Of a stretch of DNA of 64,000 nt, positions 1 through 64,000 are shown piece after piece. Below the pieces are notes generated by a model. It searched no databases and was not told the DNA's origin. It saw only the letters and a list, made by a program, of their open reading frames with translations. Where the stretch lies: positions 62,001 through 126,000 of the forward strand of contig JAHITX010000123.1 of NCBI GenBank assembly GCA_018817425.1, read 5' to 3'. The number at the start of each line of letters is the position of its first letter. Positions within the stretch are counted from its first letter, which is position 1. This stretch comes from Pseudomonadota bacterium. Lineage in GTDB: Bacteria > Desulfobacterota > Desulfobacteria > Desulfobacterales > RPRI01. A program made the position numbers and the translations under genes.

Positions 1-2271
1 ATGCTGCCCACACCTGATATCAAAGATCTTGACGACAAAGTGGCGGTTATAGGATCAGGTCCTGCAGGTCTATCGGCAGCATATTACCTGCGCTTAAAAG
101 GTTACCAAATTACTATCTTTGAAGCCCTGCCGGTCTTAGGAGGCATGCTTCGTGTAGGTATACCGGATTACCGGCTTCCGCCTGATATACTTGATAAGGA
201 AATCAAAAACATCCTGCGGCTTGGTATAGAAGTTCAAACGGAGAAAAAATTAGGAATTGATTTTAGCCTTGATGATTTAAAAAACCAGGGCTTTAAAGCG
301 ATTTTTCTCGGAATCGGCGCTCATAACAGTCTTAAACTCGGCATTCCCGGTGAAGAAGGTTTAGAGGGTGTTATCGATGCTGTCAAGTTTTTAAGAAATG
401 TAAATCTGGGTATTATAAAAAAACCCGGTGACAAGGTCGTAATTATCGGTGGCGGCAATGTGGCTATTGATGCTGCAAGATCTGCATTGCGAATAGGTTG
501 CAAACAGGTAAATATTATTTATCGCCGCAGCCGCGAGCAGATGCCGGCTTATCATGAAGAAATCAGGGATGCGCTGGAAGAAGGAATTAAAATCCATTAT
601 CTTACAGCGCCAATTTCTATTCATGGAAATAACGGGCAAGTTGATGCTGTTGAGTGTATCAAAAACGAACTTGGTGCGTCTGATGCAACCGGCCGTAGCC
701 GGCCCGTGCCCGTTTCAGGATCGGAGTTTGTCATTAAGTGTGATGCGGTAATTCCCGCAATAGGACAAAAAACGGAAGTAAAATGGCTTGTCGAAGATAA
801 ACTTGTGCAAGTTTCAAAACGAAATACCATACATGTAAATCCGCATACCATGCAGACAAATATTTCTTACATATTCGGAGGAGGCGATGCAGTCAGCGGG
901 CCTGCAACTGTTGTTGAAGCTGTATCCGCAGCCCGGAAAGCAGTTGATGCTATCCACTGTTATATTTGCGGAGATGATCTTGATATATTGAGCGCAAACT
1001 TAGCTTCAAAGGGTACACCGGGTCAAAACTGGGCTGAAATACCCCAATTTATCCAAAAAAATGACAGGGTAAACTTGCAGCATCGGGAGGTCAGGGAACG
1101 CATTACTTCTTTCAAAGAAGTCAGCTTAAGATTAGCGGAAACAGAAGCAATAAATGAAGCTTCGCGTTGCATAAATTGCGGCGGATGCTGTGAATGCAAG
1201 CTTTGCGTATCTTCATGCGAAGCAAAAGCAATTAATCATTTAATGAAAGATGAGATAGAAGAAATCGATGTCGGATCAATAATTGTCGCAACCGGTTTCG
1301 ATCCTTTAAACCCAAGTCCCATGCCTCAGTACGGTTACGGTAAGTATCCAAATGTATTTACCAACCTGGAGTTTGAACGTCTTTCAAATGCTACGGGACC
1401 AACAGGCGGAAAAATCCTTAAACGAAACTCTTATGACCGTTTGAAGTTTACGGAACCTCCCAAAAGTGTCGCAATTTTACATTGCATAGGAAGTCGCGAC
1501 ATCAATTTTCACGAATACTGTTCACGTACCTGCTGTATGTATGCGCTTAAATATGCGCATCTTATCAAGGATAAATGCGGGCATGATACCGAAGTATATA
1601 ATTTCTATATTGATATGCGCTGCTTCGGCAAAGGGTATGAAGAATTTTACAAACGCGTTCAAAGTGAAGGTGTACGCATGGTTCGCGGCAAAGCTTCACG
1701 GATTGAAGAAAAAAACGGTCTCCTCACAGTAACAGCCGAAGACACACTTTCAGACAGAATATTAAAAGTTCCTGTTGAAATGGTTATCCTGTGTACTGCT
1801 ATGGAACCGCGTCCCGATACAAACGAGGTATCGCGAACATTTGGAATAAGTGTTGGAGGTGACGGCTTTTTTCTTGAAGAACATCCGAAACTCGAACCGG
1901 TTTCTACTGCTACAAGTGGTATTTTTCTGGCGGGAACATGCCAGGGCCCAAAGGATATTCCGGATACCGTTGCACAGGCAAAAGGAGCTGCCGCCGAAGC
2001 CCTGGCCTTAAGTGCTTCGGGAAAAGTATCAGTATCTCCTATGATTTCACATATAGATCCCGATGTATGTATAGGCTGCCGGATTTGCATAGATCTATGC
2101 GCCTATTCGGCAATTGAATTTAATGAATTAAAAAGAATAAGCGAGGTTAATGAAGCCGTATGTAAAGGCTGCGGAAGTTGTTCCGGCTACTGCCCAAGCG
2201 GCGCCGCCCAGATCCGGCATTTTACGGGCAAGCAGATCTTTTCCGAAATCGACGGCTTGCTGGCAGGTTAA
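1..2271 (+). CDS. HdrA/GltD-like FAD-dependent iron-sulfur oxidoreductase (HdrL type), probably 5'-partial
   Basis: A cytoplasmic flavoprotein expected to move electrons between NAD(P)H or ferredoxin and the Hdr-like partners encoded downstream. The N-terminus is a glutamate-synthase small-subunit type fold: an FAD motif (VAVIGSGPAGLSAAYYL, about residues 14-30) and a second nucleotide motif (VVIIGGGNVAIDA, near 145). A cysteine cluster begins at C390 (CINCGGCC), followed by an HdrA-like half with the YCSRTCCM motif, and two [4Fe-4S] motifs near the end starting at C690. Family members normally carry an N-terminal Fe-S domain before the first FAD motif. Here the first base of the window is already the ATG, so the real start probably lies upstream. 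The Hdr-type motif has Cys where some homologues have Sec. Physiological partner is not provable from sequence. Confidence 0.85.
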   Translation: MLPTPDIKDLDDKVAVIGSGPAGLSAAYYLRLKGYQITIFEALPVLGGMLRVGIPDYRLPPDILDKEIKNILRLGIEVQTEKKLGIDFSLDDLKNQGFKAIFLGIGAHNSLKLGIPGEEGLEGVIDAVKFLRNVNLGIIKKPGDKVVIIGGGNVAIDAARSALRIGCKQVNIIYRRSREQMPAYHEEIRDALEEGIKIHYLTAPISIHGNNGQVDAVECIKNELGASDATGRSRPVPVSGSEFVIKCDAVIPAIGQKTEVKWLVEDKLVQVSKRNTIHVNPHTMQTNISYIFGGGDAVSGPATVVEAVSAARKAVDAIHCYICGDDLDILSANLASKGTPGQNWAEIPQFIQKNDRVNLQHREVRERITSFKEVSLRLAETEAINEASRCINCGGCCECKLCVSSCEAKAINHLMKDEIEEIDVGSIIVATGFDPLNPSPMPQYGYGKYPNVFTNLEFERLSNATGPTGGKILKRNSYDRLKFTEPPKSVAILHCIGSRDINFHEYCSRTCCMYALKYAHLIKDKCGHDTEVYNFYIDMRCFGKGYEEFYKRVQSEGVRMVRGKASRIEEKNGLLTVTAEDTLSDRILKVPVEMVILCTAMEPRPDTNEVSRTFGISVGGDGFFLEEHPKLEPVSTATSGIFLAGTCQGPKDIPDTVAQAKGAAAEALALSASGKVSVSPMISHIDPDVCIGCRICIDLCAYSAIEFNELKRISEVNEAVCKGCGSCSGYCPSGAAQIRHFTGKQIFSEIDGLLAG

Positions 2272-2415
2272 TATAACTACATTAACATCAGACATAAAGT
2301 TTATCAAAATGGTGCAAGTATTCAAAAGTTCGGGGTTAAAACATAATCAGATTTCACGTGAACCCTTGACCCCTCGAATCCTTGAATCCTAATATTTACT
2401 GAAAGGAACTTAAAT

Positions 2416-2838
2416 ATGAGCGAGTTTGAACCGACAATTGTGGCTTTTTTTTGCAACTGGTGTACTTACACTGCTGCTGATTTAGCCGGAACTTCACGTC
2501 TGTCATACCCTCCTAATATAAAAATCATCCGGGTAATGTGCACCGGCATGGTTGACCCGCAATTTATCATCAAAGCCTTTTTGGAAGGTGCAGACGGAGT
2601 GCTGGTCAGCGGCTGCCATCCTGGCGACTGCCATTATATTAACGGAAATTATAAAGCACGCAGGCGAATCAAGCTGTTAAAAGAAATCCTTCCTCAATTC
2701 GGATTTGATTCTAAAAGATTAAGATTAACATGGATAGGAGCAAGTGACGGAATTCGTCTGGCAGAAATTATGCGCGAACTTGTATCACAAATCAAAGAAC
2801 TGGGCCCCGGCCAAGCAAAATTGAATATGGTGATTTAG
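2416..2838 (+). CDS. mvhD: MvhD-family [2Fe-2S] protein (hydrogenase delta-subunit-like)
   Basis: 140 aa, the usual length for the MvhD/PF02662 family. MvhD passes electrons between a hydrogenase, formate dehydrogenase or NAD(P)H module and HdrA. Visible family features are the N-terminal FFCNWCTY pair (C13, C16), VMCTGMVDP, and SGCHPGDCHY, which supply the cluster-binding cysteines. An AAAGGAA ribosome site precedes the ATG. It lies 144 bp after the HdrL-like gene and 18 bp before the FdhB-like gene, so it is probably in the same operon. No HdrB or HdrC gene is visible nearby, which suggests use outside classical CoM-S-S-CoB reduction. Confidence 0.9.
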   Translation: MSEFEPTIVAFFCNWCTYTAADLAGTSRLSYPPNIKIIRVMCTGMVDPQFIIKAFLEGADGVLVSGCHPGDCHYINGNYKARRRIKLLKEILPQFGFDSKRLRLTWIGASDGIRLAEIMRELVSQIKELGPGQAKLNMVI

Positions 2839-2856
2839 AATGTATTCGGAGGGAAT

Positions 2857-4002
2857 ATGACGGTTACGGCAAAAATTAATATTAAAAATCAGGATATATC
2901 GGAATCCATAAGAAGTTTTCTGGAAGATATTCTTAAAACCGGAATTGTTCAGGCAATGCTTGTGCCTCAGCATCTCCCGATGAAAAAAATGGTAATGCCC
3001 ACGCTGGTAACTGATCCAAAATATTTAGAAGGTGTTGATACTCTTGCACCGGCATTTCCAATGAATGCGGCAACAATTGCCGCCAAACTCACACGCAAGC
3101 CAATTGGCGGTAAAATAGCAGCTGTATTGCGCCCCTGTGAGATCAGAGCATTTATTGAACTGGTTAAACTAAACCAGGCCCAAAAAGATGATATTATTTT
3201 GATATGCGTAGATTGTTTAGGCGCATTTCAAAATAATGACTATTTAAAATTCTTTAGTCAAAAAACAAAAGAAGCAAGCACCCTGTTTTATAAAAAGGTT
3301 ATTGAAGAAAATGCTGTTGAAATAGAAGGAGTAAAACTTGCTACAGCCTGTATGGCATGTGAACACCCGGTTTCCGAAAACGCCGATATCCAGATCGGCC
3401 TATACGGTATGAAGACTGACGAATCCTTACTGGTTAAGGCTCAATCACAAGCCGGAGATAATATATTAAAACAACTTAATCTTAGCGCCACAAATGAACC
3501 TGCGGGCAGACAGAGTGCTATCAATAATCTGATCAAACAGCGCACCGAATATAAAGATAATATGTTCGATAAAACGAAGGAAGCAACCGATAGCCTGGAA
3601 AAAATATCCGAGTATTTTGCTTCCTGCGTCAATTGCTATAATTGCCGGGTGGCATGCCCTGTTTGCTATTGCAAAGAATGTGTTTTCGTTACGGATGTAT
3701 TTAACCATGATCCTTCCCAGTATTTAAGCTGGGCTAAACGGAAAGGTATCATTAAAATGCCTACCGATACCCTATTTTATCATATCACGCGTCTGACTCA
3801 TATGAGTACGGCTTGTGTCGGCTGTGGCCAGTGCTCAAACGCCTGCCCGAACGATATCCCGGTTATGGAGCTGTTTCGTTCCATAGGCGATATCACCCAA
3901 AAGGCGTTTGATTACCAGGCAGGTCAAAGTATTGAACAAAGACCTCCTCTGTCGATATTTAATAAGGACGAATATCAAGAGGTGGTAGGAATAAACGATT
4001 AA
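2857..4002 (+). CDS. FdhB/FrhB-like iron-sulfur oxidoreductase subunit
   Basis: 381 aa, cytoplasmic. The N-terminal part resembles the beta subunit of formate dehydrogenase/coenzyme F420 hydrogenase (AAVLRPCEIRAF, ICVDCLGAF, TACMACEHP). The C-terminal third is a ferredoxin-like region with CVNCYNCRVACP, a CYCKEC stretch, and CVGCGQCSNACP. It has a strong GGAGGG ribosome site. Position between MvhD-like and HdrA-like genes suggests it links the Hdr-type complex to another electron carrier. The substrate (F420, NAD, formate or ferredoxin) cannot be told from the sequence, and an F420 role should not be assumed in this organism type. Confidence 0.8.
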   Translation: MTVTAKINIKNQDISESIRSFLEDILKTGIVQAMLVPQHLPMKKMVMPTLVTDPKYLEGVDTLAPAFPMNAATIAAKLTRKPIGGKIAAVLRPCEIRAFIELVKLNQAQKDDIILICVDCLGAFQNNDYLKFFSQKTKEASTLFYKKVIEENAVEIEGVKLATACMACEHPVSENADIQIGLYGMKTDESLLVKAQSQAGDNILKQLNLSATNEPAGRQSAINNLIKQRTEYKDNMFDKTKEATDSLEKISEYFASCVNCYNCRVACPVCYCKECVFVTDVFNHDPSQYLSWAKRKGIIKMPTDTLFYHITRLTHMSTACVGCGQCSNACPNDIPVMELFRSIGDITQKAFDYQAGQSIEQRPPLSIFNKDEYQEVVGIND

Positions 4003-4011
4003 GAGGTATTT

Positions 4012-7000
4012 ATGACCAAAAAATACGGCAAGGCTCTGGTTGTAGGCGCCGGAATAAGCGGACTTCGCACCGCTTTGGATCTGGCAGAATACGGCTATGG
4101 CGTCACGCTGATAGACAAGGCACCGAATACAGGCGGCATATTAAGACAGTTGGATTATCAATTCCCAACGGATACTTGCGGAATGTGCAAGATGCTTCCG
4201 CTGTACAATCGAGATAAAGGCTCACAATATTGTCTGCGTAAAGGTTTATTTCATGAAAATATTGAAATACTTCTTTCAACACAACTTACATCGGTTGAAG
4301 GCGAAGCAGGACAATTTCAGGCAACGGTAAGACAGCATTCTAACTGGGTTGATCCAAATCTTTGCACCGGCTGCGGTTATTGCGCCGATGTCTGTCCGGT
4401 AGAAGTACCTGACGAATTTAACGAGAATATTGGAACTCATAAAGCAATTTATCTGCCTGTTCCTCATGCCATACCGAATCCGTATATAATTGATATTTCA
4501 TCATGTACACATTGCGGGGCATGCATATCAGCTTGCCCGACAGGTGCAATTAATTTGCCGCAGGATAAACGAAAATCCTTTCGTATACTGGTAGTGGATG
4601 ATGAACTGATTATGCGTGATTCTTTAAAAGAATGGTTAATAGACGATGGGTTTTTGGTTGATATGGCTGCTTCCGGCGCCGAAGCTCTCGATAAACTGAA
4701 AGCACAAGCTTACGATTTAATGCTTTTAGATATCATGATGCCCGGCATGGATGGAGTTGAAGTACTTCAAAAAGCCAAAGAGCTTTTTGATGATCTGAAA
4801 GTAATTATGATGACCGCTTACGCAACCGTTGAAACCGCTGTTGAAGCCATGAAAATCGGGGCTCTGGACTATCTGGTTAAGCCGTTTGATCCTGATGTTT
4901 TAATCCCGATGATTGCAAAGATATTTCAGGATACCACAGCCGTTGTCGAAGAAAGGCAGCTTGAAGTAGGCGCAATCGTGCTTTGCGGCGGAACCGGTTT
5001 TTTCAATCCAAAAAGCGAAAAGAACTTGTTTGGTTATAAGGCTTATCCCAATGTTTTAACAAGCCTTGAATTTGAGCGCATGATAAGCGGAACCGGCCCA
5101 TGCAATGGTACTCTGTTACGGCCTTTCGATAATAAACCTGTAAAAAAAATAGCATGGATACAGTGTGTCGGATCACGCGATTTGCAAACCAATGCAGATT
5201 TTTGTTCAGGAATATGCTGCATGTTTTCAATCAAGGAAGCGCTGCTTGCTAAAAGATCAAGTACTCAAGATATAGAAACAACTATCTTTTATATGGACTT
5301 AAGAACATACGGAAAAACCTTTCAGCGTTACCGTAAACAAGCCCAAAATATATATGATGTTAATTTTGTAAGAGCTAAAGTTCATTCGGTTTTTCCGGAT
5401 ACAGCAACAGGTGATTTGATTGTCCGCAATATGGATATCTCCGGCAATTTGAAAGAAGAAAGGTTTGATATGCTGGTGCTTGCTGTTGGCCAGAGACCGG
5501 CGCAAGAAACATCTGAAATGGCGGAATTTCTGGGATTAGATTTAAATCAATGGGGATTCGGAAAAACCGAGCCGTTTTCGCTAACTAAAACCGGCATTGA
5601 CGGAATAACATTCGGAGGTTCTTTTGCAGGACTAAAAGACATCAGCGATTCACTTATACAAGCGTCATCGGCAGCTGTTAATGCTTCACGGATAATTCAT
5701 TCAAAAGGAGGAGAACTTTCAATAGAAGATAAGAAAAGTCCGCCACAAAATGCCCTGACAAAAGCAATCCCTAAAATTCTGACTGTAATTTGTACTTGCG
5801 GTAACAGGTTATCGCAATCAGCAGATTTAGATTATATCAGCAAGCGGCTTAAATCCGACCCCTTAGTTGAGAATATTGAATTTCTGGAACAACTTTGCAC
5901 AAGACAATCATTGGATACTCTTATAAATATAATTAAAACGTCAAATCCAAACAGACTTCTTATCGCAACATGTCTTCCCTATGTATATAAATTTAAGATA
6001 AATGAGCTTTGTAAACAAACAGGCCTTAATCCTGACTTAATTTCTATAGTTGATATAAATACTGATATATCACATTTGCTTCGCCCTAATTCCTGCGATG
6101 AAATACAACAATATAATGTTTCAGACACAAAAATATCACATGCTGTCGAACAGCGGCTTTTGTCCGTAATTGAAACCGGTATAGCAAAGCTTAAATGGGC
6201 AAATTTCTCGGAAACTCAAACAATTCCTATTTGCCAAAAAGCCCTTGTAGTAGGCGGAGGGATAGCCGGTATGACTGCTGCTATGGCAATTGCCGATCAT
6301 GGCTTTGAAGTGGATATTATAGAGCAGTCCGACGAATTGGGAGGTAATCTGAATTGGCTGAAAAAAACATTGGATGGATATTCTACAAACGAGTTGCTGG
6401 AAAAAACTCTTGATCTTGTTCAAAAACATCCGAAGATCAATACTCATACCCAATCAACAGTAACCGGCTCTTCCGGTGAAATAGGAAATTTTCATACTGA
6501 TATAAAAGATTCCGATAATCAGGTTCATACATTACAACATGGCGTAACTATTTTAGCTACAGGAGGAAGACAGGCAGACACCCAGTCTTATACTTACGGT
6601 GTAAATCCGGTTGTTATCACCCAGAAGGAATTGGAACAAAAACTTTCGGATAATACTATTGACCCTGAAAAACTAAATTCTGTGGTAATGATCCAATGCG
6701 TTGATTCCCGGCAGGAACCGCGTAATTACTGTAGCCGCGTCTGCTGTGCAAATGCCTTAAAACATGCGCTTTTTCTCAAGGATAAAAATCCCGCTATCTC
6801 GGTATATATTCTTTACAGAGACCTTATGGTATATGGTTTTCATGAAACATATTATACACAGGCCAGGAATGCGGGCATTATGTTTATACAGTATGACACT
6901 GATAATAAACCCATTGTTAATGACGAAAACAACAAAACACAAATCTCGGTGTTTGAACCGATACTGGGAAAACAACTACAAATTGAAACCGATCTTGTGG

Positions 7001-7479
7001 TTCTGGCTACAGGCATTGTGCCGAATATGCCCCGTGATTTAGCAGAAGCTTTAGGTGCATCACTTGATTGTGATAATTTTTTTCAGGAAGCGGAATCAAA
7101 ATGGAGACCGGTCGATTCACTCAAAGAAGGAGTATTTGCCTGCGGTCTGGCTCATTCTCCCCGTAATATTGCCGAAACTATTGCTACAGCAGAAGCAGCT
7201 GCCCAAAGAGCACTTGTAATTTTAAGCCATAAAAATCTGGCCGGAGGAAAGATTAGTGCAAAAGTACATCACAGTATTTGCGCTTTGTGCGAACAATGTA
7301 TTGACGCATGCCCATACGGTGCACGTAGCATAGATTATGAAAACGAACAAATTATTATCAATCCATGCATATGCCAGGGCTGCGGGACATGTGTTGCGGT
7401 ATGCCCTAATTGCGCTTCCACATTGGATGGATTCGCCACGCAGCAAATATTTGCAACAATCGATGCTGTGATCAATTAA
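4012..7479 (+). CDS. hdrA: Duplicated HdrA-like flavoprotein with embedded CheY-type receiver domain
   Basis: 1155 aa, far longer than a plain HdrA. Order: first FAD motif near the N-terminus; two [4Fe-4S] motifs (CTGCGYCADVCP and CTHCGACISACP); a complete receiver domain at about residues 191-305; the rest of the first HdrA half (FCSGICCMF); a middle region (about 575-740); a second FAD motif (ALVVGGGIAGMTAAMAI) with a second HdrA-like half (YCSRVCCAN); and two C-terminal ferredoxin motifs. The receiver keeps the acidic pair D196/D197, phosphoacceptor D240, T268 and K290, so it should be phosphorylatable. It starts 9 bp after the FdhB-like gene with an AAGAGG ribosome site. Two histidine-kinase genes follow. 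Phosphorylation control of electron transfer is inference. Confidence 0.88.
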   Translation: MTKKYGKALVVGAGISGLRTALDLAEYGYGVTLIDKAPNTGGILRQLDYQFPTDTCGMCKMLPLYNRDKGSQYCLRKGLFHENIEILLSTQLTSVEGEAGQFQATVRQHSNWVDPNLCTGCGYCADVCPVEVPDEFNENIGTHKAIYLPVPHAIPNPYIIDISSCTHCGACISACPTGAINLPQDKRKSFRILVVDDELIMRDSLKEWLIDDGFLVDMAASGAEALDKLKAQAYDLMLLDIMMPGMDGVEVLQKAKELFDDLKVIMMTAYATVETAVEAMKIGALDYLVKPFDPDVLIPMIAKIFQDTTAVVEERQLEVGAIVLCGGTGFFNPKSEKNLFGYKAYPNVLTSLEFERMISGTGPCNGTLLRPFDNKPVKKIAWIQCVGSRDLQTNADFCSGICCMFSIKEALLAKRSSTQDIETTIFYMDLRTYGKTFQRYRKQAQNIYDVNFVRAKVHSVFPDTATGDLIVRNMDISGNLKEERFDMLVLAVGQRPAQETSEMAEFLGLDLNQWGFGKTEPFSLTKTGIDGITFGGSFAGLKDISDSLIQASSAAVNASRIIHSKGGELSIEDKKSPPQNALTKAIPKILTVICTCGNRLSQSADLDYISKRLKSDPLVENIEFLEQLCTRQSLDTLINIIKTSNPNRLLIATCLPYVYKFKINELCKQTGLNPDLISIVDINTDISHLLRPNSCDEIQQYNVSDTKISHAVEQRLLSVIETGIAKLKWANFSETQTIPICQKALVVGGGIAGMTAAMAIADHGFEVDIIEQSDELGGNLNWLKKTLDGYSTNELLEKTLDLVQKHPKINTHTQSTVTGSSGEIGNFHTDIKDSDNQVHTLQHGVTILATGGRQADTQSYTYGVNPVVITQKELEQKLSDNTIDPEKLNSVVMIQCVDSRQEPRNYCSRVCCANALKHALFLKDKNPAISVYILYRDLMVYGFHETYYTQARNAGIMFIQYDTDNKPIVNDENNKTQISVFEPILGKQLQIETDLVVLATGIVPNMPRDLAEALGASLDCDNFFQEAESKWRPVDSLKEGVFACGLAHSPRNIAETIATAEAAAQRALVILSHKNLAGGKISAKVHHSICALCEQCIDACPYGARSIDYENEQIIINPCICQGCGTCVAVCPNCASTLDGFATQQIFATIDAVIN

Positions 7480-7496
7480 CACAATTATTTAATACG

Positions 7497-7638
7497 GAGC
7501 CACTTTCAAAACGTTTCAGTTTGGTCAAGGTCAAGGCGGGGGATAATTTTAACCGCAGGAATACATGGAGTATTTTGAGGATTAAAATTATCACCCAACG
7601 CAGAGATCGGGCAAAATGGGACGTTTTGAAACTGGCTC
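7497..7638 (+). mobile_element. MITE-like element, copy 1 (142 bp, forward)
   Basis: Starts GAGCCACTTTCAAAACGTTT and ends in an imperfect inverted copy (ACGTTTTGAAACTGGCTC). Flanked on both sides by the 4-bp direct repeat TACG (7493-7496 and 7639-7642). Inner arms GATAATTTTAA and TTAAAATTATC are perfectly complementary. It lies between the HdrA-receiver gene and the histidine-kinase gene and encodes no transposase. Confidence 0.9.
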
Positions 7639-7659
7639 TACGGAGATAGTATTAATAGT

Positions 7660-9153
7660 ATGCTAAAAGAAACCGGCACAAAATGGTCCGAATTAAATAT
7701 ACATACAAGTGAATACCAGACTTTGTTTGAGCTGGTCCCCTGCCTTATAACATTACAGGATAAAGAGTTCAGGCTTATTCGTTACAATCATTTGTTTGAG
7801 GATCATTTCCATCCCGAGCCAGGTGATTACTGTTACCAGGCCTATAAGAAAAGAGATTCAAGGTGTGAGAAATGTCTGGTGGCTATGACTTTCGATGACG
7901 GAAAATCGCACTATGGAGAAGAATCCAGTCTTAACAATGACGGTACATTTACATATTGGATAGCGCATACATCTCCAGTAAAAAACGAAAAAAATGAAAT
8001 TATCGCTGTTATGGAAGTTTGTCTTGACATAACGCACAGAAAAGAACTTGAAGAAAACCTGATAAAATCTGAAAAAAAATATTATTCAATATTCAACAAT
8101 ATTCCCAATCCTCTTTTTGTTCTTGATATAAATTCGCTTAATATCCTTGATTGTAATGAAAGAGTAACATCGGTTTACGGATTTTTAAAAGAAGAAATAA
8201 ATAATAAATCATTCATGGATCTCTTTATAAAAAAAGAAAAAATTGATTATACCTTCAAAATGAAAGCTTATTCAAAATTAAACCGGGTAAAACAATTAAC
8301 AAAAAGCGGAGAAACTATCATAGTTAATATAGGAATTACTCCTTCCGAATATCCGGGACAGAAAGTTTTACTTGTAGTAACAGATGATATAACAAAACGT
8401 CTCGAGGTGGAGCAACAAATAATACAGGCAGGTAAAATGGCAACTCTTGGAGAAATGGCTACAGGAATAGCACATGAACTCAACCAGCCTTTATCTGTTA
8501 TTAAAACGGTCAGTAGTTTTTTTATCCGTAAGATAAATGACAATGAGTCAATAGATCAAACCACTCTTAACAATATGCTGGTAAAAGTCGACAATAATGT
8601 TGATCGGGCATCCCGGATTATTAACCATTTGAGAAATTTCGCCAGAAAATCGGAAATAGATTTTGAAAAGGTGCAGGTTAATGAAGAACTTGAAAGGGCG
8701 TTTTCAATTTTTGCCCAACATCTCAGGGTAAGAGGTATTGAAGTGTTATGGGACACCGACAAAAGCTTGCCGATGATTATGGCTGACCCTCAAAGGCTTG
8801 AACAGGTATTTATAAACCTGTTAATCAACGCAAGGGATGCCATTGAAGAAAAATACAGGAATATGAATTCTGCCGAAGCTGAAAAGAAAATCCATTTAAA
8901 AACATATATGGATAATAATAATGTTGTCATTGAAGTATCTGATACCGGTGCAGGAATTCCTGAAGCCATATCCGATAAAATATTTGAACCGTTTTTTACT
9001 ACAAAGGAAGCCGGAAAAGGCACCGGTCTGGGTTTGTCTATCAGTTACGGGATAATCAAGGATTTCGGAGGAACAATATATTCCAGATCGATAGAGGATC
9101 AGGGAGCATGTTTTATAATCACTCTTCCTGTACAGGATAATAAAAATGGATAA
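7660..9153 (+). CDS. PAS-domain sensor histidine kinase
   Basis: 497 aa with no membrane segment, so probably a cytoplasmic sensor. Two PAS-like domains (about residues 15-130 and 140-250) precede a HisKA dimerisation domain with the phosphorylated histidine H272 in [10 protein letters not shown], then an HATPase domain ([13 protein letters not shown]-box, DTGAGIP and GTGLGL G-boxes). The first PAS region contains [15 protein letters not shown], whose cysteines could take part in metal or redox sensing; that is speculative. The upstream MITE copy separates it from hdrA. Its last 8 bp overlap the next gene, implying co-translation. A likely phosphodonor for the next receiver and possibly for the receiver inside HdrA. 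Confidence 0.88.
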
Positions 9154-10270
9154 TCAAATACTGCTGGTTGATGATGAAGAAGATATTCGTGATGTTTTAG
9201 GCGTTTATCTGAAAGACAAGGGCTACAGTACACTTCTTGCAGAAAACGGCAATGAGGCTTTAAATATTTTCAATGAACATGCTCCGCCTATAGTTATTTC
9301 AGATATAAAAATGCCTGGTATCGACGGAATTGAACTACTTAAAAAAATCAAGCGGGATAAGCCTGACACTGAAATCATAATGATAACCGGCCATGGCGAT
9401 ATGGAACTTGCCATTGCAAGTTTACAAGATCATGCGGCGGATTTTATCACAAAGCCTATAAACGTAAATATTTTAGATGTGGCTCTTAAAAAAGTAGAAG
9501 AAAAAATTATAGCACGAAGGCAGTTAAGAGAATATACCGAAAATCTGGAAAAATTGGTTAAGGAAAAATCCGAACTGCAAAGCCATTTGTCTTCTTTAGG
9601 ACTTATGATAGGTTCCGTTTCTCATGGCATAAAAGGTCTGCTTACTTGTCTGGATGCCGGTATGTACCAGGTAGAATCCGGATTTTCGAAAGAAAATTCA
9701 GCCGAAATTGAAGAAGGATGGAAAATAGTCAAACTCATGGTTGACCGTATAAGAAGAATGGTTTTAGATATTCTTTATTATGCAAAAGAAAGAGATCTGA
9801 ACTGGGAAAAAGTAGATGCGTTAAGTTTTTCCGCAGAAGTTGCAGATATTATGGAGAGAAAGATTACATCTGACGATATTGAATTCGTACGCGATTTTGA
9901 TGACACCCTGGGAAACTTTGAAATCGATACAGGTTGCATAAATTCAGCCTTGATCAATATTTTCGAAAACGCAGTTGATGCATGCATCAAAGACAAGTCA
10001 AATGAAAAACACAAAATCATATTTAATGTATCACAGGATAAGAATAATATCTATTTTGAAGTAAGCGATGATGGAACAGGTATGGACAAAGATATATGTG
10101 ATAAGCTTTTTACATTATTTTTTTCATCCAAAGGCAGTAAAGGAACAGGGCTTGGCCTTTTTATTTCAAATAAAATAATCAAGCAGCACGGAGGTTCAAT
10201 AAAAGTAGTTTCAGCACCTGGGCAGGGATCAAAATTTACAGTAAATATTCCAAAGACAGCAACTTGTTAA
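9146..10270 (+). CDS. Response regulator-histidine kinase hybrid
   Basis: 374 aa. The N-terminal receiver (residues 1-118) has the acidic pair D9/D10, phosphoacceptor D53 (VISDIKMPGIDG) and the KP motif (TKPI). A coiled-coil linker leads to a HisKA-like segment with GSVSHGIKG, where the histidine is followed by G rather than the usual E, and a C-terminal HATPase domain (N-box NIFENAVDAC; GTGLGLF). Starts inside the preceding kinase gene. Order of signal flow cannot be read from sequence; the receiver-first layout suggests it is a downstream integrator in a phosphorelay. Confidence 0.85.
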   Translation: MDNQILLVDDEEDIRDVLGVYLKDKGYSTLLAENGNEALNIFNEHAPPIVISDIKMPGIDGIELLKKIKRDKPDTEIIMITGHGDMELAIASLQDHAADFITKPINVNILDVALKKVEEKIIARRQLREYTENLEKLVKEKSELQSHLSSLGLMIGSVSHGIKGLLTCLDAGMYQVESGFSKENSAEIEEGWKIVKLMVDRIRRMVLDILYYAKERDLNWEKVDALSFSAEVADIMERKITSDDIEFVRDFDDTLGNFEIDTGCINSALINIFENAVDACIKDKSNEKHKIIFNVSQDKNNIYFEVSDDGTGMDKDICDKLFTLFFSSKGSKGTGLGLFISNKIIKQHGGSIKVVSAPGQGSKFTVNIPKTATC

Positions 10271-10281
10271 AGTTGCTAAAA

Positions 10282-10530
10282 TCAAGCCTTTCCGCAACAG
10301 CTTCCCGGTCCGGAACACTGAGCCTGGTTGGGTGAATTACCGCAGCAAGCCGTGTCTTTTGAACCTGGAAATTTCCCCGCCTGCTGGCCCATATAAGATG
10401 AAGGCTTAGAAAGTTGCTTCTCCATACTTTTGCTGCCGCAATATTTACATAATGGCAAATCTTTATCAGCAACAATCAGAATTTCGGTTGTTTTACCACA
10501 ATCCAGGCAAAGATAATCAAATAACGGCAT
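10282..10530 (-). CDS. FmdB-type zinc-ribbon protein
   Basis: 82 aa. The N-terminal half matches the FmdB/CxxC zinc-ribbon family: MPLFDYLCLDCGKTTEIL with a second pair CKYCGS. The tail carries extra cysteines (ACCGNSP, CSGPGSCCGKA), which could bind metal. An AAGGAG ribosome site precedes the ATG. It faces the hybrid kinase gene tail to tail with only 11 bp between them. Members of this family are small regulatory proteins of uncertain role, some linked to formamidase or amide metabolism. Confidence 0.8.
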   Translation of the reverse strand: MPLFDYLCLDCGKTTEILIVADKDLPLCKYCGSKSMEKQLSKPSSYMGQQAGKFPGSKDTACCGNSPNQAQCSGPGSCCGKA

Positions 10531-10545
10531 ATAAAAAACTCCTTT

Positions 10546-11373
10546 TTAAAATATATATTTTGCTCCTGCAAAGCCAGGTTCAACATAATGCTCAAATGCT
10601 GTTTTCAATACCTTCATTGCATTATCACCTGTACAGTGACAAGGGTGCAAGTCCATCGGTAAAAACGACTGTAATGCGGAAATGGTCATATCAATACGTT
10701 TTTTATCTGCATGAAGCAGATGAAAGCCCCCGATAACCGATAATATCTTCTTTCCCTTGTTCAAACGCGAAATATGGTTTAAAGTATTTATCAATCCGGA
10801 ATGGCAGCAACCCACAAATACTACAAGACCCTTTTCTGTATTAATCCACAAAGCAAGATCATCATCAATCAAATCTTCATATAATCCCTGCGGATCAAGA
10901 TAAAACGCCCCCCCGGTATCCTCATAGCTTGTTTCCCTCGGTATTGGACATGCTATGCCGATGTTTTCATTAATTAACACAGTTTGGGTAACCCAGTTTA
11001 TATTTTGGGGAGGTAAATTTAAAACAGCCTTCATAGAGTCCGGCTGGATATTTATCAGTCTTGCCTTGCCATCACTTATGACATACCGGTTTTTCATAAC
11101 TGCAGGATTACAATAAACAGTAAGGTTTTTAGAGTTTTCTGTAACCCGGGAAACTCCACCGGTATGATCAAAGTGGCCATGACTTAATACCAGAATTTCG
11201 GTAAGACCCAGATCTACCCCCAGTGTATCTGCATTAGATGCAAGTGCGCCTCCCATTCCGGTATCAAATAAAATCCGTTCTTTTCCGGTTTCTATCCATA
11301 AAGAAAAGCCGTGTTCCGCCAACAACCCTTCAGCAGCCCGGTTATCCACTAATATTGTAACTTTAATTTTCAT
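10546..11373 (-). CDS. Metallo-beta-lactamase-fold hydrolase
   Basis: About 275 aa. The metal motif is LSHGHFDHTGG near residue 70, with further ligands in VGCCHSG and HPCHCTG. It matches the family often annotated as dihydropterin-ribofuranosylaminobenzene phosphate synthase-like MBL proteins found with archaeal-type or anaerobic metabolism. The start is placed at the ATG at 11373 (MKIKVTILV), not at the upstream TTG, because the conserved fold begins there. It overlaps the upstream gene's stop by 11 bp, suggesting translational coupling. Substrate unknown. Confidence 0.8.
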   Translation of the reverse strand: MKIKVTILVDNRAAEGLLAEHGFSLWIETGKERILFDTGMGGALASNADTLGVDLGLTEILVLSHGHFDHTGGVSRVTENSKNLTVYCNPAVMKNRYVISDGKARLINIQPDSMKAVLNLPPQNINWVTQTVLINENIGIACPIPRETSYEDTGGAFYLDPQGLYEDLIDDDLALWINTEKGLVVFVGCCHSGLINTLNHISRLNKGKKILSVIGGFHLLHADKKRIDMTISALQSFLPMDLHPCHCTGDNAMKVLKTAFEHYVEPGFAGAKYIF

Positions 11374-11839
11374 ATCCCGTTTCAATTATGTGTTCACAAT
11401 AGCTGTCCCCTGCCGGAATGGATTTTCCAATATAGTATTTCAATTTCGGATTCAATACTTCCACAACTGTTTTTTCCATAGTGGTATGGGCTAAACACAT
11501 TTTGGGGTCTTTGAAATTAAGAGGGCAATGATCGGCTCTGATTACTGCCCTTGTTTTGCTAAGTTCCACAAGACCTGTATCATCCTTGCCCCATGCCACT
11601 GTTTCAAAAATTCTTAATATAAAACCTGCAATTGATTCAAGATCACGATTTTCCAGTCTCTTTTTTGCTCTTGCAGCTATATCCAGACCATATTCACGGC
11701 TCATTTCAGATATTAGTTTTAAGCCTTCATCACCAAATTTATTGTAAATAAAATCATAATTACTTCGCAGCCTTGAATACAGGCCACTTACCGCACTTCT
11801 ATAGATCTGTTCAAGAGAGCGTTCACTGTTATCTTTCAT
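11363..11839 (-). CDS. ATC-hydrolase-like / DUF6125-type protein
   Basis: About 158 aa, cytoplasmic. The C-terminal half has the pattern CLAHTTMEKTVVEVLNP followed by YCEHIIE, reminiscent of L-2-amino-thiazoline-4-carboxylate hydrolase-like proteins (DUF6125); the assignment is tentative. The ATG at 11839 is chosen because the longer reading start at 11866 is a TTG inside the MITE element. Before the insertion this ATG would have sat two bases after the stop codon of the DUF364 gene, so the two were adjacent operon genes. Overlaps the metallo-hydrolase gene. Confidence 0.65.
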   Translation of the reverse strand: MKDNSERSLEQIYRSAVSGLYSRLRSNYDFIYNKFGDEGLKLISEMSREYGLDIAARAKKRLENRDLESIAGFILRIFETVAWGKDDTGLVELSKTRAVIRADHCPLNFKDPKMCLAHTTMEKTVVEVLNPKLKYYIGKSIPAGDSYCEHIIETGYEN

Positions 11840-11853
11840 ATTATTTATCTTTC

Positions 11854-12016
11854 GAGCCACTTTCAAAACGTTTCAGTTTGGTCAAGGTCAAGGCGGGTGA
11901 AAATTTTAACCGCAGGAATACATAGAGTATTTCGAGGATAGCGCAATGCTTCACTACGTGCAAAATTTTCATCCAACGCTGAGATCGGCCAAAATGGGGC
12001 GTTTTGAAACTGGCTC
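11854..12016 (+). mobile_element. MITE-like element, copy 2 (163 bp, forward, long core)
   Basis: Same termini as copy 1, flanked by the direct repeat TTTC (11850-11853 and 12017-12020). It carries about 21 extra bases in the core, including GCTTCACTACGTG, which is also present in copy 5. It inserted into the 3' end of the DUF364 gene and supplies its present stop codon. Confidence 0.9.
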
Positions 12017-12814
12017 TTTCATCATTGTAAAAAGCCTTATAGAGCCTGTTCTTTTTAACTGCCTGAAATTAGTACCCTCGCTTATATGTTTTAAAGCAAT
12101 ATTTATATCCGTTACTTTACTACCTGATATAATATCAAACCCGAAATCAAATATTACTTCGTTCATCGGAGTAGTTGGTCCCAAAAGCATTTTCAAGCTG
12201 TGTTGCGGGCATAATTTTAATAAATTCTGTAAGGTATGGTTTACCAATGTTGTGCTGGATATGGCTATAATATCTGATTGTGGAAGATATTTTTCGGCAC
12301 TATCTTCAGGATAATCACCTTTTATCGCTCTTTTTTCAATAACCCACAGATTCTTTGCCGTTTTCCTTAAAGCATCGGTAAAAGGGAAATGTCCTATAAC
12401 GGAAACATTTTTATTTTGACCATATTTTAATAATAACTCACCGGCATTGACATCAACAGTTTTTGATTCGTTAATTTCATTTAATGAATTTACAGCAGCA
12501 AGTCCTAATGAAGCTTTCGATATATCATCTGAAAAACAATATTGTGCAAGTTCCATTGCAGTCATATCTGTAAGTGACACAGGGGTAATTTCTTCTCTTG
12601 CCTCGTGAGCACAGTGCTCGCCTATCATTGTAGATGAAAGCCCGCAATACCTGCTTACTACAGCAGTCCAGTGAAGACCTATTCTTACTTCCTTTATTTT
12701 CTCATCACCATCCAGACTGTCAATAATGGCTCTTAAAATATACTGTCCATTCATGTTTTGAATGCTGCTGTCTTTTAGCGTAGTTTCATCCAAATTATTT
12801 AATTCCCCTTGCAT
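11969..12814 (-). CDS. DUF364 (putative heavy-metal chelation) protein with MITE-encoded tail
   Basis: About 281 aa. Matches the DUF4213/DUF364 family, whose members occur near molybdenum, nickel or iron metabolism genes: VGLHW-type N-terminal part (IGLHWTAVVS), VIGHFPFT, ISSTTLVNHT, LLGPTTPMNE. The last residues after FTMMKE (PVSKRPILADLSVG) are encoded by the MITE. If one TSD and the element are removed the frame reads MMKDK then stop, immediately followed by the next gene. The start at ATG 12814 has no good ribosome site and lies 4 bp from a palindromic repeat, so both ends of the gene may have been disturbed. Whether it is still functional is unknown. Confidence 0.75.
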   Translation of the reverse strand: MQGELNNLDETTLKDSSIQNMNGQYILRAIIDSLDGDEKIKEVRIGLHWTAVVSRYCGLSSTMIGEHCAHEAREEITPVSLTDMTAMELAQYCFSDDISKASLGLAAVNSLNEINESKTVDVNAGELLLKYGQNKNVSVIGHFPFTDALRKTAKNLWVIEKRAIKGDYPEDSAEKYLPQSDIIAISSTTLVNHTLQNLLKLCPQHSLKMLLGPTTPMNEVIFDFGFDIISGSKVTDINIALKHISEGTNFRQLKRTGSIRLFTMMKEPVSKRPILADLSVG

Positions 12815-12817
12815 CCA

Positions 12818-12861
12818 GTAGAGACGCAAAATCTTGCGTCTCCAAAATCTTGCGTCTCTAC
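12818..12861. repeat. REP-like palindrome (GTAGAGACGCAA type)
   Basis: GTAGAGACGCAA at 12818-12829 is perfectly complementary to TTGCGTCTCTAC at 12850-12861. The right arm unit TTGCGTCTC is duplicated (12834-12842 and 12850-12858), and a decayed third unit (TTACGTCTC) follows. It sits directly upstream of the DUF364 start. Such palindromes are typical partners of RAYT transposases, and a RAYT relic is present at 35.7 kb. Confidence 0.7.
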
Positions 12862-12945
12862 GACCTTACGTCTCTATAATATCGTGTCCATAAAATTCTG
12901 CATCTTTACAAACATGTGCCTACATAAATATAGGGCAGTTTCTGT

Positions 12946-13746
12946 TCACGAAGGTTCATTGTAATAATGCATGATCGCTTCCAAAACACTTCCGCCTATG
13001 GCACGAGCCTTTTCAGTAATAGTATAACAATATTCTTTATCGCTTCTCGGATCGATGTCTCCTATCTTTTCATTTTCCGTTACATCAATTTCGCGTATAA
13101 GCCCGCGAAGTATTCCATCAATAGCTGACGGCACCGGAGTTTTGTCCACAAAAAGTATAATATCGTCTTTGTTGATTTCATCTCCAAGTCGTTTAACATG
13201 CTTTACCTTGCCTTTATGAGGCGCACGCAATACCCGTTCTTTGGTGTAGCCTTTTGTCGGACCGGGAATACCTGTATGCGGTTCAGCCGAACCATTGTAA
13301 ATGAGCCTGCCAAGATTATGACCTCTGTTGCTTTCAATGATTACATGGGCGTTCTGGGATGCAGTAAAGCCCGGCCCAACACCTATAACCAGAGGTGCTT
13401 CATCAATTTTAGTTTTTGTAGTTCGCTTCGCCATTATTGCATCAACTACTATATCAGGCTTTATTTCACTGATAATGGTCCATGAGGGATCTACAATTAC
13501 CGCAATATTTTCTCTACCCCATACTTTATTAACTTCATCATAATTTACTATATATTCAGCCTTTACACCTTCAACTTCTTTTGTGTTCTCATATACGGCC
13601 TCGGAAAAAGCCACCATTCTTCTTACAGTAACCGGTTTTGGAATCTCGGTCATAACAATTTTTTTTAAATTCGACATATATAGTCTGCAAGCAATTCCAG
13701 TAGCCATCTCACCTGCACCCTTTATCAATATTTTAAGATCTTTCAC
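12946..13746 (-). CDS. yqeB: Selenium-dependent molybdenum hydroxylase system protein (YqeB/EF2563 family)
   Basis: 266 aa. Matches the EF2563/YqeB family found in gene sets for selenium-dependent molybdenum hydroxylases: N-terminal [15 protein letters not shown], central VIGVGPGFTA with NRGHNLGRLI, and HTGIPGPTKGYT. The start is a GTG at 13746 with an AAGGGGG ribosome site 10 bp upstream. Its presence supports selenium use by the organism, consistent with the selenocysteine gene at 26.9 kb. Its exact biochemical step is not established. Separated from the DUF364 gene by about 130 bp that include the REP-like palindrome. Confidence 0.85.
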   Translation of the reverse strand: MKDLKILIKGAGEMATGIACRLYMSNLKKIVMTEIPKPVTVRRMVAFSEAVYENTKEVEGVKAEYIVNYDEVNKVWGRENIAVIVDPSWTIISEIKPDIVVDAIMAKRTTKTKIDEAPLVIGVGPGFTASQNAHVIIESNRGHNLGRLIYNGSAEPHTGIPGPTKGYTKERVLRAPHKGKVKHVKRLGDEINKDDIILFVDKTPVPSAIDGILRGLIREIDVTENEKIGDIDPRSDKEYCYTITEKARAIGGSVLEAIMHYYNEPS

Positions 13747-13909
13747 CTATCCAAGCCCCCTTAACTGGTAGATTCCTGCTCTATTAAATATCTTTTAAAA
13801 TAATCAGCATTAATTATGCCACATTCATTAAATGTCAATAATTTGTTGATATATAATCGATTTATATAGATATGTTTGTTTTAATGTGAAAAGCAGATAT
13901 AAATGATAA

Positions 13910-13933
13910 GCGCATATATTTGCATATATGCGC
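13910..13933 (-). terminator. Perfect 10-bp hairpin downstream of tex
   Basis: GCGCATATAT at 13910-13919 and ATATATGCGC at 13924-13933 pair perfectly around a TTGC loop, 77 bp after the tex stop. No clear run of T follows on the minus strand, so this may be a weak terminator or another structured element. Confidence 0.4.
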
Positions 13934-14009
13934 TGTTTGCTATACATGGAATTGCATTGATGCAATGTATTAATATCAAAGAATTTCTTGCTGCAATATT
14001 TTATCAGGT

Positions 14010-16283
14010 TCACTTTTTAGGAATATCTAATAGTTTTTCAAATGGATTATTAAATGGAGTATTTTTCGGTTTTACGGGTTGCGCCGGTTTTTTAATAAAT
14101 TTTTTCCCTTTTATTTCTTCAGTGGAGTTTTCAGATTTTATTTTTTTACCAGGAACTTTTTTCAAAGAAAGTGAAATTCTTTTTCTGTCAACATCAACCT
14201 CTATTACCGTTGCCATGACTTTCTGGTGAACTTTTACTACATCGCCCGGATTTTTAATAAACCTGTCCGATAGTTCGCTTACATGCACAAGACCATCCTG
14301 GTGAACTCCTACATCCACAAACGCACCAAATGCCGTAACATTTGTAACAATACCCGGAAGCTTCATACCGGCTCTTAAGTCTTCCATCTTTTCAACTCCG
14401 CTTTCAAAAGCAAATTCCTCAAGTTCTTTGCGAGGATCACGTCCCGGTTTGGCAAGTTCTTCCACTATATCGTTTAAGGTAGGAATGCCGACTTCTTCCG
14501 TTACGTATTTTGAAATATCTATATTGCTTCTTTTTGAAGAATCATTTATCAAATCTTCCACCACACAGGATAGATCTTCAGCCATTTTATACACAATATG
14601 ATAACTTTCAGGATGTACTGCGCTTGTGTCAAGAGGATTATCTCCTTGGATTATTCTTAAAAATCCTGCCGATTGTTCAAATGCTTTTGCTCCAAGCCTT
14701 GGTATTTTTTTAAGCTCTTTTCTTGATTTAAACGGTCCGTTTTCATTTCTGTATGTAATAATGTTTTTTGCAAGCTGAGGGCCAAGTCCTGAAACATAGG
14801 TAAGAAGCTGAACACTTGCCCTGTTCACATCCACTCCGACTTTATTAACACAGCTTATTACAACATCATCAAGAGATTTCTTAAGAGCGCTTTGATCAAC
14901 ATCGTGCTGATACTGGCCGACTCCGATTGACTTAGGATCTATTTTAACAAGCTCTGAAAGAGGGTCCATAAGTCTTCTTCCTATTGATACGGAACCCCTT
15001 ACAGTTAAATCAAGATCGGGAAACTCGTCTCTTGCAGTTTCAGAAGCAGAGTAAATTGATGCTCCGCTTTCGTTAACCATAATAACCATAATTTTCCTTG
15101 AAAAATCAATGTTTTTACAAAATGATTCCGTTTCCCTGCCCGCTGTGCCGTTTCCAATAGCTATGGCTTCAATTTCAAAACGTTCACAAAGTTCCTTTGT
15201 TTTTACAATGGCTTCTTTTTCGCCTTTTTCGGAAAAATGGGGATAAATTGTATCATGATGTAGAAGTTTTCCCTGCCGGTCAAGACAAACAACTTTGCAC
15301 CCGGTTCTGAATCCCGGGTCAATTCCCATTACCCGCTTTGCTCCAAGAGGCGGGGATAAAAGCAGATGACGAAGGTTTTCAGTAAAAACCCTTATTGCTT
15401 CCAGATCAGCCTTTTCCTTGGTAAGAAGTCTTGCTTCAGTTTCCATTGATCGTGAAAGCAATCTCTTATAGCTGTCATGAACTGCAATTCTCACCTGATC
15501 GGAATCTTTGCCGTCGGTTTTAACAAAGAGTTTTTCAAGCAAATTAATTGCATCTTCTTCATTTGGTGCAAGCGTTAAATTAAGAATATCTTCTTTTTCT
15601 CCCCTTCGCATTGCAAGTACTCTATGTGAAGGAGCAGAAAACGCAGGTTCATTCCAGTCATAATAATCCTTATATTTTATGCCGTCCTGTTCTTTGCCGC
15701 CTGCTACTTTACTTACAAACATGCCTTTTGAAGAAAAAAGATTCCTTAAAGATGAACGCGCCTGTTGATCTTCATTAACTATTTCAGCGATTATATCCCT
15801 TGCGCCTGAAAGTGCGTCTTCAACAGTCTCAACTCCCTTTTCTATATCAATAAATGATTCTGCTTCCGTATAAGGATCTGCTCCTTCCTGTGCAAAAATA
15901 ATCATGGCAAGCGGCTCAAGCCCTTTCTCCTTTGCAATAGCCGCTTTCGTCCGCCGTTTCGGTTTAAATGGAAGATAAATATCTTCTAAAACTGCTATCG
16001 TTGGAGCAGCCATTACTTTTTCACGAAGTTCATCTGTAAGATGGCCATGTTGTTCCAATGATTTTAAAACAGCTTCTTTTCTGTTATCCAGTTCTTCAAG
16101 TCTTTTCAGCATATCTCTTATGTCAGTAATTACTACTTCATCAAGACTTTCAGTAGCTTCTTTCCTGTATCGCGCAATAAAAGGGACAGTGCCTCCTTCT
16201 TCAAGCAATGTTGAAACAGCTCCAACCTGCGATAATTTCAAACTCAGTTCACTTGCAATATTCGATATATGTGTTTCGTTCAT
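14010..16283 (-). CDS. tex: Tex-family RNA-binding transcription accessory protein
   Basis: 757 aa, full length for Tex. Visible parts: N-terminal helical region (VPFIARYRKEATESLDE), YqgF/RNase H-like domain (MGIDPGFRTGCKVV), helix-hairpin-helix region (ASVQLLTYVSGLGPQLA), and a C-terminal S1 RNA-binding domain (GIVTNVTAFGAFVDVG, HVSELS) ending in a basic tail. Known Tex proteins bind nucleic acids and affect transcription. The gene stands alone between a MITE copy and a hairpin. Confidence 0.97.
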   Translation of the reverse strand: MNETHISNIASELSLKLSQVGAVSTLLEEGGTVPFIARYRKEATESLDEVVITDIRDMLKRLEELDNRKEAVLKSLEQHGHLTDELREKVMAAPTIAVLEDIYLPFKPKRRTKAAIAKEKGLEPLAMIIFAQEGADPYTEAESFIDIEKGVETVEDALSGARDIIAEIVNEDQQARSSLRNLFSSKGMFVSKVAGGKEQDGIKYKDYYDWNEPAFSAPSHRVLAMRRGEKEDILNLTLAPNEEDAINLLEKLFVKTDGKDSDQVRIAVHDSYKRLLSRSMETEARLLTKEKADLEAIRVFTENLRHLLLSPPLGAKRVMGIDPGFRTGCKVVCLDRQGKLLHHDTIYPHFSEKGEKEAIVKTKELCERFEIEAIAIGNGTAGRETESFCKNIDFSRKIMVIMVNESGASIYSASETARDEFPDLDLTVRGSVSIGRRLMDPLSELVKIDPKSIGVGQYQHDVDQSALKKSLDDVVISCVNKVGVDVNRASVQLLTYVSGLGPQLAKNIITYRNENGPFKSRKELKKIPRLGAKAFEQSAGFLRIIQGDNPLDTSAVHPESYHIVYKMAEDLSCVVEDLINDSSKRSNIDISKYVTEEVGIPTLNDIVEELAKPGRDPRKELEEFAFESGVEKMEDLRAGMKLPGIVTNVTAFGAFVDVGVHQDGLVHVSELSDRFIKNPGDVVKVHQKVMATVIEVDVDRKRISLSLKKVPGKKIKSENSTEEIKGKKFIKKPAQPVKPKNTPFNNPFEKLLDIPKK

Positions 16284-16380
16284 TTATTCCCTTATTTTCA
16301 CACTGTATTTTTTAAGATATGTTGTATGATTTAATGAATTGTGAAAGAAGATTCTTCTTTTTATGAAAAGACATACTTCA

Positions 16381-16522
16381 GAGCCACTTTCAAAACGTTT
16401 CAGTTTGGTCAAGCTCAAGGCGGGAGAAAATTTCAACCACAGGAATACATTAAGTATTTCGAGGATTGAAATTTGAGCCCAACGCAGAGATCGGCCAAAA
16501 TGGGGCGTTTTGAAACTGGCTC
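16381..16522 (+). mobile_element. MITE-like element, copy 3 (142 bp, forward)
   Basis: Terminal inverted repeats as in copy 1, flanked by TTCA on both sides (16377-16380 and 16523-16526). Nearly identical to copy 4 (a handful of differences over 142 bp), indicating recent spread. The stop codon of the minus-strand gene beside it lies within the right TTCA repeat. Confidence 0.9.
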
Positions 16523-16523
16523 T

Positions 16524-16967
16524 TCAATTTGACTTTATCTTGGTTCTGTTCAGTCTAATAATTGCATCTTTAAATGAAATATGTTCACCTTGATTACCAT
16601 AATTTTTATAAGGAACAACGCTGGGTTTTTTATGAACAATTCTTGCAATTCCTTCCCTGAAACTGAAAAATTTTTCCTCATCCTTCTTTGAAAGATATGG
16701 CTCTACTGCGGAAGATATCTTTATTTCACCTTTTTGATCATCAGCAATTGGTTCAAATATGAAGCCGTCTTTTGCCGGAATGGCTCTTACTTTTATATTT
16801 ATTGTTCCGTTTTCAGGTTTTGCGCCAGTTTGGGCTATAGCTTCCCGGCAGAACCTGTTTAACTCATCTATCCTGTTTTTAACCATAGGTTCATTGCCGG
16901 CTGATAATGGCAATGAAATTAATATTGTAAAGGATAAAACCATAAGAAATATTAAGATTTTATTCAT
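16524..16967 (-). CDS. Small secreted protein of unknown function
   Basis: 147 aa with a clear signal peptide (hydrophobic stretch IFLMVLSFTILISLPLSAG, cleavage likely after LSAG) and an AAGGAGG ribosome site 5 bp before the ATG. The mature part is mixed charged, without cysteine pairs beyond one Cys in RFCREA, and no domain is recognised. The reading frame ends in the target-site repeat of MITE copy 3, so the insertion left the coding sequence intact. An exported or periplasmic location is inferred. Confidence 0.75.
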   Translation of the reverse strand: MNKILIFLMVLSFTILISLPLSAGNEPMVKNRIDELNRFCREAIAQTGAKPENGTINIKVRAIPAKDGFIFEPIADDQKGEIKISSAVEPYLSKKDEEKFFSFREGIARIVHKKPSVVPYKNYGNQGEHISFKDAIIRLNRTKIKSN

Positions 16968-17379
16968 ACAGCCTCCTTATTTATTGTATGGACAATAATT
17001 TATTATATGTAAAAGTTTGATGTCTTGCTTTGTACAATATCATTACTGTTTATTTCGGTCAATTTATTGTTTGTTTTAAGCGCTTTTCAGGCTTACGGCG
17101 TTATTTTAATGGCTATGGCTATATCGGTTTAAAAGGATAAATTGGGCTGCATATGCATATCTCGAAGATGCATGACAATAAAGAAGACAGAAGCAGATTC
17201 AATAGTTTAATAGAATCTTTCTTTCTTGAAAGAAAACAACCGGAATCACTTCAATGAAATAAAATGCTTTTTATGTATTATGTATCTACAAGTCTTTAAT
17301 GGTGGGTAGTTGTCAGAATAGAGTATAGCAGATGGAAAGAGAGGAACAAATTTCCCAGTTGTGAGGGAACCGTGTATGA

Positions 17380-17571
17380 GTTGAATATAGTGGAAGTAAT
17401 TACTATAGTGCCGCACTCATATCGCAGGCTGATTACCTGGAACAAAAAATCGGTATTTTTTTTGTCGATAGCGATGATACTGTCAATCGAGTCAAGAAAA
17501 TGACGCTTTATAATATTTATCCTTCTTTTCTTGTGAGATATGTTTTTGTCAATTCACAAGCCGGTTCCTAA
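17380..17571 (+). pseudogene. Orphan coding fragment, unrecognised
   Basis: A 63-residue open frame without a start codon, preceded in frame by TGA, looks protein-like (ADYLEQKIGIFFVD, YNIYPSFLVRYVFV) and ends at a TAA. It may be the C-terminal remnant of a decayed gene. The 16968-17379 stretch upstream shows no gene. Confidence 0.3.
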
Positions 17572-17682
17572 ACCTCAACACCTTAAAAACATTCGATTCT
17601 TATCACTCTCCAACCTTTGAATCGTTAACCATTGTGCTGTGAACCTGAGTAGCTACAATATATTTTATCGTCTGATATAGAA

Positions 17683-17699
17683 TTGGCACGATTTCTGCC
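17683..17699 (+). promoter_or_regulatory. Sigma-54 (-24/-12) promoter
   Basis: TTGGCACGATTTCTGCC has GG at 17685-17686 and GC at 17697-17698 separated by exactly 10 bp, with the TGGCACG -24 box intact. Transcription would start near 17710, about 120 bp before the diguanylate cyclase ATG. Confidence 0.7.
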
Positions 17700-17831
17700 T
17701 AATAGTATATTGATCTTTTTATGCAGATCATATCAATATTGTTTTGATTGGTATTTTTGGGTTCAATTTTAAAAAAATAAATTTCTGACAACTTATTATC
17801 TTGTCTTAATTAAGAGAGGAAAAATATAAAA

Positions 17832-19187
17832 ATGGGAGAAGAAATCCAGGCTAAATACGATAGCCTGAAAAAAGAATATTTATCCCTTGAAACAGTTTGT
17901 CAAAATGAAAAAGAATGTCTCTTGAAAATTATAAGCACCTTGGGACTCATTGTTGATATTATTCCGAAATATAGTGATAAATATCGGGAAATCAAACAAC
18001 TGCTAAAGGATGATGATACTATCTTGTCTATAGATAGTATTTCCAAGAAGACAAGCATTTTAAGAAGAAGCATATTTGAAGAAGAAACCAAGGCAGCCGA
18101 TGAATCCATTGCAGGTAAGAAGGGAAGCCATGATAAGCAATTATTAGAACCATACAAAGTCTTAGACAGGGTTGCCTATGTCCTTACGGATAATTTTTAT
18201 CCTTTAAACGATGAAATGAAACAACTATCAGAGACTGTCCGTATTAACTACAAAAATGGTGTGTTACCAAAGGAGTTTAATAAAGATAAAGAACGCTTGC
18301 TGGACTATATTTATAAGCTGAAAGGAAAAATTTCAGAAGACTTCAAACATAACAGCAAAACATTTTTAAACTTTTTTACGCAAGTCACAGAATTGGAAAA
18401 AATATTAACATCAGAGCTTGATGAAGGTGGAAAAGTCGAAGGTTTTGAGGAATTCGAGAAAAAAATTAATAATGAGGTAGGTTCGATTGTAAGTTCCTTT
18501 AGCATATATTCCACAATCAACGATGTCAAAAATGAAGTCCTGAACAGGCTTTCAAATATTAAACAGATGTTAGCCAAAAAAAAGAAGGAAGAGGAAGATA
18601 AATCTCAAAAGGCTCAGAAAAAGATTCACTGGCTTCGAAAAAAAATTTCCCTGGCTGAAGTTGAGGTTCAGACTCTGTCAAAAAAAGCCAATCAGTTTAA
18701 GGAGGAGGCAAACAAAGACGGTCTTACGGGTTTGTATAACCGGAAAGCCTTTGATATGAAAATTTTAGAATTACTTGAATCTCTAAATCAAGGCGGAGCC
18801 GCATTTTTGATGGTAATGTTTGATGTGGATAATTTTAAATGGATTAATGATACTTATGGCCATGTGGCAGGAGACAGAGTCCTGCAAAAAGTAGCAGCAA
18901 CACTCACTAAAACCTTTCGTAAAGATGAATTCATAGCCCGATACGGAGGTGATGAATTTGCAGTCATAATTGAAAACATGCCGGAAGCCATGGCTCAGGA
19001 AAGAATTTTGTCTTTTAATGAAAGCTTCAGCAAGACGCGGTTCTTTTCCAACAAAGAAGATATTGTGCAGATCAGTGTTTCAGCAGGAATTTCATCGGCT
19101 GCCATTGGAGATAATCCGGATGAACTTATCCACAATGCCGATATCGCAATGTATGAGGTTAAAAAGAACCGCAGCAATAAATTATAA
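17832..19187 (+). CDS. Diguanylate cyclase (GGDEF)
   Basis: 451 aa. The C-terminal GGDEF domain is complete: DGLTGLYNRKAF entry motif, DVDNFKWINDTYGH, and the catalytic GGDEF at residues 372-376, so it should make c-di-GMP. The N-terminal 280 residues are helical and rich in Lys/Glu with a coiled coil (KKKKEEEDKSQKAQKK) and no transmembrane segment, resembling the N-terminal region of single-domain cytoplasmic cyclases of this type. No clear RxxD inhibitory site was seen just before GGDEF. Strong AGAGAGG ribosome site. The sigma-54 promoter upstream implies enhancer-dependent expression. Confidence 0.92.
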   Translation: MGEEIQAKYDSLKKEYLSLETVCQNEKECLLKIISTLGLIVDIIPKYSDKYREIKQLLKDDDTILSIDSISKKTSILRRSIFEEETKAADESIAGKKGSHDKQLLEPYKVLDRVAYVLTDNFYPLNDEMKQLSETVRINYKNGVLPKEFNKDKERLLDYIYKLKGKISEDFKHNSKTFLNFFTQVTELEKILTSELDEGGKVEGFEEFEKKINNEVGSIVSSFSIYSTINDVKNEVLNRLSNIKQMLAKKKKEEEDKSQKAQKKIHWLRKKISLAEVEVQTLSKKANQFKEEANKDGLTGLYNRKAFDMKILELLESLNQGGAAFLMVMFDVDNFKWINDTYGHVAGDRVLQKVAATLTKTFRKDEFIARYGGDEFAVIIENMPEAMAQERILSFNESFSKTRFFSNKEDIVQISVSAGISSAAIGDNPDELIHNADIAMYEVKKNRSNKL

Positions 19188-19298
19188 TTCCTTAATTCGT
19201 TATTACTCACCTCCACACAAGCAAAATAAGAAAGAAAACTGACTGTTACATCCAGTTTCTTCTTTGTTAATATATAGCTTTGTGTTATAAACTCAAAT

Positions 19299-19490
19299 AT
19301 GAACAGAACACATACAAGCATACACAGAATGTCAGACCATCGGAATGATGATTTCGTTCCAGAAACGCCGGCAGATCGCATTAGACTAGTCTGGATTTTA
19401 ACCAGAGAAATTACATCATTGAGTAATAAATACGATGCTGAACGAAGATTACAAAGACATATTACTCGCCTTGTCCGACGAGAAGGTTAA
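19299..19490 (+). CDS. Small protein of a nucleotidyltransferase-linked pair
   Basis: 63 aa, basic. The central part (TPADRIRLVWILTREITSL) and end (ERRLQRHITRLVRREG) match a small family usually encoded just before an AbiEii-like nucleotidyltransferase. Here the next gene is truncated. No ribosome site is evident; an internal ATG at 19329 is an alternative start. Probably a relic of a toxin-antitoxin or defence-like pair. Confidence 0.5.
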   Translation: MNRTHTSIHRMSDHRNDDFVPETPADRIRLVWILTREITSLSNKYDAERRLQRHITRLVRREG

Positions 19491-19527
19491 ATACCTGCTT
19501 GTTGGATATTCTTATAAATATTTATGA
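19435..19527 (+). pseudogene. Truncated AbiEii-like nucleotidyltransferase
   Basis: Reads MLNEDYKDILLALSDEK and continues VKYLLVG, the usual N-terminus of small nucleotidyltransferases, then diverges to a stop after 30 residues. It overlaps the end of the preceding small gene in another frame, as is normal for this pair. The catalytic GS motif and the rest of the protein are missing. Confidence 0.55.
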
Positions 19528-19676
19528 GCGAATGGTTTTTATTAATACCTATTATAGCAGTAGTATTCTTTGTTGTTAGTTATTCTGCGGATAAGAACAA
19601 AACGTTCGAAGAATATCTGATTCCTGAATTGGGAAAATATGGGTTCATTTTTATCTCAACAAATCTAAACAAATAA
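19524..19676 (+). CDS. Small membrane protein, probably truncated
   Basis: 50 aa. One N-terminal transmembrane helix (WFLLIPIIAVVFFVVSYSA) followed by a short soluble part (TFEEYLIPELGKYGF). It starts with an ATGA overlap on the stop of the truncated nucleotidyltransferase. It may be the first part of a longer decayed gene. From 19677 to 19848 nothing else is recognised. Confidence 0.35.
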   Translation: MSEWFLLIPIIAVVFFVVSYSADKNKTFEEYLIPELGKYGFIFISTNLNK

Positions 19677-19848
19677 AATATATAAACAATACTTTTACTT
19701 CGACCCGAAAAGCTCGCTTCTTCATCAGGGGCTTTATATAGAAACCACTAAATCACTTGTTGAATAAGATTTATAAGAAGACAGAATATCTTGTGATGAA
19801 GCAGTACAATTTATAACATTCATGTAAACTTCTATCTAAGGTGAATTA

Positions 19849-22284
19849 ATGGCAGAAGAAATAAATACTTGTTCGGATGATATCAAAGATCGAAGACAGT
19901 TGAAGGGGACATGGCTATGGTTTGTTTTAAATGTTATCCTCTTTCCTGCGCCGGCTCATTTTACTCTGTTAAGAATTAAAGACTTTCGATTTGCAAAAAG
20001 TCTTAAACATCTTGGCGGAACATTATTTTTGATTTTTATTCTTCTTATATCAGCATTGTTTCAATTAATATTTCCGTACTTTGGCAGCCTGTGGATGCTT
20101 ATTCCAGCCTTATCCGGTTTTATTGTTATTTGCGCTAAATATTCTTTAAAAGATAATTTTACACCTTTTGATATAAGTCCTGTTACAAAAACCCATTTAC
20201 ATTTATTTTTGTTTCTTGTTCTGCTTTTTACAGTATTAAGCATTATTCCTGATCTTGATCTTATTGAATTAAATCAAGAATCAGTAAAGGGCTATAAAAT
20301 CTGGATCGAAGAATTGCCCTTCTGGCAGGATTTGCTGATTCTTGTGTCGGGGATCTTTGTGCTTTTAGCCGGATATATGACAAATGCCAATAAAACCTTT
20401 TCGATCAACCGTACTTTTATTCTTTATGCATGTTTTATCGTATTTGTTTTTCTACTTTCAGTTACATTAATTTTTCTTTTCGCCTGGTTAAAGATCAGAG
20501 GCGGCTTTTGGACACAGCTTGTACTTGTTTTGCTTTGTGCCATTCTGGCATTGGATTATTGGGATGCCAAGTCTTTCGGCCAGTATACAAGGCGCTTTTT
20601 CTTTTTGACATGCACAAAAGGCTTTTGTTTTATTTTTCTGTGGCTCTGCTTTTTGGGACTGCCTCAAAAAGTTGCTTCTACTTTCTCCCTTTATAATTTC
20701 AACAAATCAAAACCTGTAGTCTCGCAAAGAATTTATGAACACCTTATTTTTACAGACCGCGACCGTTTTAATAGCGCACATAATGCAGCGCGCCGAATGA
20801 GATACCTTTATACCAGAGCGTTTAATTCAAATCCGGAAGAATTGAGTTTGGTTTGCGAACTTTTAAACGGTAAAAAAGATATTATTATTCCTGCTGATGC
20901 GGATATTTGCCGACTGGCTGATTTGATAGATAAAAGAAAAGTACAATCATCTTCTATGTCGTTTGACAAGGTACCCATATTCAGGCCAATCCATCCGGAC
21001 TGGGATGTTATGCTTACTGCACTTTTGATGCAGGGCACAATTTCAAAAGAGAACCTGAACAAGTTTATTGCCGACTTTAAAACAATGCTGCCAAAAAGCT
21101 CACATGGCCGGCTTCCATATATCGACATGCCATATAAGGCATCCTATCTATCACTAGCTACCAAAACAAAGGTTGATTTCATTCCACCACGGCTTGAACT
21201 TCTTGAAAAGCTTCTTGAAAGAAAATTATGCCCCGTGCTTTGTCTTAAGTTGTCAGGCAAAGAATATTGGGCAGCGCTTCTTCATATCGACCCTCAATCA
21301 GGTCTTGCCTGGTTTCGTATACAAACACCATCGGATATGAATAAATCTATTAAAACGCTTTTTGATTCTGATGAATCAAAGGTTCTCAAAGATGAAATTC
21401 TTTCACGAACAATGGTTCCTATATCACTTGACTATTTAAAAGATGTTTTGCCACATTATTCCGGAGCAGTTATTGTTTTTACCAAAAAAGGTCTTGATAA
21501 AGCCATGCCCGATCTGTTTGCAGAAAAAGATCTTGCAGAGCTTAAGCGCGCAATTAAATTTGCTGTTAACCCAGAGTTTTCAAGCACTCCGGTTATTAAT
21601 GCCAAACAAAACGGCCTTTTCCCCAAATATGCTAACTATACGCGGGCTGTTGCCTTAATTAAGGCCATGCTTGAGCCAACGCCTTATGAACAGGATCTGT
21701 TTTTCCGGCCGAAGATATCATCATTTAATAAAAAAGGATTTGGCCGGATTAAGGAAATTGAAGCACTTCTTCAGCGAATAGGAACCTTGCGGGATTCTGA
21801 CCGTATTGATATTGCCAGTCTTCTGGTTGAAAATAACCATGTAAATGGAGCACCTGATCTGTTTCTCCGTCTTGTAACCGGAAATATTATCTCAAGCGAT
21901 CTTGTTGACTGCCATGATGCATTCATAATAGGCCGCGAGCTATTTCTGCTTGGGTATCATGAAAAAGCATATAATTATCTGAAGCTTACTTTTTTGCGCC
22001 ACCCGTTTAGCTGTGAATACGAGATGTGGTATCATATCGCAGGAGTAAAACTCAAAAAGCCGCCGTCTCCTTTTTACTCACCACCTGACCATGAACCACA
22101 CCTGTATCTATACTATCAAACTATAGCTGATATAAGAGATGGCCAAAGCAAAACGGCCTTAAAACGGCTAGAAAAGACGCTTAAAAAAGACAGCCATAAC
22201 AGCCTTGCTGCACATTTACTTAGCAAATATTTTAACAAGCCGTTAGATGAGCGCTACTTCTTACCTGCGCAGGAGGGGCTATAA
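19849..22284 (+). CDS. Polytopic membrane protein with large cytoplasmic/periplasmic domain
   Basis: 811 aa, not recognised as a named family. The first ~270 residues contain about seven hydrophobic segments. The rest is soluble and mixed, ending in repeat-like helices (GRELFLLGYHEKAYNYL, NSLAAHLLSKYF) that resemble TPR units. It shares design with the next gene: N-terminal membrane region, soluble domain, and C-terminal helical repeats. The stop overlaps the next ATG (TAATG), so the two are translated together. The AAGGTGA ribosome site supports the start. A joint membrane complex is inferred. Confidence 0.75.
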   Translation: MAEEINTCSDDIKDRRQLKGTWLWFVLNVILFPAPAHFTLLRIKDFRFAKSLKHLGGTLFLIFILLISALFQLIFPYFGSLWMLIPALSGFIVICAKYSLKDNFTPFDISPVTKTHLHLFLFLVLLFTVLSIIPDLDLIELNQESVKGYKIWIEELPFWQDLLILVSGIFVLLAGYMTNANKTFSINRTFILYACFIVFVFLLSVTLIFLFAWLKIRGGFWTQLVLVLLCAILALDYWDAKSFGQYTRRFFFLTCTKGFCFIFLWLCFLGLPQKVASTFSLYNFNKSKPVVSQRIYEHLIFTDRDRFNSAHNAARRMRYLYTRAFNSNPEELSLVCELLNGKKDIIIPADADICRLADLIDKRKVQSSSMSFDKVPIFRPIHPDWDVMLTALLMQGTISKENLNKFIADFKTMLPKSSHGRLPYIDMPYKASYLSLATKTKVDFIPPRLELLEKLLERKLCPVLCLKLSGKEYWAALLHIDPQSGLAWFRIQTPSDMNKSIKTLFDSDESKVLKDEILSRTMVPISLDYLKDVLPHYSGAVIVFTKKGLDKAMPDLFAEKDLAELKRAIKFAVNPEFSSTPVINAKQNGLFPKYANYTRAVALIKAMLEPTPYEQDLFFRPKISSFNKKGFGRIKEIEALLQRIGTLRDSDRIDIASLLVENNHVNGAPDLFLRLVTGNIISSDLVDCHDAFIIGRELFLLGYHEKAYNYLKLTFLRHPFSCEYEMWYHIAGVKLKKPPSPFYSPPDHEPHLYLYYQTIADIRDGQSKTALKRLEKTLKKDSHNSLAAHLLSKYFNKPLDERYFLPAQEGL

Positions 22285-24590
22285 TGAATGAAATGATTAA
22301 TGATACGCCAAATGAAAAAAAACGACTTAAAGGCTGGAAGATGCTGATGTATGCTCTGTTTCTGGGTCCGTTTTTCCTAGTATTATATTTTAGACAGACA
22401 CGCAATGCTTATCCGGCTGCAAGATATTTTGCTTGGATTTCTCTTGTTGCAATGACCATTTGCGCTTATCTTATGTTTACATTTACTTTTAGCCCGTTTC
22501 TTACGCGCTTCATCTACCTGATAATTTATCTTTCAATATTTGGTCTGGCATTTTTCTATTGCTGGAGCATTGACTCTAAAAGCATAGTCCGAACTACTGG
22601 CTTTAAACAAAAATATTCCTTTACGCGTGCATGTGCCTGGATGATAATTATGGGACTCATGTTTCCCGGTATAAGCAACATCGTTCAGGCAATATATTAT
22701 TGGATTCTTGGGGAGCAGGTCAGCGTATATTTTTCCTCTCAGGCAAATGTATTTAAGTATTGGAGCCTGATCGGAATGATATATGGTTTTTTTTACGGGA
22801 TAAAAGAAGATAATGACTTTTTTAATAAAGATATTGGCGCAGTTGTCAAATCTGTTTTTTCTATATTTGTATTTATCTTAGTTTACGGCGGTTTTGTATT
22901 GGCGCTTGTCATTTACCCATTACAGCGGCTTGCACCAATTTCATATCGTCCTCAATCGGCGGAATATCTTTTTTATGTATTGCTTTTTATTTCCATTTCA
23001 CTTTCAGCTGCCTACTTTCTAAAAACAATCAGTTACCGTAGCAGCATAAAGTCGGTTGCCATATTATTAATCGGCATCCCTTTTATAGCACTTCATATTA
23101 TTGTAGTATCGGCATATTCTGTTACAGTCAATCTTACCATTGCTTCTGTGCTGGAAGACAAACACAAGCTCTCTTCCGCTAAAACGCTATATGCTAAAGC
23201 CATACCCTATATACGCTACGACGATCTTCTTGCATCACTTCATCACAGGCAAGGTGTTTTACATGTATTAAATCAGGATTATGATTCAGCTATTGATAGT
23301 TTCAAGAAAGTGCTCACCGATTATTCGGAAAACTACGAGGTCTTTAAGAAAGCACGCAGATATGTAGATGCCTTCGAAAAGAATAAACCCTTAAAAGATG
23401 ATGGAAGAAAAATTCTACTTGTTAAGCATAAGACTTTTGAGCAGGCAGCATCATGCTTTCCCAATTCTCTTTCGGTAATACTGAAGTTTTACGAGAAGCA
23501 ACCGATCAGCACCAGAAAGTTAAGCTATGCGATTAAGGAGAGTTTTTCTTCAGGCACTTTTATCTGGAAGGCCGAAACCTTTTTAGAGAAAAACGGTTAT
23601 GAGCTGATTACTTCTTTTTGGCAGAACAAGAATACTTTGATTTCTCTTTTGAAAGCCGGTTATCCGGTGCTGGTATATATACCGGGCCATGTATACACGC
23701 TATATGGATATGATTCAAACATGGAAATGTTTTTTACTTATGACACGGCCAAATCAAATCGCTGGAATGATAAACCATTCTGGAATTTCCAGCGAGACTG
23801 GATGGAGGGAAGCTTTTTAATGAGTGTAGTTGTGCCAAAGCAGGAAAAAACAAAATTCGTTGCTCTCTTCCCGCAAATTGAGCGTTACAGCAAACCTTTC
23901 CAAGTGTGGCAAAAAGCCAATATCAGCGATTACTACGAAGCTAAGGGTAACTACTGGAAAGATTATGATCGCTACAGTCTTTCAAAAACCTTAGGCCTTG
24001 ATCGTTTGAAAATGAATGAGCGCTATTTTCTATTCGATGATTTTTTTCCCTTTCCCTGGAATGCAAAGGAATGGAAAAACGAAGTTATGCCTGTAATGAG
24101 CCAACCCTGGGCATTGGATTGGCCCATTACAGAAAAATACATCCTTTATCTTCTCTACAACGGGCAGTATGAAAAGGCTGTAGAACTTATCGATTTATAT
24201 AAATCCAATTTATCGGTGGAAGCAAAATCTTCATTTTCTAAGCTTTTAGAATTAAAACTTGCCGCTTATCTGGATGCAAACAATAAAAAGGCAATATTAT
24301 CCGTATCCGATAAACTGATCGGAATTACAGATAATATAAGGGCCGAGTCCTATTGGGGGCATTATTTTAAAGCAAGGCATCTAATGGCAGCGGGTGATCT
24401 TAATGGCGCAGTCAAACTCCTGCTTTCGGCTTTAAGCAATTTCAACATAAACTCATATCCAAATTCAAAATCCTTCAGATATATTATTGACGCTTTAAAC
24501 GAGATATACCGGACCGATCCATCGTTAATAGACCCGGATAAAATGCTTCTCATCAAAGTAGCTATGATTGAGCTTGCTTCAGATCGATAG
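22284..24590 (+). CDS. Membrane TPR protein with C39-like peptidase domain
   Basis: 768 aa. About seven N-terminal membrane segments are followed by TPR-like helices (RQGVLHVLNQDYDSAIDSFKK) and a papain-like C39 domain: ASCFPNSLSVILKF carries the candidate catalytic Cys, and PGHVYTLYGYD the candidate His, with an acidic partner in FTYDTA. More helical repeats follow. C39 domains cleave double-glycine leaders in peptide exporters, but here no ABC transporter domain is present, so the substrate is unknown. Good AGGAGG ribosome site; translation coupled to the upstream gene by the TAATG overlap. Confidence 0.8.
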   Translation: MNEMINDTPNEKKRLKGWKMLMYALFLGPFFLVLYFRQTRNAYPAARYFAWISLVAMTICAYLMFTFTFSPFLTRFIYLIIYLSIFGLAFFYCWSIDSKSIVRTTGFKQKYSFTRACAWMIIMGLMFPGISNIVQAIYYWILGEQVSVYFSSQANVFKYWSLIGMIYGFFYGIKEDNDFFNKDIGAVVKSVFSIFVFILVYGGFVLALVIYPLQRLAPISYRPQSAEYLFYVLLFISISLSAAYFLKTISYRSSIKSVAILLIGIPFIALHIIVVSAYSVTVNLTIASVLEDKHKLSSAKTLYAKAIPYIRYDDLLASLHHRQGVLHVLNQDYDSAIDSFKKVLTDYSENYEVFKKARRYVDAFEKNKPLKDDGRKILLVKHKTFEQAASCFPNSLSVILKFYEKQPISTRKLSYAIKESFSSGTFIWKAETFLEKNGYELITSFWQNKNTLISLLKAGYPVLVYIPGHVYTLYGYDSNMEMFFTYDTAKSNRWNDKPFWNFQRDWMEGSFLMSVVVPKQEKTKFVALFPQIERYSKPFQVWQKANISDYYEAKGNYWKDYDRYSLSKTLGLDRLKMNERYFLFDDFFPFPWNAKEWKNEVMPVMSQPWALDWPITEKYILYLLYNGQYEKAVELIDLYKSNLSVEAKSSFSKLLELKLAAYLDANNKKAILSVSDKLIGITDNIRAESYWGHYFKARHLMAAGDLNGAVKLLLSALSNFNINSYPNSKSFRYIIDALNEIYRTDPSLIDPDKMLLIKVAMIELASDR

Positions 24591-24659
24591 GAAAGTATAA
24601 TGAAAAAAGATATCTCCTTTCGGTCGACATAATCCGGAAATTTTGAAGTGAAGTACTTA

Positions 24660-24681
24660 GCCATCGGCTTACGCCGATGGC
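24660..24681 (+). terminator. Hairpin after the C39-like gene
   Basis: GCCATCGGC and GCCGATGGC pair perfectly around a TTAC loop 70 bp after the stop. No T-run follows, so a terminator role is only likely by position. Confidence 0.4.
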
Positions 24682-24706
24682 CGGCGATTATTATTTATAA
24701 CATGGT

Positions 24707-24922
24707 TCAGGGTTGTAGACTCGGCATGGAATATGTTTCAACTTCTGAATAATCATTTGAGCATGATATAATACTGGCCATATCTGTCTGTAATTGTTTC
24801 AATATATTGCAATCATCGAAACAATCAGGGAGATTGTTTTTAAACTCACAATCTCTGCAAGGACTTTTTTTAAGATATCCGGTGTAGCATTCAAGTGTTT
24901 TCGAGCATGAGCAATCCATCAT
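24707..24922 (-). CDS. Small cysteine-rich protein
   Basis: 71 aa with nine cysteines, several in metal-binding-like spacing (CSCSKTLEC, CRDCEF, CFDDCN). The start at 24922 (MMDCSC) is chosen over an upstream in-frame ATG at 25018 because GGAGGAAAGG sits 7 bp before it. Could bind zinc or an iron-sulfur cluster. Two direct repeats at 25068-25097 lie about 150 bp upstream. Confidence 0.6.
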   Translation of the reverse strand: MMDCSCSKTLECYTGYLKKSPCRDCEFKNNLPDCFDDCNILKQLQTDMASIISCSNDYSEVETYSMPSLQP

Positions 24923-25067
24923 ATCCTTTCCTCCAGTTATTAAATTCTTGATAAATTCAGTAGCATTTGAAAAACAGGTCTTAGTCAACATATGGCAATC
25001 ATGCAATATCCTTGCCATTATTTGGTATATATATAATAAGCATCGAATCGAAAAGAATGGCCGTCAT

Positions 25068-25097
25068 TATTTTGTCACATCCAATATTTTGTCACAT
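25068..25097. promoter_or_regulatory. 13-bp direct repeat, possible operator
   Basis: TATTTTGTCACAT occurs twice (25068-25080 and 25085-25097), 17 bp apart. On the minus strand each reads ATGTGACAAAATA, containing a TGTGA half-site as in CRP/FNR operators. It lies upstream of the cysteine-rich gene. Confidence 0.4.
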
Positions 25098-25211
25098 TTG
25101 TAATAATAAAAAATCAGGCCCCAGTATGATTTCAACCTTAGGTGTACAATAAAAAGCAGAATATAACTGCTTGGTTTAAAATAATATGTAAAATATATAA
25201 GATAAAAAGGA

Positions 25212-25246
25212 TAGCGGCCAGCCGGAATTAATCCGGTTGGCCGCTA
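25212..25246. repeat. Long hairpin (14-bp stem)
   Basis: TAGCGGCCAGCCGG pairs with CCGGTTGGCCGCTA around AATTAAT, with one G-T pair. On the minus strand it is followed by a short T-rich run, so it could terminate minus-strand transcription. The surrounding 25.1-25.7 kb shows no convincing gene. Confidence 0.5.
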
Positions 25247-25756
25247 AGGAGAAAAGAAGAATTTTTTGGAACTGACATTATTAATTGCAAATAATTTGCC
25301 AATTTAGTCTTTTTTTGTCATAAATAATTAATAAAGTTAATTAGTCCTATATATTAGATAGTTATAATTAAATATTCCATTAATTTCTTATTATTTTTTT
25401 TAACAGATTTTATATTGCCTGTGGCAAGTTCAATATTTTGAACCGGTAGTTTTAAGTATTGATCTAATATTATGAATTTAAAATGATTATTTGAATTCGT
25501 TATTTTGAACCAGGGTATGAATATTATGCATAGTTCTTGGAGCCATATCATAGATAGTTGCCTAATAATAACCATCTGAAATAACACATCCAAAACTGAT
25601 CAGGTGCTTGTCACTTTTTATGCAAACACTGCAGTATAGCTGTTTTTAAATGCTTTTTAATAAATTATTACTTGCTTTTATACGGACAAAAGTAGGAAAA
25701 TACAGTGTGTTACAATTAAATCCACTCACAATTCCGTTCTTGCCTTTGGGTAGTGT

Positions 25757-25786
25757 TTCTGTTAATGATATTAATAATTAACAGAA
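25757..25786. repeat. Inverted repeat upstream of the alpha/beta hydrolase
   Basis: TTCTGTTAAT and ATTAACAGAA are perfectly complementary, separated by 10 bp, about 125 bp before the hydrolase start. It could be a protein-binding site or a terminator stem. Confidence 0.4.
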
Positions 25787-25912
25787 TTCACACACAGGGG
25801 GCCTTCACCCCATAAATTCACACTTATGCATAACGTACATAATAAAGTCAATGTACCGAAAGTCTTCAATATGCGGCTGATTAACAGCTTTTGGCACAAA
25901 GGAAAATAAATT

Positions 25913-26851
25913 ATGAAAGATGTATCAAAAACAGTTGGTTTTGAGAAAAGTAATTACTGTAAACTTATTGCGAGATATTCGGCAAGTTTAGTTGGCTGCT
26001 TGATATTTATTTTATTATCTTTTGGGGCTTTAAGAGCTGAAGCGCAATGGCCTCATGTTGTTTCTTCCAGGGATGGTACTTCTATTTCTTATGAGATGTA
26101 TGGCGCTGGCGAACCGGTTCTTGTGTTCGTTCATGGTTGGAGTTGCGATGCCCGCTACTGGCTTGAACAGCTGTCATATTTTTCTAAAAAATATCGTGTT
26201 GTAGTGCTTGATCTTGCCGGTCATGGTCAATCAGGTTTTACGCGTTCACAGTATAGCATGAAGGCTTTCGGAGAAGATGTTTGTGCGGTTGCAGAGACAA
26301 CCGGCAGTAGTAGAATTATTCTGATAGGGCATTCTATGGGCGGTCCGGTTATTGCTGAAGCTGCCAGGCTAATGCCGAACCGTGTTATTGGATTAATTGG
26401 CATAGATACTTTTGAAAACATAGAATATCCGATGACCCCAAAAGAGCTTGAGCAGATGATAGCGCCTCTGGAAAAAGATTTTTCAGCAGGATGCCGGGAA
26501 TTTGTTAAGAATATGATTTCTCCTCAAACTGATCCTGTGCTTCGTGATTGGATTCTTTCGGATATGTCAGCTGCTCCACCTGCGGTTGCCTTAAATGCTA
26601 TGAAGGAGATGATGTCACAATTTATTACAGGGGAAGCGGCTAAAATATTTGATGAGATTCGTATACCTGTTGTTACTGTGAATGCGGATTTATGGCCCGT
26701 AAATTATGAAGCAAACCGGAGGCATATGTTTTCATTCGATGCAATTGTTTTAAAAGAAGCGGATCATTTTTTAATGATGGGTCGTGTAAAAGATTTTAAC
26801 AATGCGTTGGATAAAGCAATAGATATGATTTTGCAAAAAAAGGTTGATTGA
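25913..26851 (+). CDS. Exported or membrane-anchored alpha/beta hydrolase
   Basis: 312 aa. Residues 20-45 form a signal peptide or membrane anchor (YSASLVGCLIFILLSFGAL). The fold shows an oxyanion HGW motif (VFVHGWSCDARYW), the nucleophile S141 in IGHSMGGPV, and a C-terminal histidine in KEADHFLMMG. Weak AAAGGAA ribosome site. It is followed at 87 bp by the selenocysteine-containing oxidoreductase; no functional link is proven. Substrate unknown; an esterase or lipase role is typical of this fold. Confidence 0.88.
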   Translation: MKDVSKTVGFEKSNYCKLIARYSASLVGCLIFILLSFGALRAEAQWPHVVSSRDGTSISYEMYGAGEPVLVFVHGWSCDARYWLEQLSYFSKKYRVVVLDLAGHGQSGFTRSQYSMKAFGEDVCAVAETTGSSRIILIGHSMGGPVIAEAARLMPNRVIGLIGIDTFENIEYPMTPKELEQMIAPLEKDFSAGCREFVKNMISPQTDPVLRDWILSDMSAAPPAVALNAMKEMMSQFITGEAAKIFDEIRIPVVTVNADLWPVNYEANRRHMFSFDAIVLKEADHFLMMGRVKDFNNALDKAIDMILQKKVD

Positions 26852-26937
26852 TATTTTCAAGTTAACAAATATCAGATAAACTGTTTGTTACTATCTTATA
26901 TTCATAAAAGCAAACAACCTACCCGGAGGATAAAACT

Positions 26938-28299
26938 ATGAGCACAGAAAGATTTGTTGTCATCGGAGGCAATGCTGCCGGGATGACGGCAGCAGTAAAA
27001 GCCAGACGTTTAAATAAGAATCTTGAAATTATTGTGTTTGAAAAAAGTCCTCATATATCATACGGCACCTGAGGTATTCCATATTTTATCGGCAGGTTGG
27101 TCGATAGTATTGAAAAACTGAAAGGACAAACCGTATCAGAGTTTAAGAAAAATAATGACGTAGATGTGAAATTATTTCACGAAGTAAAAGAAATCGATCT
27201 CAAAAAGGGCAAATTACTAGTTCAGGAAAAAGATAATTTAAAAGACCGTTGGGAATCCTTTGATAAACTGATGATATCAACAGGTGCTGTTCCGATTAAA
27301 CCTCCTGTTGAAGGAATAGATGCAAAAGGAATATTTGGGGTAAACAATCTTGAAAGCGGACTGGCTTTAAAAGATTATATTGAAAAAAATAAGCCTAAAA
27401 AAGCTGTAGTTATAGGTGGCGGCTACATCGGGCTTGAAATGGCTGAAAATCTGCTTTTGCTGGGAATGAAAGTCAGTCTCATAGAAAGAGCTTCTGAAGT
27501 TATGCTGACTTTAGATACTGACATGGGAGCACTTGTTTCAGATGCTTTGATTGAAGCAGGTGTTAAGCTTTATAGAAACGAAAGCCTTACGGCCTTTGAA
27601 ATCAACAAAGGCTATGTTCACTCGGTAGTAACCGACAAAAGGACATTTGAGGCCGACCTTGTTATACTTGGTATGGGCGTAAAACCGAATACTTTACTTG
27701 TTAAAGATACGGGAATAAAAATTGGAATAACAGGAGCCATTGAGGTTGACACTGCAATGCATACAACGGCTGACAATGTTTGGGCCGGAGGTGATTGCGC
27801 CGAATCTTTTCATCTGATCAGCAAAAAGCCAGTAAATATTGCTTTAGGTACCGTGGCAAACAGGCATGGCCGGGTGGTTGGGACTAATGTGGCCGGAGGA
27901 AATGCTGCTTTTACCGGCCTGGTAGGTACTGCTGTTACAAAAATAGGTAAGGTCGAAGTTGCACGAACCGGTCTTGCCGAAAAAGAGATTCAGCAAATCG
28001 GGATGGAATATATTACATCTGTTACAAAAAGCATGACCCGCGCGGATTATTATCCGAATGCAGGTCCTATCTCGGTTAAAATACTTGCTGAAAAGAAAAG
28101 CGGTAAGCTTTTGGGTGCCCAGATAGTTGGAGAAGCCGGTTCCGCTAAACGTATTGATATACTTGCAACGGCACTGCACGCTGGTTTAACGGTTGAAGAA
28201 ATATCCGATCTTGATTTAAGCTACGCTCCTCCAATTTCTCCCCTGTGGGATCCTGTAGTTATTGCCGCACGCATTGCAATGAAAAAGTTGAGTGGATAA
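26938..28299 (+). CDS. Selenocysteine-containing CoA-disulfide reductase/NADH oxidase-like enzyme
   Basis: 453 aa when the in-frame TGA at 27070-27072 (codon 45) is read as selenocysteine. The family is the flavoprotein disulfide reductases of CoADR/Nox type: N-terminal FAD motif VVIGGNAAGMTAA, second nucleotide motif AVVIGGGYIGLEMAENL, FAD-binding WAGGDCAE, and the C-terminal dimer region ending SPLWDPVVIAAR. The redox-active Cys normally sits in a CGIPYFIG context, and TGA takes exactly that place. A downstream ATG at 27097 would lose the FAD domain. Strong CGGAGGA ribosome site at the upstream ATG. A SECIS-like hairpin follows the TGA. No rhodanese domain. Physiological substrate unknown. 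Confidence 0.85.
27083..27110 (+). other. SECIS-like hairpin for Sec45
   Basis: TATCG at 27087-27091 pairs with CGATA at 27102-27106, extended by a T-G pair and two more pairs across one mismatch, around the loop GCAGGTTGGT. The loop GG at 27095-27096 lies about 23 bases after the TGA, within the distance expected for bacterial SECIS elements. Confidence 0.7.
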
Positions 28300-28346
28300 C
28301 ATTTGAAAAATTTCTGATAATTACATAAACTTCTATTTTGGTGCAA

Positions 28347-28478
28347 ATGAAAAAATACAGATATCTGCTATTTTCAACGTCAATCGCGTTATGTTTTTTC
28401 GGGATATTTTTTACGCTTATCCGGATGTTTTATTATAAGGCTACTCCGACCTTAAATGAGTATATATATACGGATTAG
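28347..28478 (+). CDS. Possible small membrane peptide
   Basis: 43 aa with one hydrophobic segment (LLFSTSIALCFFGIFFTLI). No ribosome site is evident and it overlaps the glyoxalase relic in another frame. It may be the start of a decayed gene. Confidence 0.25.
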   Translation: MKKYRYLLFSTSIALCFFGIFFTLIRMFYYKATPTLNEYIYTD

Positions 28479-28579
28479 AGCCAACGGTAATCAATAAGCA
28501 TGTATGGAATGTCAGAGTCTTTTATCTTTTTGATCCTGAAGGACACCGCATAGAAATATGGCAATCCTTCAATATTTAA
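28460..28579 (+). pseudogene. Glyoxalase/bleomycin-resistance family C-terminal relic
   Basis: A start-less frame reading FYLFDPEGHRIEIWQS near its end, the typical C-terminal metal-site strand of glyoxalase-fold proteins, then TAA. Everything N-terminal is missing and TGA precedes it. Confidence 0.55.
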
Positions 28580-28664
28580 AATCTGAATGCATTCATTGGG
28601 AACAATAACGACAAATATAGCTTCTATAATTTAATTGCATTAAACATTAAACAAATGAAATAAA

Positions 28665-29480
28665 ATGGGCTATTTCTTCCAACAATTCGATCCTGTTACA
28701 CAGGCATTTATTGCCACACTTTTTACTTGGGGTGTCACTGCTGCCGGGGCTTCAATTGTATTATTTACAAAAGCTGTAAACCAAAAGCTTATGGACTCAA
28801 TGCTTGGCTTTGCTGCAGGCGTTATGATTGCCGCAAGCTTCTGGTCTCTTCTCGCACCAGGCATAGTAATGGCGGAACAGTTGGGGCACACTCCATGGTT
28901 GACGGCAGTCATCGGATTTATGGGTGGCGGAATTTTTATGAGACTGACCGATAAATTTCTGCCTCATCTTCATCCTGGCCTCAGTATTGACAAAAAAGAA
29001 GGGGTAAAAACCTCATGGCAACGAAGCACACTTCTGGTACTTGCCATAACTCTCCACAATATACCTGAGGGCTTAGCAGTAGGTGTTGCATTTGGAGCTG
29101 CTGCAGCTAATCTTCCTTCCGCCACAATCGGGGGAGCAATTGCTTTGGCAATCGGGATTGGAATTCAAAACTTTCCAGAAGGGACCGCTGTATCAGTGCC
29201 ATTAAGAAGAGAAGGGATGACTAAGGGCAAAAGTTTTTTCATGGGACAAGCTTCTGGCATAGTGGAACCGATTTCCGGAGTAATCGGAGCAATATTTGTT
29301 CTGAAAATGCAAAACATTCTTCCATACGCACTCTGCTTTGCAGCAGGAGCCATGATTTTTGTAGTAGTGGAAGAACTGATTCCGGAATCTCAAAGAAACT
29401 ATGCAAACATAGATCTGGTAACAATGGCAACAATGGCCGGTTTTTCAGTAATGATGATTCTTGATGTGGCTTTGGGGTAA
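28665..29480 (+). CDS. ZIP-family divalent metal transporter
   Basis: 271 aa integral membrane protein with about eight hydrophobic segments. The metal-site motifs of ZIP transporters are present: [10 protein letters not shown] and [13 protein letters not shown] members import Zn, Fe or Mn; the GufA/ZupT-like subgroup fits the length. Its stop lies only one base from the stop of the convergent nitrilase gene. No metal-regulator box was recognised upstream. Confidence 0.92.
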
Positions 29481-29481
29481 G

Positions 29482-31014
29482 CTATTTGAGCCACACCACC
29501 TTGTAAAGGTCTTTGCGCCGATTTTCAAGATTTCGCACACTCCCCTGCTGCCGTAATTCTTTGAGTAAATCAAGATCCAAATCAACCATAAGAGTCATTT
29601 CGGTGTTGGGTGTCGCTTCTGCTGCAATAGCATCGTGCGGAAAAGCAAAATCCGATGGTGTGAATACAGCCGACTGAGAATATTGAATGTCCATGTTTTC
29701 AACTTTCGGCAGATTACCAACACTTCCTGATATCGCCACATAACATTCATTTTCAATGGCACGGGCCTGAGCACATCGCCGAACCCTGAGATATGCATTT
29801 TGGGTATCTGTAAGGTACGGAACGAATAAAAATGTCATGCCCTTATCCGCCAGATACCGCGCCAACTCGGGGAACTCGACATCATAGCAGATGAGAATGC
29901 CGATTTTGCCTATATCGGTATCAAATATCCGGACTTCATCGCCCCCCTTCAATCCCCAATATTTTTCTTCGTCCGGCGTAATATGCAACTTGTACTGCGC
30001 CTCCCACGTACCGTCTCTACGGCATAAAAAGGATACATTGTACAAAAACTCATTTTTTAGTTGAGGAACACTGCCTGCGACTATGTTGATGTTGTAAGTA
30101 ATAGCCATATTGACAAATGCCGCCCGAATATCATCGGTATATTCCGCAAGGGATCGCATGGCTTCAGCCGGATTTTCCTGATTGAAATTTGTTAACAGTG
30201 GCGCGTTCATAAGCTCCGGAAACAAAACAAGATCCGAATTATAGCCTGCAACCGCATCCACAAAAAATTCAGCTTGCTGCAAAAACTCATCCAAATCATT
30301 AAAAGGGCGCATCTGCCATTGGACAACCCCTATGCGCGGATAGGATTTTCGTCCGCCGAATAATTTTTGCTTTTTTTCATAATAGATATTGTTCCATTCC
30401 ATCAATACCCCATATGCCTGGGACTGGGTATCTTCAGGTATATAATTTTTTATTATCTTTTTTATGTGAAAATCGTTTGAAAGCTGAAATGACAATACAG
30501 GGTCATAGATTTCATTGGCCTTGACTTTTTGAATATATTCGGAAGGAGACATAGCATCCGAGTGTTCACCATAACCGGGGATTCGTCCGCCAAAAATAAT
30601 GCATTTCAAATTCAATTTTTCGCATAATTCCTTACGGGCATCATATAAACGCCTTCCGATGCGCAAACCACGGTAATCCGGGTCAACAAAAATGTCGACA
30701 CCATACACTGCGTTTCCATCAGGATCGTGGCCTGTCATTTTGCCACCGCTAACAACATCCTCATAGCTGTGCCGGCTCTCAAACTCTTCCGCATTTACAA
30801 GAATAGAAAGAGCAGCAGCTACAACAGCACCTTTATCTTCGATACAAATTTGCCCTTCAGGAAAATTATCGATTAATGCGTTGTATTCATCCTCCTGCCA
30901 GGCACCACCCATTCCTGAATATACTTTATCCATTATTCGTTTGATGTGAGGGTAATCGTGGCGGGTTAACCCGCGCAATATTAATTTATACTCAGCTTGA
31001 TCAATTTCATTCAT
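29482..31014 (-). CDS. GNAT acetyltransferase-nitrilase fusion
   Basis: 510 aa. The N-terminal ~190 residues are a GNAT domain (VDPDYRGLRIGRRLYDARK is its CoA-binding region). The C-terminal ~290 residues are a carbon-nitrogen hydrolase with the Glu-Lys-Cys triad visible in LFPELMNAP, YKLHITPDE and ILICYDVEFPE. Bifunctional proteins of this layout are known as predicted amidohydrolase-acetyltransferases; the natural substrate is not established. Start ATG at 31014 follows CGGAGC. Stands alone, convergent with the ZIP gene. Confidence 0.9.
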   Translation of the reverse strand: MNEIDQAEYKLILRGLTRHDYPHIKRIMDKVYSGMGGAWQEDEYNALIDNFPEGQICIEDKGAVVAAALSILVNAEEFESRHSYEDVVSGGKMTGHDPDGNAVYGVDIFVDPDYRGLRIGRRLYDARKELCEKLNLKCIIFGGRIPGYGEHSDAMSPSEYIQKVKANEIYDPVLSFQLSNDFHIKKIIKNYIPEDTQSQAYGVLMEWNNIYYEKKQKLFGGRKSYPRIGVVQWQMRPFNDLDEFLQQAEFFVDAVAGYNSDLVLFPELMNAPLLTNFNQENPAEAMRSLAEYTDDIRAAFVNMAITYNINIVAGSVPQLKNEFLYNVSFLCRRDGTWEAQYKLHITPDEEKYWGLKGGDEVRIFDTDIGKIGILICYDVEFPELARYLADKGMTFLFVPYLTDTQNAYLRVRRCAQARAIENECYVAISGSVGNLPKVENMDIQYSQSAVFTPSDFAFPHDAIAAEATPNTEMTLMVDLDLDLLKELRQQGSVRNLENRRKDLYKVVWLK

Positions 31015-31255
31015 ACTTGCTCCGTATATTTGCTTTTGATTTTTTAACTATGCTTTAAGATTAAACCATAGTTGTTGTGAATGCAAATCCCATGTTATAT
31101 GAATTTCTAAACATTGCACACATTATGGCAATTGTTGTAAATTCGATCGCACTGTCAACATCGTCAGTGTAATCGCATTTGGATTTAATATAACCACCCC
31201 ACCCTAATAAAGAAATTCAAATGAATTACATCATAAAGGGAGCGCAGCTTTAATT

Positions 31256-31273
31256 CCCCCTTAATAAAGGGGG
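31256..31273. repeat. CCCCCTT/AAGGGGG hairpin
   Basis: A perfect 7-bp stem around an AATA loop, followed by a T-rich stretch on the plus strand. It lies between the nitrilase start and the NIL-ferredoxin promoter and resembles a dispersed intergenic palindrome more than a terminator of a local gene. Confidence 0.4.
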
Positions 31274-31312
31274 TTGTTTCGTCTTTTACCCTGTAAACAT
31301 CGTTCTCCAATC

Positions 31313-31340
31313 TTGACATTACCTTCAAATACGGTAATAT
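31313..31340 (+). promoter_or_regulatory. Sigma-70-type promoter
   Basis: TTGACA at 31313-31318 and TAATAT at 31335-31340 with a 16-bp spacer, 33 bp before the GTG of the NIL-ferredoxin gene. Confidence 0.6.
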
Positions 31341-31372
31341 CATTTTTAAAAAATATAACCGGAGGTATTAAA

Positions 31373-31798
31373 GTGTATTCGAGAATACTGATTCTCAGAT
31401 TTCCTGAAACTGAAGTGCAAAAACCATTAGTGTGTTCTCTTGTTAAAAATTATGATCTTATGTTTAATATCTTAAATGCAACTATTCTTCCGAAAAAAGA
31501 AGGAATCATGGTTCTTGAGCTTTTCGGTTCAAGAAAAAATTTTAATGAGGGAGTCAAATACTTAAAAGACCAGGGAGTAAAAGTACAAAACGCTTCCCAG
31601 GAAATAAAACGGGATAATGAAAAATGCACCCATTGCGGAGCATGCACCGCAGTATGCCCCACCGGTGCCCTTTCTATTCAGCGCCCTGAAATGATCATAG
31701 TGTATGATCAGAGCAAATGCAGTGTTTGTGAGCTCTGCGTCCCGGCCTGCCCACCACGCGCAATGAAAATGCGCCCTGTAGATAATAATTTTTTTTGA
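31373..31798 (+). CDS. NIL-domain ferredoxin
   Basis: 141 aa. The start is the GTG at 31373, with GGAGG 7 bp upstream; the ATG at 31274 is rejected because it lies before the promoter. Residues 1-75 form a NIL (ligand-binding) domain, followed by two [4Fe-4S] motifs (CTHCGACTAVCPTGAL and CSVCELCVPACPPRAM). NIL-ferredoxins occur with sulfur-transfer and methionine/homocysteine metabolism in anaerobes. The stop codon touches the mnmA start, so the ferredoxin may feed electrons or sulfur to tRNA thiolation; this is inference. Confidence 0.88.
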   Translation: MYSRILILRFPETEVQKPLVCSLVKNYDLMFNILNATILPKKEGIMVLELFGSRKNFNEGVKYLKDQGVKVQNASQEIKRDNEKCTHCGACTAVCPTGALSIQRPEMIIVYDQSKCSVCELCVPACPPRAMKMRPVDNNFF

Positions 31799-32863
31799 AT
31801 GCAAAAAAAAGCTGCTATTGCCTTAAGCGGCGGAGTTGATTCGCTTTTTGCAGCATATCTTCTGAAAGAACAAGGATATGATGTTACAGGAATACATTTT
31901 ACAACCGGTTATGAATATAGCGACAATTCTGATACAAGTAAAAACATAACTTATCATCGTAAAATAGAAGATCTTGGAAAACAGATCGGCATCAAAATTG
32001 AATTCATTGACTGTAGCAAAGAATTTAAAAAAAATGTTATAAACTATTTTACACAGACTTATAAAGCCGGAAAAACTCCCAACCCATGCCTGGTATGCAA
32101 CCCGTTAATTAAATTTAAAACGGTTCTTAAGTTTGCCCAAAAACTCGGATGCACATCTCTTGCTACAGGACACTATGCCGGTAAAATTTTAGGAAAAGAC
32201 GGCCTGTTTCATCTTTTAAAAGGAAAAGATACAAGAAAAGATCAGTCTTATTTTCTTTCTTTTCTTAGTCAAGAACAGCTTTCATGCGCATTGTTTCCTT
32301 TATATGAATTTACCAAAAAAGAAGTAATCAGACTATCGGAAGAAAAAGGATTACACCCTGTTGTCCAAAAAGAAAGCCAGGACATATGCTTTATCAAAGA
32401 CAATGACTACGGGAGTTTTCTTGTAAAAGAGACAGGGTTTGAACCCCAGTGCGGGATAATTGTTGATTCAAGCGGAAAAACAATAGGAAGCCATAAGGGA
32501 ATTCATCTGTTTACTATAGGACAAAGGCGTGGGATTAACTGCCCTGCTCCAAATCCTTATTATGTTCTTGGCATAGATACCGATTCCAACCGTGTAGTAG
32601 TCGGATCAAAAAATGATCTTTTAAAAACCCATTGTAAAATAGCAAACATAAACTGGATAGCAAAATCATTTTCATCTTCGGTTAAAGTTCATACACGAAT
32701 AAGATACCGTAATAAAGCGGTTCCATCCACACTTTTTCCGGAAGCGGATAATTGTGCAACTATAGAATTTGAAACTTCACAATCTGCGGTAACTCCCGGA
32801 CAAGGCGCAGTTTTTTATATCGGGGATGAAGTTATAGGCGGAGGTTTTATCGAAAATGCCTAA
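31799..32863 (+). CDS. mnmA: tRNA-specific 2-thiouridylase
   Basis: 354 aa. Makes the 2-thio group on wobble U34 of tRNA. The ATP pyrophosphatase loop is IALSGGVDSLFAAYLL; the two catalytic cysteines are in NPCLVCN and SQDICFI; GHYAG and RKDQSYFLS are also family motifs. Length is normal to slightly short. It directly follows the NIL-ferredoxin and overlaps the MtaB gene by 8 bp, giving a tRNA sulfur-modification operon. Confidence 0.94.
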   Translation: MQKKAAIALSGGVDSLFAAYLLKEQGYDVTGIHFTTGYEYSDNSDTSKNITYHRKIEDLGKQIGIKIEFIDCSKEFKKNVINYFTQTYKAGKTPNPCLVCNPLIKFKTVLKFAQKLGCTSLATGHYAGKILGKDGLFHLLKGKDTRKDQSYFLSFLSQEQLSCALFPLYEFTKKEVIRLSEEKGLHPVVQKESQDICFIKDNDYGSFLVKETGFEPQCGIIVDSSGKTIGSHKGIHLFTIGQRRGINCPAPNPYYVLGIDTDSNRVVVGSKNDLLKTHCKIANINWIAKSFSSSVKVHTRIRYRNKAVPSTLFPEADNCATIEFETSQSAVTPGQGAVFYIGDEVIGGGFIENA

Positions 32864-34166
32864 ATTTGTCACCACCACTCTTGGTTGCAAAGTAAATCAA
32901 TGTGAATCCGAATATATTTCAAAAGGCCTTTCCTTATCCGGTTGGTCATCGGCAGAAGATGGCGCTAAACCTGATGTATGCATAATAAATACCTGTACCG
33001 TAACCGCAAAAGCTTCCATGCAGTCAAGACAGGCCATAAGAAAGGCGATACGTTTACATCCTGAAGCAAAAATTATTGTAACCGGCTGTTATGCCCAAAC
33101 AGAACCTGATGAGTTAAATAAAATAAAAGGCGTTCATCATATTATCGGACAAAAGGAAAAACATAAAATCATTTCTGTAGCAAACAGCTTTTTTTCCGAT
33201 ACCTCCCCTGCCCTGTTTAAAGAAAATCTGATTGACAATAAGGGATTTATGCAGCTTCCCGCTCTTCATTCCGAAAGCAGGACAAGGGTTTTTCTTAAAA
33301 TACAGGATGGCTGTGAAGCTTTCTGCTCGTATTGTATAGTTCCTTATACACGAGGCAAAAGCCGCAGCATGCCTATAGAAACCGTGATTGAAAGTATAAA
33401 AAATATTAAAAAAGCAGGGCACCGTGAAGTAGTACTTTCAGGAATTCATATCGGAAAATACGGTCTTGATCTGTCTCCGAAAACTTCTTTGCTTGAATTG
33501 CTTACATTATTAGACTCTTTAAAAATAATTGATCGTATTCGCATAAGTTCGATAGAACCTAATGAACTTGTTTCTGAAATCATCAAGCTTTCCGCAAAAT
33601 CTGACATTATCTGCCCCCATTTTCATATTCCGCTTCAAAGCGGAGATAATGAAATACTTAATAAAATGCGAAGGCCCTATACTCGTGAATTCTTTAAAGA
33701 CCTTATAACAAAGATAAATGACCATATGCCGAATGCTGCAATAGGTGTAGATATTCTTGCAGGGTTTCCCGGTGAGACAGATGAAGCTTTTGAAAATACA
33801 TATTCCCTTATTCAGGAACTGCCGGTAACTTATCTTCATGTTTTTCCTTTTTCACCTCGCAAAAATACTGTTGCAGAGAATCTGCCCGGAAAGGTTTCTT
33901 CAGATATTGTAAAGGCAAGATGCGCTAGTATACGAAAACTTGGCAATTTAAAAAAAGCAAGTTTTTATAAAAAAGCAATAGGGACAGATCTTGATGTATT
34001 AATAGAAGAAAAAAGAGACCCGAAAACCAACCTGCTTAAAGGACTGTCCTCAAATTACATACCCGTACTTATAAGCGGTGATGACCGTTTAAAAAATACG
34101 ATAGTAAAAGTAAACATCAAAAAAGCTTTTGGAAATTATGTTGAAGGATCAATTTTGAGCACATAA
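32856..34166 (+). CDS. mtaB: tRNA t6A37 methylthiotransferase MtaB
   Basis: 436 aa radical-SAM enzyme that methylthiolates t6A37 in tRNA. The N-terminal UPF0004 domain begins TTLGCKVNQCESEYI, with further cluster cysteines in INTCTVT and VTGCYAQ. The radical-SAM CxxxCxxC is CEAFCSYCIVPYTRG, and a TRAM-like region ends the protein. The GCKVNQ start favours MtaB over MiaB. Co-transcribed with mnmA (8-bp overlap). No terminator was recognised in the 160 bp that follow. Confidence 0.92.
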   Translation: MPKFVTTTLGCKVNQCESEYISKGLSLSGWSSAEDGAKPDVCIINTCTVTAKASMQSRQAIRKAIRLHPEAKIIVTGCYAQTEPDELNKIKGVHHIIGQKEKHKIISVANSFFSDTSPALFKENLIDNKGFMQLPALHSESRTRVFLKIQDGCEAFCSYCIVPYTRGKSRSMPIETVIESIKNIKKAGHREVVLSGIHIGKYGLDLSPKTSLLELLTLLDSLKIIDRIRISSIEPNELVSEIIKLSAKSDIICPHFHIPLQSGDNEILNKMRRPYTREFFKDLITKINDHMPNAAIGVDILAGFPGETDEAFENTYSLIQELPVTYLHVFPFSPRKNTVAENLPGKVSSDIVKARCASIRKLGNLKKASFYKKAIGTDLDVLIEEKRDPKTNLLKGLSSNYIPVLISGDDRLKNTIVKVNIKKAFGNYVEGSILST

Positions 34167-34327
34167 TTACGATACCACTCCCAACGGACATTGTAAAAGA
34201 GCTTGTTTTGAACATCTGATTGACGACCCATCCTAAGCTTATATCCGTAATAATTTGTATTATTATTTTTAACAGAAGTATATTTAACTTTCAAGCAGTA
34301 ATATAAATAAAGTGGCTCTGAAGTGTA

Positions 34328-34933
34328 TTATTTATTAAATCGTCGTTTGAGCCCGGCCAAAGAGAATATGCCTGATCCAAGAAGAAGCATGGTAGCCGGT
34401 GCGGGAACAGCACTACTACTTCCAGAATTATAAGTAATATCATCAATACATACGTGAGCGTTATTACCACCGGCCCCCGAAAAAATCTCTATTTTGTCAA
34501 TATTATCCCATTCGGTCGTGTCATGAACCGACGAAAAGTCAACAAAGTATTTAAAACTATGAATGCTATCATTGATTTGAGATGTACTCGCAACTACAGA
34601 ACCTTCCAAGTAACCTAAAATAGTAATTGTGTAATGATCGGCATCCGTGTTAACAAATAAGCTGTCCAAGGAAAATGCGGTTGAAGTTGATATTACAACA
34701 GGATTGAAATATTTTGAATTAATGGAATAACTGCCATTGGTGCCATCCCACCTATAGTTTCCGTCATCAATGGCCGGTTTCGCATAAGAATCGGCCGTAA
34801 AATTAAAACCATGGTATGGATTGGTAAAAGAGATGCTGTTCAAATCTTCAAAATCCAAAACATCCGCAAAAGCAAACCCGGTGCCAAATAATAAAAAAGC
34901 AACGACAGTAAACAACATAATTAATCTTTTCAT
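34328..34933 (-). CDS. PEP-CTERM exported protein
   Basis: 201 aa. N-terminal signal peptide (MKRLIMLFTVVAFLLFGTG) and a C-terminal PEP-CTERM sorting signal (VPAPATMLLLGSG, then a hydrophobic stretch and GLKRRFNK), here with PAP replacing PEP. Between them is a beta-rich region of unknown function. Such proteins are processed by exosortase and often end in extracellular matrix; the exosortase gene is not in this window. AGAGGAG ribosome site. Confidence 0.88.
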   Translation of the reverse strand: MKRLIMLFTVVAFLLFGTGFAFADVLDFEDLNSISFTNPYHGFNFTADSYAKPAIDDGNYRWDGTNGSYSINSKYFNPVVISTSTAFSLDSLFVNTDADHYTITILGYLEGSVVASTSQINDSIHSFKYFVDFSSVHDTTEWDNIDKIEIFSGAGGNNAHVCIDDITYNSGSSSAVPAPATMLLLGSGIFSLAGLKRRFNK

Positions 34934-35659
34934 ATTTTACTCCTCTCTAATGGTTTCAATATCCGATAAATAATATTTAATTACTTAAAATTCACATAGA
35001 ATAATAAATCACATAATCGCTACAGGCGATTTCGCCTCTATAGGTCAAAATTATCCTTTACTAAGCAATATTCGTTCCATTCTTATATCTATTTGATTTT
35101 AAAAAGATTGCTTTCAGCCAAATTATTTACTGGGAACAAAGTGTAAAGATATCCGACAATATTTATTGATTTGGAGGCTTCCGAAGGAATGCAATATAGC
35201 TTAAATACACTGCCACAAAGCTTTTAAGACAAAATTCGAAGATTGTAAAATATCCCGACAGTTTTAAATAAAACCAAGAAAGATATCCTCATCAAAAAGT
35301 TACCCCGGTAAACTATGAATCGTGACCTATGGCAGGCAACATTATCCATAAAATTTAGAATTAATTGATATAACTGGAATAATATTTAGTATTCTTCGAA
35401 CAGGCCTTCGCTAAAATTACGATAAACGATGTTTTCCGAAAAGAAAGCCCAATAACCGTAAAAAATCCTTTATAGTTTCTCTTTATGCCACAATAGTCAT
35501 AATTACAGATGTTTATCATATATTTTCTCACATCTCAAGAGACATTATAGCAAAATGTCGGATTTCTTTACAATCCGCCCTTCTGTAAATATATGACAAA
35601 AGTACGGCTATAAAAAATATTGGTAGTATTAGGTACTAAACTATTAAACTTGATTAATG
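34934..35659. other. AT-rich intergenic stretch without recognised features
   Basis: No convincing gene, RNA or repeat was seen here before the RAYT relic begins. Confidence 0.5.
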
Positions 35660-36082
35660 CTGGCTGATATGTTCGATAGAGTTTTATGCTAGGAAGAATC
35701 TTATTTATTGGAACTGGTGCGCTACATCCATCTAAACACTCTAAGGGCCGGGCTTGTTCCTGATTTAACAACGTTGCACAATTATCCATACTGCGGGCCA
35801 TAGTGTATTGATGGCAAAGGCTTTTGAGAAAGGGAGAGGATTTTGGGAGATGGGAAATTTGTTGAAAGTGTGCTTAAAGCTGCTGACGAGCAAATGAAAA
35901 ATACATATGATCTTCTGGCTCGCGGCTTTAACATAAACGGGGTAGCAACCAGAATTGCCGAAGTTCTGGCGGTTGAACCTGATAAAGTTTGAGCTGCCGG
36001 GAAACAGCGGGAAATTGTTCAGGCGCGCAGCCTATTGTGCTATTGGGCAGTCAGAGAGTTGGGGCTAACAATGGTATCTTAG
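35660..36082 (+). pseudogene. RAYT (REP-associated tyrosine transposase) relic
   Basis: The frame around 35693 reads EESYLLELVRYIHLN, a hallmark of IS200-like Y1 transposases of the RAYT group, and a later frame reads AAGKQREIVQARS, part of the usual C-terminal DnaA-like domain. Damage: in-frame TAG at 35690, a frameshift near 35798 (after YPYCG), another near 35850, and TGA at 35990 in place of Trp. The catalytic N-terminal domain is absent or unrecognisable. Confidence 0.75.
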
Positions 36083-36338
36083 AATGGCCTTGACACTAGT
36101 TTCAATAATTTACCTGCCGGGGCACGGAGTGGAGCTTTAGCGCTATCCTGTAATTTCATTTAGTTCCGGATACCGGATCAAGTCCGGCATGACGGTTTAG
36201 GATGTTTGAAAAAAACTATTATTTCCAAATGCGGTTACCATGTTTTTTTATTCCGTCAATATTGACATATTGCACAAGTTACAATATTATCCCAGAAGAA
36301 TCTTAAGCTACCGGAAACAATATAAACATTTGATTAAA

Positions 36339-38579
36339 ATGAATAAAATAAAACTAAATCCTATCATAATTTCCATACTCGTTATTATAGTTGCAACTAT
36401 ATCTTATGTTTTTGGCATAAACTTTCTGGATTTCATGGAATTAAAGACTATTGATTTACGATTTGAATCAAGGGGAATTGTTACACCATCGTCGGATATT
36501 GTTCTTGCGGTTGTTGATGAAAAAAGCATAAGAAATGAAGGCACATGGATCTGGCCAAGGTCAAAAATGGCAGACCTTGTAAATAAACTTTCGGATGCAG
36601 GTGCAAAAGTAATTGCATTTGATATAGGATTTCTTGAAGCTGATGAAAAAATCACTGTAAAAGCAATAGAAAGCATTCAAAATAAAATAAAAGAATCAAA
36701 TCAATTAAATCCTTCATTATCAAAATACCTTGAAGATCTCAAATTTCAAACAGACAGTGACAGGCTGCTTGCCACCGCAATTCATAATTCCAAAGCAAAA
36801 GTCATACTCGGATATTTTTTTCAAAACGATGATTCCACGACTAATGATATTGATGAAAAAGAAATTGAAATGCATCAGGCAAATGTGCAAAGCTCTGAAT
36901 ATAATACAATATTATATTTATCAAAATCTGCCCCAAAAGCACCGCTGATTGAAACAGTATTTCCTCAATCCAATATTAAGGAAATTTCGGATGCAACCAA
37001 TTATTCCGGCTATTTTAACATGTTTTCCGATAAAGATGGGGTAGTCAGAAGGCTTCCTGCCGTATTAAAATGCAAAGAGGCTTTGTATGCTCCTCTTGCT
37101 CTTATAACTGTTAGCGCTTTTCTTGATAAACAACTTTCTCTTAAAATATATGAATATGGCGTTGGAGAAATTGCTATTGGAAAACACTTGATACCAACCG
37201 ATGAATTAGGACATATATTAATTAATTACAGGGGCCCGGCACAAACTTTTAAGCCTATTTCAGTTACAGATATATTAAAAGGAAATGCGGATCTTAATCT
37301 TATAAAAGATAAAATTGTGCTTGTAGGTGTTACTGCAATAGGAATTTATGATCAAAGAGTAACGCCCTTTTCCAGTATTTTCCCGGGGCTTGAGATTCAT
37401 GCAAATATTATAGACAATATTTTATCAAATAATTTTTTGTATCAACCCAGCTGGGCCATTATCTCTGATATTTTTGCAATAATTTTTGCAGGTCTTACGC
37501 TTGGATTAATTGTACGAAGAACCAACCCTATAACAAGCGTTGGTGCATTATTGTTCTTATTTGGCGGATATATTATTTTATGTCAGCTTCTTTTTTCACA
37601 CAAAGGATGGATATTAAACATTGTGTATCCGCTCTCAACAATGGTTATTGTTTTTGTCAGTATAACCCTTTTTAAATATTTAACGGAATCAAAACAGAAA
37701 AAATATATAAAAGATGTATTTTCAACCTACCTTGCGCCTTCGGTAGTAAAACAGCTTATAGAATTTCCCGAAAAGCTTGATCTTGGTGGTCAGGATAGGG
37801 AAATTACTGCATTTTTTTCAGATATACAGGGCTTTACAACTATATCCGAATCGCTTTCACCTAAAGAGCTGGTTGAATTATTAAATGAGTTTCTGACTGA
37901 AATGACAGAAATTATTTTTGAACATGAAGGAACCGTAGATAAGTTTGTTGGTGATGCAATAATAGCTTTTTTCGGAGCCCCGAACGATTTACCCAATCAT
38001 GCCGAAGTTGCCTGCATGGCCTGTATCAAGATGCAGAAAAAACTGGTTGAGCTTAGATCAAAATGGAAACATGAGAATAGAGCTGCCCTTAAAATGCGCG
38101 TTGGAATTTGCAGTGGGCCTGCCGTTGTTGGTAACATGGGATCAAAAACCAGAAAAAACTATACAATGATGGGAGATACCGTAAATATTGCTTCAAGGCT
38201 TGAAAGCGTCAACAAAATTTACGGAGTATATTCATTAATTAGCGACTCAACGGCAACAGCGCTTGGAAGTAATGTTGTAACACGCGAAATAGATTCCGTA
38301 AGTGTTGTTGGCAAAAATGAACCTGTAACTATATTTGAGCTTGTAGGGTATTTAGAAGAAGTAACAGACAGGATGCAAATGACTTTTGACTTTTACGCAA
38401 AAGGGCTTTTGGCATACAGGAAGAAAAACTGGGATCAGGCAATATCGTATTTCATATCCGCCCTTGATATAACAATAAGCGACGGGCCAAGCAAAACAAT
38501 GCTGGCCCGCTGCAATGAATATAAAACCAACCCGCCGCATAACGGCTGGAATGGGGCATATGTGATTAAATCAAAATAA
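36339..38579 (+). CDS. CHASE2-domain adenylate/guanylate cyclase
   Basis: About 746 aa. One N-terminal membrane helix (PIIISILVIIVATISYVFG), a large extracytoplasmic CHASE2 sensor domain, two to three further membrane helices (about residues 370-450), and a class III nucleotide cyclase domain with the metal sites in AFFSDIQGFTTISE and FVGDAIIAFFGAP. An in-frame ATG at 36240 exists, but the sequence between it and 36339 does not look like the family N-terminus; neither start has a clear ribosome site. It faces the FecR gene tail to tail with 24 bp between them. Confidence 0.88.
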   Translation: MNKIKLNPIIISILVIIVATISYVFGINFLDFMELKTIDLRFESRGIVTPSSDIVLAVVDEKSIRNEGTWIWPRSKMADLVNKLSDAGAKVIAFDIGFLEADEKITVKAIESIQNKIKESNQLNPSLSKYLEDLKFQTDSDRLLATAIHNSKAKVILGYFFQNDDSTTNDIDEKEIEMHQANVQSSEYNTILYLSKSAPKAPLIETVFPQSNIKEISDATNYSGYFNMFSDKDGVVRRLPAVLKCKEALYAPLALITVSAFLDKQLSLKIYEYGVGEIAIGKHLIPTDELGHILINYRGPAQTFKPISVTDILKGNADLNLIKDKIVLVGVTAIGIYDQRVTPFSSIFPGLEIHANIIDNILSNNFLYQPSWAIISDIFAIIFAGLTLGLIVRRTNPITSVGALLFLFGGYIILCQLLFSHKGWILNIVYPLSTMVIVFVSITLFKYLTESKQKKYIKDVFSTYLAPSVVKQLIEFPEKLDLGGQDREITAFFSDIQGFTTISESLSPKELVELLNEFLTEMTEIIFEHEGTVDKFVGDAIIAFFGAPNDLPNHAEVACMACIKMQKKLVELRSKWKHENRAALKMRVGICSGPAVVGNMGSKTRKNYTMMGDTVNIASRLESVNKIYGVYSLISDSTATALGSNVVTREIDSVSVVGKNEPVTIFELVGYLEEVTDRMQMTFDFYAKGLLAYRKKNWDQAISYFISALDITISDGPSKTMLARCNEYKTNPPHNGWNGAYVIKSK

Positions 38580-38603
38580 AGCCCAACCCTCTCACCTTAA
38601 TTA

Positions 38604-40355
38604 TCAAGGAGCTGCGGTAGATCCTTGATTTGTTCCATGGAATATACCTGTGGCATGGTCATTATCTGCTGATATTGGCTCTATAGCCCATGCTCCTCCA
38701 ATACTATTTGCCGCAGGCCCATACAAAGACCCATTGGCAGTGAATTCCACCGATGTATTAGCATCAATTTTAGCTGCCCCTCCGCTAAGCTGAAACTCAG
38801 GTGATTCGTTTGTTAAACGGCCGCTTGCGTTTTCAACGCTTGCAATGAACCCGTCTTTTGAAACAGAAAGATTAAATTCTTCAATGGCACCATCCATAAA
38901 ATTTACCTTGGCATCGAATGAACCGGTCATATCTACGCCACCGGAATTTGTCCAATAGGTTCCCTCTGCACCTCCGGCATATGACCACCAGCCTGAAGTA
39001 TTATGTAAAGTCATCATATCGGTTGTTGAGGTGGGATCTCCTGTAATATAGTATCCCTTATTATCAACATAATAGGTGTAAGAAATTCCGGCCATCGGTT
39101 CAGTCTGTGTCCAGTAACCCCATTCCATATATGCATTATGCCCAAGTTCTGCAAAAATTGCAGGATAACTGCCGGAAATATTATCATGCTTGGTATTAAC
39201 ATCAAGATCAGTTAACTTAGCATTGCTCATTCCGCCTGAAGCGTCTAATTTCATATCTCCATTAGGCGTGTCACTTGCAACTGCATCAGGGTTATCAAAA
39301 TTCTGTACAGATCCGCTTATATATGTTCCTTCATAATATTTAGTGCTATCCATCCTTGTTAGCATTGCCGTAAAATAACCCAATGTATTGACAGGTCTAT
39401 CGGTTTCACCAATTACCAAACTGGTTAAGTTTTGGGTAATATTTTCCACATTGCCATCTGTAGTATCAGTACCGGCTGTATTAATAATATTATCTATTAT
39501 ATCTCCAGCATCGTCTGCACCCGAACCCAAGATCCCGGCAAGAACAAACCCACCTCCCTCGGTTTGCTGAATAAACTGATTCGCAATATTGGGGTCTGTG
39601 GGTTCAACATTACCCGCACCAAGATTGTCAACAAAAAGACTTTCACCTGCTCCAACAGTGTTTGTACTGCCATCGGCATTTGAAGTTACACCAACACTGC
39701 CGTCAAAACCGTGAATTATGGTTTCAAAATTTTCAGAACCATTTTCAGCAAGATAAATCAGGCTTTCGTCAGAAAGATCGGCTATTTTTTCGCCGGCTTT
39801 TCTTACTTCAACACCAAACTTGGTGCCTCTTACACCCATTACGGCAGTCGGCGTCTTAACAGATGCTGAAATTTTTCTATATTTAAACAGGCGCACAACA
39901 TAAAACATGGCTTTGCCCCTAAGCATGCTCATAACGGATTTTTTCTCTTTGGCAGCACTGTCTTCAGAAACTTCTTCAACTATAATCTTGCCGTTTTCAC
40001 CCATAGTTATAATATCTTCCGTTTTAAACCTGATACGGCATCTGGAATCCTTTAGGGTATAAAAAACATCCTGCTGATAAACGGCATCTCCGGTAATTGC
40101 ATAATAAGCTTTATTTGAATCCTTATGCAGTACTACAACATGGCCGGAGGCTTTTTGAATGGTTCCCACATCCGATTCATTTGATTTAATAAAATTATCT
40201 TCAATTTGCATGGTTTTAAGCTCTGCCGGAAGAAAACCAACGTCTACTGATTTACCACGGGAACTTTTAGTATTGGTATTATTATCAGCTAACAATAAAC
40301 CTGCCCATACCAGCAAAAACATAACCGTAAATATAAATATTAAGCGTCTCTTCAT
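38604..40355 (-). CDS. FecR-domain exported protein
   Basis: 583 aa with a signal peptide (LIFIFTVMFLLVWAGLLLA). A FecR domain spans about residues 60-190, with KTPTAVMGVRGTKFGV as its signature. The remaining 390 residues are Asn/Asp/Gly-rich and beta-like, possibly surface or matrix associated. GGGAG ribosome site. It follows the TPR-barrel gene at 14 bp, so they are probably co-transcribed, and it converges with the CHASE2 cyclase; this trio recurs in Deltaproteobacteria to my knowledge. Confidence 0.85.
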   Translation of the reverse strand: MKRRLIFIFTVMFLLVWAGLLLADNNTNTKSSRGKSVDVGFLPAELKTMQIEDNFIKSNESDVGTIQKASGHVVVLHKDSNKAYYAITGDAVYQQDVFYTLKDSRCRIRFKTEDIITMGENGKIIVEEVSEDSAAKEKKSVMSMLRGKAMFYVVRLFKYRKISASVKTPTAVMGVRGTKFGVEVRKAGEKIADLSDESLIYLAENGSENFETIIHGFDGSVGVTSNADGSTNTVGAGESLFVDNLGAGNVEPTDPNIANQFIQQTEGGGFVLAGILGSGADDAGDIIDNIINTAGTDTTDGNVENITQNLTSLVIGETDRPVNTLGYFTAMLTRMDSTKYYEGTYISGSVQNFDNPDAVASDTPNGDMKLDASGGMSNAKLTDLDVNTKHDNISGSYPAIFAELGHNAYMEWGYWTQTEPMAGISYTYYVDNKGYYITGDPTSTTDMMTLHNTSGWWSYAGGAEGTYWTNSGGVDMTGSFDAKVNFMDGAIEEFNLSVSKDGFIASVENASGRLTNESPEFQLSGGAAKIDANTSVEFTANGSLYGPAANSIGGAWAIEPISADNDHATGIFHGTNQGSTAAP

Positions 40356-40369
40356 AAATTTCTCCCTGA

Positions 40370-41815
40370 TTAAAAACGGCAGCCTAAACTCAAAGTGTAA
40401 GTTGTCCGATCATAATCATAAATATCGGCGTTTGAATTGTTATCAGTATATGCAAAAGCAAATGAAGCATAAAAGTATTTTAAAAAGCCCTGGCTAACTA
40501 TGGCGGTTAACCCATCCCGTTTATCTTGCCTGCCTTCGATATAAAGAAGAGGTTTTTCATCAAAGTCTTTCTTTGTCCACAAATACTGCACAAAAAATTC
40601 CGTTTTAGTGGGAAACCTCGTAAAATAAGACAAACCGAGGTATGGTCCATCATAGGTAAAACGGTCATCATCAGCATCCATGTAGTCATATCCGGTTGTA
40701 AGAGAAAAAACATGCTTTCGGTTATCAAGATAAAAAGTAGGAACAAGTCCAAAACGGTATCTTTCATTATCAAGTCCGGATCTGCTGGTATAATAAAAAT
40801 TCTCCGTAGTGTAAGAGAAAAGACCTTTTATGCTGAAATACTGACAAAAATGATGCTCGTATTCCGGATCAGCATGAAAAGAATATGAAAGACGATCGCT
40901 TCCGTATTCTCTTTCAGTATAACCTATAGGAAGTTTAAAAATATCCCTTCGCGCTACCCACCATGGTCCTGTACTGACATCAATTGATAAGAAATCAAAT
41001 TGGCTATAATCAAGATGTGCTTTGTTATAAAAAGAAAGCGAGGTATTCCACATAAACCCTTTTGCTTCTCCGGCATCGAAAAGAAGATTTCCTGCAACAC
41101 TTGTAACCATAGCTTCATCTCTGAGCTTGGCAGTCAATTTGGCAGGGGTAAGAAATCCTCCAAAAACCTGATAGGTATCCAGATCGGGGCCTGAATTTAT
41201 ATTATCGTCCCAAACAAACCCTTCTGCAACTCTGAGATTCCAGGATATTTTTTTGGTTTTTTGATCAATCGCAGACAACATTTTTGAGATATTATCAAGC
41301 ACTGCTTTCGGAGGAGAAGCAGCCTTCACGATTTCAAGCTCACTGCGCGCTTTTTCAAAGTTTCCCATATTAAAATATGCTGCAGCAAGTTCAAGCCTGA
41401 CTCTGTTTAGTTTCGGATCAACAGAAAGCATTTGTTTGAATTTCTTAACCGCAAGCTCGCTCTCACCTGTTCTCATAGCACTTGTGCCGATCCAAAACAT
41501 GATATCCATGGTTTCGGCCTTACTGGCAATTTCCATAAAAATCGGAAGCGCCTTGGCAAAGTCTCGATCGTAATAAAGAATAAGGGCATCAGCAAGTTTT
41601 TTATCGAGAGCACTGATTTCTTCAGGATTCATTTCACTAAGCTTTTTAACAACTTTTTTATCGACAGCATCGGAGCCGGTTTCACTACCAATTGTTTTCA
41701 CACTCTCAAGTGAATCTTGTGTACCATCAGGCTGAGCCACAGCTATACCGTTTAGCATAAAAATAAATAAAATAATGACTACAAAAAAAGAAGCCGGTTT
41801 AATCTTTAAATGCAT
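40370..41815 (-). CDS. TPR outer-membrane barrel protein (SLAM/DUF560-like)
   Basis: 481 aa with a signal peptide (FFVVIILFIFMLNGIAVAQ). Residues about 60-190 are TPR-like (ALPIFMEIASKAETMD, FNMGNFEKARSELE). The C-terminal 280 residues are alternating aromatic strands ending YTLSLGCRF, the C-terminal Phe pattern of outer-membrane barrels. The layout resembles SLAM-type surface-protein translocators, and the next gene encodes a FecR-domain exported protein that might be its cargo (inference). AAGGAGA ribosome site. Confidence 0.8.
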   Translation of the reverse strand: MHLKIKPASFFVVIILFIFMLNGIAVAQPDGTQDSLESVKTIGSETGSDAVDKKVVKKLSEMNPEEISALDKKLADALILYYDRDFAKALPIFMEIASKAETMDIMFWIGTSAMRTGESELAVKKFKQMLSVDPKLNRVRLELAAAYFNMGNFEKARSELEIVKAASPPKAVLDNISKMLSAIDQKTKKISWNLRVAEGFVWDDNINSGPDLDTYQVFGGFLTPAKLTAKLRDEAMVTSVAGNLLFDAGEAKGFMWNTSLSFYNKAHLDYSQFDFLSIDVSTGPWWVARRDIFKLPIGYTEREYGSDRLSYSFHADPEYEHHFCQYFSIKGLFSYTTENFYYTSRSGLDNERYRFGLVPTFYLDNRKHVFSLTTGYDYMDADDDRFTYDGPYLGLSYFTRFPTKTEFFVQYLWTKKDFDEKPLLYIEGRQDKRDGLTAIVSQGFLKYFYASFAFAYTDNNSNADIYDYDRTTYTLSLGCRF

Positions 41816-42036
41816 AAAAAAGTCTCCTTTTAGCTAAATAGACAAAACGAATGAAAAGATATATTAGGATATAATTATCAGTATAGAAAATTATTAATAA
41901 GATCAGCATTATTAAGAAAGCGAAATGTAAAAATAAATAGAATAGCAAATATCTTATATATTCTATTTTACAGTTTTATAATTATCTATGTCAAATCTTT
42001 TTCCAATTTAATTTATAATACTATAAGAAATAACAC

Positions 42037-42178
42037 GAGCCACTTTCAAAACGTTTCAGTTTGGTCAAGCTCAAGGCGGGGGAAAATTTCAACCACAGGA
42101 ATACATTTAGTATTTCGAGGATTGAAATTTGAGCCCAACACAGAGATCGGCCAAAATGGGGCGTTTTGAAACTGGCTC
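42037..42178 (+). mobile_element. MITE-like element, copy 4 (142 bp, forward)
   Basis: Flanked by ACAC on both sides (42033-42036 and 42179-42182). About 97% identical by eye to copy 3. Lies in the divergent region between the TPR-barrel gene and the ArgA-like gene, 112 bp before the latter's start. Confidence 0.9.
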
Positions 42179-42290
42179 ACACGCTTTTGGTTTTTTGATT
42201 TCAATATTGAACAAAAAATAATAATATTTCAGCCGGCAACACTTCAATTTATTGCTTGATTTAAGTAAAAACATTGCTATAAGGAGAGAC

Positions 42291-42752
42291 ATGATCAGAA
42301 AAGCAAAAATAAGTGACATAAAAGCTATTTACAACCTTCTCCAGATATACAGCAGCAAGGGGGAACTGCTTCCTCGACCTTTCAGCAAACTCTATGATCA
42401 TCTACGTGATTTTATTGTTTATGTTGATAAGGATAGTGATACAATAATAGGATGTTGCGCTTTGCAGTTTTGCTGGGAATATCTGGCCGAAATAAGATCT
42501 CTTGCCGTTCATCCTGACTATTTAAAAAATAAAATAGGCACTGCTCTTGCTGAAACAGCACTTTCCGAAGCAAAACTTTATGAAATAAAAAAAGTTTTTA
42601 CTTTAACATACAAACCTGAATTTTTTGAAAAGATTGGGTTTGTTAAGGTAGATAAAGAGGAACTGCCCCTTATTAAAATCTGGTCAGATTGCTTGCTTTG
42701 CGTCAATTTCCCCAATTGTGATGAAATAGCTCTAATTAAAGATATTACCTGA
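42291..42752 (+). CDS. ArgA-like N-acetyltransferase (short N-acetylglutamate synthase type)
   Basis: 153 aa GNAT protein. Family features are GELLPRPFSKLYDHLRDF, LAEIRSLAVHPDYLKNKIG (CoA loop) and a cysteine-containing C-terminus (CLLCVNFPNCDE). Such short forms act as N-acetylglutamate synthases in arginine synthesis. The ATG at 42291 has AAGGAG just upstream; the longer frame to 42252 is rejected. The TGA stop overlaps the first bases of MITE copy 5, and the gene is bracketed by two oppositely oriented copies. Confidence 0.85.
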   Translation: MIRKAKISDIKAIYNLLQIYSSKGELLPRPFSKLYDHLRDFIVYVDKDSDTIIGCCALQFCWEYLAEIRSLAVHPDYLKNKIGTALAETALSEAKLYEIKKVFTLTYKPEFFEKIGFVKVDKEELPLIKIWSDCLLCVNFPNCDEIALIKDIT

Positions 42753-42935
42753 GCCAGTTTCAAAACGCCCCATTTGGGCCGATCTCTGCGTTAGGCTCAA
42801 ATTTCGCACGAAGTGACACGTAGTGAAGCATAAGCGCTAACCTTTAGCACTACCATCGATATACTCCATGTATTCATGCTGTTAAAATCCCACCGCCTTG
42901 ACCTTTACCAAACTGAAACGTTTTGAAAGTGGCTC
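42751..42935 (-). mobile_element. MITE-like element, copy 5 (185 bp, reverse, long core)
   Basis: Same termini in reverse orientation, with the longest core; it shares GCTTCACTACGTG with copy 2. It has no matching 4-bp flanks (ACCT left, TGAA right), unlike the other five copies. It begins inside the stop codon of the acetyltransferase gene. Confidence 0.85.
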
Positions 42936-43067
42936 TGAAACATCAAATCATATAAGCTGTTATCCCATGTTTATATGTCTTTGTTGAAACTTCTTGACAT
43001 CAGCAATTCATATATTTAAGTTCCTGTATAAGTTAAACACATCTTAATATCACCGGAGAAAATTTAA

Positions 43068-44678
43068 ATGGCAGACTTTATATATCAGGAAATGTTTCCA
43101 CTTGGCAAAGATGAAACCGAATACAGATTGCTTACTAAAGATTATATTTCTACTGATAACTTTGGTGGCAAAACAATTGTAAAAATTTCTTCTGAAGGAC
43201 TAACTATTCTTACCGAACAGGCATTTAAAGACGTATCCCATATGTTAAGAGCCTCTCATTTAAAGCAGCTTTCAAAAATTTTCAATGACCCCGAAAGTTC
43301 CGAAAACGATAAATATGTTGCCCTTGAGATGATTAAAAATGCCGTCATCGCTGCAGAAGGGATCTTTCCTCTTTGCCAGGATACCGGTACTGCTATTGTG
43401 CTTGGCAAAAAAGGGCAGCAGATATGGACAGGTTTTTCCGATGAAGAGGCCATCTCTAAAGGTGTTTTTAACGCATATACAAAAAACAATCTGCGTTACT
43501 CCCAGAATGCACCTCTTACAATGTTTGATGAAAAAAACACTGGCTGTAATCTTCCGGCTCAGATTGAACTATATGCTGTTGAGGGTGATTCCTACAAGTT
43601 TCTTTTTATTGCAAAAGGAGGAGGATCAGCAAATAAGACCTATTTGTTCCAGGAAACAAAGGCAACGCTTAGCCCGGAAAAGCTGCTTGATTTTATGAAG
43701 GCAAAGATAAAGACTCTTGGAACAGCAGCTTGCCCACCTTATCACCTTGCTTTTGTTATAGGAGGAACATCTGCTGAACTGAATTTAAAAACAGTGAAAC
43801 TCGCTTCAGCAGGTTATCTTGACTCTCTTCCAACAAAAGGAAATGCTTTAGGTCATGCTTTCAGAGATATTGAGCTTGAAGAAAAGCTTTTAAAAATATC
43901 ACAGGAACTGGGAATCGGAGCCCAGTTCGGAGGCAAATACTTCTGCCTTGATACAAGAGTAATACGCCTTCCAAGACACGGCGCATCATGCCCCATAGGT
44001 CTTGGGGTAAGTTGCAGCGCGGACAGAAACATAAAAGCAAAGATCACAAAAGCCGGGCTCTTTCTTGAAAATCTTGAAAAAGATCCGGCAAAATATCTTC
44101 CCCAGACAAAAGAAGCCGAATCAGGCGCGATTTCGATTGATCTTAACAGACCGATGGATGAGATAAGAGCCATACTAAGCAAACATACTGTTGAAACAAG
44201 ACTTCTTCTTTCAGGAAAAATCGTGGTAGCAAGAGATATCGCCCATTCAAAATTAAAAGAACGGCTTGACAGAGGAGAAGAACTTCCGCAATATTTTAAA
44301 GATCATATCATTTACTATGCAGGCCCTGCAAAAACCCCACAAGGATATCCTTCAGGTTCTTTCGGACCTACTACAGCAGGAAGAATGGACTCCTATGTTC
44401 CCGAATTTCAAAAGCACGGCGCATCAATGGTTATGCTTGCAAAAGGAAACCGTTCAAAAGATGTAACCGAATCATGCAAGAAACACGGCGGTTTTTATCT
44501 TGGCTCCATAGGCGGCCCTGCGGCAAGACTTGGTAAAGAATGTATTACCAACATTGAAACAATAGAATATCCTGAACTTGGAATGGAGGCTATATTCATG
44601 ATTACGGTAAAAGACTTTCCGGCTTTTATAATAGTAGATGATAAAGGAAATGATTTTTTTGAAAAACTGCTTGGATAA
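43068..44678 (+). CDS. fumA: Class I (iron-sulfur) fumarate hydratase
   Basis: 536 aa, alpha and beta regions fused as in FumA/FumB. Interconverts fumarate and malate through a [4Fe-4S] cluster; candidate ligands are in [18 protein letters not shown] and [14 protein letters not shown]. The beta part shows [20 protein letters not shown] and the C-terminal [16 protein letters not shown] ribosome site. Stands alone; consistent with an oxidative or reductive TCA pathway in a strict anaerobe. Confidence 0.94.
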
Positions 44679-44752
44679 TTATAAATGCAATAATATCGAA
44701 CCTTAGTTCTTTTGTGATTTGAGGAATGGGGAAGTCCGAAAAGAACAGGCTG

Positions 44753-45643
44753 CTAAGCTTCCACCATTGAAGACTCGGTTTCCATATTTGTTAATCCATC
44801 TTCTACCGGAGCCGGGTCCTCAACAATCTCAGGCAAGTCTTCATTCACCGGTTCCAATTCTAAAGACCCTTCTTTTGCTTCTTGTAATTGCTTTATCCTC
44901 TCCAGTAGTTCTGACCTCATACTTCTGCCCATTTCAATATGCTTTGGATGCTCATGGTCATCATCTGAATTTTTATCAAGTTGATTGGATAGATACCGGT
45001 TTAGCGGTTTGATAAATTTAGACGGTTTTACCCCTGAATGCTCCATAATGTCCATTATTTGATCGGCTGCCTGTTTTAAAGAATCCCGATTTACAATACT
45101 TTCTTCAGTCTCTCCGCCTGACGGTGATTCAACTGTTTTTTCAGCCACCATCATAAGCGCCTGTTCAACAACCACACTTTTCTTTGATTCAATATTAGCC
45201 TCAAAAGAGGCAATGGACTCAAGATTTCCAACCTTGTTTACCATGGCCATAGCATTTTTCAAATTACCCGAAAGAGTAGATTGCATGATTTTATCAATGG
45301 CTTTCATGGCCTTTTGTATATCTTTTACTTCCTGTTTGTTTAAATCCCCTTCTACCAACATTAAAAACTCGCTGCTACTGTCTGTTGAAATACTTTTCCC
45401 TTGCAAATTAAGTGACATGTTATTTACACGGGCAAAACCATTATAAGTACTATATTGGCTTGTGCTTTGGGAATCAGCCAAAATAGTTACTTTATCTCCT
45501 TCTGCCGTAAGGATTGTAATGTTCCTGCTTTCTTCCTGAGATGTTGTAACCTGATTGAATTGGGCAAAATAGAATTTACTGCTTTCCGTTGAATACCCGG
45601 TAAAATCTTTAGAAACCAACGTGTTTGGGAATATTGCATTCAT
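44753..45643 (-). CDS. Hypothetical acidic protein
   Basis: 296 aa, not recognised. No signal peptide. The N-terminal half is beta-like (ITILTAEGDKVTILADS), the middle helical (EVKDIQKAMKAIDKIM, LSGNLKNAMAMV), and the tail strongly acidic and proline containing. The first strand region resembles flagellar or hook-related Desulfobacterota hypotheticals, but this is only an impression. A purine-rich AGAGAGAA site precedes the ATG. Confidence 0.7.
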   Translation of the reverse strand: MNAIFPNTLVSKDFTGYSTESSKFYFAQFNQVTTSQEESRNITILTAEGDKVTILADSQSTSQYSTYNGFARVNNMSLNLQGKSISTDSSSEFLMLVEGDLNKQEVKDIQKAMKAIDKIMQSTLSGNLKNAMAMVNKVGNLESIASFEANIESKKSVVVEQALMMVAEKTVESPSGGETEESIVNRDSLKQAADQIMDIMEHSGVKPSKFIKPLNRYLSNQLDKNSDDDHEHPKHIEMGRSMRSELLERIKQLQEAKEGSLELEPVNEDLPEIVEDPAPVEDGLTNMETESSMVEA

Positions 45644-45977
45644 TTTTCATTCTCTCTTTTTATCGGGTTTTTAATATAATTAATATCGTGTTACTCATTA
45701 TATCGGTGTAATTCAATAAAACTTGATTTTTTTCAATCCATTAATTTACTATAGAAGTCGTATTGGGGTTTAAATTACATTTTTTTATTTTCCAAACTAC
45801 TTAATATTGACGTACATTGCCATATCGAATATTCTAATAGCAGATTATAATTATAGATGGCGCTCTTGATTGGAAAGAGGATTCTTTTTGTGCTTTCAGG
45901 GAAAAGCTTATATGCAATTTCGGACAATGAAAGCTTTTTAGATCATAATTAATTATTTAAAGGATTAAAACCCCATC
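45644..45977. other. Intergenic stretch, nothing recognised
   Basis: AT-rich divergent region between the hypothetical gene and the TPR cyclase; no motif beyond general promoter-like AT content was identified. Confidence 0.4.
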
Positions 45978-47753
45978 ATGTTTAACATTGACCAAACCCA
46001 GAAGGATATTAACGCAATAAAGGATGCCTTTAGCGCCATTGATATTAAAGGTTCCCCTGAACAGATTTTTAAACTCCTTGCAGAGTTCGAACAAAAAACA
46101 GCTCAATACACGGCGTTTCCCCATTTAGATGCAATCATCAAATGGCATAAAAATCTCTTTTTTCAAAAAGCATGTCTGTTTCAACGCGCCGAGGAGCTTC
46201 TGGATGAAGCCTTAGATGCTATTGAAGAACGTAAAGAACCTCTGTTTCAGAAATGGAAGGTGAAGATATACATTTCTCTGGGATATATTCACAGAGCTCA
46301 ATGGAACTATCTGGATGCTGAGTTCTATCTCAGCAATGCCCTAAAACAGGCAAAATCCCTTCCTGAACTCAGTAACTTCCTGGGTGAAATCTATGCAGGT
46401 CTTAGTCAGGTCAGCCTTTTTCTGACACGACACCACCAGGCCAATCAATATGCAGCTTTAGAAAAAAAGGTGTGTTACGAAAACTACAATACAGACCCCT
46501 CAAATGAAACCCACTGTATTATCTATGCCTATGCATTGATCAATCATAATCGTATCAAACGGCTTTTAGGAATGGTTGAACAAAAAGATCTCAAAGACCT
46601 TGATGACGCTGTCGCCCTTGCATCCCGGTTCAGCACTGAAAAATGTAAAATATTGTGCAATCTGGAAAGGGCGGAAGCCAAATTCAGTATTAATCAGGCT
46701 GATCAGGCGTTGGACATGGCACTGGAGCTTGAGTCGAGCTTAAAGGAACTGGGGATGACCCAGGAGAGTATGCAGGCTGGCCTTCTGGCGGCAAAGGCAT
46801 ATCGCAAACTCTATGATTACGAATTTGCCGAACAGAAACTCAAAGAAATTCTTCATCTGACCCAAAACAATTATTTACAGCTAGGACAAATTATCGCGGA
46901 AACCCTTTATGAGTTGGGATTGACCTATTACCAGATAGATCAGGAGAAAAACGCCTATAACTGTTTTCGTGAATCCGCAAAAACGGGTATGGTGCTCGGC
47001 ATCAAAGATATCATTATCCGTGCCTTTGATGCTGCAAAACGCATCGATAAATATACAGCACGGGAGCTTTTGTCATCCAATCTGGCTTACCAGGATGCCA
47101 CTTTTGTGAAAAACAGCCTAAGCCGGGAGTTCAACCCTTTTAAAAGCACCAGAGCAAAAACACGGCTTTATGCCACCACGCTTTTTGTAGATATCGTGGG
47201 CTTCAGTCACTTGATGAAAAAGTCGGATGAAAGTATGACCATTCAGATGGTGGACGAATTTATTGACCGTATGTCCTTGATCATCTATCAGAACCACGGC
47301 TATATTGACAAGTTTCTGGGAGACGGTTTTATGGCTATATTTGAACATGGACAGACTGTTTCATCTGAAATGGTAATGAATGCCATCCGCTCCGGTATCG
47401 ATATTTACCGGGCATTGAAACATAAAAACCGGAAGCTCGGAACCGTGTATGGGGAAGATAGTAAAATCAATGTGCGCATCGGTATCAGCACTGGAGAAAT
47501 ATTTGCAATGGTTTTAGGTAACTATATTAAAACGGAGTTCACCTACCTAGGCAATTCAGTCAACCTGGCATCAAAACTGGAAAGCCATGCCAAACATAAA
47601 TGCATGTTGATAGATGAAGAAACTCATCAGCAGGCTAGCAAACTCATCTTATCGGAACCTGAAACCATAATCATTCCCGGCCTTGGCGAAACTCAGGTCC
47701 ACAAGGTGCTGCGCCTTGCCCGGATGAGAGAACGGCCGGCAATAAAAGCTTAA
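45978..47753 (+). CDS. TPR-domain adenylate/guanylate cyclase
   Basis: 591 aa, cytoplasmic. Residues 1-380 are TPR-like helical repeats (LGYIHRAQWNYLDAEFYLS, ETLYELGLTYYQID). The C-terminal 200 residues form a class III cyclase domain with metal sites in LFVDIVGFSHLM and FLGDGFMAIFEHG and the later GNSVNLASKLES motif. A second cyclase in the window besides the CHASE2 enzyme. Followed 5 bp later by MITE copy 6. Confidence 0.88.
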   Translation: MFNIDQTQKDINAIKDAFSAIDIKGSPEQIFKLLAEFEQKTAQYTAFPHLDAIIKWHKNLFFQKACLFQRAEELLDEALDAIEERKEPLFQKWKVKIYISLGYIHRAQWNYLDAEFYLSNALKQAKSLPELSNFLGEIYAGLSQVSLFLTRHHQANQYAALEKKVCYENYNTDPSNETHCIIYAYALINHNRIKRLLGMVEQKDLKDLDDAVALASRFSTEKCKILCNLERAEAKFSINQADQALDMALELESSLKELGMTQESMQAGLLAAKAYRKLYDYEFAEQKLKEILHLTQNNYLQLGQIIAETLYELGLTYYQIDQEKNAYNCFRESAKTGMVLGIKDIIIRAFDAAKRIDKYTARELLSSNLAYQDATFVKNSLSREFNPFKSTRAKTRLYATTLFVDIVGFSHLMKKSDESMTIQMVDEFIDRMSLIIYQNHGYIDKFLGDGFMAIFEHGQTVSSEMVMNAIRSGIDIYRALKHKNRKLGTVYGEDSKINVRIGISTGEIFAMVLGNYIKTEFTYLGNSVNLASKLESHAKHKCMLIDEETHQQASKLILSEPETIIIPGLGETQVHKVLRLARMRERPAIKA

Positions 47754-47758
47754 TAAAA

Positions 47759-47900
47759 GAGCCGGTTTCAAAACGTCCCATTTTGGCCGATCTCTGCGTT
47801 GGTTGAAAATTTTAATCATCGTAATAACCCATGTATTCCTGCGGTTAAAATTTTCACCCGCCTTGACCTTGACCAAACTGAAACGTTTTGAAAGTGGCTC
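47759..47900 (-). mobile_element. MITE-like element, copy 6 (142 bp, reverse)
   Basis: Flanked by AAAA on both sides (47755-47758 and 47901-47904). Inner arms TGAAAATTTTAA and TTAAAATTTTCA are perfectly complementary and differ from copy 1 by paired changes. Lies between convergent genes. Confidence 0.9.
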
Positions 47901-47973
47901 AAAAGCAAATAATAAGCAGATCCACAAATCATTGCCGACAATTCTACACCATAACCCATTGCCAAAAGAATAT

Positions 47974-48732
47974 TTAGCGAGCTATCTCTCTATATATTCT
48001 TTTGGAAGTAAAATGCCTGTCATTTATCTCGTTCAGGTAATTGCTTATAAAGCCTTTGATTTCTTCACGAGTAAAGCTGTAACCATCGCGCAGGGTTCGC
48101 CGGTAGGCCCGGGCCAGAGAATTTATGCAACGGTGTTTTAAAAATATTGAAGACCATGGTTTACTTGTTTCACGGTCGATTAAAACAAAAGAATACTTAT
48201 CATCAATATATTCACAGAAAACATCTTTGAGTCTAACAACCTGAAAAAATCCTTTGCGATGCAGCTGGCCGACAAATTTCCCGAATCCCTCCATCAACAA
48301 AAATCTCTCGCTGGAAGTACTTGAAGAATAAAGTGTGGCCAAATCTGTTCCCTCAACACCTTCTACCAGCAAAAAACCCTTAACCGGCAAACAGTACTTT
48401 CGCTCCTCTCCCCAGGCCATGGGCCGCATCACAGGAATGCCGGCTTTTGTCAGGGAATCTATCAACATTTTTTCGCGCAGAGGTCCTGAGCAAGGCTTTC
48501 TTCCGAAAACAAGCATGCGCAACAATATTCCTATCGACTCACGCCCTATACGTTTAAGAAATACATGGCGTGTCTGACCGTTTTGTGAAATGCTGATCCG
48601 GCGTAATTGCCTAAGCTCTTTCCCCTTCACTAATAATTCACCAACCGGTTCATCCATTAAGGCTTCAAAACTCCCAAGCCCGATTACATCGAGTTCTGCT
48701 CTAAATGACTCATCTGCCTGCCACCAGATCAC
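47974..48732 (-). CDS. Lipopolysaccharide (Kdo/WaaP-like) kinase
   Basis: 252 aa, cytoplasmic face of the inner membrane expected. Protein-kinase-like fold: HVFLKRIGRES with the candidate ATP-binding Lys, LLVEGVEGTDLATL hinge, and LHRKGFFQVV as the catalytic-loop region, followed by FVLIDRETS in place of the DFG segment. Such enzymes phosphorylate heptose or Kdo in the LPS core. GTG start at 48732, weak ribosome site. Isolated, facing the cyclase gene across MITE copy 6. Confidence 0.8.
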   Translation of the reverse strand: MIWWQADESFRAELDVIGLGSFEALMDEPVGELLVKGKELRQLRRISISQNGQTRHVFLKRIGRESIGILLRMLVFGRKPCSGPLREKMLIDSLTKAGIPVMRPMAWGEERKYCLPVKGFLLVEGVEGTDLATLYSSSTSSERFLLMEGFGKFVGQLHRKGFFQVVRLKDVFCEYIDDKYSFVLIDRETSKPWSSIFLKHRCINSLARAYRRTLRDGYSFTREEIKGFISNYLNEINDRHFTSKRIYREIAR

Positions 48733-49004
48733 TTTCTAATTCCTTGCTTTGTTACTAATGTTATAAAATGAATTTCTTTGCAATTCATTTTTTCAGTTAT
48801 AACTCCATCAATATTTGAGTGTTAGTAATCAAAACACAAAGCACATTCCCCCAGACACTGGCAGGGCAAAATACTCTACTGCAATAACTTTATTGTTTTG
48901 GATTCGAAATATAGTGTGACCGGCTTTGTGTGTCAATATTAAATGGCTGAAGATGATGTTGCCTATTGTCTGATTTGCATGTGAATGATAAATATCGTTA
49001 TTAA

Positions 49005-49127
49005 CCCATCACATGGAGACACCAGGATCTGAAGACAACCCAGATTTATCTCGGCAAAATTATTGATTCAGAAATAATCCGTTAGATGAACATCCTGCAT
49101 GCTGAAATAGAATTGCTCAAACATTAG
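49005..49127 (+). pseudogene. Tyrosine recombinase C-terminal relic
   Basis: The start-less frame reads HQDLKTTQIYLGKI, the box-II tyrosine region of XerC-like integrases (Y in TTQIYLGK), interrupted by TAG at 49083 and ending at TAG 49125. Nothing of the catalytic core upstream is recognised. The rest of 48733-49484 holds no visible gene. Confidence 0.6.
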
Positions 49128-49484
49128 TCCTTTGAAAGAGAAAAGTCCTTAAGCTAATATCATACATATATGTCAAGACGATTATGATTTATATAGTATA
49201 TTGATTGCTATGATAGCTTCCTGAAAGTGATAAGCTGACAGATGTCTATGCTTTACAAGGTTTCATTCAGTAATCAACGCAAATGAAATCAATCGGACAA
49301 AATCCTGTGTTATACGTAATACGTGTTAAAAGATTATAAATAGCCATTACAGAATAACACACTAAAAATTTGACAAAAACTATAAATACCAATATAAATT
49401 AACTACTTTTCATACAGATTTTTTTCCGGCATCCATCAAAGACATATTACATATATTAACTGTTATGATTTCTGAGAAATTGAA

Positions 49485-50702
49485 GTGAAAAAACATATTT
49501 TTACATCTGTCATTATAATATTACTATGCATAAACATTGTATGGGGAGCTAATTTAAAAGATCCACACTTACTTTTTATTAGAGATATCGAACTAGTATT
49601 ATTCTTAGTGTCAGCATTTTCTTTTCTGGGAATTACACTCTTACATAGGAATATAAAGTTCAAAGTTTTCACTTTTTTGTGTGTGACAGTGTTATTGGTT
49701 GTTGTATCTTTTAACGAATACGAATATCAGAATGACTATGAACGTATAGTTGCCAATCCTTCAAATCGATACTCAAAAATAAACCGTCGCCTCATCATTG
49801 GATTTAAGGATAAAGATGAGGCAATACAGCTATCTAAAAATGGGATAGCAGGAATATTTCTCACTAAGAGAAATATTCAAAATGAGACCTTTTCATCCTT
49901 GAAAAATTTTATATCAGGGCTTCAACGTACAAGAAAAGAACTATGTCTACCATTATTGATAATTGCTACCGATCAGGAAGGCGGCCCTGTTTCACGTTTG
50001 TCCCCGATAATTAAAAGACAAGAAGCTCTTGCCTTAGTACATAAAAAAAATCAATCAAGTCTTGATTATGGAAGGAAGCAAGGAAAATTACTAAATGAAC
50101 TTGGAGTAACAGTCAACTTCAGCCCCGTAGTAGATTTAAAACCACAGCTTCCACCGAGCAAATTAGACTTCCATTCATTAATTGCAACTAGAGCTATATC
50201 CTCAATCCCACAAGAAGTGATAAATGTAGCGTTACCATATATTGTAGGCTTAAAAGAGAATGGGGTTACAGCAACACTTAAACACTTTCCTGGGTTAGCA
50301 AGAGTTCAGACGGATACACATCATTTTTCTGCATCAATAGATACAGACCTTGTCATCCTAGAAAATACAGACTGGCTCCCATTTACTGAGTTACTTAAAA
50401 AGAGTAACTCATGGTTGATGCTATCTCATGTAATATTAAAACAAGTAGACCCTATAAACCCTGTGTCCACTTCAAAAAAAGTAGTCGACGAATTATTGCG
50501 ATCTAAATTGAAAATCGATAATATTTTAGTAACTGATGATTTAACGATGGGTGCTACCTATAATCGAGGGTTCTGCAAAAGTGTTGTAGAGTCTTATTTA
50601 ACTAGTATCAATTATTTATTAATTGCCTACGATTATGAAAAATACTTTGACGCAGTGATTTGCATCGACAATCATGACAAGTCAAAGCACGCGGAATTGT
50701 GA
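49485..50702 (+). CDS. Glycoside hydrolase family 3 (NagZ-like) membrane-anchored protein
   Basis: 405 aa. Two N-terminal membrane segments (residues about 3-20 and 28-60) precede a GH3 barrel: ATDQEGGPVSRL, LGVTVNFSPVVDL, ATLKHFPGLARVQTDTHH (substrate and His-diad region) and LVTDDLTMGA, whose Asp is the usual nucleophile. Family members remove N-acetylglucosamine from peptidoglycan fragments. GTG start. The C-terminus is shorter than many GH3 enzymes. It sits between recombinase relics, with an AT-rich composition, suggesting transfer. Confidence 0.85.
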   Translation: MKKHIFTSVIIILLCINIVWGANLKDPHLLFIRDIELVLFLVSAFSFLGITLLHRNIKFKVFTFLCVTVLLVVVSFNEYEYQNDYERIVANPSNRYSKINRRLIIGFKDKDEAIQLSKNGIAGIFLTKRNIQNETFSSLKNFISGLQRTRKELCLPLLIIATDQEGGPVSRLSPIIKRQEALALVHKKNQSSLDYGRKQGKLLNELGVTVNFSPVVDLKPQLPPSKLDFHSLIATRAISSIPQEVINVALPYIVGLKENGVTATLKHFPGLARVQTDTHHFSASIDTDLVILENTDWLPFTELLKKSNSWLMLSHVILKQVDPINPVSTSKKVVDELLRSKLKIDNILVTDDLTMGATYNRGFCKSVVESYLTSINYLLIAYDYEKYFDAVICIDNHDKSKHAEL

Positions 50703-50767
50703 ATGCCGGCGGCATTCACAATCCGGTGTTTGAGGGTTATGTGACCATCTAAATCGGGAGTACATTT

Positions 50768-51223
50768 ATGAAATTATTATCTTATCTGATAGTAGTTGTT
50801 TCACTTTTGTTCTTGATATTCTATGCTTATGCGGGAGATTACACTAATAAAAAAAATGAATACAGTGTAAAAAGAATACCTACCGAGTTAGTTACTTCTT
50901 TTTTCGAAAAAGCAAACTTTGCATGTGACACAAAGAATAGTGAAGTTTTTATGGATCTTTATACTGAGAAAGTACAAATTTGGCTGCAATCTTATAAAGG
51001 AGAAAAACTTGATAATTATATGGCACTGATATGTAGTCAGCTAGAATCTTTTTATAAAGGACTTGAGGTTGAATCCAAAAAATATTCGTATGGATTTGTA
51101 AGCTATAAGAAGCCTTATTCAAAGAAAGCGACGACTGGGATTTGTGTATTTAAAAAGGGAAATTGCATAGAGGTTCTTCCTGCAATTATCGAAAATGGTC
51201 AAATAAAGATTAATGAACATTGA
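50768..51223 (+). CDS. Secreted protein of unknown function
   Basis: 151 aa with a signal peptide (LLSYLIVVVSLLFLIFYAYAG). The mature part has four cysteines (one in NFACDTKN, one in LICSQLES, two in ATTGICVFKKGNCIEV) that could form disulfides; no domain recognised. CGGGAG ribosome site. Follows the GH3 gene by 65 bp and may share its island. Confidence 0.65.
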   Translation: MKLLSYLIVVVSLLFLIFYAYAGDYTNKKNEYSVKRIPTELVTSFFEKANFACDTKNSEVFMDLYTEKVQIWLQSYKGEKLDNYMALICSQLESFYKGLEVESKKYSYGFVSYKKPYSKKATTGICVFKKGNCIEVLPAIIENGQIKINEH

Positions 51224-51287
51224 CTAATATAGTTATTGCTAAACAAAAAATGCGCCAACAAAATGAATTCACATAACATCCTGCTGC

Positions 51288-51317
51288 AAGGGGCGGCGTA
51301 AAAAAACGCGCCGCCCC
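51288..51317. repeat. GC-rich hairpin
   Basis: AGGGGCGGCG and CGCCGCCCCT pair perfectly around a TAAAAAAACG loop, 65 bp after the secreted-protein gene. It could serve as a bidirectional terminator; there is no T-run immediately after it. Confidence 0.5.
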
Positions 51318-51479
51318 TGAGCAGACCGTACTCTCTTTCCTTTAGTAATAAACAGTTCCTAAAGAATCCGATAGCATTTCTTTGTAGCATTTTAACCCGA
51401 AGCCACGTACTGGGTTATTACCGGGTTATTAATGGAAGAAACCTGCTCTTTCAATACGGTCTATCAGTGTTGTTTCTTA

Positions 51480-51649
51480 GGAGGTGTAAGAGTACTTTTT
51501 TGGCAGTTTGGTGATCTCAAAAATATCTTGATGCGGTTTTCTAATTGAATTCATCCTGAAATACAGTAAGTGGCAGTTTTTATAAGCCTGCATCATTTTA
51601 ATCGGAAATAGACTGTTTCCGTGTACTCTCTTTTGGATCGCGGACTCAT
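51480..51649 (-). pseudogene. Integrase/transposase N-terminal relic
   Basis: On the minus strand a frame starts MSPRSKREYTETVYFRLK, resembling the N-terminus of an IS481/ISNCY-like integrase family, and is then broken by TGA codons. The rest of the gene is missing. Recognition is from the N-terminal motif only. Confidence 0.35.
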
Positions 51650-51753
51650 GATTATCCATCCTTGGGAAGTTGGTAATCGAGATCATCCGATCATGAGCCA
51701 ACGATCATTTACAATCACCCTTTGGGTAGCATTTTGTTTGAATCAATTTACTA

Positions 51754-52974
51754 TCATCCTCTTGCAATTTTTTTAACAAGCTCCACGTTTTCAAGCCATA
51801 AAGCCTCTTGCGTGCAATCGCAGACACATATACCGCAACCTTCGCATATCTCTTTTTCTATTTCTACTGTACCGTCTATTACTTTTATTGCTCCCCAATT
51901 GCAGACCTCCTCACACACTCCGCAACCAACACATTTTTCCTGATCCGCAGAAACCACTATCTTTCCTTTTGTTTTTCCATAGGTCGATAGTACTTCGTCA
52001 AAGGTGAGCAGTTTTGGAAGGATGGCTCCTTTCATTTCATTTATTGAACTAAAACCCATAGAATCCATATAATCCGATATGTTTCTTTTTAACTTTTCAA
52101 TCAAGCCCATTCCCTCCTGTAAGAAAAGGGTTTGAACCTGAACGGAACTCGCTCCGTACATAATAAACTCAACAATATCGCTCCAGGTCTGTGTTCCTCC
52201 TGTAATAGAGATATGAATATCCTGATATTGTTCTACCTGACTTAAAAGCGCCACAAAATTCGTGTGTTTTGCCACCTTTGAACCGGAAAGGAATACGGAT
52301 GTGGGCATTACTGGCTCAATCTTATCAAGCTTTATACCTGGAGCTGCAGGGAAAGCCATAACTATTGTCAACCAATCCAATCCTGCTTTTCCGGGTATCT
52401 GCAAGGGAGCCTGGTCAAATGGATTAAACATCATTTTCACTCCCACCGGAATACTAACCGCTTTTCTGACTTCGCCACAAATTTCTTCGGCAATTGCAGA
52501 ATTGTTTGAGGCTCCGCCCACATAAGGATGAGGCGTTAAAAAAGGCAAAGGACAAGCAAGACAAAGCTCAATCGCTTCGGCGCCTGCCTCTTGAAGCATC
52601 TTCGCCCCCTTAATATACCCACCAATGGATATTGCCATTAAGCTGGCTATAACAGGGGTTTTAATCTCTTTAATATTATCTTTGAACCATTTTGCCCAGG
52701 CTTCAACCGGAATTGGAGATAAACCGCACATAGTAAGTAAGCCATCTCCGGTTGAGTGAAAAGCCGACCTTGCATCCGGAAACAAGCCGGGAGCATACGG
52801 CTTTACAACTTTTTCGTATTCTTTTTCCAGAAAACCGCTTTTTGTTACAACGGCTCCTGCTCCAAATTCATCGCATCTCTTAATATCATCGCCTGTTCTG
52901 GTAAAATGCCCGGATGAAATGATGATAGGATTTTCAAGCTCCAAACTTCCCATTTTTACTTTTAAATCAGCCAT
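51754..52974 (-). CDS. PreA/dihydroorotate dehydrogenase-like oxidoreductase with two ferredoxin motifs
   Basis: 406 aa. Start at ATG 52974, with AAGGAGG 5 bp upstream, rather than the TTG at 52992. Residues 1-300 form a DHODH/PreA-like TIM barrel (LENPIIISSGHFTRTGD; AIELCLACPLPFLTPHP; HISITGGTQTWSD). The C-terminus has CVGCGVCEEVCNWGAI and CEGCGICVCDCTQEAL. PreA homologues reduce pyrimidines, but the active-site region differs enough that the substrate is uncertain. Isolated on both sides by long intergenic regions. Confidence 0.85.
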   Translation of the reverse strand: MADLKVKMGSLELENPIIISSGHFTRTGDDIKRCDEFGAGAVVTKSGFLEKEYEKVVKPYAPGLFPDARSAFHSTGDGLLTMCGLSPIPVEAWAKWFKDNIKEIKTPVIASLMAISIGGYIKGAKMLQEAGAEAIELCLACPLPFLTPHPYVGGASNNSAIAEEICGEVRKAVSIPVGVKMMFNPFDQAPLQIPGKAGLDWLTIVMAFPAAPGIKLDKIEPVMPTSVFLSGSKVAKHTNFVALLSQVEQYQDIHISITGGTQTWSDIVEFIMYGASSVQVQTLFLQEGMGLIEKLKRNISDYMDSMGFSSINEMKGAILPKLLTFDEVLSTYGKTKGKIVVSADQEKCVGCGVCEEVCNWGAIKVIDGTVEIEKEICEGCGICVCDCTQEALWLENVELVKKIARG

Positions 52975-53341
52975 TTTTACCTCCTTGTTCAAATGTAAGA
53001 TTATTTTTATTTACAAATAGTTCTTACAGTAATTGCATTCTTCCGGAATGCCGGTTTGTTAAAAAACTATCAGCCTGCCTTTAAAAACAAACCGATTTAC
53101 TCTATTGTATAAGCTTAAATCATGCCAACATTTCAATTCTATTTATATTCAGGGTTCGGGGAGTTCCCAAAATCAAGTCGCTGAATTGATAATCACTTGC
53201 CAATCTTTATGAACAAGCGCTTATGGTTTCGTGTTGCAAGTGCAGAAAAACAGCTGGCTAACAGCTATTTAAGATACAGTGGCTTTCAATCTCAAGTTAT
53301 GCAGGGATAGGTGCTTGCCAAACGATTTCTATTTTTCTCAA

Positions 53342-53556
53342 ATATCATAAATATTTTTTACGAATCCCTCATTACACTCATATCAATGGTTCTCGTGAAA
53401 TATGCCACTTTTTATGAATGATATCATAAAGATAATTAATGTTATATGGTAAATAATATAATATAAATAAACTTTTATACTATATTAAAGATATTAATTT
53501 GTTGCATATCATAAAGATACAATGCGAACGCTTTTTTGACTTACTAAATATCATAC
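53342..53556. repeat. Repeated ATATCATA[AC] motif
   Basis: ATATCATAA-type 9-mers at 53342, 53421, 53506 and 53548, two of them extended to ATATCATAAAGATA, in the 870-bp region before the HD-GYP gene. The spacings (79, 85, 42 bp) could place sites on one DNA face. Possible operators, but AT-rich background makes chance hits possible. No other feature was seen in 52975-53847. Confidence 0.35.
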
Positions 53557-53847
53557 AGAAGCAACCGCAAGCGCTTTGAATAGCACTTAATATCCATCAA
53601 TTTATTCCGGAGATTAATACGGATTATGATTTTGTGTAATACCGTATAATATGTTAAATGTTAATGTGATGAACCTTAATAATATTGACTTATGATACTT
53701 TGAAGAGTAGATTTTTTAATAAAACATACCGAATTGATAATAAATATTTTCATTGACTTTTGTTATCATAAAAGAGGCCAACTATCTATAGGCACAAGTC
53801 CGAACATCCGCTGCGGTTTACGAATGTGGCGAAGGGGGGCGTGAGCA

Positions 53848-56217
53848 TTGATCTGTAAACATAAACCAAGCCTGCTGTTGCTTAACGTGGTGTTTGGTCT
53901 GCTGATGGCAAGCATTTTGCTGATGACGACAGTGTCGGAAGGCGGCCAAGACAAAAGCTTCGAAAAAACTCCGGCCTCAAATGCCTTTCTGCAATCCCTT
54001 ACGGAAAAAGAGCAGGTCTGGCTGCGCGACCATCCCGTAATCCGCACTGTCCAGGATCCGGGTTGGCCTCCGGTCGAATTTACCAACACGCTTGGTGAGC
54101 CAACCGGCATGGCCGAGGATTATCTGAGCCTTATCGAACAGAGGCTTGGTGTGAAGTTTGAGCGGATAAAAAACCTGAGCTGGCAGGAGGCCTATTCCCG
54201 CCTGAAACGGTGGGAGATCGACATGACCACATCTGTGGCCATGACGCCTATACGTGCTGAATTCTGGGCTTTTACCAAACCTTACATGAAAATTCCTATT
54301 GTCATCGTCGCCCATGCGGATGTTACCTACATATCCGATATGCGGGAACTTGCGGGGAAGAAGGTTGCCGTGGTAGATGGTTACGCGGTTAACGACTGGA
54401 TACCAAGAGATTTCCCCGAGATCCAGCTGGTTCGGGTCAAGACAGCACAGGAAGGTCTTGAAACGCTGCAACGGAAAGAAGTCTTTGCCTACATAGAAAA
54501 TATGCTTGTTGTCGGCTATCACATGGCAAAGTTAAAATTGACGACTCTTAAGATTGCCGGAGAAACCCCATATGTAAACAATCAATGCATGGCGGTTCGA
54601 AAAGACTGGGTGATCCTGGCCGGGATTCTACAAAAGGCGTTGGATTCGATTACCGAATCGGAACGCAATGGCATTTACAGGAAATGGCTGCCCATCCGCT
54701 ATGAACACGGATTCAACTATACCCTGTTATGGCAAGCGCTGGCCACCTTTGCCGTAATCCTCCTTGTACTGGTGCTTTGGATTCGAAGATTATCCAGGGA
54801 AATCATGCATCGTAAAAATGCGGAAGTGGGCGCGAACGAGAGCGCACGGCACTTCAGTCGACTTTTTGACGTCGTGGCGATGCCGCTGTGCCTTATCGAT
54901 AAGAATGGCGTCCTGATTAATTTAAACGAACGGTTTGTGCAAACCTTCGGTTATAAAAGGGAGGATGTGGCAACTTTTGCCGAATGGCGACAACTCGCCT
55001 TTCCCGACCCCGACTATAGGCGCTGGGTAATTGATACATGGGAAACTGCAGTGAAACGCGCAGCAGCAGAAAATACCGATATAGAACCGATTGAATACCG
55101 TGTAAAATGCAAAAATGGCGAAGAGCGTACTGTCATAATATCGGGAACAATCATCGGTGATAATTTCCTTGCCGCATTTTTCGATATCACCGAGCGCAAG
55201 CTGGCCGAGGATTCACTGCTGGAAAACGAAAAAAAATATCGCTTGATTGCCGATAATTCCAACGACTGGATCTATCTGATCTATCCCGATGGGAAATTCA
55301 AATACGTTTCTCCTTCCAGCGAACGTTTTACCGGATATGCCTCCGAGGAATTCATAAATAACCAGCAGCTTTTTATGGATATTATCCATCCTGATGACAA
55401 AGAGCATATAAAATCCCATTTTGAATTTATAAAAGAAAATACCACAGACCACGATTTGGAATTCCGAATTATCACTAAGGAAGGTGAACTACGTTGGATA
55501 AGACACTCTTGCCTCCCGGTTTATAATGATGAGGGCCAATACGTGGGACGGTCTGGTACGAACCGCGAAATCACCAATCGCAAGCTGTCGGAGGAACAAC
55601 TTAAACAAACCCATGAAAGTCTCAGAATGGCATTTAACACGACTATTCAGGTTATGGTATCAGCTGTCGAGGTCAGAGATCCCTATACAGCCGGTCACCA
55701 AATCAGGACGGCAAATGTTGCCTGCGCCATTGCCAAAGAGATGGGATTCTCCAAGGAGAAAATCGAAAACATCCGTATTGCCGGTTCCATTCATGACATT
55801 GGGAAATTATCCATACCTTCTGAAATATTGTCAAAACCAAGCAAATTGTCTGAAATCGAGTTTTCCCTGATTAAAACCCACTCCCGGAGTGGATACGAAA
55901 TACTGAAGGATGTGGAATCTTCCTGGCCCCTGGCGGAGATTGTCTACCAGCACCATGAGCGGATAGATGGCTCGGGCTATCCGAGAAACCTCAAAGGAGA
56001 TGAAATTCTCATAGAGGCCCGCATACTTGCTGTTGCCGATGTAATTGAAGCTATGGCCTCACACAGGCCCTATCGTCCTGGTCTGGGCATTGATAGCGCA
56101 TTGGATGAGATAGAAAAAAACAAAGGAATCTTTTACGACAAAGCTGCCGCAGATGCCTGCCTAAGATTATTTCGAGAAAAAGGTTTTCAAATTGAAAAGG
56201 CTTGTTCTATTCCATAG
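53848..56217 (+). CDS. SBP3-PAS-PAS-HD-GYP sensor phosphodiesterase
   Basis: 789 aa. A signal segment (residues 8-30) is followed by a periplasmic SBP_bac_3 domain (about 50-290; QDPGWPPVEFTN, LAGKKVAVVDGY), a membrane helix (about 293-312), two PAS domains (about 330-585), and an HD-GYP domain with HDIGK and HHERIDGSGYP, which should hydrolyse c-di-GMP. The start is a TTG with AAGGGGGG 10 bp upstream. The first half looks more GC-rich than the neighbours and than its own second half, suggesting domain import. It pairs functionally with the diguanylate cyclase at 17.8 kb only in a general sense. Confidence 0.9.
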   Translation: MICKHKPSLLLLNVVFGLLMASILLMTTVSEGGQDKSFEKTPASNAFLQSLTEKEQVWLRDHPVIRTVQDPGWPPVEFTNTLGEPTGMAEDYLSLIEQRLGVKFERIKNLSWQEAYSRLKRWEIDMTTSVAMTPIRAEFWAFTKPYMKIPIVIVAHADVTYISDMRELAGKKVAVVDGYAVNDWIPRDFPEIQLVRVKTAQEGLETLQRKEVFAYIENMLVVGYHMAKLKLTTLKIAGETPYVNNQCMAVRKDWVILAGILQKALDSITESERNGIYRKWLPIRYEHGFNYTLLWQALATFAVILLVLVLWIRRLSREIMHRKNAEVGANESARHFSRLFDVVAMPLCLIDKNGVLINLNERFVQTFGYKREDVATFAEWRQLAFPDPDYRRWVIDTWETAVKRAAAENTDIEPIEYRVKCKNGEERTVIISGTIIGDNFLAAFFDITERKLAEDSLLENEKKYRLIADNSNDWIYLIYPDGKFKYVSPSSERFTGYASEEFINNQQLFMDIIHPDDKEHIKSHFEFIKENTTDHDLEFRIITKEGELRWIRHSCLPVYNDEGQYVGRSGTNREITNRKLSEEQLKQTHESLRMAFNTTIQVMVSAVEVRDPYTAGHQIRTANVACAIAKEMGFSKEKIENIRIAGSIHDIGKLSIPSEILSKPSKLSEIEFSLIKTHSRSGYEILKDVESSWPLAEIVYQHHERIDGSGYPRNLKGDEILIEARILAVADVIEAMASHRPYRPGLGIDSALDEIEKNKGIFYDKAAADACLRLFREKGFQIEKACSIP

Positions 56218-56335
56218 ACCTCAGCGTTGAATCCGTAGTTTTTCCAGATCTTGTTTTAATTATTCCGGTTTATCGATATCCTCAAAGGGATTCCCTTTTG
56301 CTCATTAATAATGTTATCGATACGATAGTAAGTTA

Positions 56336-57874
56336 TTAAAATTTAACTGATGGGAACAGCGAAAGATTGGTATGGGGAAGAAATTTGGCTGCGGAAAACC
56401 TGTTCATAAAATCCTGATTTACATTTAATTCAACATAGGTAATACTGCTTCTTATTATATCTATTTCATCCATTAATGAACAATCTGTAAGAATCATAGA
56501 TGCTCCTTCAAGAGAGCTGTTGCCTATGGACTTATAAGTACTTTCGGCAAGATCCGGCAGCATACCGATAGTTATTGCAGAGCGCGCATCGATAAGAGAA
56601 CCGAAAGTACCCGCTACATAAAAAGTATGTAGCTCGGAAAGAGAAACCCCAACATATGATGCTATAGTTTCAAGTATAGTGTACATGGCAGCCTTGGATC
56701 TTACCAAGCTGTCAAGATCGGCCTGGCTTATGGTAAGATCATAACCTTTGGCGGAATCTTTGGCGAAAATAACAACAAAACGCTTAAATCCGTCTTCATC
56801 TATCAATCTTGTTTTGCATACACTTGGAATAAATTTACCCCTTATATCAATCATTCCCGAAACAAAAAGAGCCGCTGCAAGATCAATCAGACCTGAGCCG
56901 CAAATACCTACAGGAGGAAGATCTCCTATTGTATGGATACTAAATAGCTGTGCAGTATGATCGTAAGAAATCCTGTCGATCACACCTGGGCCTGCCAGCA
57001 TCCCCATTTTTGTTACTCCTCCTTCAAGTGCAGGGCCGGCAGCACCCGCACAAGCGACAAGCCAGTTTTTATTTCCAAGTACTACTTCTGCATTTGTTCC
57101 TACATCAACAAGAATAGAAGTATTTTCCTTTCGGCTAATGCCTGAATATAAAATTCCGGCTATAAGATCTCCTCCAAAATAACTACCCGCATTTGGAAAT
57201 ACAAATACTTTTGCCGACTCATTTGCTTTTATACCAATTTCGGTGGCACTTAAACAGCCGGGTCTGTTTATAACAGGAATATAAGGTTCTCTGATAAGAT
57301 AATAAGGGTTAAGCCCAAGCAAAAGATGCGTCATAGAAGTATTGCCTGCAACTGAAACCAGGTAAATATCGGAATGGCTGATATTACATGACTTGCAAAG
57401 ATTATCTACAGCATTATTAATTCCGTTTACAATTAAACTCGTAAGAGTGTTTAGTCCGTTTTCTTTTTCCGCAAAATGTATCCTTGCAAGAATATCCGGC
57501 CCGACTGATATTTGAGGATTAGCAAATGAACTCTCGGCCAGAATCTTACCGGTTGAAAGGTTTAACAACCTTAAAACGACTGTAGTTGTACCAAGGTCAA
57601 CCGCAAGTCCTGCTACAGTATCTGTTTTGTTATCAGTTATTCCGGCAAGGTACCATTTCTTATGGTCTTTGAAAAAAACACAACGAAGATTAAAATTATT
57701 ATCATGAATAAGCTTTGGCAGCTTTACCAAAAGACAAGTATCTATATCAAGAAATTGAGTGCCTAAAACATTATTTATGCTGTTTTCAAAGCGTTCCGCA
57801 TCTGCTGTGTTATCGCTAAGAGATGGAGGAGCTATCTTTATTTGTTTTATCCAAGTGTTTATAGGTTCAGTCAT
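56336..57874 (-). CDS. RACo-like ASKHA ATPase (DUF4445) lacking the ferredoxin domain
   Basis: 512 aa. The ASKHA core is clear: AVDLGTTTVVLRLL (phosphate 1), LVSVAGNTSMTH, LVDVGTNAEVVLG (phosphate 2) and AGAAGPALEGG. RACo proteins reductively activate corrinoid iron-sulfur proteins and usually carry an N-terminal [2Fe-2S] domain of about 100 residues. Here the first 90 residues show no cysteine cluster, so electrons would come from another protein. It lies 9 bp after the SIR2 gene in an operon that also holds the AcsF-like ATPase, supporting a Wood-Ljungdahl role. Confidence 0.88.
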   Translation of the reverse strand: MTEPINTWIKQIKIAPPSLSDNTADAERFENSINNVLGTQFLDIDTCLLVKLPKLIHDNNFNLRCVFFKDHKKWYLAGITDNKTDTVAGLAVDLGTTTVVLRLLNLSTGKILAESSFANPQISVGPDILARIHFAEKENGLNTLTSLIVNGINNAVDNLCKSCNISHSDIYLVSVAGNTSMTHLLLGLNPYYLIREPYIPVINRPGCLSATEIGIKANESAKVFVFPNAGSYFGGDLIAGILYSGISRKENTSILVDVGTNAEVVLGNKNWLVACAGAAGPALEGGVTKMGMLAGPGVIDRISYDHTAQLFSIHTIGDLPPVGICGSGLIDLAAALFVSGMIDIRGKFIPSVCKTRLIDEDGFKRFVVIFAKDSAKGYDLTISQADLDSLVRSKAAMYTILETIASYVGVSLSELHTFYVAGTFGSLIDARSAITIGMLPDLAESTYKSIGNSSLEGASMILTDCSLMDEIDIIRSSITYVELNVNQDFMNRFSAAKFLPHTNLSLFPSVKF

Positions 57875-57883
57875 TTCTTTATA

Positions 57884-58630
57884 CTACAGCAGAGCTTCAA
57901 CTTCAGATATTATTTCTTTCATTACTTCTCCGGCATTGCCCCTGATAATATAATCGCTGATACTTGAGGTAAGAGGAGTGTTTTCGGGATTTATTTCTAT
58001 TATCTTTGCCCCCGACTCTTTTGCATCTACTGGTATGTTTGATGCCGGATAAACAACCGCAGATGTTCCAACAACCAGCATAATATCACATTCACGGGAG
58101 ATTTTTCCCGAACGGAATAAATGATCCTGCGGTATCATTTCACCGAAGAATACACAATCCGGTCTTAAGATACCTCCACATCCACATTTAGGTGGGATTT
58201 CCTTAAGAGAAACTTTGGAAGTCTCAATTGTTTTTCCACATTCAAGACATCTTTGCAATGCAAAGGTGCCATGAAACTCAATAACATCGGTATTTCCGGC
58301 AAGCTGATGAAGCCCGTCAACATTCTGGGTTATAATTGTACTTAGAATTTTTAACTCTTCAAGTTTTGCAAGACCTATATGAGCGTTATTCGGCTTAGCA
58401 TTTTCAATTACATCTTTCATCTCCCTTATGAGAATATTCCATACTCTAGCAGGGTCTCGCATAAAAGAGTCAATATGTGCAAATTCCATTGGATCAATTT
58501 TTTCCCATATTCCGCCTTTTCCTCTGAATGGAGGGATACCGCTTTCCACCGAAATACCGGCTCCTGTTAGAGCTACAACATTATTGGAGTTTGCAAGATC
58601 TCTCGCTGCTTTTTTGATGAGGTTTTCCAT
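57884..58630 (-). CDS. cobB: SIR2-family NAD-dependent deacylase
   Basis: 248 aa, full length. NAD-binding VALTGAGISVESGIPPFRG, the catalytic His in VIEFHGTF, zinc cysteines in CLECGK and CGCGG, and VVGTSAVVYPAS are present. Removes acyl groups from protein lysines, for example on acetyl-CoA synthetase. Its position immediately before the RACo-like gene hints at deacylation of Wood-Ljungdahl or acetate enzymes; this is inference. Confidence 0.94.
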   Translation of the reverse strand: MENLIKKAARDLANSNNVVALTGAGISVESGIPPFRGKGGIWEKIDPMEFAHIDSFMRDPARVWNILIREMKDVIENAKPNNAHIGLAKLEELKILSTIITQNVDGLHQLAGNTDVIEFHGTFALQRCLECGKTIETSKVSLKEIPPKCGCGGILRPDCVFFGEMIPQDHLFRSGKISRECDIMLVVGTSAVVYPASNIPVDAKESGAKIIEINPENTPLTSSISDYIIRGNAGEVMKEIISEVEALL

Positions 58631-58673
58631 TTTAAATTTTTGTTTCTTTCAATTTCCAAACAATAAACAAAGT

Positions 58674-59756
58674 TTATTTATCGATTAAAGATTTAATCTT
58701 CTTTTTTTGATCCGGTGTAAGCTTATCAAACTCAAGCTTTACCCCAACAGGTCTTCTTTCTACAATCTTTGCATTAACCATCACAGAATTTTCTTCTGTT
58801 TCATCCGAAATAGTAAGAATAATATTTTGACCCATTGAAAAAATTTCACCTGTTTCAAGAAAGAACCCCTTCATAGTAATATCTTCTACTAAAACCCTGT
58901 TTGAAATATCATCCGTATCGTATTCTACTACCAACTGCCTTAAAATCTCATTATTCTTATTGGCATGTGTTTTTGTAAAACCGGGTTTTGTTTGAGCTTG
59001 TAAATCATCTGTAATGTTTAAGGCAATTAAAGTAATATTATCATCACCTCCCCGCTCATTGGCAAGATCAACCAACATTCGGCTTGCATTTAAAGCGGAG
59101 TTATTTTTCATGATATCCATTATTTCTTCAGGTTTTACTTTATCACTAAGGCCATCTGAACACACAAGAACTTGATCACCGGTAAATATTTTAATTTCAC
59201 GAAAATCAGGTTCTACCTCCTTTTTAATACCTATAGCCCTTGTAATTGTATGCCTGAATCTTTCCGAAAGAGGCTGCGCACCGGCAGGAGCAAAGGCTGC
59301 GTATTCGGCCATCGCCGTATGTGGCACTGATAGCATATCAATTTCATTATTACGAAAAAGATATATAGGACTGTCTCCCACATTTAACGCAATCAGTTTA
59401 TCGGATACTACAAAAACAGCGGAAACAGTTGAACCCATTCCTTTACATGCTGATTCTTTTTTTGAAAGTCTGTAAACTCGTTTGTTGGCTTCCGCAACAC
59501 TTGTTAGAAGCCATGAGGCCTGGATTGAAACATCTTGAATGGATTTAATTTTATCGGTATCACCACAAACATATAGGCCCATCATTTCTTTTAGTGTATC
59601 TACAACAAGTTTGCTGGCTACTTCTCCTGCATTATGTCCGCCCATTCCATCGGCAACTACATAAAGACAATTGCTTTCATCAACAAAATAAGAGTCTTCA
59701 TTCCCTGGTCTTTTTCTGCCGGTATCCGTAATCCCCGCCGATTCAACTTTAATCAT
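58674..59756 (-). CDS. PP2C-type phosphatase with PilZ-like domain
   Basis: 360 aa. The N-terminal 250 residues are a PP2C Ser/Thr phosphatase: GNEDSYFVD, VVADGMGGHNAG, VCSDGLSD, GGDDNITLI hold the metal-binding aspartates. The C-terminal ~100 residues are PilZ-like (VEDITMKGFFLETG), but the usual RxxxR c-di-GMP motif is not evident, so ligand binding is doubtful. It lies directly downstream of the Ser/Thr kinase gene, so the two probably form a reversible phosphorylation pair. Confidence 0.9.
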   Translation of the reverse strand: MIKVESAGITDTGRKRPGNEDSYFVDESNCLYVVADGMGGHNAGEVASKLVVDTLKEMMGLYVCGDTDKIKSIQDVSIQASWLLTSVAEANKRVYRLSKKESACKGMGSTVSAVFVVSDKLIALNVGDSPIYLFRNNEIDMLSVPHTAMAEYAAFAPAGAQPLSERFRHTITRAIGIKKEVEPDFREIKIFTGDQVLVCSDGLSDKVKPEEIMDIMKNNSALNASRMLVDLANERGGDDNITLIALNITDDLQAQTKPGFTKTHANKNNEILRQLVVEYDTDDISNRVLVEDITMKGFFLETGEIFSMGQNIILTISDETEENSVMVNAKIVERRPVGVKLEFDKLTPDQKKKIKSLIDK

Positions 59757-59806
59757 TTTACTTTAAAGTGTCCTCATATGTAGAGTAAATTTGCAAGCTA
59801 TAATTG

Positions 59807-61087
59807 TTATGATTCTCCCGCCAATCGGTCAACAAGAGTTAAAGCAAAATTTTTCAAAAAAAGCAGTTGAATCGATTTGGAAGCATTATCAAGAAGCGGA
59901 GCACTTATTACAAGAAGAATGCAATCAGTTTCTGCAACAACTGTAGCTGTTCTGGCCCGACCGCTTATATATGCCATTTCCCCAAAGCAATTTCCCTGGC
60001 CTACTGCGGCAAGTTTTTTATTATCTTTTGTTATTGCTACCTTCCCACTCATAATTATATAAAAAGTATCATCTATTTCACCCTCACTTACTATTTTTTT
60101 CCCTTTGGGTATTTTTGATATTTTACTAACCGAAAGCAGTTCTTTTATATGTTTTTTTGTAAAGTTTTTAAAAAAAGGAAGATGGTTTATAAATCCTATA
60201 ATATCATTTACTCTTTCATTACCTTGTGACCCGGCCAAACCCCTTTGAACCACTCTTAAGTCATAGGAAAGCTCAATACAACTCTGGTAACGATCATCCG
60301 GATTTTTAGCAAGGGTTTTTTGTATTATTTCGTCAAGTATTTTTGGTATTCCACTTCTAAGACTCGAAACAGGCACAGGATCTTCATTGCTGATTTTATA
60401 CATAATGGAAAAATGATTATCTCCCGGAAAGGCCTTAACTCCGGCAAGTAATTCATAAAGGACACAGCCCAAAGAAAATATGTCAGAAATGGCAGAAACC
60501 TTTGAGTCTTTCAATTGCTCGGGCGACATATATCTGGGTGTGCCCAATATGGCCATATCTAATGTAGCCTCTGAAATATGAGCAATGCTGAAATCGGTAA
60601 TTTTGGGAAATAGTGAAGAATCCATCATTATATTTGTAGGCTTAATATCTCTGTGTATGACTTTCTGTTGATGAGCATAATCAAGAGCGTTACAAACATT
60701 TATTATAATTTTGATGATTGTATTTACAGGAAGTTGATTTTCTTTTTTACAGTATTTTAAAAGGGTATCGCCTTTGACATATTCAATTGCCATATAACAA
60801 TAGTCTCTATAAACACCGGCATCATATATTGAAACAATGTTGGGGTGACTGAGTCTTCCGGCAGATTGTGCTTCAACAAAAAAATGACTTCTTTCTTTAT
60901 CCGTATTGAATTTTGAAAGTTTGATTGCTACAACCCTTTTTATATAAGGATCAAGCCCCATATATACAACACCGGACCCTCCCTGTCCCAGCTTTCGAAT
61001 TATTTTATATCTTCCAACTGTATCAATATTATCAAGATCTTTACCTGGTACAGGTTTATCATCTATAGTGTCATCTTGCATTAACAT
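59807..61087 (-). CDS. Ser/Thr protein kinase with cyclic-nucleotide-binding domain
   Basis: 426 aa. Kinase domain about residues 25-290: glycine loop LGQGGSGVVYMG, Lys in VVAIKLSKF, catalytic HRDIKPTNIM, and GTPRYMSPEQ. The DFG motif reads DFS (TDFSIAH), which keeps the metal-binding Asp but changes the Gly. A cNMP-binding domain follows (about 305-415: GKKIVSEGEIDDTFYIIM; FGEMAYISGRARTATV). Two cyclases in the window could supply its ligand. An ATG at 61081 has a better spaced AGG. Six bases after the MBL gene. Confidence 0.9.
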   Translation of the reverse strand: MLMQDDTIDDKPVPGKDLDNIDTVGRYKIIRKLGQGGSGVVYMGLDPYIKRVVAIKLSKFNTDKERSHFFVEAQSAGRLSHPNIVSIYDAGVYRDYCYMAIEYVKGDTLLKYCKKENQLPVNTIIKIIINVCNALDYAHQQKVIHRDIKPTNIMMDSSLFPKITDFSIAHISEATLDMAILGTPRYMSPEQLKDSKVSAISDIFSLGCVLYELLAGVKAFPGDNHFSIMYKISNEDPVPVSSLRSGIPKILDEIIQKTLAKNPDDRYQSCIELSYDLRVVQRGLAGSQGNERVNDIIGFINHLPFFKNFTKKHIKELLSVSKISKIPKGKKIVSEGEIDDTFYIIMSGKVAITKDNKKLAAVGQGNCFGEMAYISGRARTATVVAETDCILLVISAPLLDNASKSIQLLFLKNFALTLVDRLAGES

Positions 61088-61093
61088 ACCTTT

Positions 61094-61933
61094 TTATAGA
61101 ATAAAAGCAGTATCACATGTTACGCCTAAACATTCTGTATCATAGCCTTTTCCGGCAGCGGTTTGATTGCATATTTTAACAATTTTATTCATTTCCACAT
61201 CAGTTCTTTCCTGATTCAGATGAAAAAGGCCAAGTTTCTTAACTCCTGCCTCAAAAGACATAGAAAGGACATCTGTATATACAGAGTGTCCCCATTCTAT
61301 TCTTCGGTCATATTCTTCCGGCTTATATTCTGCGTCATGAATAAGAAGATCAGCATACTTTGAAAATTCGATATATGATTTCATCGGAAGCCCACCATTA
61401 TGAACAAAACCAAGTTCATTATCAGTTAAAAAAACAAAAGTTTTATCATCTTCTATGAACTTATATCCACTTCCATTGTTAGGATGGCTTAATGGAATAG
61501 GAATTATCTTGACCGAGCCTATCTCAAACTCTGTAGGACATGCATCAATATATGCAATTTTTGCTTTTAAATCCGAATATTTTACAGGGAAATTCGGCGG
61601 CGCCATTACTTTTGAAAGTATTGTTTCAACAAATTTGCTGTGAAACGGACATCTATGCATATAAAATTCAGCCCGCTTTGAATAAAGAGGCTTAAAGAAA
61701 GGAAAACCCATAAGGTGATCCCAGTGTGCGTGAGTAAATATAAAATTATATTTATACAGGTTATTTTCTATAAGATGATTGCCGAGCCGCCTAATGCCTG
61801 TACCTGCATCAATTATAATAATATCATTACTCTTAGTACATATTTCTACACACGTAGTATCTCCGCCATAAATCAGATATTCTTTACCGGAGACAGGTAT
61901 CGAACCTCTTGACCCCCAGCATTTAATACGCAT
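61094..61933 (-). CDS. Metallo-beta-lactamase-fold hydrolase (phosphodiesterase-like)
   Basis: 279 aa. Metal motif THAHWDHLMG near residue 90, later His/Asp ligands in PLSHPNNGSG and LIHDAEYKPEE, HWGHS-like EWGHSVYTDV. The opening IKCWGSRGSIPVSG is typical of a subgroup near RNase Z and cyclic-nucleotide phosphodiesterases. Placed in the kinase/phosphatase operon, a role in cyclic-nucleotide turnover is attractive but unproven. Confidence 0.85.
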   Translation of the reverse strand: MRIKCWGSRGSIPVSGKEYLIYGGDTTCVEICTKSNDIIIIDAGTGIRRLGNHLIENNLYKYNFIFTHAHWDHLMGFPFFKPLYSKRAEFYMHRCPFHSKFVETILSKVMAPPNFPVKYSDLKAKIAYIDACPTEFEIGSVKIIPIPLSHPNNGSGYKFIEDDKTFVFLTDNELGFVHNGGLPMKSYIEFSKYADLLIHDAEYKPEEYDRRIEWGHSVYTDVLSMSFEAGVKKLGLFHLNQERTDVEMNKIVKICNQTAAGKGYDTECLGVTCDTAFIL

Positions 61934-61963
61934 ATCTCAACCTTCCCTTTAAAAGAAGTTTCA

Positions 61964-62785
61964 TTACAATGATTTTCCTAAAAAAGTGCTCCAGATACCG
62001 GCATGTTCCCATCTGTTTATTATTTTAACAGGAAGTTTTGATAAGTAAAACTCTATTTTATCCGCTTCGTTTTTAAGTAGTCCTGATAAAATGAAAAATT
62101 TTTTATGGAAAAATCCGTCTGCTTTAACAAGTTGCTCCATAATATCATAATGAATATTTGCAATAAGAAGGTCAGAAGGTAATTCTATAAAATCCTGGGC
62201 TAAACCCTGTAGTGAAATTATTCTATCTTCCAAACCATTCATTACGATATTTTTTCTTGCTGTGCCGGCAGAGAGATAATTGATATCAACAGCTATTACC
62301 TTGTTACCCCCAAGGCATGCTGCAATAATTGACAGCAATCCTGTTCCGGTTCCCAGATCAAGTACAGTGTCAATTTGTTCTTTTGCAAAAGCTACCTCAA
62401 GCGCTTCGATACAGTCATGAGTTGTCGGATGAGTTCCTGAGCCAAAAACCACTCCAGGATCTATCATAATATTAATTTTATTTTCTGTATTACTATTTGT
62501 AGCCCAGGGAGAAGTTATGTTGAATCGGCCTATATTAAGAGGAAAAGATGTTTTACCCTGCCATTCATCATATGTCATTTCATATTTATCAATTAATATC
62601 AGATTGGGCTGGGCGTCTAAAAGCATTTCAATATTTCCATAAGATGAGCTTTTAAAGAAAAGAAATGAAAAATTATCCTCCTCCCAATTACCTATAAAGT
62701 CGGAACCAAATAATTTAAAATCGGGTTTAACACGCCCTTCAATAGAATAGATATAAAGTTGTTTATAAGGATTTTCTGCTGTCAT
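61964..62785 (-). CDS. prmA: Ribosomal protein L11 methyltransferase
   Basis: 273 aa. The SAM-binding motif VLDLGTGTGLLSIIAA, preceded by DPGVVFGSGTHPTT, and the LLIANIHYDIM motif (usual NPPY-type region) identify PrmA, which methylates ribosomal protein L11. The N-terminal half is more divergent than usual. In line with AcsF upstream (38 bp) and the MBL gene downstream (30 bp), all on the minus strand. Confidence 0.9.
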   Translation of the reverse strand: MTAENPYKQLYIYSIEGRVKPDFKLFGSDFIGNWEEDNFSFLFFKSSSYGNIEMLLDAQPNLILIDKYEMTYDEWQGKTSFPLNIGRFNITSPWATNSNTENKINIMIDPGVVFGSGTHPTTHDCIEALEVAFAKEQIDTVLDLGTGTGLLSIIAACLGGNKVIAVDINYLSAGTARKNIVMNGLEDRIISLQGLAQDFIELPSDLLIANIHYDIMEQLVKADGFFHKKFFILSGLLKNEADKIEFYLSKLPVKIINRWEHAGIWSTFLGKSL

Positions 62786-62823
62786 ATAAATTGGTTACAC
62801 TGGCTCTATCTATAAACCCATAA

Positions 62824-63573
62824 TTACTTTATTATTCTGTCAAATATTTCAAAAGCCGCCTTAACCATATTGTTATCTAAGGGCATATCTATTGTCGGTC
62901 GACCGTTTAAATCGAATTCATAAAGGGTTTTATCATCCGGTATTGTTCCGGCAAACTTTATTCCGGTCTCTTTAATCATATTCAATATATCATCAGAAGG
63001 TTCTTCTTTACAGCGATTTATTATCATATAACTTTGGCCTACACCAATGTTAAGTTTTTTTGCAAGTTCGCCAATCCGTAGCCCAGCTTGGAGGCCACGC
63101 CTTGAAGTATCTGAAACTATCAGAAGAATATCAACATTTTTTGTCGTAAGCCGGCTGATATGTTCCATACCGGCCTCGTTATCTATAATAATATATGGAT
63201 AATTATCAATGAGCCGTTCTAAAAAACCTGTTAAAAGAGTGTTGGCGGCACAGTAACAACCGGAGCCTTCGGGCTGGCCCATAACAACAAGATCATATCC
63301 TGATGCTTCGACAACAGCCTGCTCCAGTTTCATCGACATAAACACATCCTTTGTCATACCGCCAGGAACTACTCCTTTCTTCATTTCTTCTCTGGCATTA
63401 CCAAGAGTATCTACTACATCAAGACCAAGAACTTCGTTCAAATTTGCATTGGAGTCAGCATCAACAGCAAGAATAGGCGTTTTACCTTTTGCTGTTAAAT
63501 ATTTTACTATCAATCCGCTTATTGTTGTTTTACCAGTTCCACCCTTTCCGGCAAGTGCTATAGAAAAAGACAT
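62824..63573 (-). CDS. acsF: CooC/AcsF-type nickel-insertion ATPase
   Basis: 249 aa MinD-like ATPase. Deviant Walker A ALAGKGGTGKTTISGL; VDADSNANL; and GCYCAANTLL with the CxC motif typical of CooC, where the cysteines bind nickel at the dimer interface. It loads nickel into carbon monoxide dehydrogenase or CODH/acetyl-CoA synthase. The CODH genes are outside this window. First gene of the minus-strand operon ending with the RACo-like gene. Confidence 0.93.
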   Translation of the reverse strand: MSFSIALAGKGGTGKTTISGLIVKYLTAKGKTPILAVDADSNANLNEVLGLDVVDTLGNAREEMKKGVVPGGMTKDVFMSMKLEQAVVEASGYDLVVMGQPEGSGCYCAANTLLTGFLERLIDNYPYIIIDNEAGMEHISRLTTKNVDILLIVSDTSRRGLQAGLRIGELAKKLNIGVGQSYMIINRCKEEPSDDILNMIKETGIKFAGTIPDDKTLYEFDLNGRPTIDMPLDNNMVKAAFEIFDRIIK

Positions 63574-63745
63574 GTATCAGCATTTCCTTATCAATTAATT
63601 TAAATTTTAAAAACCTGTTATTATATTTTTCCGTTAAATTCAATAAGTAGGATAGATAAAACAAACAGTCAAGCAACTTTTAATAACTTGGTAATAAGTC
63701 ACAATTATTTAAGATTAATAATACACTTCAAATAGCTGAAACTCC

Positions 63746-63774
63746 TTGCAAAGGTAATATTCTTATGCTAAAGT
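63746..63774 (+). promoter_or_regulatory. Weak sigma-70-type promoter before the phasin-like gene
   Basis: TTGCAA at 63746-63751 and TAAAGT at 63769-63774 with a 17-bp spacer. It lies in the divergent region between acsF and the phasin-like gene, about 120 bp before the latter's ATG. Confidence 0.35.
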
Positions 63775-63896
63775 GCAGCAATCGTTATGGATTATAACCA
63801 CATGATGATATGAAACGGGAATTGTGAGATACAATAATTTCAGTCTTAAGCATAGTACCATATCAAGCAAATCTTTTTAAATAAGGAGACAATTTT

Positions 63897-64000
63897 ATGT
63901 TTAATCTGGTTAAAAAAACAATGCTTACCGGAATTGGGTTTGCCTTAAAAACATGGGATGAAGTTGAAAGTAAGGCAAATGAGATTGCTATAAAAAGCAA
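63897..64000 (+). CDS. Phasin-like protein, 3'-partial
   Basis: The first 34 residues (MFNLVKKTMLTGIGFALKT then WDEVESKANE) match the N-terminus of small phasin-family/PHA granule-associated proteins. AAGGAGA ribosome site 8 bp before the ATG. The gene runs off the window. Confidence 0.65.
   Translation, partial: MFNLVKKTMLTGIGFALKTWDEVESKANEIAIKS

Follow-up and report, generated by a model that had tools for sequence, protein, structure and literature searches.

The locus and its reading frame

The window analyzed here, i.e., the whole stretch of 64,000 nucleotides, contains on its forward strand a gene for a putative selenoprotein, an FAD-dependent enzyme resembling CoA-disulfide reductases (CoADR), with selenocysteine (Sec) predicted at residue 45. 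The features of the locus are as follows (coordinates, strand, feature, and basis of the assignment in parentheses).

26938..28299, + strand: predicted selenoprotein gene for an FAD-dependent, CoA-disulfide reductase-like enzyme of 453 aa in which residue 45 is Sec (sequence, profiles, homologues)
26925..26929, + strand: ribosome-binding site GGAGG, 8 nt before the ATG (read from the sequence)
27070..27072, + strand: UGA codon 45, presumably read as Sec, at a conserved Cys column (alignments)
27086..27107, + strand: predicted SECIS stem-loop with an 8-bp stem (27086-27093 with 27100-27107), 21 nt after the UGA (folding, comparison)
27094-27099, + strand: apical loop AGGUUG of the SECIS (folding)

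An earlier note on this DNA had described a frame open on either side of the TGA and a ribosome site upstream of the ATG. Both are present: the TGA at codon 45, in the context ISYGT-U-GIPYFIG, is the sole in-frame stop of the frame 26938-28299, and GGAGG precedes the start codon at the distance given above. The mechanical list of open reading frames (ORFs) has this gene starting late, at 27097; it should be noted that reading with translation table 11 either shortens the selenoprotein to 44 residues or begins it late. Elsewhere in the window TGA serves as an ordinary stop, e.g., in the gene 25913-26851. Other Sec genes in the window were sought as TGA codons with at least 30 open codons before and at least 60 after; the other 31 of the 32 places listed were either antisense to likely genes or located at gene ends and borders, as judged by eye against the ORF list. 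A search of the whole window with Rfam returned nothing at gathering scores.

Codon 45 in homologues

The codon aligned with TGA was compared in two sets of loci. The first set (110 loci) consisted of the best 80 of the 523 relatives found in a family scan of the genome collection, among the matches listed, and the 30 best loci from 59 genomes, including the genome of the window. The second set (70 loci, partly repeats) was drawn from 395 genomes of the phylum (Desulfobacterota, to judge from gene content and named relatives), among the matches listed, and from 40 fetched stretches, of which 33 had been picked for a flagged TGA, four for a flagged TAA/TAG, and three as Cys forms. In the first set, the aligned codon was TGA in 18 loci and TGC/TGT in 92, with nothing else, and the TGA was the only in-frame stop within the matched part of all 18 genes. 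The second set yielded 49 TGA codons, 19 Cys codons, and two unreadable loci (L159 stops short of codon 45, and L193 has a TGA that does not align with codon 45). Pooling gives 67 TGA, 111 TGC/TGT, and two unreadable loci (n = 180), copies included: L021 and L131 both represent the window gene, L055 is an apparent copy of L022, and some of the 70 loci are repeats. Because of these copies, and because 33 of the last 40 stretches were selected for TGA, the share of TGA is not a frequency; it is the position that counts. Every readable relative without TGA at codon 45 has Cys there, which bears out the placement of the TGA, proposed in the earlier note, on the redox Cys column of the CoA-disulfide reductase family.

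The TGA could in principle be a nonsense mutation, a sign of a pseudogene, or a sequencing error at a former Cys codon. It is one base away from TGC/TGT, and the contig belongs to a draft assembly of 147 contigs. A close orthologue is missing from nine further genomes of the genus, which are 63-98 percent complete (best identity 37 percent among the matches listed); at least four of these nine carry the neighboring zinc-transporter-like gene at 66-67 percent, so that the gene is patchy within the genus. Damaged homologues do exist: the Cys form L066 (match from 674) has an in-frame TAA at residue 39, a possible error or decay. However, TGA recurs at the same codon in many separate genomes, the frame has no other stop, the protein is conserved beyond the TGA, and the SECIS is kept. 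A pseudogene or sequence error is thus very improbable; the earlier note had likewise argued that a frameshift or pseudogene would hardly place TGA at this one codon.

Conservation was similar on both sides of the TGA. Compared to the relatives L051, L133, and L134, amino acid identity is 0.68-0.70 before the TGA and 0.66-0.69 after it, with dN of 0.20-0.24 on either side; for the more distant L056, identity is 0.68 before and 0.60 after, and dN is 0.23 and 0.33, respectively. In these comparisons dS is high or undefined, and hence dN/dS ratios are not given. The amino acid conservation beyond the UGA indicates that the downstream part is evidently translated. The four stretches flagged for TAA/TAG have a Cys codon at position 45 and no stop within the aligned part; the flagged stops sit at its edge and are therefore uninformative on decay.

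The SECIS hairpin

The earlier note had pointed to a hairpin with a GG-containing loop at the right distance from the UGA, and this hairpin is kept across Sec genes. It fits the SECIS model quoted in PMC13188914 (6-nt loop with G second, 8-bp stem, 21 nt), the bare energy excepted: the uninterrupted hairpin, at -7.3 kcal/mol, is slightly weaker than the published limit of -7.5, which is reached only with flanking bases. A 47-nt fold has -9.6 kcal/mol, and 7 of 200 dinucleotide shuffles are as good; thus, the hairpin is not striking alone, and it is comparison that lifts it above chance.

A contiguous hairpin at -7.5 kcal/mol or better was found in 14 of the 18 Sec loci versus 12 of the 92 Cys loci of the first set. 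In 14 Sec genes of clade A (the clades are listed below), the window gene included, 86.5 percent of cells pair, both partners are altered in nine cells, and covariation scores 0.237; none of 500 shuffles was as high in either the two-sided changes or the score. Two of the five measures were ordinary, with 260 of 500 shuffles for the number of pairs with two-sided change and 302 of 500 for pair types. Each of six shifts of the partners lowered both pairing and covariation; for pair types there was one tie.

A signal of this kind lies within coding sequence, and we compared it to synonymous-codon null models with the protein fixed. The 14 Sec genes form 109 of 126 possible pairs, whereas 1000 shuffles averaged 81 and never exceeded 93; the folding energies over 25 nt sum to -140, versus -56 for the null (best -86). 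This 25-nt test used a helix known in advance. Taken by itself, the window gene has P values of 0.003 for folding and 0.128 (not significant) for the pair count. In the same register, 7-8 of 9 pairs form in all 14 Sec genes versus a mean of 4.7 of 9 in Cys homologues, 12 of 92 of which likewise reach 7-8 pairs. When a 45-nt fold was picked blind to the helix, the numbers of loci with P < 0.05 versus synonymous shuffles were 6/25 for clade A, 0/3 for A2, 9/24 for B, 1/4 for C, 1/3 for D, 0/1 for E, and 8/111 for Cys forms. In several Sec loci (e.g., L139, L172, L176, L177, and L182) the 45-nt fold of minimum energy differs from the expected hairpin, and L192 shows no clear hairpin there. Taken together, these comparisons support a SECIS that is conserved in relatives with covariation, beyond what the protein requires.

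Selenium machinery in the genome

The earlier note would have given up the Sec reading had selA, selB, selC, and selD been absent. All four were found in the genome of the window: selC (75.6 bits, cut-off 47), selB (380.9 bits, cut-off 242), selA (601.2 bits, cut-off 268), and selD (383.6 bits, cut-off 125, with one in-frame TGA). Among 14 control genomes, the same cut-offs were exceeded for selC in five, selB in two, selA in one, and selD in two. The selD gene (L018, 1480 onwards) itself looks like a selenoprotein gene, with its in-frame TGA in an N-terminal GAGUASK.

An open frame across a UGA is by itself no proof of selenium, and the codon could be read, by reassignment or leakiness, as an ordinary amino acid. 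We consider this extremely unlikely: the genome has the full sel machinery, a SECIS follows the UGA, UGA terminates other genes such as 25913-26851, and Cys occupies the aligned residue in every readable relative without TGA. The Sec reading is thus supported by homologues and by the conserved SECIS, albeit from sequence.

The presence of selA was also compared between genomes with Sec and Cys forms. Among genomes with Sec forms, 15 of 16 had selA over the cut-off, compared to 11 of 23 among genomes with Cys forms, which were our own choice across phyla (24 Cys loci, with the genome of L068 left out). Within the phylum the numbers are 45 of 48 versus 22 of 23 (some genomes recur from the cross-phyla set), and the comparison is not discriminating. 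The selA-negative genomes with Sec forms are G061, G144 (weak match), G164, and G362, of which G061 and G362 do carry selB. In G061 (the genome of L054), a Sec-type gene with a strong hairpin occurs together with two selB matches over the cut-off, and selA was not found.

The earlier note had further taken a YqeB gene as an independent pointer to selenium use. The gene is real (12946-13746; TIGR03309, 342 bits, cut-off 220), and the genome also has a match to TIGR03172, which we take to be YqeC (194.8 bits, cut-off 73). The organism probably has the Se-cofactor trait as well, which is marked by SelD, YqeB, and YqeC together (PMC9312934). Because YqeB marks this separate trait, its support for Sec decoding is indirect. 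A VhuD/HdrA2-tail-like protein is encoded at 2416-2838 of the window in an Hdr-type cluster, with no in-frame TGA; FrhD and HdrA are selenoproteins listed in a table of PMC1794560.

Enzyme family and likely function

Of 68 NCBIfam models, the one for CoA-disulfide reductase, TIGR03385, scores best, with 465.3 bits over the whole length. Its curated cut-off of 578.8 bits is not reached, so that the annotation leaves the substrate unfixed. Two CoA-disulfide reductase models lead the list, with 465 and 427 bits, both below their own cut-offs; the model of the H2O-forming NADH oxidase, NF046103, gives 244 bits, under its curated cut-off of 600. Among Pfam domains, Pyr_redox_2, Pyr_redox, and Pyr_redox_dim are all above cut-off, and no match to a rhodanese domain was found in the protein by Pfam; the 453-aa chain ends after the dimerization domain. 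The same genome also encodes a Cys-type relative of 560 aa (L201, contig C1) with a C-terminal extra part that is rhodanese-like by eye; this Cys-type CoADR gene and selB (2981-4663 and 6092-8002) are about 1.4 kb apart and on opposite strands.

The closest solved structures are 3cgb (Bacillus anthracis, E 1.4e-100), 6ruz, 6pfz, and 3kd9 (Pyrococcus horikoshii CoADR, E 1e-88). The alignments to solved homologues give the fold. Residue 45 lies opposite Cys in all five structure-sequence alignments (SYAQ-C-GLPY in 3cgb), and every one of the 60 Sec and 111 Cys relatives in the family alignment has Ser41 together with Cys/Sec45 (SxxxC). Tyrosines near the C-terminus are important in CoADR. Tyr371, Tyr372, and Tyr429 of the window protein each face a Tyr in 3cgb, and columns 372 and 429 also hold Tyr in the CoADR structure 3kd9. 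All 25 clade-A relatives retain Tyr371, and all 24 readable ones retain Tyr429; Tyr371 is absent from all three members of clade D and from 12 of 24 members of clade B, and therefore substrates may differ among the clades.

Enzymes of this group are termed single-cysteine reductases in PMC6026696, where sequence alone is also described as a poor guide to substrate in this family. In relatives, a single Cys beside FAD enters into a mixed disulfide with bound CoA, and NAD(P)H reduces this Cys through FAD; their substrates are CoA disulfide, persulfides, and polysulfides (PMC6026696, PMC9405070, and PMC7969121). By analogy, the window protein most likely uses NAD(P)H to reduce CoA disulfide, CoA persulfide, or polysulfide via a Sec-S-CoA intermediate.

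A further possibility is that the selenoprotein acts as an NADH oxidase or peroxidase, with a selenenic acid intermediate, or on a selenium compound, and not on CoA disulfide, persulfide, or polysulfide. The family goes by the name of NADH oxidase in tables of PMC1794560 and PMC2398784, and the limited value of sequence for predicting substrates (PMC6026696) speaks in its favor, too. Against it are the score of the NADH oxidase model compared to those of the CoADR models (all of them under their cut-offs), the much lower rank of NADH peroxidases in PDB (E about 1e-49 versus 1e-100), and the conservation of Tyr371 and Tyr429 in clade A. We regard this possibility as unlikely, albeit far less remote than a decayed gene or a reassigned UGA. 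Of the two activities suggested in the earlier note, the thiol/polysulfide reductase gains from the 465-bit match, and the peroxide reductase appears less likely, given 244 bits for the NADH oxidase model.

The reading that we prefer, with a probability of roughly 80%, is that the gene encodes a selenoprotein of the CoADR group, an FAD enzyme with Sec45 in place of the redox Cys, decoded via SelB and the SECIS, that reduces CoA disulfide, CoA persulfide, or polysulfide. SelA would make the Sec-tRNA (selC) using selenophosphate from SelD, and SelB with this tRNA would decode the UGA at 27070-27072, aided by the hairpin at 27086-27107. The enzyme is most likely a homodimer, in which electrons would pass from NAD(P)H to FAD. 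Sec45 may attack the sulfur of the substrate, giving a Se-S-CoA selenenylsulfide that the flavin would reduce back, and Tyr429 or Tyr371 from the partner subunit may assist Sec45.

The genomic neighborhood gives no pointer to a pathway, since no conserved neighbors are shared with the flanks of the window gene in a crude ORF comparison (the window, 16 Sec loci, and 10 Cys loci, some with short flanks). Only three gene clusters were common to at least three sets of flanks, and the two largest are signaling proteins by eye.

Sec subfamilies and probable repeated conversion

The 60 Sec relatives were sorted by the peptide and the hairpin after the UGA, with offsets read by eye, into the following clades.

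Clade A (n = 25): residue after U is G (19), S (3), or A (3); most are YYVGRVVD-like; loop 21-22 nt after the UGA
Clade A2 (n = 3, two of them Desulfobulbaceae): YYVAGLVD
Clade B (n = 24): UETP, USEP, ULMP, UDLP, UPTP, and others; YYIGDV; triloop GGN about 18 nt after the UGA
Clade C (n = 4): YYVSGQI; loop GGUC about 21 nt after the UGA
Clade D (n = 3): NIADPGRD or similar; in L181 the loop lies about 27 nt after the UGA, and L192 has no clear hairpin
Clade E (n = 1): L187

In clade B (L161-L171, L173-L177, L180, L182-L186, L189, and L191), G is not among the four commonest residues after U, and the Pro of the UGxP motif is lost in 2 of 24 members. A first tree of 90 rows, which left out 19 Cys loci of L024-L050, required four changes between Sec and Cys, of which only one was forced by starred branches. 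A later tree of 61 Sec and 48 Cys rows, with residues 45-59 masked, required 11 changes, at least five of them forced by starred branches; this is a quick tree that contains three identical pairs and uses 48 of the 111 Cys loci. Copies or near-copies by eye (L055, L021, L131, L132, L135, L136, and L138) as well as L159 and L193 were dropped from the later tree and from the clade sorting. A single Sec clade is rejected on the later tree (AU test, p 1.17e-7), which means that the Sec rows do not form one side of a branch and says nothing on gain as the direction of change.

Sec forms within the phylum thus fall in several subfamilies, not in one group, and the different hairpins at different offsets fit repeated gain. 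For many bacterial selenoproteins an origin by Cys-to-Sec conversion has been proposed, the reverse being rare (PMC13188914). Repeated Cys-to-Sec conversion is likely in the CoADR family as well, the direction being our inference. A stronger version, toward which we lean with some reservation, is that the family is a hot spot: at least three subfamilies in one phylum, and probably more, would have gained Sec at the same residue independently, each with its own SECIS made from a different coding stretch (loops about 18, 21-22, and 27 nt after the UGA), and the needs of the RNA would have shaped the protein beside the active site, with some motifs outside UGxP. One enzyme site with Sec and Cys forms intermixed in the tree, and with Sec subfamilies that differ in their hairpins, amounts to a natural experiment. 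It bears on the causes and the course of the exchange of Cys for Sec, as well as on the limits that an RNA signal within coding sequence sets to an active-site loop.

Comparison with known systems

The enzyme type already appears in selenoprotein tables: an "NADH oxidase" selenoprotein of Geobacter metallireducens in those of PMC1794560 (2006), one ocean-metagenome sequence under PRK09564, with the family called NADH oxidase, in a table of PMC2398784, "FAD-dependent oxidoreductase (CoA-disulfide reductase)" with the UGxP motif as a selenoprotein family in PMC9312934, and CoA-disulfide reductase with TIGR03385 and UGxP in PMC13188914 (a 2026 catalogue). The Sec form of the enzyme is therefore not new, and the window gene is a new sequence that joins a published family, its selenoprotein nature being supported here from raw sequence. 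In the literature searched, no study of this selenoenzyme beyond selenoprotein catalogues was found. What is added here is the occurrence of Sec forms in several subfamilies, with different hairpins and offsets and with motifs beyond UGxP (UETP, USEP, and ULMP).

Compared to the single-domain CoADR of B. anthracis (3cgb) and P. horikoshii (3kd9/4fx9), the window protein aligns over the full length, with the FAD/NAD and dimerization domains, and shares Tyr at columns 372 and 429; these enzymes have Cys at the position of Sec45. The persulfide reductases and CoADR-rhodanese fusions (Archaeoglobus fulgidus 6pfz, B. anthracis 3icr, and Enterococcus faecalis 8a56), with their CoA-linked persulfide chemistry (PMC9405070 and PMC7969121), are homologous in the reductase half, whereas their rhodanese domain is absent from the 453-aa window protein. 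The catalogue family "FAD-dependent oxidoreductase (CoA-disulfide reductase, NADH oxidase)", represented by WP_011365774.1 and with a metagenome member assigned to PRK09564, is alike in TIGR03385/COG0446 and in Sec within UGxP (PMC9312934 and PMC13188914). The window gene is nevertheless a separate sequence: its nearest Sec relatives, L051, L133, and L134, are 66-68 percent identical to it, and the Sec forms of Geobacteraceae (L062 and L063, Geomobilimonas luticola) are about 57 percent identical to the window protein.
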